From an uncultured Bacteroidota bacterium (GTDB lineage: Bacteria; Bacteroidota; Bacteroidia; AKYH767-A; OLB10): a DNA stretch of 35,585 nucleotides. The stretch is from contig CAIXTT010000312.1 of NCBI GenBank assembly GCA_903922455.1, forward strand, positions 1 to 35,585, written 5' to 3'. The notes below the pieces were generated by a model. It was given only the letters and a program-made list of their open reading frames with translations. It did not search any database and had not been told where the DNA came from. Shown one piece after another: positions 1-35,585 of this stretch; the stretch's first letter is position 1; the number at the start of each line of letters is the position of its first letter. A program made the position numbers and the translations under genes.

Positions 1-2237
1 ACTTTAACATGAAGGATAAGTCTTTTAAGAACGTTGAAATTAATAAGACTTGGAATTATGGCGCATTGAATTCAATTGTTACTTTACAAAATGAATTTTG
101 GTTGGGAACCGAAGGCTTTGGGTTAGTGGATTATGAATTTAGTGGGGATAGACGACTTCGGAATTTTAATTTTTCAAAAGGGTTTCCTTATAAGAAAGTG
201 ACCGCACTTATGCGTGATCGTGAAGGGAATGTTTGGATTATAGGAGATAATAAATTGATTTACTCTCCAGGCGAAAAAGTGGAATTCGTAAATGACGCAG
301 GTGGATTTGCTTTTGATAGTATTCAAGCAATAACAACAAGCAAAGATGGTTATGTTTGGTTTAGTAAACCTTCTGGTTTGTTTCGATTTGATTATTTAGC
401 AAATGATCAACAAAGAATCAGGAAGTATACATTAGATGCCAGTAAGAAAAAGTTGCATATCGTTTCTTTGTATGAAGATCGATTAGGATTTATTTGGGTA
501 GGGACCTTCGATGATGCATTGTATCGACTTGAACCAATAACTGGAAAAGTAAAAAAATACACAACTAAAGATGGATTGATTAATGCAAACATCATTTCTA
601 TTTCAGGGAATAAGGATGAATTTTGGTTAGCTACTTTAGAAGGAGTTGTGAAATGCAAAATTACTGACTCTTCATTGGATGATGACGAACCAATTTATTC
701 TTTTAGTAATAAGCAGGGTTTTGAATTGCCTTTTAATGGATTTGTATATAAGATTTTTGTAGATACTAAAGGTCGAGTTTGGTTTGGCACCGATGGGAAA
801 GGGATTGTCATGCATGAGAATAATAAAATTCAAGAATTTTCGGGTCTAAAAAATGGTAAAGTAATTTATTCGATCACAGAAGATCGCTACGGGAATATTT
901 GGTTTAATACACAACACCAAGGATTGTTACGATACGATGGTAAATCATTTCGAAATTTTAATCTTAGTAATGGATTGTCAGCTCTCGATATTTCAGGAAT
1001 CGAATCTGATAATATTGGAAATATAGTCGTGATTCATTCAAAAGGCTTGGATATAATCAATTCGAAAACTTTGGAAATTGAAAAAATTAGTTCGGAGTCG
1101 GGTATTAATACAATCGATGCAGATTTGAATACCGTTGCACGCGATGGTAAAGGAGGTGTATGGATTGGTTCTCGAAATAAACTGCTTCGTTATTATAGTT
1201 ATATTAAAGAGCGATCTTATCAACCACATTTAATTCTGAATGCTGTGTATACATTCATGAAGCAAAGTGTAGATGTTAGAGATTCTATTTTTGAGTATAA
1301 TCAGAATAATATCTCAATTGATTATATCGGACTCTGGTACACCAACCCCGATTTAGTTTCTTATCGTTATCGATTGGTAGGCTTCAGTAACACATGGATC
1401 CCAACTCGAGATCGAATCGTAACTTTTCCTAATTTACCACCCGGTTCTTATAAATTTGAAGTAATCGCAGGAATTGGTGGCCAGTTTAAAAGTCAAAAGG
1501 TATTAACCTATGGTTTTAGAATTATGAGGCCCATGTGGAAGGAAAATTGGTTTGTAATAGGTGTTTTTTTAGTTGTAGCCTCCTCTATTATTATTATTAT
1601 TCGTGATCGTGATGTGCGTTTGAGAAAGTTGGAAAATTTGAAAAAGGAAAAAATCGAATATCAATTCGCAACATTGAAGAGTCAAGTAAATCCTCATTTC
1701 TTGTTTAATAGTTTTAATACACTTATTGCAATAATTGAAATCGATAAGGAAACCGCTATTGCTTATGTAGAAAAATTATCTGACTATTTCAGAAATTTGG
1801 TACACCATCGTGATAAAGACTTAGTGACTCTACAAGAAGAACTGGAAATGGTAAATACGTATTATTATCTTCAGCAAAAAAGATTTGGTGATGCACTGCA
1901 GTTGAATATTGATATTCCTAATGAATGGAGATTTAAATATGGTGTGCCTCCATTGTCCTTGCAATTGTTAATTGAGAATGCAGTAAAACACAATGCCGTT
2001 TCGCATGAAACTCCACTCACTGTTTATGTGAATGTAAAGGAAAATGGAAGTTTAGTTATTCGAAATACACTGAATCCAAAAATGCATCCTGAACCAAGTG
2101 CCGGAATCGGCTTGCAGAATATAATTTCAAGATTCCAAATTGTTTCTGGACAAAAAGTGATCGTGAGTTTTATTCACGATGAATTCGTCGTTCAAATCCC
2201 CTTAATAAAATTGAATCATGAAAGTACTAATCATTGA
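1..2237 (+). CDS. LytS-type sensor histidine kinase with Reg_prop propeller and Y_Y_Y domain (5' partial)
   Basis: A membrane sensor kinase that should phosphorylate the LytTR regulator encoded next. The reading frame is open to the left window edge; the first ATG (base 9) gives 742 residues with no signal peptide and begins inside a propeller repeat, so the true N-terminus lies upstream. Residues about 1-400 hold repeated Reg_prop-like units (for example GRVWFGTDGKG, GNIWFNTQHQGLLRYDG). A Y_Y_Y domain covers about 430-495 and one membrane helix about 512-533, followed by a short charged coil. The His_kinase (PF06580) motif NPHFLFNSFN places the phospho-acceptor at His563. An N-box (LLIENAVKHN, about 650) and a GIGLQN glycine box (about 699) form the ATPase. 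The stop codon overlaps the regulator by 20 bp, which suggests translational coupling. The propeller ligand is unknown. Confidence 0.93.
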   Translation, partial: FNMKDKSFKNVEINKTWNYGALNSIVTLQNEFWLGTEGFGLVDYEFSGDRRLRNFNFSKGFPYKKVTALMRDREGNVWIIGDNKLIYSPGEKVEFVNDAGGFAFDSIQAITTSKDGYVWFSKPSGLFRFDYLANDQQRIRKYTLDASKKKLHIVSLYEDRLGFIWVGTFDDALYRLEPITGKVKKYTTKDGLINANIISISGNKDEFWLATLEGVVKCKITDSSLDDDEPIYSFSNKQGFELPFNGFVYKIFVDTKGRVWFGTDGKGIVMHENNKIQEFSGLKNGKVIYSITEDRYGNIWFNTQHQGLLRYDGKSFRNFNLSNGLSALDISGIESDNIGNIVVIHSKGLDIINSKTLEIEKISSESGINTIDADLNTVARDGKGGVWIGSRNKLLRYYSYIKERSYQPHLILNAVYTFMKQSVDVRDSIFEYNQNNISIDYIGLWYTNPDLVSYRYRLVGFSNTWIPTRDRIVTFPNLPPGSYKFEVIAGIGGQFKSQKVLTYGFRIMRPMWKENWFVIGVFLVVASSIIIIIRDRDVRLRKLENLKKEKIEYQFATLKSQVNPHFLFNSFNTLIAIIEIDKETAIAYVEKLSDYFRNLVHHRDKDLVTLQEELEMVNTYYYLQQKRFGDALQLNIDIPNEWRFKYGVPPLSLQLLIENAVKHNAVSHETPLTVYVNVKENGSLVIRNTLNPKMHPEPSAGIGLQNIISRFQIVSGQKVIVSFIHDEFVVQIPLIKLNHESTNH

Positions 2238-2976
2238 AGATGAAAAATTAGCTTCCGATCGTTTAACAAAAATGATTTTGGAGCTTGAACCTACTGCCGA
2301 AATTGTAGGTGCATTCGTAAGTGTAAAATCATCCGTTGAATGGTTGAAATCACACACCGCTCCGAATGTGATTATGATGGATATCAATTTGGCGGATGGA
2401 CAAAGCTTTGAAATCTTCTCGATGGTAGAAGTAAAAACACCAGTCATTTTTACAACAGCTTATGATCAACATGCATTGGATGCATTTAAAGTAAGTAGTA
2501 TCGACTATCTATTGAAGCCCATTAAAATGGAGGAGTTAAAGCGTGCTTTTGATAAGTTACATTCTTTCAATGAAGAGAATGCAAAGCAAATGGAAATTTT
2601 GTTGAAGAAATTCGCTATTCATTCTCGTGATTTTCAAAAAAGAATAGTAATTCGCTATGGCGATACTATCAAAATGGTGGAGGTAAGTGATGTAGCTTAT
2701 TTTTACACAGAGGAAAAGATTAATTACCTGTGTACACATGCTGATTTACGTTATCCGGTTGACCACAACTTGGATGAGTTGGAACATATGTTAGATCCTA
2801 GCGTTTTTTTTAGAATAAATAGGCAGTTTATAGTAAATATTCATGCTATCGATAAAATGTTAGCATGGTCGAAGTCAAGGGTGAAGGTGGTTCTACGCCC
2901 TCCAAGTAAAGAGGATACCATAGTAAGTACGGAGCGCTCACCGCATTTTAAAGGCTGGTTGACCGGAAATGGCTAA
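2218..2976 (+). CDS. LytTR-family response regulator
   Basis: A DNA-binding response regulator of 252 residues, the expected length for the receiver-LytTR class, and the partner of the overlapping sensor kinase. The CheY-like receiver (about 1-120) shows the acidic pair in LIIEDE, the phospho-acceptor Asp55 in MMDINLADG, a TTAY switch segment and the conserved Lys in LLKPIK (about 104). The LytTR domain (about 140-245) contains the typical FFRINRQFIVNIHAI segment. The ATG at 2218 lies inside the 3' end of the kinase gene. The targets are not visible. The next genes, encoding exported heme-motif proteins, start 99 bp downstream on the same strand and may be regulated by it or simply be neighbours. 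Confidence 0.95.
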   Translation: MKVLIIEDEKLASDRLTKMILELEPTAEIVGAFVSVKSSVEWLKSHTAPNVIMMDINLADGQSFEIFSMVEVKTPVIFTTAYDQHALDAFKVSSIDYLLKPIKMEELKRAFDKLHSFNEENAKQMEILLKKFAIHSRDFQKRIVIRYGDTIKMVEVSDVAYFYTEEKINYLCTHADLRYPVDHNLDELEHMLDPSVFFRINRQFIVNIHAIDKMLAWSKSRVKVVLRPPSKEDTIVSTERSPHFKGWLTGNG

Positions 2977-2990
2977 ATCGATTTCATAAT

Positions 2991-3020
2991 ACACTATTTT
3001 CCCGTTCAGTGTTTTTTTTT
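2991..3020 (+). terminator. weak candidate terminator after the response regulator
   Basis: A 5-bp inverted repeat (ACACT at 2991-2995, AGTGT at 3008-3012) is followed directly by a run of eight or more T. The stem is short, so this is a weak call, but it sits 15 bp after the regulator stop and before the next gene cluster. Confidence 0.3.
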
Positions 3021-3075
3021 CCTTGCTCAGAACATTTCAATTTTATTTGGTCAGGTGCGGATGTAATTTCGTATT

Positions 3076-3810
3076 ATGATTAGAATTGGAAAAATTGATA
3101 TCAGCAAAAGTGACTGGAAAATAGTCTTTGGTATATTTATATTTCTCTTTGCTTCATGTAAGCATGAAATTCCACAGCCTATTGTAACAACAGTTCCTGT
3201 TGACAATGGAAATGGGAATACATTGCCTTGTGATAGTGATAGCGTTTATTTTAATATGCAGATATTACCTTTTCTAATAGCAAACTGCGCACAACCTGGT
3301 TGTCATGATGCCGCATCGCATGAGGATGGTATAACAATTACCTCGTATCAAACATTGATGAATTCAGGGATTATTGTACCTGGCGACCCCAATGACGGTG
3401 ATTTTATGGATGTAATTACTACTTCTGATCCGAATGATAGAATGCCCCCACCACCTGCCCCTCTTTTAACAAGCCAACAAATACAATTAATTCAGACCTG
3501 GATTACTCAAGGAGCCCAAAACTTAAATTGTGATGGTGGATGTGATACATCAAACGTAACTTATAATGCAGTTGTTAAACCCATCATGCAAAATAAATGT
3601 CAAGGTTGCCATCAAGGTACGAGCCCCGGAGGAGGTGTAAATCTCTCGACTTACTTAGGTGTTCAGGGTTCTGCCATCGATGGTTCTTTATTAGGATCTG
3701 TTGAACATGCTCCCGGTTGGAGTGCAATGCCAAAAAACACAAGTAAATTACCCGATTGTGATATTGCAAAAATTAGAATATGGGTTAATGCTGGATCTCC
3801 TAATAATTAG
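3076..3810 (+). CDS. lipoprotein with two cytochrome c-like heme modules
   Basis: An exported lipoprotein of 244 residues. The N-terminus has a hydrophobic stretch (16-26) ending in a lipobox-like FASC, with acylation predicted at Cys28. Two related modules follow. The first has an unusual CX4CH site (Cys71, Cys76, His77) and the second a standard CXXCH site (Cys175, Cys178, His179). Each is followed by a Met-Pro segment (NDRMPP; WSAMPK) that could give an axial Met ligand, and ends with a conserved I-W-I/V-N/T-x-G-A/S stretch. This layout recalls the Planctomycete-type cytochrome c modules found in Bacteroidota surface proteins. The second module is clearly homologous to the whole mature part of the next gene's product. 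Electron transfer at the cell surface or periplasm is likely, but the partner is unknown. Confidence 0.85.
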   Translation: MIRIGKIDISKSDWKIVFGIFIFLFASCKHEIPQPIVTTVPVDNGNGNTLPCDSDSVYFNMQILPFLIANCAQPGCHDAASHEDGITITSYQTLMNSGIIVPGDPNDGDFMDVITTSDPNDRMPPPPAPLLTSQQIQLIQTWITQGAQNLNCDGGCDTSNVTYNAVVKPIMQNKCQGCHQGTSPGGGVNLSTYLGVQGSAIDGSLLGSVEHAPGWSAMPKNTSKLPDCDIAKIRIWVNAGSPNN

Positions 3811-3855
3811 TAAAATGCGTTGCTTACTATTTCTTATCTATAAATTAATACAAAA

Positions 3856-4236
3856 GTGGAATTATTAAAACGACTTCCCAATTCTTTGATCCTTGTCACT
3901 CTGCTGACACTCCTTTTTTCAGGATGTTATTATGATGTAGAGGAAGAATTGTATCCCAATAATGGTGTGTGTGATACAAGTAATGTTACTTATACCTTAA
4001 CAATTGCACCAATCTTGAATAGTAGCTGCAACGCTTGTCATAGTGGTGCTGCTCCAAGTGGAAATATTGATTTGAGTAATTATGCAAATGTAAAATTGTA
4101 TGCTGATGATGGCTCTCTCTATGGATCAATGAGCCATGATCCCAATTGGTCACAAATGCCTCAAGGAGGAAATAAAGTGGATGATTGCACTTTACTGAAA
4201 GTAAAAGTTTGGATTGATAATGGAGCAACGAATTAA
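3856..4236 (+). CDS. small lipoprotein with one cytochrome c-like heme module
   Basis: An exported lipoprotein of 126 residues with a clear lipobox, LFSG|C, giving Cys24 as the acylated residue. The mature part is a single module: CDTSNVTY, then CNACH (Cys58, Cys61, His62), WSQMPQGG as a possible Met ligand, and a final VKVWIDNGA. It aligns by eye with residues about 152-244 of the preceding lipoprotein, so the two are tandem paralogues. The start used is GTG at 3856; no upstream ATG gives a signal sequence, and starting later would lose it. It lies 45 bp after its paralogue and abuts the OB-fold gene downstream. A heme-binding role is inferred from the motif only. Confidence 0.82.
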   Translation: MELLKRLPNSLILVTLLTLLFSGCYYDVEEELYPNNGVCDTSNVTYTLTIAPILNSSCNACHSGAAPSGNIDLSNYANVKLYADDGSLYGSMSHDPNWSQMPQGGNKVDDCTLLKVKVWIDNGATN

Positions 4237-4653
4237 ATGAATATGAAAAAAATTGGATGGACATTATTAGCTCTTGTAAGTATTGTAGGGTTAATTGGAT
4301 ATTATTTATACAATAAACCAGTCGATAGTTTGGAAAACGTAAAACCTACAGCTACCTTATCAGCTGACTCGATCTTTCAACTGTTTGAGCAAAATGAAAT
4401 GATATCAAATGAACTTTATTTGAATAAAGTAATTTCTGTTTCAGGCAAAATTCAAAATGTGCTAGCAGATACAAGCGGTGTCGCTATTACTTTGCAAACA
4501 AGTTCTGGTCTTTTTGGTGTTACTTGTAAAATGGATGAAACGAATTTAGATGTTTCACATTATTCTGAGGGTCAAACGGTGAAAATAAAAGGATTATGCA
4601 CAGGTTATTTGATGGATGTGATTTTAATTCGATGTGTAGTAGAAAGTAATTAG
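4237..4653 (+). CDS. membrane-anchored OB-fold (tRNA_anti-like) protein
   Basis: A 138-residue protein with one N-terminal membrane helix (about 4-24) and a soluble remainder that resembles the tRNA_anti-like OB-fold family (PF12869) of Bacteroidota. The diagnostic features are the segment with NKVISVSGKIQNV, a middle strand with GVAITLQT, and the end with GQTVKIKGLCTGYLMD. It starts immediately after the stop of the heme lipoprotein, as ATG AAT ATG, so either ATG (4237 or 4243) could be used. Its place within a run of exported heme-motif proteins suggests an envelope role, not a tRNA role. The family name reflects fold similarity, and the molecular function is unknown. Confidence 0.8.
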   Translation: MNMKKIGWTLLALVSIVGLIGYYLYNKPVDSLENVKPTATLSADSIFQLFEQNEMISNELYLNKVISVSGKIQNVLADTSGVAITLQTSSGLFGVTCKMDETNLDVSHYSEGQTVKIKGLCTGYLMDVILIRCVVESN

Positions 4654-4689
4654 TAAAATCAAAACATACAAAACATAAAAAATAAAAAA

Positions 4690-5538
4690 ATGAATAAAGC
4701 GCGTTTAATGTCAATTGCAATTATTGCAATAGTAATGTCTACCGCATTCGGTATATTAAGTGATAATGGGAAAGCTGGTTATACCGGTTCTCCAAGCGAA
4801 TTGAATTGCGACGACTGTCACAGTACATTTGGAAGTTCAAATACAGGTACTGGTTCTATTTATGTTACTTCTTCTATGAACAACTGGCAGTATGTGCCAG
4901 GCCAAACCTATACGGTGAATGTCATTGTAAAGCAAAGTGGAAAACCACTTTTTGGAATAGGGTTTGAAGCACTTACTTCCACGAATGCCAATGCCGGTTC
5001 TTTAGTAATTACCAATCCTGCTAATACACAAATTAAAACTAAAACAGTGAGTGGTATAACTCGAAATAATGTAGTACATCAGTTAAATGGAGGGATGCAT
5101 GCTGATTCTGCCATTTTTACTTTTAATTGGGTTGCACCTTCTGCAAACATTGGAAATGTTACATTTTATTTTGCAGGGATTGCTGCTAATAATAATGGTA
5201 ATGAAAATAATGATTATGTTTATAATAGTTCTAAGGTGGTTACTCCTGCAAGTGCCACTGGAATTCTTGAACAAAGTAAAACTATTTCAGAGTTTAAATC
5301 TTATGTAAACACCGAAGGTCGAATTGCAATAGAGTTTCAATCGGCAACAGCTGACCAATCACGCATTAATTTGTACGATATGGATGGTCGAATGATCAGT
5401 TCGCAATTGATCGAAAGTCATTCAATTGGCGAAGTGAAATCAAGTATTTCAGTTCCTGCTGAATTAAAAAGCGGAAATTATATCGTATCCATTTTATCAA
5501 GTAATCAAAAACTAAGTTCAAAAATATTTATCCCTTAA
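4690..5538 (+). CDS. choice-of-anchor V domain protein with CxxCH motif and T9SS sorting domain
   Basis: A secreted protein of 282 residues. A signal peptide (about 1-21) is followed by a Reeler-like/choice-of-anchor V domain (about 25-185). Near its start lies NCDDCHS, a CxxCH motif with Cys40, Cys43 and His44 just after GYTGSPSE; such a motif at this position is common in this domain class. The last 80 or so residues form a type A T9SS C-terminal sorting domain: INLYDMDGRMI, then LKSGNYIVSILSSNQKLSSKIFI at the extreme end. The protein is thus expected to cross the outer membrane by T9SS. It is 13 bp upstream of the YceI gene in the same apparent operon. Whether the CxxCH binds heme is unproven. 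Confidence 0.88.
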   Translation: MNKARLMSIAIIAIVMSTAFGILSDNGKAGYTGSPSELNCDDCHSTFGSSNTGTGSIYVTSSMNNWQYVPGQTYTVNVIVKQSGKPLFGIGFEALTSTNANAGSLVITNPANTQIKTKTVSGITRNNVVHQLNGGMHADSAIFTFNWVAPSANIGNVTFYFAGIAANNNGNENNDYVYNSSKVVTPASATGILEQSKTISEFKSYVNTEGRIAIEFQSATADQSRINLYDMDGRMISSQLIESHSIGEVKSSISVPAELKSGNYIVSILSSNQKLSSKIFIP

Positions 5539-5551
5539 ATTTTATAAAATT

Positions 5552-6103
5552 ATGAAAACCTATTTAAGTATTATCGTGATGTTAGTTCTGTTTTCTGTTC
5601 AATCAGAAGCACAAAACAGATATTTTACCCGTACAGGAAAAGTGTATTTCTTATCAGATGCTCCGCTTGAAAAAATTGATGCTAAAAATTCTCAAGCAAC
5701 AAGTGTTTTTGATGCTACCTCAGGGCAGTTTGAATTCGCAATATTGATGAAAGCATTTGAATTTGAAAAGGCTTTGATGATGGAGCATTTTCATGAAAAT
5801 TATGTGGAGTCAGATAAGTACCCGAAAGCTGTATTCAAAGGGGTTATCTCCAATATTGCTAAGGTGGATTGTACAAAGGATGGCGTCTACCCTGTACTTT
5901 ATAAAGGTACATTAATGATGCATGGTGTAACGAAGGAAATGGAAGGCAAAGGGGTATTTACTGTGAAAGAAGGAAAGGTTGTTGCGCACAGTGATTTTAC
6001 AATTCTAATAAGCGATTATAAAATTGAAATTCCAAGTTTGGTTAAAGAGAAAGTGTCAAATGAAGTTAAAATTGTTGTCGATGCCAATTATGCTAAGATG
6101 TAA
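5552..6103 (+). CDS. YceI-family protein
   Basis: A 183-residue protein with a signal peptide ending near SEAQ (about residue 21). The mature part fits the YceI lipocalin-like beta-barrel family, which binds isoprenoid-type or other lipophilic molecules in the periplasm. Visible family features are the early GKVYFLSDAPLEKIDAKN strand pair, MMEHFHENYVESDKYPKAVF, where the conserved H-x-N/S...Y/FP region of YceI sits, the GTLMMHGVTKEM segment, and the final strands. Family length is about 170-190, so this is complete. It begins 13 bp after the anchor V gene and overlaps the signal-peptide start of the DUF5777 gene by 14 bp, which suggests joint translation. The ligand is unknown. Confidence 0.9.
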   Translation: MKTYLSIIVMLVLFSVQSEAQNRYFTRTGKVYFLSDAPLEKIDAKNSQATSVFDATSGQFEFAILMKAFEFEKALMMEHFHENYVESDKYPKAVFKGVISNIAKVDCTKDGVYPVLYKGTLMMHGVTKEMEGKGVFTVKEGKVVAHSDFTILISDYKIEIPSLVKEKVSNEVKIVVDANYAKM

Positions 6104-7010
6104 ATTATTTTATTTCATTTTTGGAGTTTGTTTCTTGATAAATTCTTCACCCATTGTTGCTCAAGATGATCTCTTGGATATGCTCGGTGAAGAAGAACAG
6201 AAGAAAGAATTTGTTAAGAATGCATTTAAAGCTACACGCGTCATCAGTGCTCAATCGTTAGAGCATGTTGGCGCTGGTGTTCTCGACTTTAGAATATTGC
6301 ATCGATTCGGACGAGTGAATGGGGGCTCTAGAGAGGCTTATGGATTAGACCAAGCAACGATTAGACTTGGATTGGATTATGGAATTAGTAATCGAATTAT
6401 GATTGGCCTAGGAAGATCTAGTAATAAAAAGGAAATAGATGGATTTGTAAAGTACCGTATGTTATGGCAAGGTAGGGGAAAAGGATCTGTTCCTTTCTCA
6501 ATGATACTTCTTTCGGGCTTTTCTAAGGATGGACTCGAATGGGCAAAACCTGAAAGAGAGAATTATTATACCTCACGATTTTCTTATTTTGGTCAAGCAT
6601 TGATTGGAAGAAAATTTTCGGATTCATTTAGTATGCAAATTATGCCTACCATCATACATCGTAATTTGGTAGCTAAAACTATTGATGAGCATGATATTTA
6701 TTCAATAGGAGTAGGAGCCCGCATTAAACTTACTCGCCGGCTTTCATTCAACGCCGAGTATTTTTACAATTTGCCCGATCAGTTATCATTAACTAGTACA
6801 AATCCGCTTTCTTTCGGTTTTGATATTGAAACCGGTGGTCACGTATTCCAATTACATTTCACAAATGCCCTCGGCATGAATGAACGTTCATTAATCACCG
6901 ATACAAATGGAAGTTGGGAAAAAGGCGATATCCATTTTGGATTTAATATTTCGAGAGTGTTTACTATTTCTACTCCTAAGGAATTTAGAAAGAAGAAGAC
7001 AGATGATTAG
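6090..7010 (+). CDS. DUF5777 family outer-membrane-type beta-barrel protein
   Basis: A protein of about 306 residues. I chose the ATG at 6090 because it gives a compact signal peptide (MLRCKLFYFIFGVCFLIN, ending near IVAQ); ATG 6081 is an alternative and the longer open frame from 6024 is inside the YceI gene. The mature part has LLDMLGEEEQKKEFV, then ATRVISAQSLEHVGAGVLDF and repeated amphipathic strands (for example GYGLD, IMIGLGRS, YFGQALIGRKF), typical of the DUF5777 family of Bacteroidota. It is probably an outer-membrane barrel. The start codon overlaps the end of the YceI gene by 14 bp. YceI/DUF5777 pairing here suggests a joint function, such as handling a lipophilic ligand, but this is inference. 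Confidence 0.85.
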   Translation: MLRCKLFYFIFGVCFLINSSPIVAQDDLLDMLGEEEQKKEFVKNAFKATRVISAQSLEHVGAGVLDFRILHRFGRVNGGSREAYGLDQATIRLGLDYGISNRIMIGLGRSSNKKEIDGFVKYRMLWQGRGKGSVPFSMILLSGFSKDGLEWAKPERENYYTSRFSYFGQALIGRKFSDSFSMQIMPTIIHRNLVAKTIDEHDIYSIGVGARIKLTRRLSFNAEYFYNLPDQLSLTSTNPLSFGFDIETGGHVFQLHFTNALGMNERSLITDTNGSWEKGDIHFGFNISRVFTISTPKEFRKKKTDD

Positions 7011-7618
7011 TGAACGATGCACTGATTTTTCAATTACTAATTGTTAAGCATTAATTTCGATTTTAATTCAAGATTCTTTTAACCACAGAGTTTCTAACTA
7101 TAATCCTAATTTTAATTTACCATTTCTTTCTTGCCCTCTTTCCCTTGAAGAGGCAGGGGAGAGGCCAATCTAATTAGGTAAAGAAATGTTGACCCAGAAT
7201 GGGTCATATGTTTATAGAAAAAATGTGGTTTGTTGTTGTTCGACCCCTTCGGGGTCGTATATTTTTGCGGTCTTTTTTCTATAAGCATATGATGCCTTCG
7301 GCATCTTGATCCTTTATATAATGACATTGGGGGGAGAGGCTAAAATTTAATTTTAGCTGCAATCTATTTTTATTTTAGCAATAAGTATTGACTGAAGTAA
7401 ATTCGAAATTTCATGTATTGACTTTGCAAATAACTAAGATGGCTAGTGATGAAATTATTGATGAGTATTGTGCAAATCCATTTTTTTGATAATTTCATTT
7501 TCAACTTTAATGTAGTTAAGTACTGATTTAACCATCAATTTTACCATTTTAAGGAAATTTATTTTACCTATCAGTAAGTAGTTCTCACATTTGTTTCGAA
7601 CTTAAAAAATTAATTAAA
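7011..7618. other. 608-bp intergenic region with repeats
   Basis: No convincing gene is present. The region holds a short hairpin-rich repeat (about 7120-7165 and 7331-7340, with ggggagaggc twice), the three-hairpin element listed separately, and a 10-bp inverted repeat (7449-7458 with 7489-7498, spacer 30 bp). The last 120 bp before the ATG at 7619 are very AT-rich and should contain the promoter of the fibronectin III protein, but I could not find a good match to the Bacteroidota TTG/TAnnTTTG pattern. Confidence 0.7.
7156..7340. repeat. three-hairpin symmetric element with 10-bp flanking direct repeats
   Basis: Three 15-nt hairpins, each with a 6-bp stem and 3-nt loop, lie at 7191-7205 (gaccca-gaa-tgggtc), 7242-7256 (gacccc-ttc-ggggtc) and 7291-7305 (gatgcc-ttc-ggcatc). 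The outer two sit at the tips of a 20-bp inverted repeat (7204-7223 with 7273-7292, one mismatch), so the element is nearly mirror-symmetric around the middle hairpin. The 10-mer ggggagaggc occurs at 7156-7165 and again at 7331-7340, as expected if about 165 bp were inserted into one site. It looks like a small non-coding dispersed repeat of the kind seen between Bacteroidota genes. No protein-coding content is supported. Confidence 0.7.
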
Positions 7619-8533
7619 ATGAAAAAAATGAAACTCACAATTTTAACATTGTTAATCGCAGTGTTATCGGTGCACCAATTAAGTGCTCAATGCCCTACTC
7701 CTTCTGGATTGGCAGCTTCAACAATGGGAGCAAACAGTTCATCTTTAACTTGGCAATCTGTAAGTGGTGTGACTAGTTATTTAGTGAAGGTAGAAAATGG
7801 TAGAAATAATCCAACTACGTTTTTAGTAACCGGAACCACAGTTAATCCTGTGTTTACTGTGAATGGATTAACAGGTGGATTTGTATATAAATTTAAAGTC
7901 AGATCTAATTGTGGCGGAAACCACAGCAGCTGGTCTCCTTGGTTTACTTTTGTTGCTGGTGGTGGCGCTATTAATTGTAATTTATTAACTGGACTTACAA
8001 TATCTAATACTACATCTACTGGAAGTACTTTTTCCTGGAATGCCAGTGCAGGCGGTTTGGGTTATGGAGTGAAAGTAGAAGACGGATCAGGGAATCCGAT
8101 AAATTTTTCTTTTGTTGCTAATACACTCACAAATAGTTACTCGATCACAGGTTTAAATCCATCAACTAATTATAAAGTAAAAATTAGAAAACTCTGTGCT
8201 GTTGGTGTTACAGGTCCTTGGTCTGCTTGGATGCCTTTTACAACTGCTGCTTTGCGTTTAGGTCAAGGTGATGATGTAGCAGAGAATTCTTTGATAAAGT
8301 TGTCTCCAAATCCTGCAAGTGATTTTTTCGAATTGAAAGTTTTAGATGGATCTGATGAAAAAATTGAATTAGTTCAGCTTTATGATTTAACTGGTAAAAT
8401 GGTAGCTAATTTATTTGTAAGTGATGAAAACATATCTAAATTTCCTATTCAAGATTTACACAACGGAGTTTATATTGTAAAGATTCAAACTAACAATAAT
8501 AGTATTTCAAAAAGATTAATTATTGCGAAGTAG
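7619..8533 (+). CDS. secreted protein with two fibronectin III domains and a T9SS sorting domain
   Basis: A 304-residue exported protein. A signal peptide (about 1-23, ending LSAQ) precedes two fibronectin type III-like domains (about 24-112 and 116-210). The two are internal duplicates: each starts with a Cys, carries a Y-x-VKVE(N/D)G strand, and ends with C...W-S-x-W-x-x-F-T. The T9SS type A sorting domain occupies about 222-304, with the usual LSPNPASD opening, ELVQLYDLTGKMV, HNGVYIVKI and a terminal SKRLIIAK. It stands alone after a long intergenic region and ends before a strong terminator, so it is probably a single-gene unit. A surface binding or adhesive role is likely; there is no catalytic motif. 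Confidence 0.92.
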   Translation: MKKMKLTILTLLIAVLSVHQLSAQCPTPSGLAASTMGANSSSLTWQSVSGVTSYLVKVENGRNNPTTFLVTGTTVNPVFTVNGLTGGFVYKFKVRSNCGGNHSSWSPWFTFVAGGGAINCNLLTGLTISNTTSTGSTFSWNASAGGLGYGVKVEDGSGNPINFSFVANTLTNSYSITGLNPSTNYKVKIRKLCAVGVTGPWSAWMPFTTAALRLGQGDDVAENSLIKLSPNPASDFFELKVLDGSDEKIELVQLYDLTGKMVANLFVSDENISKFPIQDLHNGVYIVKIQTNNNSISKRLIIAK

Positions 8534-8542
8534 TACATTCAT

Positions 8543-8576
8543 AAAAGGTGGTTGTATTTTCATACAACCACCTTTT
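8543..8576. terminator. bidirectional hairpin terminator between convergent genes
   Basis: A perfect 15-bp stem (8543-8557 with 8562-8576) with a tttc loop lies 10 bp after the stop of the fibronectin III gene. It carries AAAA on one side and TTTT on the other, so it can work for the + strand gene and for the converging - strand polysaccharide operon ending at 8629. Confidence 0.88.
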
Positions 8577-8628
8577 ATTTACTTTTATAAGCATGTAATT
8601 TAGAATTTAATTTTTAATGAATGCTTTA

Positions 8629-9402
8629 TCAATAGAAAAATAAATGATAAGCCCTTTTAAAATATTGCCCAAGCTTTCTAAGTGGCTTCATAATCATGGT
8701 TGACATTTTTGGTTTCATCTCGTTAATCTTCCAAGCCATCTTGTCTTCTAAATTGGCTTTTAACTTTACGAAGAAACTTACGTTACTTACACCACCCATT
8801 CGCATCTTTACAATAACCTCATTTAAATAGGCTAATTTAATTTGATTCTTGTGAATCAAACGTAACATCAATTCGTAATCGGCAGATAGTTTTAATTCGG
8901 TGTTGAAGCCACCATATTTTTCATACGTATCTTTTTTAACAAAGAAAGTAGGGTGTGGAGGCATCCATCCTTTTAAGAAATCCCCCTCTTGGTAAGCTCC
9001 AGATTCCCAAGTACGCATCACTTTGTCAGTATCGTTACGATTTACAAATACTAAATCAGCATAAACACCTTCGGCATCCGGATGGTCTTGAAAAGTCTTA
9101 ACGATTTTACTTAGTACTTGTGGATTCGAATATAAATCATCAGAGTGCAACATGCCAATAATATCACCCGTGGCATGTTTTATACCCTTGTTTAAAGCAT
9201 CATATAAACCTTTGTCTTTTTCAGAAACAATTTTTGAAATTTTGTCTTTATACTTTTCTGCAATTTGTAAAGTAGCGTCTTTCGATTTTCCATCAATGAT
9301 TAAATATTCAACATTCGGATAGTCTTGCATTACTACCGATTTGATAGTATCTTCAACTGTTGCAGCACTGTTATAGGTAATGGTAATAATGGATATTTTC
9401 AT
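8629..9402 (-). CDS. GT2 family glycosyltransferase (WcaE-like)
   Basis: A cytoplasmic GT-A glycosyltransferase of 257 residues, the last gene of the polysaccharide operon. The opening MKISIITITYNSAATVEDTI and LIIDGKSKDAT are the nucleotide-binding strands, with DKGLYDALNKGI next, a pattern typical of the WcaE/PglA-like GT2 subgroup. The metal-binding DXD equivalent is H86-S-D88-D89 (HSDDLY). A later segment with PPHPTFF and LSADYELMLR supplies the acceptor-side and catalytic region. No transmembrane helix is evident apart from a short hydrophobic C-terminal end. It adds one sugar to the repeat unit; donor and acceptor cannot be read from sequence. It follows the acetyltransferase gene with a 13-bp gap. 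Confidence 0.92.
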   Translation of the reverse strand: MKISIITITYNSAATVEDTIKSVVMQDYPNVEYLIIDGKSKDATLQIAEKYKDKISKIVSEKDKGLYDALNKGIKHATGDIIGMLHSDDLYSNPQVLSKIVKTFQDHPDAEGVYADLVFVNRNDTDKVMRTWESGAYQEGDFLKGWMPPHPTFFVKKDTYEKYGGFNTELKLSADYELMLRLIHKNQIKLAYLNEVIVKMRMGGVSNVSFFVKLKANLEDKMAWKINEMKPKMSTMIMKPLRKLGQYFKRAYHLFFY

Positions 9403-9415
9403 GCGAAAGACTAAA

Positions 9416-9979
9416 TTATTGATCAGAAATGTTTCGTTGCCGGATTTTGAGTGCTGGGTTTCCTTTATACAGAGAATATGCGGCTAAGGTTTCTGTAGCT
9501 ACAGAGTCAACCGCTAGTACGGAATGTGTTTTTAGCGTTACTCCTGGGCAAACTACCGACATAGCACCTACCCAAGCCCCATCTTCAAGCGTAACGGGTT
9601 TGACAATCAGGTCAAATGATGTCTTTTTATAGTTGTGATTGCCACAGAGGATAAATGCACCTTGACTCACACAACAATGGCTCCCAATGGTCACTCTCGC
9701 TAAATTATCGATCCAGACGCGCTCTCCAATCCAAGTGTAATCGCCAATAGACAGTAACCAAGGATATTTAATATTTACTCCAGGTTTAATCACAACGCCT
9801 CTCCCCACCGCTGCTCCGAATAACCGAAGTAAAAAAACTTTTAGCCCACTAAAGGGATTTAAATGATTCATGAAAAATAAAATATTAATGAAGTACCAAG
9901 ATATTCTAGTAATAATATTACCTCCCGGTTGATACCAGCTGTTATTGTATTTTGATAAATCTGTTTTTCCGATTGACAT
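9416..9979 (-). CDS. wcaF: WcaF-type polysaccharide O-acetyltransferase
   Basis: A 187-residue left-handed beta-helix acyltransferase of the WcaF class, which transfers acetyl from acetyl-CoA to a sugar of an exopolysaccharide unit; family length is about 180-190. The N-terminal SIGKTDLSKYNNSWYQPGG and the segment after it (WYFINILFFMNHLNPFSGLK) are characteristic of WcaF-like proteins. Hexapeptide repeats begin at about residue 60 (VGRGVVIKPGVNIKYPW, IGDYTWIGERVWID) and continue to the C-terminal part. The catalytic His is probably in CGNHNYKK. Downstream GT2 is 13 bp away and the upstream GT4 gene is 12 bp away. The exact sugar acetylated is unknown, so the symbol denotes the family only. 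Confidence 0.88.
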   Translation of the reverse strand: MSIGKTDLSKYNNSWYQPGGNIITRISWYFINILFFMNHLNPFSGLKVFLLRLFGAAVGRGVVIKPGVNIKYPWLLSIGDYTWIGERVWIDNLARVTIGSHCCVSQGAFILCGNHNYKKTSFDLIVKPVTLEDGAWVGAMSVVCPGVTLKTHSVLAVDSVATETLAAYSLYKGNPALKIRQRNISDQ

Positions 9980-9991
9980 TTTTTCTCTCTT

Positions 9992-11143
9992 TTATGAAAA
10001 GAGTTCTTTATGTTGTTGTATGGATTCTGGATGAAATATAATGCTGCTTGCTAATCTTTGTGCTGATAGATTCCAAGTATTATAGGTTTCGTCATTCATC
10101 TCTGCAGCTTCATGTAATACCTTGAGAATTTTACTTTCATCTTGTAATGATACATCCCATCCTGCTAAACTTTTTTCTAGGTTTCTCCAAGGCGTTTGAT
10201 CACTAATGATAACTGGACAACCTGCCGCCATACTTTCAATAATGGAATGACCGAAATTTTCATTAAAGGTAAGTAAAATACTAAAATGATAGTTTTTAAG
10301 CGTTTCAGCAACCTTGTCATTGGCTATGGCGCCCCTGTAATTCACTTTAATATGGGGAGGTAAGGTCGATATGATGGATTCACACTTCGACCAATACACG
10401 GCATCCTCGATAGGTCCAAAAATGTCAAATTGAATTTGATGTTGAGATGAACTTTTTGCAAGTAGAAGCAAGGTCCCTTCTAGGTTTTTTTTGAAGGATA
10501 TCCGAGAAAGAAATGCAATTTTCATTTCTCCTTGTTTCTTTACTTTTTTGATGGGCTTTATTTCTGTTCCTTCACTTAAGTTCAAAGCAACTTTTGTAGA
10601 TGCACTTTTTCCAAAAATCTTTTTTATTTCTGCTTCTTCAGAAGTAGAAGAGGCATGCCATCGAATTGTTGAACAGAGTCCAGTTACTTTCATCCATGTT
10701 AAGAAGACTTTTTTCTTTGCAGATTTAATTTGCAACGCACCTTGTCCTAACATACCTCGAGGAGCTAAAATTACTTTACGAACTGGAAAGTGTCGCTTTC
10801 GTGCAAGTAATGGAAAAACGGTAAACACTTTAGAGAATACCGAATTCAGATAAATGAAATCGGCACGCTCTTCTTTTATGATCTTTAAGATTTCTTTGTA
10901 ATTCCGTTTTATTTGTGACAAATAAATAACTTCGCATCCATCTGGCCCTTTTGTCCATCGGTCGCTAATAATATTCGCATATGGAGTTGCTTCGTGTAAA
11001 TCCATATCCGAAGTAACAATACGAAAGTCATATTCATTTTTTAATTGACTATACATATTTGCAATAGATCGAATGGGACCACCCGCTTTGTATCCCGGTA
11101 AATACCAGTCTACGAAAATTAATATTTTTTTCTTTTGATTCAC
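9992..11143 (-). CDS. GT4-type glycosyltransferase
   Basis: A GT-B fold glycosyltransferase of about 383 residues. The open frame reaches 11221 inside asnB, but the conserved N-terminus KKKILIFVDWYLPGYKAGGPIRS begins at a GTG at 11143, which is 11 bp after the asnB stop, so I take that as the start. GPIRSIANM after the Gly-rich turn is typical of GT4 enzymes. The donor-binding C-terminal half has FGPIED and the E-x7-E motif in NENFGHSIIESMAAGCPVIISD. Membrane segments are absent. It should act on the cytoplasmic lipid-linked repeat unit. The sugar is not predictable. An ATG start at 11221 cannot be excluded but would place 26 poorly conserved residues in front. Confidence 0.85.
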   Translation of the reverse strand: MNQKKKILIFVDWYLPGYKAGGPIRSIANMYSQLKNEYDFRIVTSDMDLHEATPYANIISDRWTKGPDGCEVIYLSQIKRNYKEILKIIKEERADFIYLNSVFSKVFTVFPLLARKRHFPVRKVILAPRGMLGQGALQIKSAKKKVFLTWMKVTGLCSTIRWHASSTSEEAEIKKIFGKSASTKVALNLSEGTEIKPIKKVKKQGEMKIAFLSRISFKKNLEGTLLLLAKSSSQHQIQFDIFGPIEDAVYWSKCESIISTLPPHIKVNYRGAIANDKVAETLKNYHFSILLTFNENFGHSIIESMAAGCPVIISDQTPWRNLEKSLAGWDVSLQDESKILKVLHEAAEMNDETYNTWNLSAQRLASSIIFHPESIQQHKELFS

Positions 11144-11154
11144 TTTTGCAAAGA

Positions 11155-13029
11155 TCAGGAATTGATCTGATTCTTTTCCATCCAATTTTCTAGCACCGTA
11201 CATAACCACATGTCGAGCCAACGCACCTGCTTATCTCCTTTCTGAAAGCGACTCCAAGTATCTAACAGATAGTCACCCTGAATGAAATCTCGCTTTGCTA
11301 AATTTTGAATGGAGTGCTCACACAAGGGCTTCAGTTCTTTTCGTAACCATACTTCCCAAGGAAATACGAATCCCATCTTCGGTCGATGCACCACCTCAGG
11401 TGGAAGTAAAGTGCCTAAGCTATCTACTAATAATTTTTTAGGAATGATGGGCTTTTTGTACTCGTCCGAGATTCCTAACACATATTCTACTAACTGATAA
11501 TCTAAGAACGGTACTCGCACCTCTAAAGCCACCGCCATGCTCATCTGGTCCGTGTCACGAAGTAATACGTTTTGCATGTAACTGGTAATTTCTGCAATGC
11601 TGACTTGACTTAACAACGGGATTGCCTTACCGTTATGGTCCAATTCAATATCTAAAACTCGTTGCATCGCATCCGCGGAAAAAGTTTTTAGACTAAGAAT
11701 AGATTTTACATAATCTGGTGATCCAACTTGCCTGGAGAGCGGAAATGTATTTCTTAAACTTGCATCCTTTAATCCTAATACTTGAGCCATTTTCGCAGAA
11801 GAAGTATCTTTCTTCACGCTCGCATAAAGGCGACCTGCCAATTGCCTTAAAGACTGTGGGAATTGATATAGCCAAGCTTGCTCTTGTAATTTTACACTGC
11901 GATTGAATACCGGGTATCCAGCAAAGATCTCATCCCCACCTAAACCGGATAATGCCATGGTGATTCCAGCCTGACGAGTAATCTTGGAGACCGTGTACGA
12001 GTTTGGTCCATCTCCACTCGGATGGTCAAGGGATGCGAGTGCTTCTGGTAATTCACGTAGGAAATCATCTGGTGTTAGTCGGAATTCATGATGATCGGTT
12101 CCAAATTTATTCGCAACTAATCGCGCAAATTTCGCTTCACTAAATTCTTCTTCGTCAAAAACAATGGTAAATGTTTTTACTTGTTGAGTTTGAATCTGAC
12201 TCATCAATCCAACAACAGCACTAGAATCAATTCCTCCACTTAAAAATGCACCAAAAGGTACATCGCTTATTAATCTTCTTTCAACGGCATTGTATAAAAG
12301 TGTATGAACATCTTTGCATACTTCAGTATATTTTTTTCCTTCAGAAGCAGAAGAATAATTCTCACGAGGAGACCACCATCGTTGAATATCCATTTTCCCC
12401 TCTTTCAAAGTGAGATGATGCCCAGGTAAGAGCATAAAGATATCTTTTACGAGCGTGTTGGGTGCATGCACCGTTTGATAGCTAAAATACTCTTGCAATA
12501 CATCCTTATTAATTTTTCGAGGCACAAGTCCAGACGCTAATATTCCCCGCACTTCAGAGCTAAATAAGAAAACTTCATTTTGCATCGAATAGTAAAGCGG
12601 TTTGATGCCCAATCGGTCACGTGCAATAAATAATTCCTTGGTTTGTTTATTCCATATAGCAAAAGAGAACATACCATTGAACTTGTGTAAGCATTCCTTT
12701 CCCCATGTTACATAGGCAGCAAGAATTACTTCAGTATCATTTTGTGATTTAAATAAATAGTTCGGAAGCTCTTTTCTGATTTCTTTAAAATTGTAAATTT
12801 CTCCGTTGAAAACAATGCAAAGATTTTCATACTGATCAAACATCGGTTGGTGTCCTGCTGGACTTAAATCCAAGATAGCTAGACGACGATGTCCTAAAGC
12901 TATATTTTCTTCAACAAATAATCCATCGTCATCAGGTCCACGATGTGCAATGGCATCATTCATGCCAGTAACATAACGATACGCTACGTCCGTGCTTTTC
13001 AATCCATATATTCCACTTATGCCACACAT
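11155..13029 (-). CDS. asnB: AsnB-type glutamine-dependent amidotransferase
   Basis: A full-length (624 residues) class B asparagine synthase homologue. The N-terminal Cys2 (MCGISGIYG) is the glutaminase nucleophile; HRGPDDDG and NGEIYNFKE complete the class II amidotransferase domain (about 1-210). The synthase domain has the ATP-binding P-loop SGGIDSS and the downstream SGLGGDEIFAGY segment. It makes asparagine from aspartate, or, as in many polysaccharide loci, an AsnB paralogue amidates a sugar carboxylate such as a uronic acid. The position among glycosyltransferases favours the second role, but the sequence cannot settle it. It is 4 bp from the upstream GT gene and 11 bp from the GTG of the next one. 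Confidence 0.9.
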   Translation of the reverse strand: MCGISGIYGLKSTDVAYRYVTGMNDAIAHRGPDDDGLFVEENIALGHRRLAILDLSPAGHQPMFDQYENLCIVFNGEIYNFKEIRKELPNYLFKSQNDTEVILAAYVTWGKECLHKFNGMFSFAIWNKQTKELFIARDRLGIKPLYYSMQNEVFLFSSEVRGILASGLVPRKINKDVLQEYFSYQTVHAPNTLVKDIFMLLPGHHLTLKEGKMDIQRWWSPRENYSSASEGKKYTEVCKDVHTLLYNAVERRLISDVPFGAFLSGGIDSSAVVGLMSQIQTQQVKTFTIVFDEEEFSEAKFARLVANKFGTDHHEFRLTPDDFLRELPEALASLDHPSGDGPNSYTVSKITRQAGITMALSGLGGDEIFAGYPVFNRSVKLQEQAWLYQFPQSLRQLAGRLYASVKKDTSSAKMAQVLGLKDASLRNTFPLSRQVGSPDYVKSILSLKTFSADAMQRVLDIELDHNGKAIPLLSQVSIAEITSYMQNVLLRDTDQMSMAVALEVRVPFLDYQLVEYVLGISDEYKKPIIPKKLLVDSLGTLLPPEVVHRPKMGFVFPWEVWLRKELKPLCEHSIQNLAKRDFIQGDYLLDTWSRFQKGDKQVRWLDMWLCTVLENWMEKNQINS

Positions 13030-13033
13030 AGTA

Positions 13034-14101
13034 TTATTGTTCCATTATTTTCCAAACGGTGTCAGCCCATATTTTTGGTGTTATATTCTGTGACAGTTTT
13101 TTACTTTCTTCTCCCATGCTAAGCAATACATCATCATTTAACTGAATGATTTTTATAAGGGCTTCCCTTACGGACGAAACGCTTTTTGGTTGGGTAAAAA
13201 AACCATTTTTTCCTTCATGGAGAAATGCTGTAGCAGCACTGGTTGTTGAACTGCAAATAAGCGGAAAACCTGCTGCAGCAAATTCATGGACCACCACACC
13301 CCAATGCTCATAGTGAGCAGGAAGAATAAATACACCAGTTTGTGCTAAGTACGGAGCTAACTCTTCCGGTTGAATAAAACCTATCTTTTTGATGGATGGA
13401 TGATCCGGAAATTCAGCATCTAATTCCCCTTTTCCAATACACCATAACTCCCAATCTTTCCGCTCCTCAGTCGTTAACGATGAAAAGGCAATCCACAATT
13501 CACGTATTCCTTTCAATTCGGTATATCGACCCATGAATATAAAACGATGAGGAAAGGATTGTTTTTTACTTTCTCTATTTTGTTCTTCATAATTCGCAAA
13601 CAAAGGAGTATCGGCAGAATACATGCCCATTAATAACCTCTCGTTCTTAAAACCAAGTTTGCGGGCATACTTGGCGTTAGGTTCTCCGGGTACCCAACAA
13701 TGTGTAAACAATGCGGGGAGGTATAATGGTCCCATTAAACTTGCCACTCGTTGTTTTAAAGTTCCAAGCCAAGGATTGTCTAAACTTAATACTACAGGAA
13801 TTTTCTTTTTTAAATATTTCGCAACACCCAAATATCCTTTGTCCGCCCATCCACATATAAAAACAAAGTCAGGATTAATATGCTTTACCAATTCTATGAG
13901 AGATGAATTATTATAATCTTTCCGTTCGTACAATTTAATATTTTCTTTTAAATTGAATTGAAAAGGAGCAACGGCTACTATTGGATAGCGCATAAGATGT
14001 ACTTCAACTGCGTGTGAAGCTGCTAACTGTTCCACACAGGCTTGCACATATCCGGCTAACTCAAAGTACAGGAAGAGTGCTTTCTTTCGCGGTAGGGTCA
14101 T
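13034..14101 (-). CDS. GT4-type glycosyltransferase
   Basis: A GT-B fold glycosyltransferase of 355 residues. The N-terminal half has KALFLYFELAGYVQACVEQLA and a V-F-I-C-G-W-A-D-K-G region. The C-terminal half has the nucleotide-sugar part: FIFMGRYTELKGIRELWIAF, then FILPAHYEHWGVVVHEFAAAGFPLI, in which the E-x7-E-like pair is visible (EHWGVVVHE). The ATG at 14101 overlaps the end of the upstream polymerase gene by 41 bp, and the first conserved strand starts at residue 6, so the overlap is probably real and not a start error. It is part of the polysaccharide repeat-unit pathway; donor unknown. Confidence 0.87.
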   Translation of the reverse strand: MTLPRKKALFLYFELAGYVQACVEQLAASHAVEVHLMRYPIVAVAPFQFNLKENIKLYERKDYNNSSLIELVKHINPDFVFICGWADKGYLGVAKYLKKKIPVVLSLDNPWLGTLKQRVASLMGPLYLPALFTHCWVPGEPNAKYARKLGFKNERLLMGMYSADTPLFANYEEQNRESKKQSFPHRFIFMGRYTELKGIRELWIAFSSLTTEERKDWELWCIGKGELDAEFPDHPSIKKIGFIQPEELAPYLAQTGVFILPAHYEHWGVVVHEFAAAGFPLICSSTTSAATAFLHEGKNGFFTQPKSVSSVREALIKIIQLNDDVLLSMGEESKKLSQNITPKIWADTVWKIMEQ

Positions 14102-15374
14102 GTGTATTATACTGTAATAGAGTTATGGCTAAAAGTGCAATGATGGTAAATGGATTTAAGGAAGCTTGAAACCAGGCTTCAAATGAAATAGAGAACATAA
14201 TGGCAAACATGGTTGGAAATGCAAGGTGATTGTTTCTTGAAGCTCTTATAAAATTTGAAAAGAATCCATATAGGTAAAAGCATAATCCAACAATACCTGT
14301 ATTTAACCAAATAGCTAAGTACGTATTGTGAACACCACCTTGATGACCGAGTATATTTAACCAATTTTTATTTTTTTCGAAGAGCCATTCCTCAAAGGCA
14401 AAACCTCTTCCTAAAAAGAAATAATATTTTTGAATTTGTTCCATTGCAAAAGTCCATGCAATCAATCGACCTGATCCATCATTCAAATGTTCTACACGCA
14501 TGTATGCGCCTAATCCCAAACTAGTAATGATGTAGGGTAGGTTCTCATTGATGATTTGAAACAAAAGTGCAACCACTAGCACAATCACAAATCCAATCCA
14601 AGGGGAAAGTTTATAGAATCGTGCAAACATCATGAAAATCATTATTGAAAAAATAGAGTTGCGTGAACTTGCCAATAGAATGGACAGGATGATTGCTCCA
14701 AAAACGATAATTTTTTCAGGAAGTGTAAATATTTTCGGAAACATTTCAATAGCAATGTAAACCACAATGAAAAACAAAGTACTAAATGTACCAACGCCAT
14801 TTGGATTTCCTAAAAGTCCATTGTATCGACCTTCTAAATAAGTCCAATCTGCGGGTAAAATAAAAATCATAATAAACGCTATGATATATAATATGGTACC
14901 CATCCATATTGTCTTTCTTAAAAAATCTTGACCTTCCACTTGCAGTTGGCGAAGAAAGTAATTGGGAATTACGGCCACCATTAAAAAGAATGAAAGTGTT
15001 TTTTGAAAGGATAAAATAGGAGTAGGATGTTTAGTACTGAGAAAGAAGGCTAATATAAAAAAAGGAATAAACGCGTAGTATATTTTACTTCTTAGTGGAA
15101 AATTTTTTGAATTGAGAAAGAAGAAGGCACATGCTGTTAATAGAGCAATGTCTTTTCCGAGGGTTGCAAAATTAAATTCCCAATGTCGATTGTCGGATAA
15201 ATAACATATTAACGCAATAGATAATACAATTTCTGTATAATATCCCTTTTGACGATAAATTAAAAAAGCAGCAGGAACCAATGCCATGGCAGTGATATCA
15301 ACCGCAATACCAACAAACACCCAGATGAGTGAGATGATAATGAATTGGTAGTTCTCTTTCGCGTAGGTTAGCAT
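14061..15374 (-). CDS. O-antigen ligase/Wzy-like polysaccharide polymerase
   Basis: An integral membrane protein of 437 residues with about 10-12 hydrophobic helices over its whole length. It resembles the Wzy_C/O-antigen ligase superfamily (PF04932): multiple helices in the N-terminal half, then a large loop with SGRLIAWTFAMEQIQKYYFFLG and GRGFAFEEWL... NILGHQGGVHNTYLAIWLN, where the conserved H-N-x-Y-L at the end of the loop is typical for this family. As the only such protein in the cluster it is the best candidate for joining repeat units at the periplasmic face of the membrane. Sequence does not separate polymerase from ligase. It starts 2 bp after the stop of the upstream GT4 gene and overlaps the next by 41 bp. 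Confidence 0.88.
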   Translation of the reverse strand: MLTYAKENYQFIIISLIWVFVGIAVDITAMALVPAAFLIYRQKGYYTEIVLSIALICYLSDNRHWEFNFATLGKDIALLTACAFFFLNSKNFPLRSKIYYAFIPFFILAFFLSTKHPTPILSFQKTLSFFLMVAVIPNYFLRQLQVEGQDFLRKTIWMGTILYIIAFIMIFILPADWTYLEGRYNGLLGNPNGVGTFSTLFFIVVYIAIEMFPKIFTLPEKIIVFGAIILSILLASSRNSIFSIMIFMMFARFYKLSPWIGFVIVLVVALLFQIINENLPYIITSLGLGAYMRVEHLNDGSGRLIAWTFAMEQIQKYYFFLGRGFAFEEWLFEKNKNWLNILGHQGGVHNTYLAIWLNTGIVGLCFYLYGFFSNFIRASRNNHLAFPTMFAIMFSISFEAWFQASLNPFTIIALLAITLLQYNTHDPTAKESTLPVL

Positions 15375-15376
15375 CC

Positions 15377-16483
15377 TTAGGCCATGAAATTATCAAATAA
15401 ATCAAGATGCAGGCGTGCTACTTTTTTCCAAGTGAATTTTTCGACCACTTTTTGATAAGATTTATCCGATAATGCTTTCTTTTCTTCAGGTTTTAATTGG
15501 TAAAATTGTTGAATCGCCCATTTTAGCGCCCTAATATTAGCCGTTTCGATTATATACCCATTATCGGAATTCACTAACTCGGCAGTAGCTCCAGTATCCG
15601 TTACAATGATGGGCATGGAGGCTGCCATAGCTTCTAAAACTACGGTGGGCATGCCCTCAAAAAGGGTGGGAAATACAAATAAATCGTTGCTTTCGTATAA
15701 AGAAATTAAAAGTTCATCATCTGCAAATCCCACGAAATTCACGTTTGGGAAATTATATTCTTTAATATACTGTTCATATAATGGACCCTTCCCAACAATA
15801 TTAAATTGGAGTCGATTCATGTACCCTTCTTTATTGAGTTGGCGAACAGCTTCCATTAATATATTTATTCCTTTATTGAATGCAAATCGACCGACAAAGA
15901 GTAAAGAAATTTTTTCATCTGTAAACTTTCGCTCTAGAGGAGGTCCAGGATTTACAGCATTTGGTAGAACGACTACTTTACTTTTTCCATTTACTATTTC
16001 CTTGTGTAAAATGTGCGTTAGTTTTCCTCCAAGAGAAATGATTTTTGCAGTATGTCTGAATTGATATTTTTCTAATACCCGTAACGGAAGCGTTTTTATT
16101 CGATCTGTGAATGTCAAACTTTGAAAAGGTTCTAATCCATGAGGATTGACTATCGTTCTATTTCCGATTTTGGGCAAACCTTTTAATACACTGAGTCCTT
16201 GTGCATACACGATGGCATTAGGATATTGTTTGATGATTGCAAAAGTAAGTTTAGAATATTCCCAACATTTTTTAATGTAGAATCCATCAAATTTAAATGG
16301 GATACTGATTTCTTTTATGCCCATTTCAGGTCGAAAGACAACTTGGGTGTGGGGATGAACTACAATTAAATCAATTTCATTTGTTTTTGCAAGTTCTTCA
16401 ATAAGCAGAAAAGAATGACGTTGCATACCACCAACCGCATGAGGAAAAACCCCATCCGTAATGAATAAAAGTTGTTTGCGCAC
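15377..16483 (-). CDS. GT4-type glycosyltransferase
   Basis: A GT4 retaining glycosyltransferase of 368 residues. The N-terminus has LFITDGVFPHAVGGMQRH, the classic G-G-x-x-R/H donor loop of the family. The C-terminal half has SLLFVGRFAFNKGINILMEAV, NIVGKGPLYEQY and the E-x7-E motif in FEGMPTVVLEAMAASMPII. The start is a GTG at 16483, lying only a few bases after the stop codon of the upstream SDR gene. No ATG gives a better N-terminus because the conserved strand begins at residue 4. It acts in the cytoplasm on the growing lipid-linked oligosaccharide. The sugar transferred is not deducible. Confidence 0.91.
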   Translation of the reverse strand: MRKQLLFITDGVFPHAVGGMQRHSFLLIEELAKTNEIDLIVVHPHTQVVFRPEMGIKEISIPFKFDGFYIKKCWEYSKLTFAIIKQYPNAIVYAQGLSVLKGLPKIGNRTIVNPHGLEPFQSLTFTDRIKTLPLRVLEKYQFRHTAKIISLGGKLTHILHKEIVNGKSKVVVLPNAVNPGPPLERKFTDEKISLLFVGRFAFNKGINILMEAVRQLNKEGYMNRLQFNIVGKGPLYEQYIKEYNFPNVNFVGFADDELLISLYESNDLFVFPTLFEGMPTVVLEAMAASMPIIVTDTGATAELVNSDNGYIIETANIRALKWAIQQFYQLKPEEKKALSDKSYQKVVEKFTWKKVARLHLDLFDNFMA

Positions 16484-16488
16484 AGTTG

Positions 16489-17394
16489 TTATTTTTCGAT
16501 TAGCGTTCTAATTCCTTCGTTAATCCCAATGAGTGGTTCCCAGCCAATGGACTTCAATTTGCTTACATCTGCTAATAAATGCATGCGTTCTACTTTGCGT
16601 ACACGATTAGGATCCACTTCAATTTCTATTTTCTCTCCTAACTCTGTTGTAAAAGCATCTACGATTTCAGTAACCGCATACTCTATACCACGCCCTAAAT
16701 TGAAGGTGTCAATTCCGGAGTTTACTTTTTGTAATAAAGTAGATACAGCATTGGCCATATCGGAAGTATGAATAAAATCACGCTTAGGAGTTAAATTTCC
16801 CAGGTTGATTTTTCGTAATCCACTATTAACTTGATTTTGTATTTCAGGAATCAGATGTGGATTGGTTTCGTTCGGACCAAAAGCATTGAAGAATCTACAA
16901 ATAATGGTTGGTGTACCAGTCATTAAATGAAATTCATTGCATAAATGTTCTCCTGTCAATTTACTTAAGCCGTAAACATCCAAAGGACCAGTTTGATGTT
17001 TCTCAGTTACCGCTTCGTCATATATGGGATATACTGCCGCTGTTGAAGCAAAAAATAATTTCTTTATTTTTTGCTTTTGGCAAGCCTGAAGAATATGTGT
17101 CGTACCACGAATATTTATGTCGCTCGACTCGTAAGGGTGTTGATTACAATAGGGGATAAAATGAACGGCAGCAAGATGAATTACTATGTCAGGTTGTATT
17201 ATTGCAAAGGCTTCATCAATTTTTTCCTTGTCTCGAATATCGATATGGAAGAAATGACTATCTGGCACTGAAATAAACGCTCTTTTTCCAAAGGAAAGAT
17301 TATCAATTACAAATATTTCATGATTTTCTTTTTGCAGTTTGTTGATCACAGCGCTGCCAATAAATCCTGCCCCCCCAGTGATAAGTGTTTTCAT
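16489..17394 (-). CDS. NAD-dependent epimerase/dehydratase (GalE-like extended SDR)
   Basis: A soluble extended short-chain dehydrogenase of 301 residues acting on a nucleotide sugar. The Rossmann motif TGGAGFIGSA is at about 6-15; DNLSFGKR is the second strand. FASTAAVYP supplies the catalytic Ser/Thr region and Y-G-L-S-K the YxxxK pair. FNAFGPNETN and TPKRDFIHTSDMANAV are substrate-binding signatures of the GalE/UDP-glucose 4-epimerase branch. The protein is somewhat shorter than E. coli GalE (338). It could be an epimerase or a dehydratase. It probably makes a precursor for the polymer of this cluster. It is 37 bp from the upstream GT gene, a gap that contains an 8-bp inverted repeat. Confidence 0.9.
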   Translation of the reverse strand: MKTLITGGAGFIGSAVINKLQKENHEIFVIDNLSFGKRAFISVPDSHFFHIDIRDKEKIDEAFAIIQPDIVIHLAAVHFIPYCNQHPYESSDINIRGTTHILQACQKQKIKKLFFASTAAVYPIYDEAVTEKHQTGPLDVYGLSKLTGEHLCNEFHLMTGTPTIICRFFNAFGPNETNPHLIPEIQNQVNSGLRKINLGNLTPKRDFIHTSDMANAVSTLLQKVNSGIDTFNLGRGIEYAVTEIVDAFTTELGEKIEIEVDPNRVRKVERMHLLADVSKLKSIGWEPLIGINEGIRTLIEK

Positions 17395-17410
17395 ATTTAT
17401 TTACTATAGT

Positions 17411-17439
17411 TTAATTGAGTCTTAATTTAGTTCAATTAA
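17411..17439. repeat. 8-bp inverted repeat between GT and SDR genes
   Basis: ttaattga (17411-17418) and tcaattaa (17432-17439) can form a stem with a 13-base loop. It overlaps the stop codon of the GT gene. It has no clear T-tract on the - strand, so it is not called a terminator. Confidence 0.3.
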
Positions 17440-18571
17440 GATTTTTCATTAATTCACTGTAATTATTTAATTGCGCATTTTTTGTAAAGTGTAGATTTAC
17501 CAGATTGATCATCCTAGATCGAGTTGTAAAATCAACATTCTGAATATTTGGTAAGGGTTTACCGTTAGCAATGATTCCACATTGATGCACTTTTACAAAA
17601 TCACTGTAATCGCCAATATTATTCGTGATAATTACCTGAAGACCTGCACTTAGATATTCTGCAAATTTTGTAGGCGATGCAACGCGATTGGTTACACTGT
17701 CTTCTCTGATTAATATTCCCATATCACAAGCCGATAAAACAATGGGTACCTCTTGATGATTCACCCATTTTTGCATGATTTGACCTGGGAATTCTTTTTC
17801 TAATTTCTGGATATTAGCTTCAGGCTTAGAAAGAAAAAGTACTTTATTATCTGATTTTTGATTTAAGAAGGGAGCCAGGTAATTGTATAATATAGAAAAG
17901 GACTGCCAACCAGCTGTAGAACCAGAATAAGCCAAAACAATGTCTTGAGACTGAAGCCCTATGTTTTCTCGTGCTTGCTTTTTCTCAATATCAGTCGGTG
18001 TTTTGGGTGAAAAGCTACTGTTTAAAGTGCATGGAATAACCACATGCTTTCCGGAGGCATAACTATATTGTTTATGCCAATAATCGATGAGTTTTTCCGT
18101 CACCGCAATTCGATAATCACTTTCAATTACTGCTCGTTGTTCGAGATGATCAATTTCTTTTTTCCATTGATCCACTACATTTACTTCATACTCTCTCCAT
18201 TCCGCAGCTATTGCACCCCTACCATCAAAACAAACGTTCTTTACACTTGTAGAATTTCTTATTTTAAGCGCCATATTGGCTGCGATAACATTTCGAGCAA
18301 TGATACTGGTAGGTCGTAAAAAAAAACAAAGAATCCACAATTGAAAAACATTTATTCTCCAATAGGTAGCCCTGGGTAACATAGGTAGAATGATTGCATT
18401 TGGTAATTCTTTCTTTATTATTTTTCTGCTACTGCTGAAATCATGTAATGAAATAAAGGCAACCAATCGAATGTTTGCATTTAGTTTAAGATTTAAAAAT
18501 GAAATTACATCAGCAACCTGACTAGAGAATACTCCAGATGGCGGTTCGGCATATGTTAAGTAAAATTTCAT
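17432..18571 (-). CDS. GT4-like glycosyltransferase
   Basis: A GT-B type glycosyltransferase of 379 residues, more divergent than its neighbours. The N-terminal domain starts MKFYLTYAEPPSGVFSSQVADV, and a middle stretch has NVCFDGRGAIAAEWREYEV, seen in several EPS glycosyltransferases. The donor domain has IVLAYSGSTAGWQSF, VPIVLSACDMGILIRE and SPTKFAEYLSAGLQVIIT, the last being the typical K-F-x-E-Y-L/M-A-x-G segment. It starts at ATG 18571 and is separated from the GT2 gene upstream by 19 bp. Assignment to the GT4 class rests on the C-terminal pattern and has moderate certainty; the sugar is unknown. Confidence 0.78.
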   Translation of the reverse strand: MKFYLTYAEPPSGVFSSQVADVISFLNLKLNANIRLVAFISLHDFSSSRKIIKKELPNAIILPMLPRATYWRINVFQLWILCFFLRPTSIIARNVIAANMALKIRNSTSVKNVCFDGRGAIAAEWREYEVNVVDQWKKEIDHLEQRAVIESDYRIAVTEKLIDYWHKQYSYASGKHVVIPCTLNSSFSPKTPTDIEKKQARENIGLQSQDIVLAYSGSTAGWQSFSILYNYLAPFLNQKSDNKVLFLSKPEANIQKLEKEFPGQIMQKWVNHQEVPIVLSACDMGILIREDSVTNRVASPTKFAEYLSAGLQVIITNNIGDYSDFVKVHQCGIIANGKPLPNIQNVDFTTRSRMINLVNLHFTKNAQLNNYSELMKNLN

Positions 18572-18590
18572 TTAAAATTTAAAGTGATTT

Positions 18591-19544
18591 TTAATGGATC
18601 GTATCGTTTGGTGGATTTACAATTCTACTTGCTAATTCGGCAATCCTAAATCCAAAAATATTATATACTGATAGATATTTTTTTGATGTAGAAAGTGTCG
18701 GTTCGTTAATCTTGATTTGTTGAATATATTTTTGATGTAATTTAATCGCTTCTTTTTTATTGTACTTGTAAAGAATGCGTATACTGTCAAACATGATTTT
18801 TCGAAATGATTCTAATCGCTGGGGTTTGAGCATAGAATTTGCCGATAAGTACTGGTAAATCCTTTCTCTTAAATTAATAAATCGAATCCATTTTCCAGCG
18901 GGATCCGATTTGGTAATGGATCCACTGATTCGTTCTCTGTTATAACTAATAATTTTTGAATCAAACAGTACTAAACTTCCAGAGACAAGCATCCTAAACA
19001 TTAAATCATATTCCTGGCTACTTAATAGTTCTTCTGTCCATCCCCTAACAGCAATTACATTTTCTCTTCGGTATAAATTGGATGTTGTAACTCCTAATCT
19101 TCCTTCTAAAAGGCCACACCATGAATCATCGGCAGGGAACGTATAGGTCTCAAATGTTCCATCAATATTTTTGTGTTGAAAGTCATTCACGATAATATCA
19201 GGTGAATAACTACATTCAGAAATAATTTTAATCTGATGTTCAAATTTATCTGGAAATAAAATGTCATCCGCATCAAAAAATTGGATAAAATCACCCTTCG
19301 CAATGGCTAAACCTCTATTCCGAGTATAAGTAGCACCTCTATTTTTTTCATTTAAATAGAGGAATATTTTGTTGGGAAATTTCTCTTGTAGGTTTCGTAT
19401 TATTTTAATCGTGTTATCAGTTGAGCCATCATCAATGCAGATAATTTCTCTAGCAGGATGAGTTTGATTAAGGACAGATTGTAATCCTTCCTCAATGTAT
19501 GTCTCAACATTGTAACAGGGAATTATGACGGAAATAGACACCAT
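18591..19544 (-). CDS. GT2 family glycosyltransferase
   Basis: A GT-A inverting glycosyltransferase of 317 residues. The start MVSISVIIPCYNVETYIEEGL and IICIDDGSTDNT are the hallmark nucleotide-binding segments, followed by NRGATYTRNRGLAIAKGDFI and the metal-binding D91-A-D-D94 (FFDADDILFPDK). A later conserved W-T-E-E-L-L-S-S-Q-E-Y-D-L-M-F-R segment holds the probable catalytic ED/QEYD acidic residues. The start codon overlaps the stop of the polysaccharide deacetylase gene by one base (TAATG), a translational-coupling arrangement. It is cytoplasmic and should add a sugar to the repeat unit; donor unknown. Confidence 0.92.
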   Translation of the reverse strand: MVSISVIIPCYNVETYIEEGLQSVLNQTHPAREIICIDDGSTDNTIKIIRNLQEKFPNKIFLYLNEKNRGATYTRNRGLAIAKGDFIQFFDADDILFPDKFEHQIKIISECSYSPDIIVNDFQHKNIDGTFETYTFPADDSWCGLLEGRLGVTTSNLYRRENVIAVRGWTEELLSSQEYDLMFRMLVSGSLVLFDSKIISYNRERISGSITKSDPAGKWIRFINLRERIYQYLSANSMLKPQRLESFRKIMFDSIRILYKYNKKEAIKLHQKYIQQIKINEPTLSTSKKYLSVYNIFGFRIAELASRIVNPPNDTIH

Positions 19545-20620
19545 TATTTCTGAACTGGTTTAAGTTTTAAATAATTATCTGCAATCTTCATATAGTCAGT
19601 TTCAATCTTGTGATTCTTATAAACTGATTTTAAGAATTTATCAAATATATAGAGATTATGACGCCCCAGCATTTTTGGGTGGGAGACAAGATGTAAAAAA
19701 TTCGTTTGAATTAAATGTTGTTTATAAATATAGAGCTTCATTAAACTTAAATTTTCAAACGAAGCTACTTCGTGGGTTCTACTGAAAATACTAATTCCTT
19801 TAGTAGAACGTGGTTGATGACCTTCAATTGGATAAGATGCTTGTCCTTCTCCCCTCCCATAATCTTTGTCTAAATTGAAAATATTAAGTAGTTTTTTATA
19901 AATTCTATCCAGTATATCTAGGTTTTTGGAAATTGGAATTAGCGAACTTCCAATTTGAATAAATTTTCCATTTAAATCTTCTTCTACCACTTTGTTTTCA
20001 AAATGATAGACATGATCTTTCGGTGCATCCGAATAGTCAAAGAATTGAGCATTTGAAAATTGATACAATCCATTAACAACGGTTAAATCATATAAAATTC
20101 CGTGTTCAATAAATTGATCCTTGATATCACTAAAAGGTTGAATGGACCATCCTCCTGCACGAAAGGCATTTATTTTATAGTTCGGAAAATGAGGAAGAAT
20201 AATATCTTTTAGTATTTGAACCGAAGAAGTGAAGACTTCCTTTTTGTCAACATTAGACAATTGATGGAATCGATATCTTGAAATATTCAATAAATCAAAT
20301 TCGCGCGTAGTTGGATCATAAATAGCATCTAACCAGTGTGGGTGAATATGAGGTTGAACATAATGTCCAGCTTTCACCATTTCGATCAATTGATTTCCTA
20401 TTTCTTTTAGATCTTCTAAGCATTCTGGATTTGTTTTCCCTTGTTCTTTTAATCGACATAAATAGGTAGCATCAACGAAAAAAACAGCTTTTGCACCATA
20501 TAGTTTTAATTTATCTAGCAAAAGTTGAGTTGGCTGTAGTATACAGTCTAAGGGACGGCCGCTTCTTCTTCCAAGAAAAAGTTCATAGTCAAAAGTGATG
20601 AGTAAGTTTTTTTTGCTCAT
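19544..20620 (-). CDS. polysaccharide deacetylase-like (NodB homology) protein
   Basis: A 358-residue protein with the metal-dependent carbohydrate deacetylase signature. The first motif is ITFDYELFLG with Asp11, the second is QPHIHPHW with His91 and His95 (H-x3-H), and a third has NAFRAGGWSIQP around the conserved Arg. Family members remove N-acetyl groups from sugar chains. There is no signal peptide, so either it acts on cytoplasmic precursors or it is related only in fold. The sequence is longer than classical NodB domains because of insertions. It ends at the TAATG overlap with the GT2 gene and follows the methyltransferase after 9 bp. A similar gene set occurs in some exosortase-linked exopolysaccharide loci. 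Confidence 0.82.
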   Translation of the reverse strand: MSKKNLLITFDYELFLGRRSGRPLDCILQPTQLLLDKLKLYGAKAVFFVDATYLCRLKEQGKTNPECLEDLKEIGNQLIEMVKAGHYVQPHIHPHWLDAIYDPTTREFDLLNISRYRFHQLSNVDKKEVFTSSVQILKDIILPHFPNYKINAFRAGGWSIQPFSDIKDQFIEHGILYDLTVVNGLYQFSNAQFFDYSDAPKDHVYHFENKVVEEDLNGKFIQIGSSLIPISKNLDILDRIYKKLLNIFNLDKDYGRGEGQASYPIEGHQPRSTKGISIFSRTHEVASFENLSLMKLYIYKQHLIQTNFLHLVSHPKMLGRHNLYIFDKFLKSVYKNHKIETDYMKIADNYLKLKPVQK

Positions 20621-20629
20621 AAAAGTATT

Positions 20630-21394
20630 TTAATATTTTGGTTTTACTTTAGGTTCTGCAATCAGCAGGTATCCGTTTTCAAATGTACGATTCCCCGGTT
20701 CATATGGCTTCGCATCATAAAGGTCAATGATTCTACCATCAAAACAATGTTCGTGGGTGATTATTTTATAATTATTTCGAAGTTTATGTTCAATTTTTCT
20801 GGGACTATATTCAACGTAGTATAAATCAGGGTATAAGGTGTCTTTTAAATTTAATGCATGTGGATATTGAATCAATAATTTCCCATCAGGCTCTAAAAGT
20901 AAGTGAACTTTTCTAAAAAAAGCCATCAAACGGCTGGGTGGCATAAATTCTAGAATGGAAACACTGTAAATAAGTTTGAATTTGTGATTAAAGTCATGGT
21001 TTAAAAAGTTATCTAAAATAATTGTTGCCGTCGGCATACGCTTTCTAGCCAGATTTACCATATCGTTGTTGATGTCTATTCCAGTTAAATCATATTTTCC
21101 TTCCCATCTTTTTAAGTACGCACCTGCGCCACACTCAATATCAAGAATTCGATCTCCCTCGTTGAGATTTTGTTCAACGAGTGTTTCCAATCGAACATGT
21201 ATTTTATCAATGGCTTCTTGTACAGTAGGCTTTTCAGAAAATCCTGCCATCTTTTGCAGACTTAAATTAGTATCGATCTTGTTGCGCTTGTAAGTTCCTA
21301 AACGAGATGTCAATATCGAATCTATCCCCAACTTAATGAAGATATTGTTCAACAAAATATTGTTAGTTAAGAAAAAAAATAATTTCGAAATCAT
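20630..21394 (-). CDS. class I SAM-dependent methyltransferase
   Basis: A 254-residue Rossmann-fold methyltransferase. Motif I is ILDIECGAGAYLKRW (residues about 83-97), in which Glu replaces the usual Gly in D-I/V-G-C-G-x-G. Motif II has LTGIDINNDMVNLARKR, and motif IV has FKLIYSVSILEFMPP. An extra N-terminal segment of about 80 residues, hydrophobic at the start (LFFFLTNNILLNNIFIKLGI), is present. It shares a boundary with the FemAB-like gene upstream without spacing (stop next to start). In this cluster it probably methylates a sugar hydroxyl or carboxylate of the repeat unit; the substrate is not deducible. Confidence 0.87.
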   Translation of the reverse strand: MISKLFFFLTNNILLNNIFIKLGIDSILTSRLGTYKRNKIDTNLSLQKMAGFSEKPTVQEAIDKIHVRLETLVEQNLNEGDRILDIECGAGAYLKRWEGKYDLTGIDINNDMVNLARKRMPTATIILDNFLNHDFNHKFKLIYSVSILEFMPPSRLMAFFRKVHLLLEPDGKLLIQYPHALNLKDTLYPDLYYVEYSPRKIEHKLRNNYKIITHEHCFDGRIIDLYDAKPYEPGNRTFENGYLLIAEPKVKPKY

Positions 21395-22408
21395 CTATGC
21401 GGCCATTAATTCTTGATCAATTATATCAGTCTTTATATCTCGGTTTTTGATTTTTTGTATTAAATCATAAACTTTTATTGTGGTATTTGCTAAATCCATT
21501 TTCCATAAGAAACCTTCCTTAAGATTTCCTCCAAAACCTTTTTTAAATCGAAACACACCTTCTAATGCTTCATGATGACTTCCTATTCGTACACCCACTA
21601 AGTCATATTTTTGAACTCCAATATCACGAAGTTTTTTCATGGTTTCATAGTGTAAATATTTTATTCCACCATACAATTTTGAAGTTCCTACAGATCCAGC
21701 ATGAGTACACAAGGAAGTATGTTTACTATAATTAATAAATATTGCACCAATAGGTTGGTCTCTATCATAAACCACAGCGGTCAATGTATTTTCATTGCCT
21801 AAGTATTTTCTGCAGTCATCAAAATATTTTTGGGTGTCTTGATGAATTCCTGCACGCTGAGTAGTCATGCTATACAAAGAGTAAAAATCTTTATGTACTT
21901 CTTCACCAAACTTCACTACAGCACCATTTTTTATACTGTGTTGAATCGCTTTTTTATACTTTGGATCGTATGAATTTAATAACTCCTCATCCGTGGCAAA
22001 TAAAGCCAATTGGGTGATGTATGTTCCAAACGGAATCCATTTTGCATTTTTTGGCACAGCAGAAATAATTCCTGCTGGATGTGGTTGAATAATGCGGTGA
22101 GCAATATGCTTTTTTGTCAATGTTTGAATGAGTCTATTGAAAAAAAGTAACTGCTCTGACGAATCTAGTTCTACTCCATTTCTTATGGGCGCATTTAATA
22201 ACTGAGCTTCACGAATAAACAATTTCGATTCAATGGCAATAGGTAGCCAAGCATTTAGTTCAACATCTTTTATCAATATAATATTTTTATTATATTGATA
22301 AAGGTAAAATTCTGAAAACCCAGATAAAAACTGGGCAGGCCAAACCTCACTATTTATTTCAGATGGTGGCAAGGAATAGTTTCTGTCTGTATAGCTATAT
22401 ATTTCCAT
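21395..22408 (-). CDS. FemAB/GNAT-like aminoacyl- or acyltransferase
   Basis: A 337-residue protein resembling the FemAB/peptidoglycan bridge branch of the GNAT fold. The visible features are the N-terminal strand with WPAQFLSGFSEFYLYQ, the central SYDPKYKKAIQHSIKNG segment where FemAB-like proteins carry a K-x3-I-R/Q-x-S motif, and the C-terminal half with KYDLVGVRIGSHHEALEGVFRFKKGFGG, ending in the F-K-x-G-F-G-G turn typical of the family. Such enzymes transfer amino acids from aminoacyl-tRNA or acyl groups. In a polysaccharide locus an aminoacylation or acylation of an amino sugar is plausible. Its ATG overlaps the stop of wecB (TAATG), so the two are coupled. Confidence 0.8.
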   Translation of the reverse strand: MEIYSYTDRNYSLPPSEINSEVWPAQFLSGFSEFYLYQYNKNIILIKDVELNAWLPIAIESKLFIREAQLLNAPIRNGVELDSSEQLLFFNRLIQTLTKKHIAHRIIQPHPAGIISAVPKNAKWIPFGTYITQLALFATDEELLNSYDPKYKKAIQHSIKNGAVVKFGEEVHKDFYSLYSMTTQRAGIHQDTQKYFDDCRKYLGNENTLTAVVYDRDQPIGAIFINYSKHTSLCTHAGSVGTSKLYGGIKYLHYETMKKLRDIGVQKYDLVGVRIGSHHEALEGVFRFKKGFGGNLKEGFLWKMDLANTTIKVYDLIQKIKNRDIKTDIIDQELMAA

Positions 22409-23529
22409 TATTGTATCGTTTCGTTTACTACAGATAATAGTTTTTTACAAATTTCAAGTATCCTTTCAGTTGAATGTCCGTCCCAAAGCGGTGGAACAGC
22501 TCCGGTTTTATACCGTCCCTCAATGATTTCATTAATTTTACCTTGAACTATCTTTATGTCAAATGGAACTAATTCATTGGTACCAATGGTAACGGTAGAA
22601 GGTCGCTCTGTATTGGGTCGGAGGGTAAGACACGAAACTCTTCGGAACGTTGTCTCCTCTTGTATTCCGCCACTATCGGTGATTACAAATTTACATTCAG
22701 AAGTAAGGCGTTGAAAGGCAAAATAATCCAAAGGCTCTGTTAGGATGAGTCGTTTGTTGTTTTTTACACGTTCGAGAAGCCCAAAATGTTCAATCTTACT
22801 TAATGTCCTTGGATGTATGGGGAATACTAAATCGTATTTCTGAGTAATGTATTCAATGATGTCAATGAGTTTCTCTAAGCCATCTTGATGATCCACCGTG
22901 GCAGGTCGATGCATAGTCATAAGAACATACTCTTTCGGAGTTAAATGATATTGTTCTAATACTCCGCTTTGTTGGATCTTATTTTCAAAACCAACGAGTG
23001 TATCGATCATGGTATTTCCAACAAAGTGAATTTTGTGTTTAGGTTTTCCCTCTTTCAATAAGTTGTCAATTCCACTTTGTTCGGTAACAAAAAAGTAATC
23101 ACTAATTTCATCCGTTAACAATCGATTTATTTCTTCTGGCATCCCTCTGTCTGAACTGCGCAGTCCACTTTCTAAATGGGCTACTTTTCGTCCTGTTTTG
23201 TAGGCAGTAAAAGCAGCCGCAAAAGTTGAATTCACATCGCCAACTACCACGACTAAAGCAGGATCAAAATCATTGATCACTGATTCAATGCGAATCATGA
23301 TTTCAGCCATTTGTTTGTTCGCAGTGTCCGGAGGAATATTTAAAAAGAAATCGGGCTCTAATTCAAATTGACGAAAAAACACATCCGCCATTTTATCGTC
23401 GTAGTGTTGTCCGGTATGAACAATCTTAATATCAAAAGGACGACCCATTTCTTCATTTACTTTTTTGAATCGAGTAATCTTGATAAAGTTAGGTCGAGTA
23501 CCTACAACAATGAGAATTTTATTATTCAT
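22408..23529 (-). CDS. wecB: UDP-N-acetylglucosamine 2-epimerase (non-hydrolysing)
   Basis: A 373-residue soluble enzyme that interconverts UDP-GlcNAc and UDP-ManNAc. The frame extends to a TTG at 23538, but the ATG at 23529 gives the standard start MNNKILIVVGTRPNFIK and is preferred. Family signatures include GTRPNFIK, HTGQHYDDKMADVFF, LVVVVGDVNSTFA, HLESGLRSSDRGMPEEINR, MTMHRPATVD and ITDSGGIQEETTF. The length matches WecB/MnaA (about 370-380). It lies between an SGNH-like gene (12 bp) and the FemAB-like gene (1-bp overlap). Presence of this enzyme indicates that the polymer contains ManNAc or a derivative, for example ManNAcA or a FucNAc-type product, although only the first step is visible here. 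Confidence 0.95.
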   Translation of the reverse strand: MNNKILIVVGTRPNFIKITRFKKVNEEMGRPFDIKIVHTGQHYDDKMADVFFRQFELEPDFFLNIPPDTANKQMAEIMIRIESVINDFDPALVVVVGDVNSTFAAAFTAYKTGRKVAHLESGLRSSDRGMPEEINRLLTDEISDYFFVTEQSGIDNLLKEGKPKHKIHFVGNTMIDTLVGFENKIQQSGVLEQYHLTPKEYVLMTMHRPATVDHQDGLEKLIDIIEYITQKYDLVFPIHPRTLSKIEHFGLLERVKNNKRLILTEPLDYFAFQRLTSECKFVITDSGGIQEETTFRRVSCLTLRPNTERPSTVTIGTNELVPFDIKIVQGKINEIIEGRYKTGAVPPLWDGHSTERILEICKKLLSVVNETIQ

Positions 23530-23541
23530 GTTCTTCAATTT

Positions 23542-24492
23542 TTACTTTTCTTTTTTAGATAAAATGATCCCATCTTTAATTAAATCTTCAATTAGCATTT
23601 TATTAAAACGGATGGTACCAATTTGATTCAAATGGGTTGGATCTGAATAAAAATTAATATTTCCCATTTCTTTGTAATTGGTATAGTCATAGTAAGGCAC
23701 ATTATATTTCTTTAATAATGGATTCACATCTGCTAAAAATTTATCATGATCTCTCATGGGGTAAATATGTGGAGTGGGATGTGAAACAGCTACGATTTTA
23801 ATTCCTTCTTTTCGACAATATTCCAATAATATTCGCAAATATTTTTTTTGACTCGGGACAGCATTATATTTCCAATTCATTTTAGCAATATCTTTTCTCT
23901 TGGGGTCTAATCTTTTGCTTGCCTTTAAATATCCATTACGATAACCGATGGTATCAGTGTTTAATGGTTCCATCGTTTTGTTAAAATAGCGCAACGTGAT
24001 CATGTTGAGGGCTCTAATGTCGCCAGACGAAAATGCAGTTGCAATCGCTGTTTTATCGTCATCTACATTCTGTATTATATCTGATTTAGATTCAATATCA
24101 TTGTTCGCAAAAACTTTATCAAACATGTCTAAAATTAATAAGTTGCAATTATCCTTATTGATATGGTTTTTTATTATTTGATAGGAGCACATCATGTGCT
24201 GATTACTCGTTCCAAGATTATACATTTCCAAGTCATTTAAAGAGAAAACAAGTGGATCATATCCCCTATAGGCGTGAGAAGATCCTAATACAATTACATC
24301 CCACTTCTTTGTTCTATCAAATTGTTGAAACTTAAGATGTGTTCCTCCCCCTTTCCATAAATTTCCTTGTGTAGCTCGGTAGAGGAAAGGAATCCCTCCT
24401 GGCTGAAAGAAAAATAATACAGCGAACAAGATCATGTACGCCGCGAAAAACGATGCCATGATGAGGAGTCCTTGTATGAGTATTTTTTTCAT
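23542..24492 (-). CDS. SGNH-like membrane-anchored acetyltransferase/hydrolase partner of MBOAT
   Basis: A 316-residue protein with one N-terminal hydrophobic helix (about 8-31) and a large extracytoplasmic domain. The block I motif is VIVLGSSHAYRGYDP with the candidate nucleophile Ser near residue 71. LLILDMFDKVF follows in the middle, and block V is DPTHLNQIG, giving the Asp-x-x-His pair. This is the layout of AlgJ/AlgX- or DltD-like SGNH proteins that work with an MBOAT enzyme. It starts 3 bp downstream of the MBOAT stop. Together they should transfer acetyl groups to the polymer in the periplasm. The family assignment is by motif only. Confidence 0.82.
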   Translation of the reverse strand: MKKILIQGLLIMASFFAAYMILFAVLFFFQPGGIPFLYRATQGNLWKGGGTHLKFQQFDRTKKWDVIVLGSSHAYRGYDPLVFSLNDLEMYNLGTSNQHMMCSYQIIKNHINKDNCNLLILDMFDKVFANNDIESKSDIIQNVDDDKTAIATAFSSGDIRALNMITLRYFNKTMEPLNTDTIGYRNGYLKASKRLDPKRKDIAKMNWKYNAVPSQKKYLRILLEYCRKEGIKIVAVSHPTPHIYPMRDHDKFLADVNPLLKKYNVPYYDYTNYKEMGNINFYSDPTHLNQIGTIRFNKMLIEDLIKDGIILSKKEK

Positions 24493-24495
24493 CTC

Positions 24496-25956
24496 TTAGA
24501 ATTGAAAGTAGATAAAGGATACTTCTCCAAAAAATCCAAATAAGATGATGGAGGCAACCATAAATGAATAAAGAAGATATTTCATATAAGGTTTAGATAA
24601 AAGAATTTTCCCTTTGATGATTTTATCGACGAACGGATCTATAACATAAAATATTCCCATCAAGAGCATAATGAATAGTATTCTGCTGAAATTTTTTGGA
24701 TTATCTGCAAGAGTGCTAATTGATTCAATGAAAGTTTGAATTGAATATTCGCCATATCCAATTTTATGAATGATGGTAGTAGCGTCCTGTATGCTATTTG
24801 CTCTGAAAAAAATCCAGGCGAAACAGACCAATTGAATTGTAATAAATACATTTAATACATGAAGTAGTTTATTTTTTTTAAAAAAGTTTATTTTTCTCTT
24901 TTCAAAAAAATCATCTTTCACAATGGCAAACATCAAGAAAATGCCATGCAGCGCCCCCCATACCACATAGGTCCAGTTGGCGCCATGCCAAATTCCACTG
25001 ATTAGAAAAACTAAAAATAAATTGAGCAACCATCTGGACTTTCCTACACGATTTCCTCCTAACGGAATATAAAGGTAATCGCGAAACCATGAGCTTAATG
25101 AAATATGCCATCGACTCCAAAATTCTTTTATACTGGCCGATAAATAGGGTGTTCTGAAATTTTCCATCAAATCATAACCCATTACACGAGCAGCACCAAT
25201 CGCCATATCGCTATAGCCCGAAAAATCACAGTAAATTTGAAATGCGAAAAAGTAGGAGGTAAGCAGTAACGTCATTCCAGTATGATCTTCTGGGTTGGTA
25301 TAAGCTGTATTCACTAGGCCGGCTAAGTTATCTGCAATGACAACTTTTTTAAATAATCCCCAGATCATCATTTGTAAACCACTACTAAATCTTTGATAAT
25401 CGAAACTTTGTTTTTGATGAAATTGATGTAATATGTTTTGTGGTCGTTCAATAGGTCCTGCAACCAATTGAGGATAAAACATTACATAAAGTGCATAAAT
25501 TCCAAAATGTTTTTCTGCCTTTTGTCTTCCATAATACACTTCAAAGGTGTAACTCATGGCTTGAAAGGTATGAAAGGATAATCCAATGGGTAATGCAATT
25601 CCTAAATAACGAAGTGCTGTAGCTTTATCAAATAGCTCCAAAGAAAATTCATTAATATTATCTAAAAAGAAATTGTAATATTTAAAAACAGCAAGTACAC
25701 CAATGTTAGCAATTAAACTACATATCAAGTAAATTTTTTTCCTTTTCGGATCAACTGTTTTTTCTAAATAAATTCCTGCAAAGTAATCAATAATGATGGT
25801 GCCAAACAATATTAATATATATACCGGAATAAAGAACATATAGAAAAAGCAACTGGCGGTTAATAGTAGTGACCATCGAAAACGATGTGGCATTACGAAA
25901 AATAGAATCGTAACAATTGGAAAAAATAACAGAAATTCGAATGAATTAAATAACAT
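24496..25956 (-). CDS. MBOAT family O-acyltransferase (AlgI-like)
   Basis: A 486-residue integral membrane enzyme with about 10 or more hydrophobic helices. It belongs to the AlgI/DltB branch of the MBOAT superfamily: FYMFFIPVYILILFG near the start, YPQLVAGPIERP in the first third, and FWSRWHISLSSWFRDYLYIPLGG (about 275-297). The almost invariant catalytic His is in ISGIWHGANWTY (about 320). Such proteins move an acyl group from cytoplasmic acyl-CoA across the membrane for O-acetylation of a polysaccharide. Its SGNH partner follows after 3 bp. Length fits the family (450-520). It begins 90 bp after the ABC exporter stop, with a hairpin in that gap. Confidence 0.94.
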   Translation of the reverse strand: MLFNSFEFLLFFPIVTILFFVMPHRFRWSLLLTASCFFYMFFIPVYILILFGTIIIDYFAGIYLEKTVDPKRKKIYLICSLIANIGVLAVFKYYNFFLDNINEFSLELFDKATALRYLGIALPIGLSFHTFQAMSYTFEVYYGRQKAEKHFGIYALYVMFYPQLVAGPIERPQNILHQFHQKQSFDYQRFSSGLQMMIWGLFKKVVIADNLAGLVNTAYTNPEDHTGMTLLLTSYFFAFQIYCDFSGYSDMAIGAARVMGYDLMENFRTPYLSASIKEFWSRWHISLSSWFRDYLYIPLGGNRVGKSRWLLNLFLVFLISGIWHGANWTYVVWGALHGIFLMFAIVKDDFFEKRKINFFKKNKLLHVLNVFITIQLVCFAWIFFRANSIQDATTIIHKIGYGEYSIQTFIESISTLADNPKNFSRILFIMLLMGIFYVIDPFVDKIIKGKILLSKPYMKYLLYSFMVASIILFGFFGEVSFIYFQF

Positions 25957-25980
25957 GAATTTTGATACCTTTTTCTACGA

Positions 25981-26008
25981 AAAAAAACAAAATTGGTTTT
26001 GTTTTTTT
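25981..26008 (-). terminator. AT-rich hairpin after the ABC transporter gene
   Basis: A perfect 12-bp stem (25981-25992 with 25997-26008) with a 4-base ttgg loop lies about 40 nt past the ABC stop, in the gap before the MBOAT gene. On the - strand the stem ends in a run of T, so it looks like a partial terminator or attenuator. The stem has only one G:C pair, so it may be weak. Confidence 0.45.
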
Positions 26009-26046
26009 AAGCTTGTAAATTAAAATCTAACTGATGAAATCGTAAA

Positions 26047-27873
26047 TTATACTACTTTTTCTAACAGTTCATGATATTTATATACTCCTGATATTTTACC
26101 CTCAGTCAGTTCATATATTCTATTGCAGTTTTTTAGCGTAGTTACTCGATGTGCTATAATAAATATTGTCTTGTTAACTTCAGATAATGAGTCAATTGCC
26201 TCGCTTACCTCTTGTTCTGTCTGGTTATCTAAGGCAGATGTGGCTTCGTCAAATATTAAAATTTCTGCATTGCGATATAAGGATCGTGCAATGCTAATTC
26301 TTTGTTTTTGACCCCCCGATAATCGTGAACCACGCTCACCAATAATCGTTTGGAGACCATTGGGCAATGAGTTAATTAAATCTTCTAATGAAGCTTGCTT
26401 AATCGCCTGTTTTAATCGAAAAGGGTCTGGATTTTCATCCCCAAAGGTGATATTGTCACTTATTGAGGCGTCCATTAGGAAAATATCTTGCTTGACATAG
26501 CCTAATAAATTTCTCCAAGACTGCTGATTGTCCGCTTCAATCTTTACTTGATCTATATAGATTCCACCTTTTTGTTCGTTGTAAAACCGAAGTAAAATAT
26601 TCATCAATGTGGTTTTTCCAGAACCCGATACCCCAACAATTCCAATTTTTTCTCCGCGTTTTACGATCATGGAAATGTCTTTTAACATATCACTTTGCTC
26701 GTTCGGAAAACGGAAAAATAAATTTTTTATCTCGATAGCATTTTCAAATGCCATTTTGCTATCATCTTTGTTTGAAATAATTTCATGCGAAAGTTCAGGA
26801 TAGATGGATATGTTTTGCATCGCAGTCATGTTTTTTCGAATGTACATGAAGGAAGAAATAATCCTGTTTAGTGACGGCATTAATCGATAGGCTGCAGCAG
26901 CAAACAAACTGATCATAACAATAGCTTTTTCACTATTATCAGTAAGGAATATAGCATAAATAAAAATGAGAACCACTCCTAACAATGCAACCAACTCATT
27001 AGCGCGTAAGGGAATTAAATTGGGCAGATGGGATGCCATATTTAATTGATGATATTTCTTTTGAGTCTTTAAAAATTCATCTCGGTAATGCGCTTCTTTA
27101 TTGGCTAGTTTGATGTCAGCATAGCCTCCTATTGTTTGAGAAATAGACCCCAATGAAATTGGAAATAATCGATTCATTTCTTCTCCAATACGGGTTACTC
27201 TGTTTCTCAGTAGCGCATAAATTAACCAGGTAGAAGGCCCAATGATAATGGTAATGAAAAGAAAAAGTTTGATGTCATACCATGCAATTCCACTCACAAT
27301 AAGTAATAGTATTGAAAATTCTGAAATTAACATAATCGTAGGCATTACTACCCAGGTCACATATGATAATGGATTGTTCAAAATGTGGTGCGTAATAACA
27401 CTGCTTTTCATTCCTGTGAATTGATGAAACTCAAGGTTGAAATATTTATTGAATTGCTTACGTGTGATGTTGTACGCGAGCGTACCCGTAAATCGAGTTT
27501 CTAAGTAATTCACAAAAATTCCATAAACACTTTTTAATATGAAAAAGCTAAGTACACTTAAAATCATGACAAGAAGAAATTGTTTTTCCGACTCAAAATG
27601 AAAATAATTATAGATTGCATTTAAGTATTCATTGGAATGAATGATGGAAGTATCCGTAACCAATTTTATTAACGGCAGTATTGATGCAATACCAAAAACA
27701 TCAAGGATCGCAGAAGAAAATATTAAAACGATGAGGATGGCCGCCTTTTTTCTCATAGGCCCGTCCAAGTGCATTTTAAAACTCCTTATGACCAAATGAA
27801 GTATCCCCTTTTCTTTTGTAGAGGCCTCACCAAAATTTTGATTTCCCAAGTTATCTTTCAATTTCGAACTCAT
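26047..27873 (-). CDS. ABC exporter, candidate lipid-linked oligosaccharide flippase (MsbA/PglK-like)
   Basis: A 608-residue half-transporter with the membrane domain (about 40-340, six helices) fused to an ATPase domain (about 370-600). Walker A is VSGSGKTTLM (about 420), the signature LSGGQKQRISIARS (about 515-528), Walker B ILIFDEATSALD, and the switch His is in IIAHRVTT. The fusion and length match MsbA- and PglK-type exporters. No Wzx flippase is visible in the window, so this protein is the best candidate for moving the undecaprenyl-linked repeat unit to the periplasm. Lipid A or another lipid export is the alternative. It follows the BY-kinase gene after 16 bp. Confidence 0.9.
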   Translation of the reverse strand: MSSKLKDNLGNQNFGEASTKEKGILHLVIRSFKMHLDGPMRKKAAILIVLIFSSAILDVFGIASILPLIKLVTDTSIIHSNEYLNAIYNYFHFESEKQFLLVMILSVLSFFILKSVYGIFVNYLETRFTGTLAYNITRKQFNKYFNLEFHQFTGMKSSVITHHILNNPLSYVTWVVMPTIMLISEFSILLLIVSGIAWYDIKLFLFITIIIGPSTWLIYALLRNRVTRIGEEMNRLFPISLGSISQTIGGYADIKLANKEAHYRDEFLKTQKKYHQLNMASHLPNLIPLRANELVALLGVVLIFIYAIFLTDNSEKAIVMISLFAAAAYRLMPSLNRIISSFMYIRKNMTAMQNISIYPELSHEIISNKDDSKMAFENAIEIKNLFFRFPNEQSDMLKDISMIVKRGEKIGIVGVSGSGKTTLMNILLRFYNEQKGGIYIDQVKIEADNQQSWRNLLGYVKQDIFLMDASISDNITFGDENPDPFRLKQAIKQASLEDLINSLPNGLQTIIGERGSRLSGGQKQRISIARSLYRNAEILIFDEATSALDNQTEQEVSEAIDSLSEVNKTIFIIAHRVTTLKNCNRIYELTEGKISGVYKYHELLEKVV

Positions 27874-27889
27874 TATATTTCTTTAAAAA

Positions 27890-30193
27890 TCAAGTATAGT
27901 AACCACCACCATACCCTGCAGGTATATTTTTTGTGTTTACATTGTTTAAAATAAAACTTAAATGCTTGATCTGATTTTTTTCTACAATCTGATGGGCGAT
28001 GTCGATAAAATCACGCTTGGTATATCCTGCTTTTACAACGTATAAATTTAAGTCAGCATGTTTCATAAACACTAATGCGTCAGAGAGCAATCCAACTGGC
28101 GGAGTGTCAATGATGATGTATTCATAATGTAATCTCAACTCTTCAATCAATTGTTCCATCATCGGATCAACAATTAATTCGGACGCATTCGGTGTCCGCG
28201 GACCCGTGAGAATAACTTGTAGATTATCGATAGGAGTATCTTTTATAATTTGATTCATGTTCGCTTTTCCAACTACATAAGAGGTTACTCCTATATCATT
28301 TTGTAAGTTGAATGCATTTGCTTGCTTCGGTTTGTGTAAGTCTAAGTCAACTAATATTACTTTTCTTCTCGCTTTAGCTAAAGTAATGGCTACATTTACT
28401 GCGCAAAAAGTTTTTCCTTCACTCGCAACAGAAGAGGTAACTAATAAAACTTTATTCTTGACTTTAGGAGCAAAATAACTGAGATTAGTCCGTATCACCC
28501 TAAACGCCTCCGCAACTTGCGACTGCGGGAATTTGTCTACTACTAAATATTCATTCTCTGCCTCTTTAGTTGATCCTATCACTCCTATGATTGGTAAATT
28601 TGTTATTTCCCGGAGCTCATCTTTTGTATTTACAAAATTGTAAAACATGCTTTTTATAAAGATGACGAGCATGGATAATGCTAAACCAATACCAATTCCT
28701 ACTGCCAATGTTTGAACTAAAACCGGACGAATGGATCCATTACTATATGCAGGTTCTAAAACTGTTTTATCGGCTACTATTCCAGCTTTCGCAATAACAG
28801 TTTGTGCTCTTGTTTCTAAAAGGAATTCATAAATCTTCGCGTATATTTCAACATTTCGACTGATATTTACAATACCTCGCTGGGTTGTTGGCATTTGTCG
28901 CATCGTTGATTGATATTGCCCCAATTGCCCACTAATGCTATTAATATCATTCGTCAATTTTTTACGTACGTTTAAAACGATTCCCATAATATTTTGACGA
29001 AGAATATTGATTTGCTCATCGGTTTGCTTTACTAACGGACTACTTGCCGTACTACTAAACAACAAGTTTGTTTTTTTCTGTTGTAATGCAAAGAGTTCAT
29101 TAAAGGCACTTGATAAGGATGGATCATTTTGCTCTGCTAGTATTGCGGGCGAAATGGCCATGTCCGCATCGTTAGAAGTCAAGTATTCATATAGCATGTC
29201 AATCGACTTTAACTTAATCCCAATTCTATCTTTCTCCGACTCAAATTCTACTACTCGTTGGAACAATACACTTTGCTCACTACCTAAATTGAAAGTTGTT
29301 TTTTCGCGTTGAAACTGTTCAAGATTACTTTCAACACCATTCAGTTGTCCTTCCACCTCGTTCAATTGTCCATCAATAAACTGTAGTGTATTATCGTTTA
29401 CTTTTTTGCTGAGAGAAATACTATTTTCAATATAGATCTCCATCATCGTATTTAAAAAGTCAATCGCCTTTTCTGTAACTTCATCTTCAATAGAAATTGT
29501 AATCACCGAAGCCTCTTGTACTGGCTCAATTTTTAAAAGTGTTTTATATTTATTAATTAAATTGTTATGATTATGAAATCTGAATTGATAGGCAACTTCT
29601 CCAATCTTTGGATTTTTACTGATGATGGTTGAATCGGGCATCACTAAGAATGAAAATTTAGAGGTAATTACAGGATCGCCGAAATCTGATTCTCCCCCTT
29701 TTGTATAACTCTCAGTAACGATGTCCCAACGGAAACGGTTTTTATTTAAAATTTTAAGTGAGATGGGTACTTCATATAATGAAGCATCAATCATTTTTCC
29801 AGTTACCTCAAAAGGAGTGCCCTTGTAGACTTCACCGGTCTTTATTCTACCTTCAATATAATAGGAGATATCTAATCCTAGTTTTTTAATCGTCTCATCA
29901 ATAAAACGAGTCGATTTTAAAACCATGATCTCATTGGTTACCTCTTCACTCTCTGGAATAACAGGCAACGATTCACTCAAAGCATCTTTAAATGGATCTT
30001 TCGGTGGCTTAATCAAAATTTGAGTGGTTGCCCCATAAAACTTCGTGGCTTTGTATAAGTAAAAAATAGCCCCAGAGATTCCCAGTCCTAAAAACAAAGC
30101 AAACCACATCCAATTTTTTCCAATGGTGGTTAAAGTTCGTTTGATGTCTTTTTGGTCAATGAGACTGTTGCTTCCAATCAGTTTGTTTTCCAT
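27890..30193 (-). CDS. wzc: Wzc-like polysaccharide co-polymerase/BY-kinase
   Basis: A 767-residue inner-membrane protein that controls chain length and export by tyrosine autophosphorylation. Two membrane helices (about 28-48 and 493-517) bracket a long periplasmic Wzz domain with coiled-coil segments. The cytoplasmic kinase domain has Walker A TSSVASEGKTFCAVNVA (about 580-595), Walker A' ILVDLDLHKP (about 610-620) and Walker B YIIIDTPP (about 692-699). The C-terminus has the Tyr cluster AGYGGGYYT, smaller than in E. coli Wzc. It is the first gene of the - strand operon. No outer-membrane Wza gene lies next to it, unlike the common wza-wzc arrangement, so the channel must be elsewhere. Confidence 0.94.
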   Translation of the reverse strand: MENKLIGSNSLIDQKDIKRTLTTIGKNWMWFALFLGLGISGAIFYLYKATKFYGATTQILIKPPKDPFKDALSESLPVIPESEEVTNEIMVLKSTRFIDETIKKLGLDISYYIEGRIKTGEVYKGTPFEVTGKMIDASLYEVPISLKILNKNRFRWDIVTESYTKGGESDFGDPVITSKFSFLVMPDSTIISKNPKIGEVAYQFRFHNHNNLINKYKTLLKIEPVQEASVITISIEDEVTEKAIDFLNTMMEIYIENSISLSKKVNDNTLQFIDGQLNEVEGQLNGVESNLEQFQREKTTFNLGSEQSVLFQRVVEFESEKDRIGIKLKSIDMLYEYLTSNDADMAISPAILAEQNDPSLSSAFNELFALQQKKTNLLFSSTASSPLVKQTDEQINILRQNIMGIVLNVRKKLTNDINSISGQLGQYQSTMRQMPTTQRGIVNISRNVEIYAKIYEFLLETRAQTVIAKAGIVADKTVLEPAYSNGSIRPVLVQTLAVGIGIGLALSMLVIFIKSMFYNFVNTKDELREITNLPIIGVIGSTKEAENEYLVVDKFPQSQVAEAFRVIRTNLSYFAPKVKNKVLLVTSSVASEGKTFCAVNVAITLAKARRKVILVDLDLHKPKQANAFNLQNDIGVTSYVVGKANMNQIIKDTPIDNLQVILTGPRTPNASELIVDPMMEQLIEELRLHYEYIIIDTPPVGLLSDALVFMKHADLNLYVVKAGYTKRDFIDIAHQIVEKNQIKHLSFILNNVNTKNIPAGYGGGYYT

Positions 30194-30637
30194 AATGATA
30201 TAATAAATGTGAAATATTTATTCCGTATTTTGTACGTCAATAGAGCTAATTAGGTTCTTTAAAATCTCAAGAACTCCTAAAATTATTTGCGACTCTAACG
30301 TCACAAAATTAGGATTATTCTCCATCTTTAGTCTTTGATATTTAATTCTGTTTTCAACGCTTAGTTCTCTTTTTCTCGATTTAGATTGATTTAAATCGAA
30401 ATTGGGTGAAAAAACGGAACTATTTAATAGCTAGAAGTTCTACTTTTACTCTCCGTAACATACTTTCTTTTATTTGCGTTAGAAGCTATACAAATGATGT
30501 CTTTTTTTTCTGCAAATAATAAGGAAATTGAATATTAATATTTGATTATTAACTGTTTAAGTCAGAAAAAGGGAGATGATTAAAGCCCGTTGCCAACGTT
30601 TAATATTTATTTAAATCATTCAATATTTTCAAAAACC
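30194..30637. promoter_or_regulatory. divergent intergenic region with operator-like inverted repeat
   Basis: This 444-bp AT-rich region separates wzc (-) from gmd (+) and should hold promoters for both. It contains a perfect 8-bp inverted repeat, tcgattta at 30376-30383 and taaatcga at 30392-30399, with an 8-bp spacer, and a small palindrome, tagaagttcta, at 30432-30442. A weak -33/-7 pair for wzc is possible (TTG in tattgacg near 30238, then 21 bases, then TAttT). I saw no gene or RNA in it. Confidence 0.45.
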
Positions 30638-31750
30638 ATGAAAAAAGCACTTATCACAGGAATTACAGGGCAAGATGGCGCTTATTTAGCGGAACTTTTG
30701 CTCGAAAAAGGGTATGAAGTTCACGGTATTAAACGTCGAAGTTCCATGTTTAATACTCAACGAGTAGATCATCTTTACGAAGATCCACATGATAAAGGCA
30801 TTCGTTTTAAATTGCATTATGGAGATCTTACCGATTCTGTTAACATTGTTCAAATCATCAATGAAGTCCAACCCGATGAAATTTACAACCTCGGTGCCAT
30901 GTCTCACGTGCATGTTAGTTTTGATTTACCCGAATACACTGCAAATGCTGATGGATTAGGCGCACTAAGAATATTAGAAGCGGTGCGCATGTTGAAAATG
31001 ACGGATCGTTGCAAAATTTACCAAGCCTCCACCTCTGAATTATACGGATTGGTGCAAGAGATTCCGCAAAGAGAATCTACACCTTTCTATCCTAGATCTC
31101 CTTACGCAGTTGCAAAATTATATGCTTATTGGATCTTTGTGAACTATCGTGAGTCCTATAATATGTTTGCAGTAAATGGAATTTTGTTTAATCATGAATC
31201 GCCTTTGCGCGGTGAAACTTTCGTAACCCGTAAAATAACAAGAGCCGTTGCCAGAATTGCCTTAGGACTTCAAGATAAAGTCTTCATGGGTAACCTAGAT
31301 GCCAAGCGTGATTGGGGTCATGCTAAAGATTATGTAGAAGCCATGTATTTAATGTTGCAACAAGACAAGCCAGAAGATTATGTTATTGCAACTGGAATTA
31401 CTACTTCCGTTCGTGATTTTATAATTATGGCATTCCGAGAATTGGGAATTGAGTTGGAGTGGAGTGGAGAAGCTGAAAATGAAGTTGCCAAAATTAAAGC
31501 ATGTACAAATCCTGAATATGCACGACCAATCGGACAAGAAGTGGTAAGTATTGATAAACGTTACTATCGTCCAGCTGAAGTAGAATTATTGATTGGTGAT
31601 CCAACTAAAGCAAAAACACAATTAAATTGGAGACCTAAATACGATCTTCCCATGATTGTTAAAGAAATGGTTGCCGCAGATATGGAAATCTTTAAACGCG
31701 ATCGCTACTTAAAAGATGGCGGACATACCGTGATTAATTACCATGAATAA
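30638..31750 (+). CDS. gmd: GDP-mannose 4,6-dehydratase
   Basis: Converts GDP-D-mannose to GDP-4-keto-6-deoxymannose, the first step to GDP-L-fucose. The product is 370 residues, the normal family size. I chose the ATG at 30638 ([14 protein letters not shown]); the longer frame from a TTG at 30590 adds 16 unlikely residues. The NADP-binding motif is [16 protein letters not shown], with the typical [14 protein letters not shown] next. [17 protein letters not shown] supplies the catalytic Thr/Ser and Glu region, and [12 protein letters not shown] the YxxxK pair. ILFNHESP...[12 protein letters not shown] is a family signature. It points away from the EPS operon and precedes fcl after 335 bp; both should supply GDP-fucose for the polymer. 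Confidence 0.97.
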
Positions 31751-32085
31751 ACAATTTGAAAATTTTCCGATTTGAAAATTTGAAGATGTATTATATCGGA
31801 GCTTCGCTACAAAGAGTTTCGAATAAATTTGATGATGTATTAATTAGATTGTGATACTTCGCAATGAAGATATTATCCTGCATCTGAGCATTAGTGGAGA
31901 ACGTCTTTAAATAAGTCTGAGGTACTACTTGAATTCCCTGCTTTCATTTAAAATCAAATTTAACCATGTCCCACAGCATTTAGGCGTTGATCCAACTTCA
32001 AGTATATTAATTTTCAAATCTTCAAATTATTACACCTTCAAATTAAAAAGTTTGGTTTAAGCAAAAAAATTAAAGATTGCTAAGA
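31751..32085. repeat. 335-bp repeat-bearing gap between gmd and fcl
   Basis: Shows no gene. It starts with gaaaattttccgatttgaaa-type sequence (31753-31788) and ends with its opposite orientation (32009-32045), so aatttgaagat at 31777-31787 pairs with atcttcaaatt at 32018-32028, and gatttgaaaatt at 31769-31780 pairs with aattttcaaatc at 32009-32020. The segment tcgcaatgaaga at 31859-31870 recurs at 33158-33169 after fcl. Confidence 0.6.
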
Positions 32086-33030
32086 ATGCAAATAGACGAA
32101 AAAATATACATCGCTGGCCACCGCGGAATGGTGGGATCTGCTATTGTTCGAAATCTTCAAAAACGCGGATTTAATAATTTAATGCTGAAAACTTCATCCG
32201 AATTGGATTTGAGAAATCAAATGGCGGTGGAAGGTTTTTTTGCAGAAAATAAACCTAACTATGTTTTTCTGAGCGCAGCCAAAGTAGGAGGGATCGTTGC
32301 CAATAATACATATCGTGGCGAATTCATCTATGAGAATTTGATGATTCAAAATAATGTGATTCATTATGCTTATAAGTATGGAGTGAAGAAACTTTTGTTT
32401 TTAGGATCTTCTTGCATCTATCCTAAGATGTGCCCTCAGCCTATAAAAGAGGAGTATTTATTAAGTGGATATTTGGAAGCCACCAATGAACCGTATGCTA
32501 TCGCTAAGATTGCTGGGCTGAAGATGTGTGAGTCGTACCGAAAGCAATATGGAGTGGAGATGATCTCAGCCATGCCCACTAATCTTTATGGACCCAATGA
32601 TAATTATGATTTGAATAATTCTCATGTATTACCTGCATTGATCAGAAAGTTTCATGATGCCAAAGCGAAGAACCTCGCTTCCGTTGAAATTTGGGGAACG
32701 GGTTCGCCGATGCGTGAGTTTTTGCATGTGGATGATTTAGCGGATGCCTGTGTGTTTTTGATGGAAAATTATAGCGATGAACAACATGTTAATGTGGGAA
32801 CCGGAGTAGATGTAAGCATCAAAGAATTGGCAGAAATGGTAAAAGAGTTAGTCGGATTTAAAGGCCAACTTTTGTTTAATATCGATAAACCAGATGGCAC
32901 CCCACGCAAATTATTGGATGTTTCAAAACTTCATAAGTTGGGTTGGCAACATCGCTTGGATTTAAAAGAAGGAATTCTTTCTGTTTTATCAGAATTGGAA
33001 AAAACAGGTTGGAATTTCGATCGAAAATAG
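32086..33030 (+). CDS. fcl: GDP-L-fucose synthase
   Basis: The bifunctional epimerase/reductase (WcaG) that turns GDP-4-keto-6-deoxymannose into GDP-L-fucose with NADPH. I use the ATG at 32086 ([20 protein letters not shown]), 314 residues; the frame also opens at a TTG at 32077. The dinucleotide motif is [10 protein letters not shown], and KVGGIVANN follows. The catalytic set is [13 protein letters not shown] with the Ser/Cys residues and [13 protein letters not shown] as the YxxxK pair. The substrate region has [12 protein letters not shown] and [13 protein letters not shown]. Length and motifs match the family. Its product and that of gmd form one pathway. The upstream gap argues for a separate promoter or an mRNA with an unusually long spacer. 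Confidence 0.97.
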
Positions 33031-33818
33031 ACTTTTGTTTCGATGCGTTTTTTCTGAAAATTAAAATTTTAGTATAGGCATAAACGTTAGTAAATTTACC
33101 TCATAAAATCAGATAATATTATTGTATGTAATGTGATTTTGTTTTTATTTTGAAGCATCGCAATGAAGAAGTCAATTATGATCAATTTTAAACTTTCAAC
33201 ATTCAATTATAATAACCCCGTAGCATATAAAATTTTACCTAGTATTAATCGCAATCTACTTTTTTTCAGTCCTTTATGTTGGAAGAAACGAAAAAGAAAA
33301 TCAAAATGAGGTTTGAATCTTCCTAAAACACCCTTTTTTCACCTCCTCGTAATGTAGGTGAAGGGGAATTCAAAAGCAAACTTTTCATCAGTTTTAAAAT
33401 TCAATTTTTTTTAAATTCTTACAAGAATTAATTTTTTGAATCGCAATTTTTAAAATTGTTAAATCTTTTAACCATTGATTTTCAATGTAAAATTTGCCAA
33501 CTATCGTAAATAATGGGTGAAATTTTACCGAAAACTTGCATTGTATTATTGAAGCAAGTAAATTGCGTTATCAAATCCTGAAAAGGAAAATCCATTGAGT
33601 TCCTGCGAATCCTTTTGTCATTCTCGCGAAATGACCAAAGTCTTACCCTCAAAAAGTAATAGTTGTACTCTGGAAACCGGTATAAAAAATTAAGCTTAGT
33701 GAAAAAATTCTACTTCAATTATTTCCTTCCTCTGTTTCTGCGCACTTTGATAGCTATGCGTGGGGAATTCTCGTTTTTAGTAGCTTCCAATGAAATAAAT
33801 CTAATCAAAATAAATAAT
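33031..33818. other. 788-bp intergenic region with several small palindromes
   Basis: No convincing gene is present; the longest ATG frame (33163-33309, 48 codons) has no family resemblance. Structures seen are a stem around 33338-33362 (ttcacct with aggtgaa), a 7-bp palindrome at 33414-33429 (aattctt-ac-aagaatt), a 6-bp stem at 33443-33457 (caattt-tta-aaattg) and a stem at 33617-33635 (gtcatt with aatgac around tcgcga). Some may be remains of dispersed repeats or an untranslated leader for the large surface-protein gene that follows. Confidence 0.55.
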
Positions 33819-35585
33819 ATGAAAAACAATTACAAAACGACAGTAAATCCAGTCCGCAGGACAGGTTGGCTGTTAAAAATCTGTTTGTTGTTAATCTTTG
33901 GCTTTGCAAGCACATTGCAAGCTCAGGTGGTAACAACCATTTCACCTGCAAACTCTAGTTTAATTACTGGTTCAGTAAATGCTGGAGGAACAAAAAATAG
34001 TGGTGATATGATATCCCTTAACACTGGTGCTAATAGAGGTTGGTGTATATTTAGTTTAGCCAGCATTCCGGCTGGTTCCACCATTACTGCTGTAACTGCA
34101 CAGTTTACAACTTTTACCTCAGTAAGTAGTACTGGTATAAATAATGTAAAAGTTTTTACAGGCGACCCTGTTACAAATGCAGGTGCCACTGTTTATACTA
34201 ATATTGGAGCAGTAGGAGTAGGTACTGTGGCTAATTCTTCTTCTTGGACAGCCGCTGGACTTCAGTCAAAAGTGTTTACAGCTCCTGGAGTTGCAGCTTG
34301 TCAAGCCGCTATAGGTGGTAATATTAATATAGGCTATGTTCGTGGTTCAACAAATAATTATAATGTTTATGGTTACACGGCATCAGCGACAAATCAACCA
34401 AAACTTGTAATTACCTATACCCCGCCGGCCATTGCAAATGATTTATCCTTAATTAATCCATCGACACCTAGTGGTACTTTATGTGCTGGTTCGGCTTCAA
34501 CAACGGTTTCTGTAACACTAAAAAATAATGGTACAGCATTGGCTGACTTTTCTGTAGATCCAGTTACTGTTACTGCTTCTGTAACTGGTCCAAACGGAAC
34601 TACCTTTACACCGGTTGTTATTAACTCTGGTACACTTGCATCGGGAGCTACTCAGGTAGTTAATATTGCTGTTGGATATAATGCTTCTATTTCAGGTACA
34701 TATAATTTCTCATCATCTGTTGCATGGACTCCTGATGGATTTGCTGGAAATAATAGTTTAGCTTTTTCAGCTTCAAGTGCCTTTAATGTAGTAGCATCGT
34801 CTAATGTCTATAGTTTTTGTGATGGTACGATTCCTCAATTGAATACTATTGCTAATTCAGATTATGTGGTTACTTCTATTGCACATGCTCCCATTGCACC
34901 TGTTTCTCCTGTGACTGGTCCATCGGGTGATGATGATGTGATGCCAGGTGTTGCTATACCTTTCCCATTCACCTTTTATGGTAATTCTTATAGTACACTT
35001 AATATTTATACAAATGGCTTTATTCAGTTGGGTGCTTCCAGTGGCTCTACCACTTCATATGGTTCAGTTATTCCAAATGTTGCTGCTCCAAATAATATTA
35101 TCGCCTTAGCTTGGGAAGATGGAAATGTTACAACAGGAAATATTCAATATTTCACAAGTGGCACAACACCTAACCGAAAATTTGTTATAGCATGGACGAA
35201 TGTGTTTTTCTATTCTGCTACAGGAAATATTACCGGGCAGATCGTTTTGAATGAAGTGGATAACTCAGTTGATGTATTTCATACAAATGTAACTCAAGCT
35301 GGAAATTCTTCAGTGTGCGGTATTGAAAACGCTGCCGGTACTTCGGGTCTTGTTGCTCCGGGTCGTCAGTTTGGCGCATGGACTCCAGATCCTACTACCA
35401 ACCAAGGATGGCATTTTGCATTACCTCCCATTAGTTATGTATGGACACCTTCCGGTGGGTTAAGTAATCCAAATATTCCGAATCCTACAGCAACATTAGC
35501 TTCTGCCACTAGTCAGATTTATACGGTTACTGTAACCAATAGTCTTTCCGGTTGCGTGGTAACCGATACAGTGAGTTTAACTAAT
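33819..35585 (+). CDS. large secreted multi-domain surface protein (3' partial)
   Basis: An open frame of 589 codons from ATG 33819 to the window end with no stop. A signal peptide is visible (charged start, then LLKICLLLIFGFASTLQAQ, cleaved about residue 36). Next come a jelly-roll-like domain (about 40-205, WCIFSLASIPAGSTITAV ... NQPKLVITYTPP, resembling the DNRLRE-type lectin-like class), a CARDB-like domain (about 210-330), a NIDO/beta-type domain (about 335-535, VAIPFPFTFYGNSYSTLNIY, NGFIQLG) and the start of a PKD/Ig-like repeat (YVWTPSGGL, YTVTVTNSLSGC). This layout is typical of T9SS-exported adhesins of Bacteroidota, which have a C-terminal sorting domain that would lie beyond the window. 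Function is unknown; adhesion or gliding are options. Confidence 0.9.
   Translation, partial: MKNNYKTTVNPVRRTGWLLKICLLLIFGFASTLQAQVVTTISPANSSLITGSVNAGGTKNSGDMISLNTGANRGWCIFSLASIPAGSTITAVTAQFTTFTSVSSTGINNVKVFTGDPVTNAGATVYTNIGAVGVGTVANSSSWTAAGLQSKVFTAPGVAACQAAIGGNINIGYVRGSTNNYNVYGYTASATNQPKLVITYTPPAIANDLSLINPSTPSGTLCAGSASTTVSVTLKNNGTALADFSVDPVTVTASVTGPNGTTFTPVVINSGTLASGATQVVNIAVGYNASISGTYNFSSSVAWTPDGFAGNNSLAFSASSAFNVVASSNVYSFCDGTIPQLNTIANSDYVVTSIAHAPIAPVSPVTGPSGDDDVMPGVAIPFPFTFYGNSYSTLNIYTNGFIQLGASSGSTTSYGSVIPNVAAPNNIIALAWEDGNVTTGNIQYFTSGTTPNRKFVIAWTNVFFYSATGNITGQIVLNEVDNSVDVFHTNVTQAGNSSVCGIENAAGTSGLVAPGRQFGAWTPDPTTNQGWHFALPPISYVWTPSGGLSNPNIPNPTATLASATSQIYTVTVTNSLSGCVVTDTVSLTN

Follow-up and report, generated by a model that had tools for sequence, protein, structure and literature searches.

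The six-gene cassette of the window (the whole stretch of DNA that was analysed, 35,585 nucleotides from an uncultured Bacteroidota bacterium) is a real gene cluster and not a chance one. Its conserved core consists of YceI, DUF5777 and a small electron carrier. In the family to which the window belongs, the unit comprises nine genes including a two-component system, plus a putative operator. With slightly better than even confidence, we favour a function as an envelope redox module that would connect a YceI-carried quinone or isoprenoid with the cell surface. The redox character is well supported; what we infer is the electron flow between the quinone pool and the surface, its direction, the role of the barrel, the route across the membrane, the partner and the physiological substrate.

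Gene content of the cassette

In the initial annotation, six genes were described on one strand, separated by 0 to 45 bp and with one overlap, and all six ORFs were found as claimed. The features are as follows (coordinates of the window).

3..2237, + strand: sensor histidine kinase, C-terminal 744 aa (Pfam: Reg_prop propeller, Y_Y_Y, LytS-type His_kinase)
2218..2976, + strand: LytTR response regulator, 20-bp overlap with the kinase gene
3001..3030, + strand: putative LytTR operator, CCCGTTCAG - 12 bp - CTTGCTCAG, 21-bp period
3076..3810, + strand: two-domain (diheme) cytochrome c lipoprotein (PSCyt1 2.8e-12, CBB3 1.4e-5)
3856..4236, + strand: monoheme cytochrome c lipoprotein, GTG start, CXXCH at 4027-4041, distal Met-Pro
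4237..4653, + strand: OB-fold protein, membrane-anchored (tRNA_anti-like, 1.2e-18)
4690..5538, + strand: Reeler / choice-of-anchor V protein (anchor V 9e-25; Reeler), CXXCH at 4807-4821, T9SS type A sorting tail
5552..6103, + strand: YceI lipocalin-like periplasmic protein (YceI 1e-13)
6081..7010, + strand: predicted DUF5777 outer-membrane barrel (DUF5777 5e-92), alternative ATG at 6090

The intergenic gaps across the six ORFs are 45, 0, 36 and 13 bp, followed by an overlap of 14-23 bp into the DUF5777 ORF. Profile matches upheld the earlier family assignments throughout (cytochromes, OB-fold, anchor V, YceI and DUF5777). The YceI protein reached 52.2 bits against PF04264 (cut-off 23.7), and the DUF5777 protein is a full-length member of PF19089 (308 bits, cut-off 23.1). 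Three proteins had been proposed to carry CxxCH-type motifs. These motifs were found, with the refinement that the diheme cytochrome has a second motif of the CX4CH type (CX4CH at 3286-3306, CXXCH at 3598-3612). The statement that each product is exported had to be corrected for the OB-fold protein, the N-terminus of which is a membrane anchor and not a secretion signal. The tail of the Reeler protein matched Por_Secre_tail and TIGR04183. The host genome encodes the T9SS protein SprA as well as a cytochrome c assembly protein (PF01578). Neither a CBM nor cytochrome b561 (PF01292) was detected among the cassette proteins with Pfam.

The nine-gene unit and its putative operator in the window's family

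The start of the window falls within the kinase gene. Another contig of the same genome (C225) has yceI2 and the N-terminal part of the kinase gene at its end, which is identical to the window start in an exact overlap of 141 bp. On the joined contigs the kinase is intact (969 aa). The join rests on this overlap and on the same gene order in relatives. In the loci of the window's family, the order is yceI2, sensor kinase (~965 aa), LytTR regulator (~255 aa), diheme cytochrome, monoheme cytochrome, OB, Reeler, yceI and DUF5777. It was seen in ~10 loci of this family and in one locus of the same taxonomic order, with Reeler present in part of them. Gaps are mostly shorter than 60 bp, except for the one between regulator and cytochrome.

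The window carries a pair of direct repeats, CCCGTTCAG at 3001-3009 and CTTGCTCAG at 3022-3030, in a 9-12-9 layout and 75 bp before the ATG of the first cytochrome. LytTR operators consist of 9-11 bp repeats with a spacer of 11-13 bp (PMC4847170, PMC6193735), and the repeat pair of the window has this layout. The published degenerate LytTR consensus was too loose and gave no signal above shuffles. It was replaced by a motif taken from the sequences, first spotted by eye and then leave-one-out tested. The paired repeat is present in 11 non-redundant loci. Its distance to the downstream start codon of the first cytochrome is 75-111 bp in ten of them and 34 bp in the remaining one, where the position of that codon is not certain. 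The leave-one-out matrix scored 18.8 at a period of 21 and at most 6.5 at every other period from 12 to 31 (shuffles -1.9 +/- 1.0), in a test that is not fully independent because the motif was first spotted by eye. When both strands of all loci were scanned (5.2 Mb, strands summed), 12 of the 13 best pairs were located just upstream of the first cytochrome of the cassette, including that of locus L136, which is absent from the matrix. Genome-wide, the operator pattern gave 6 matches compared to 4 for the control, and no regulon outside the window was seen. A scan for sigma-70 promoters found nothing above shuffles. Judged from these sequences, the regulator would bind the operator repeats, and in the window's family the propeller sensor kinase and the LytTR regulator may activate the cassette via the direct repeat of 21-bp period.

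Conservation across Bacteroidota

Loci of up to 20 kb around ~140 DUF5777 genes were sampled, ORFs were called and family profiles were built. Co-occurrence was counted in 136 DUF5777 loci from 73 genera, with neighbours taken within 5 kb. Of 297 Bacteroidota genomes in the sample, 116 (39%; 66 of 141 genera) encode DUF5777 itself, and it was detected in none of 14 control genomes. Among relatives, it is encoded in 60 of 61 genomes, the window's genome counted. Within 5 kb of DUF5777, YceI was present in 108/136 loci, a small cytochrome c in 113/136, an OB protein in 48/136 and all three in 46/136. Counted by genus, cytochrome c adjoins DUF5777 in 63 of 73. DUF5777-positive genomes contain ~5 copies of YceI, so that a nearby YceI is expected by chance in ~1.3% of loci compared to the observed 79%. 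The loci are related by descent and a formal probability is therefore not meaningful; the pairing of YceI with DUF5777 is still found in 61 of 73 genera. Cultured bacteria that have the module include Taibaiella helva and T. koreensis. Approximately 20% of DUF5777 loci have no YceI nearby, and 13/136 have neither a cytochrome nor a Rieske protein.

The annotated idea had been staked on repeated co-occurrence in other genomes, and it came through this comparison strongly, over 136 loci and 73 genera. The earlier interpretation is upheld in part: the six genes are neither the conserved core nor the whole unit of nine genes, and anchor V is restricted to certain lineages. No relative of the Reeler protein was found in viral contigs. 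In the comparison with terminal oxidases that had been recommended, all 45 DUF5777-positive genomes of the sample encoded COX1, as did 24 of 29 negative ones.

Exchange of the electron carrier and the surface partner

A Rieske [2Fe-2S] lipoprotein (150 aa, PF00355) is encoded in 11 loci, ten of which are devoid of cytochrome c. A cytochrome is present in 1/11 Rieske loci versus 112/125 others (Fisher p = 2.7e-8). The small cytochromes share an invariant lipobox Cys, an invariant C-X(n)-CH and a near-invariant Met-Pro, which would fit a distal haem ligand. The haem spacing is X = 2 or 4, rarely 5, 6 or 9. The small-cytochrome profile matches the solved class I cytochromes c6, c551 and FoxE. CX2CH and CX4CH interchange in the small cytochromes and also within the Reeler protein of the window's relatives. 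This interchange points to haem attachment as the likely function of the motif in both.

The slot of the T9SS-exported protein is optional. In the window's relatives it is occupied by Reeler with CXXCH or CX4CH, and elsewhere by DOMON-like proteins (~7 loci), plastocyanin (2) or a temptin domain with CXXCH (2). Additional genes at other loci encode an ethylbenzene-dehydrogenase-like haem protein, NrfD and ferredoxin, and diheme cytochromes. The common thread of these varying partners is electron transfer. Since Rieske replaces the cytochrome, and plastocyanin, DOMON or CXXCH proteins replace the surface partner, the earlier description of a working unit and of a lipophilic-cofactor or electron-transfer system is well supported.

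The same data bear on the possibility that the neighbourhood is conserved without a joint function, for example as envelope genes which share regulation only. Such a reading would be in line with the limited distribution of the operator, the kinase and anchor V, which occur in only part of the tree. We regard it as highly improbable, as cytochrome and Rieske substitute for each other at the same position, and clusters with gaps of a few bp recur over the 73 genera.

Predicted structures

The AlphaFold2 model of DUF5777 is a 12-strand barrel of high confidence (pLDDT 92.8), and the loop lengths would place the short turns in the periplasm and the long loops outside. The best Foldseek matches were the small porins FapF, OmpG and NanC, with TM <=0.50 over the query. 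The hydrocarbon channels CymD, TodX, TbuX and FadL appeared at lower ranks of the same list. The DUF5777 family profile had no convincing sequence match in the PDB. H73 and H253 are invariant across 81 DUF5777 proteins, and a bis-histidine haem site in the barrel was considered. Going by the order of the strands and the alternation of their sides, both residues are on the hydrophobic face but at opposite ends of strands 1 and 11. A shared site is thus unlikely, and the candidate was rejected.

The model of the Reeler protein is modest (pLDDT 77). One of its domains resembles the Reeler domain of F-spondin (Foldseek, TM 0.63-0.65 to target). The top Foldseek matches of anchor V were generic Ig-like folds and were set aside; the Reeler match alone gives a sensible coverage of one domain. 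A PDB search with a single YceI sequence yielded chance matches only, so that a profile was needed; this profile matched E. coli YceI 1y0g (3.6e-14) and further isoprenoid-binding YceI structures, 5ixg, 3hpe and 1wub.

The general porin likeness of the modelled barrel is compatible with plain solute transport. Along these lines, the cassette might serve the uptake or export of a lipophilic or aromatic compound, with DUF5777 as the channel, YceI as the carrier in the periplasm and the cytochromes in an oxidation step. The hydrocarbon channels in the Foldseek list and the TonB receptor / FecR / sigma genes adjoining some loci would agree with this. However, no recurring enzyme of aromatic or lipid catabolism was seen in the operons, and the lineage-variable partner is almost always a domain of the electron-transfer or haem/copper type and not a catabolic enzyme. 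We consider this uptake or export reading quite unlikely.

Comparison with known systems and proposed function

The ligands of YceI proteins are ubiquinone-8 or other polyisoprenoids, and two systems have been studied in which a cytochrome accompanies the YceI protein (PMC9113575, PMC8981238). BcnA-LcoA of Burkholderia, which is of the E. coli yceJ-yceI type, limits lipid peroxidation (PMC9113575). It shares with the cassette a YceI lipocalin gene beside a cytochrome, the envelope location and a redox role. Its partner is a membrane cytochrome b561, which the cassette does not encode; conversely, the outer-membrane barrel, the lipoprotein cytochromes, the T9SS protein and the LytTR operator of the cassette have no counterpart in BcnA-LcoA. 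The second system, Cbp2D/Cbp2E of Cellvibrio and Saccharophagus, is linked to LPMO (PMC8981238, PMC12542752). It likewise combines a YceI-like domain (X158, with ubiquinone-8 in one structure) with c-type cytochrome domains, but as a secreted single multidomain polypeptide with CBM2, whereas the cassette consists of separate genes without a CBM. In 11 genomes of the window's family and order that carry DUF5777, neither b561 (Ni_hydr_CYTB type, PF01292, over cut-off) nor LPMO_10 was found (0/11), and the cassette is thus neither BcnA-LcoA nor Cbp2D/E as these are defined.

In Mtr-type porin-cytochrome conduits, too, the genes of an outer-membrane barrel, of cytochromes c and of a surface redox protein occur together. 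There, a large barrel is filled by a multihaem cytochrome, in contrast to the cassette with its 12-strand barrel and its proteins that have one or two haem motifs each. In eukaryotic reductases of the FRRS1/CYBDOM type (Reeler, DOMON, cytochrome b561), domains are found that fill the surface slot here, Reeler or DOMON by lineage. The bacterial proteins differ in being separate T9SS cargoes, in the CXXCH of Reeler and in the missing b561.

If the cassette protected the outer membrane from lipid peroxidation, YceI would deliver a reduced isoprenoid quinone there to quench peroxyl radicals, and the cytochromes or Rieske would recycle the quinone, in the manner of BcnA-LcoA and with soluble carriers in place of cytochrome b561. 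BcnA, a YceI family protein, and the b561 LcoA act in this way in Burkholderia (PMC9113575), and in the sampled genomes DUF5777 occurs only together with a haem-copper oxidase. We nevertheless consider this unlikely. It leaves the barrel and the T9SS-exported redox proteins unexplained, b561 stays below cut-off in each of the 11 genomes, and the regulator pairs with a propeller sensor and no known peroxide sensor.

Propeller-type sensors often sense glycans, and the DOMON protein at some loci resembles the cytochrome of cellobiose dehydrogenase. Both would suit a system that donates electrons outside the cell for the oxidative breakdown of polymers, as does Cbp2D/E of Cellvibrio, in which YceI-like and c-type cytochrome domains with CBM2 drive an LPMO. 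The pairing of YceI-like and c-type cytochrome proteins is indeed shared (PMC8981238, PMC12542752). We give this possibility little credence in view of the missing LPMO_10 in the 11 genomes of the window's family and order and the cassette without CBM.

The two precedents for YceI-cytochrome pairing, the absence of b561 and LPMO_10 and the co-occurrence with haem-copper oxidase therefore favour the envelope redox module. YceI, judged from its family, would carry an isoprenoid quinone or another polyisoprenoid through the periplasm. Beside it, small lipoproteins, namely the diheme and monoheme cytochromes c or, in other lineages, Rieske, would exchange electrons. The 12-strand DUF5777 barrel would be the part of the module in the outer membrane. 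The redox partner on the surface side may be the protein exported by the T9SS (haem-motif Reeler; DOMON, plastocyanin or CXXCH elsewhere). Against this model, mono- and diheme proteins alone cannot span barrel and membrane, the solved structures that match the barrel best are common small porins, and bacterial DOMON domains may bind sugars and not haem. The loci without YceI, or without cytochrome and Rieske, also speak against it. A wider proposal is that DUF5777 modules constitute a general, undescribed outer-membrane electron route of Bacteroidota, in which a small 12-strand barrel, lipoprotein carriers (mono- or diheme, or Rieske), lipocalin-delivered quinone and T9SS redox proteins replace multihaem conduits. 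This we put forward only tentatively and with considerable doubt.

Implications

No paper using the term DUF5777 was found, within an incomplete coverage of the literature. With the same restriction, the gene combination appears undescribed, in agreement with the initial annotation, which knew of no characterised system of this composition. The parts belong to known families; no earlier description seems to exist of the carrier swap, of the link between regulator and operator or of a role for DUF5777. DUF5777 is common in Bacteroidota and no described role was found for it; its neighbourhood suggests a testable one. The neighbourhood also ties DUF5777 to YceI, the function of which remains debated. 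Through the operator-regulator link, the inducing signal could be sought. Should the module exchange electrons with the exterior, the cassette would represent an unrecognised surface redox route in many aerobic aquatic and soil bacteria.

Genomic surroundings of the cassette

Contig C225 from the window's own genome (3' end at L034:7004-8407) shares its terminal 141 bp exactly with window positions 1-141. On contig C225 lie another YceI gene and the part that the window lacks of the sensor histidine kinase, its N-terminus. Contig C225 and the window are very likely neighbours in the genome. Downstream of DUF5777 the following features were recorded:

7190-7310: in the intergenic stretch that follows DUF5777, several short perfect hairpins (TGACCCAGAATGGGTCA, CGACCCCTTCGGGGTCG, GATGCCTTCGGCATC)
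7619-8533: gene for a secreted protein in which two fibronectin III domains are combined with a T9SS tail
8629-33030: long surface-polysaccharide locus, gene names from ORF reading alone

The hairpins have the appearance of terminators or of a repeat element. A 600-bp gap sets the fibronectin III gene apart from the cassette. Within the polysaccharide locus, ORF reading gave glycosyltransferases, acyltransferases, asparagine synthase, a Wzc-like kinase and an ABC transporter, as well as GDP-mannose dehydratase- and GDP-fucose synthase-like genes.

Other DUF5777 loci

A paralogous DUF5777 group (L160, L161, L163-L166, L168, L172 and L033) is partnered by two small lipoproteins with lengthened haem-like motifs (CX5CH, CX6CH or CX9CH). 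One copy, L033 on contig C244, lies in the window's own genome (CGSTGGSATSCH). In three loci of one genus (L044, L119, L120), an ECF sigma factor, FecR and an STN-domain TonB receptor precede the DUF5777 module, which places it in another regulatory context. EB_dh-type haem proteins adjoin a further DUF5777 subgroup (L081, L084, L121, L122, L124, L126, L129). Some of these loci also contain genes for NrfD and a 4Fe-4S ferredoxin, which suggests a connection with a quinone-reducing or quinone-oxidising complex.
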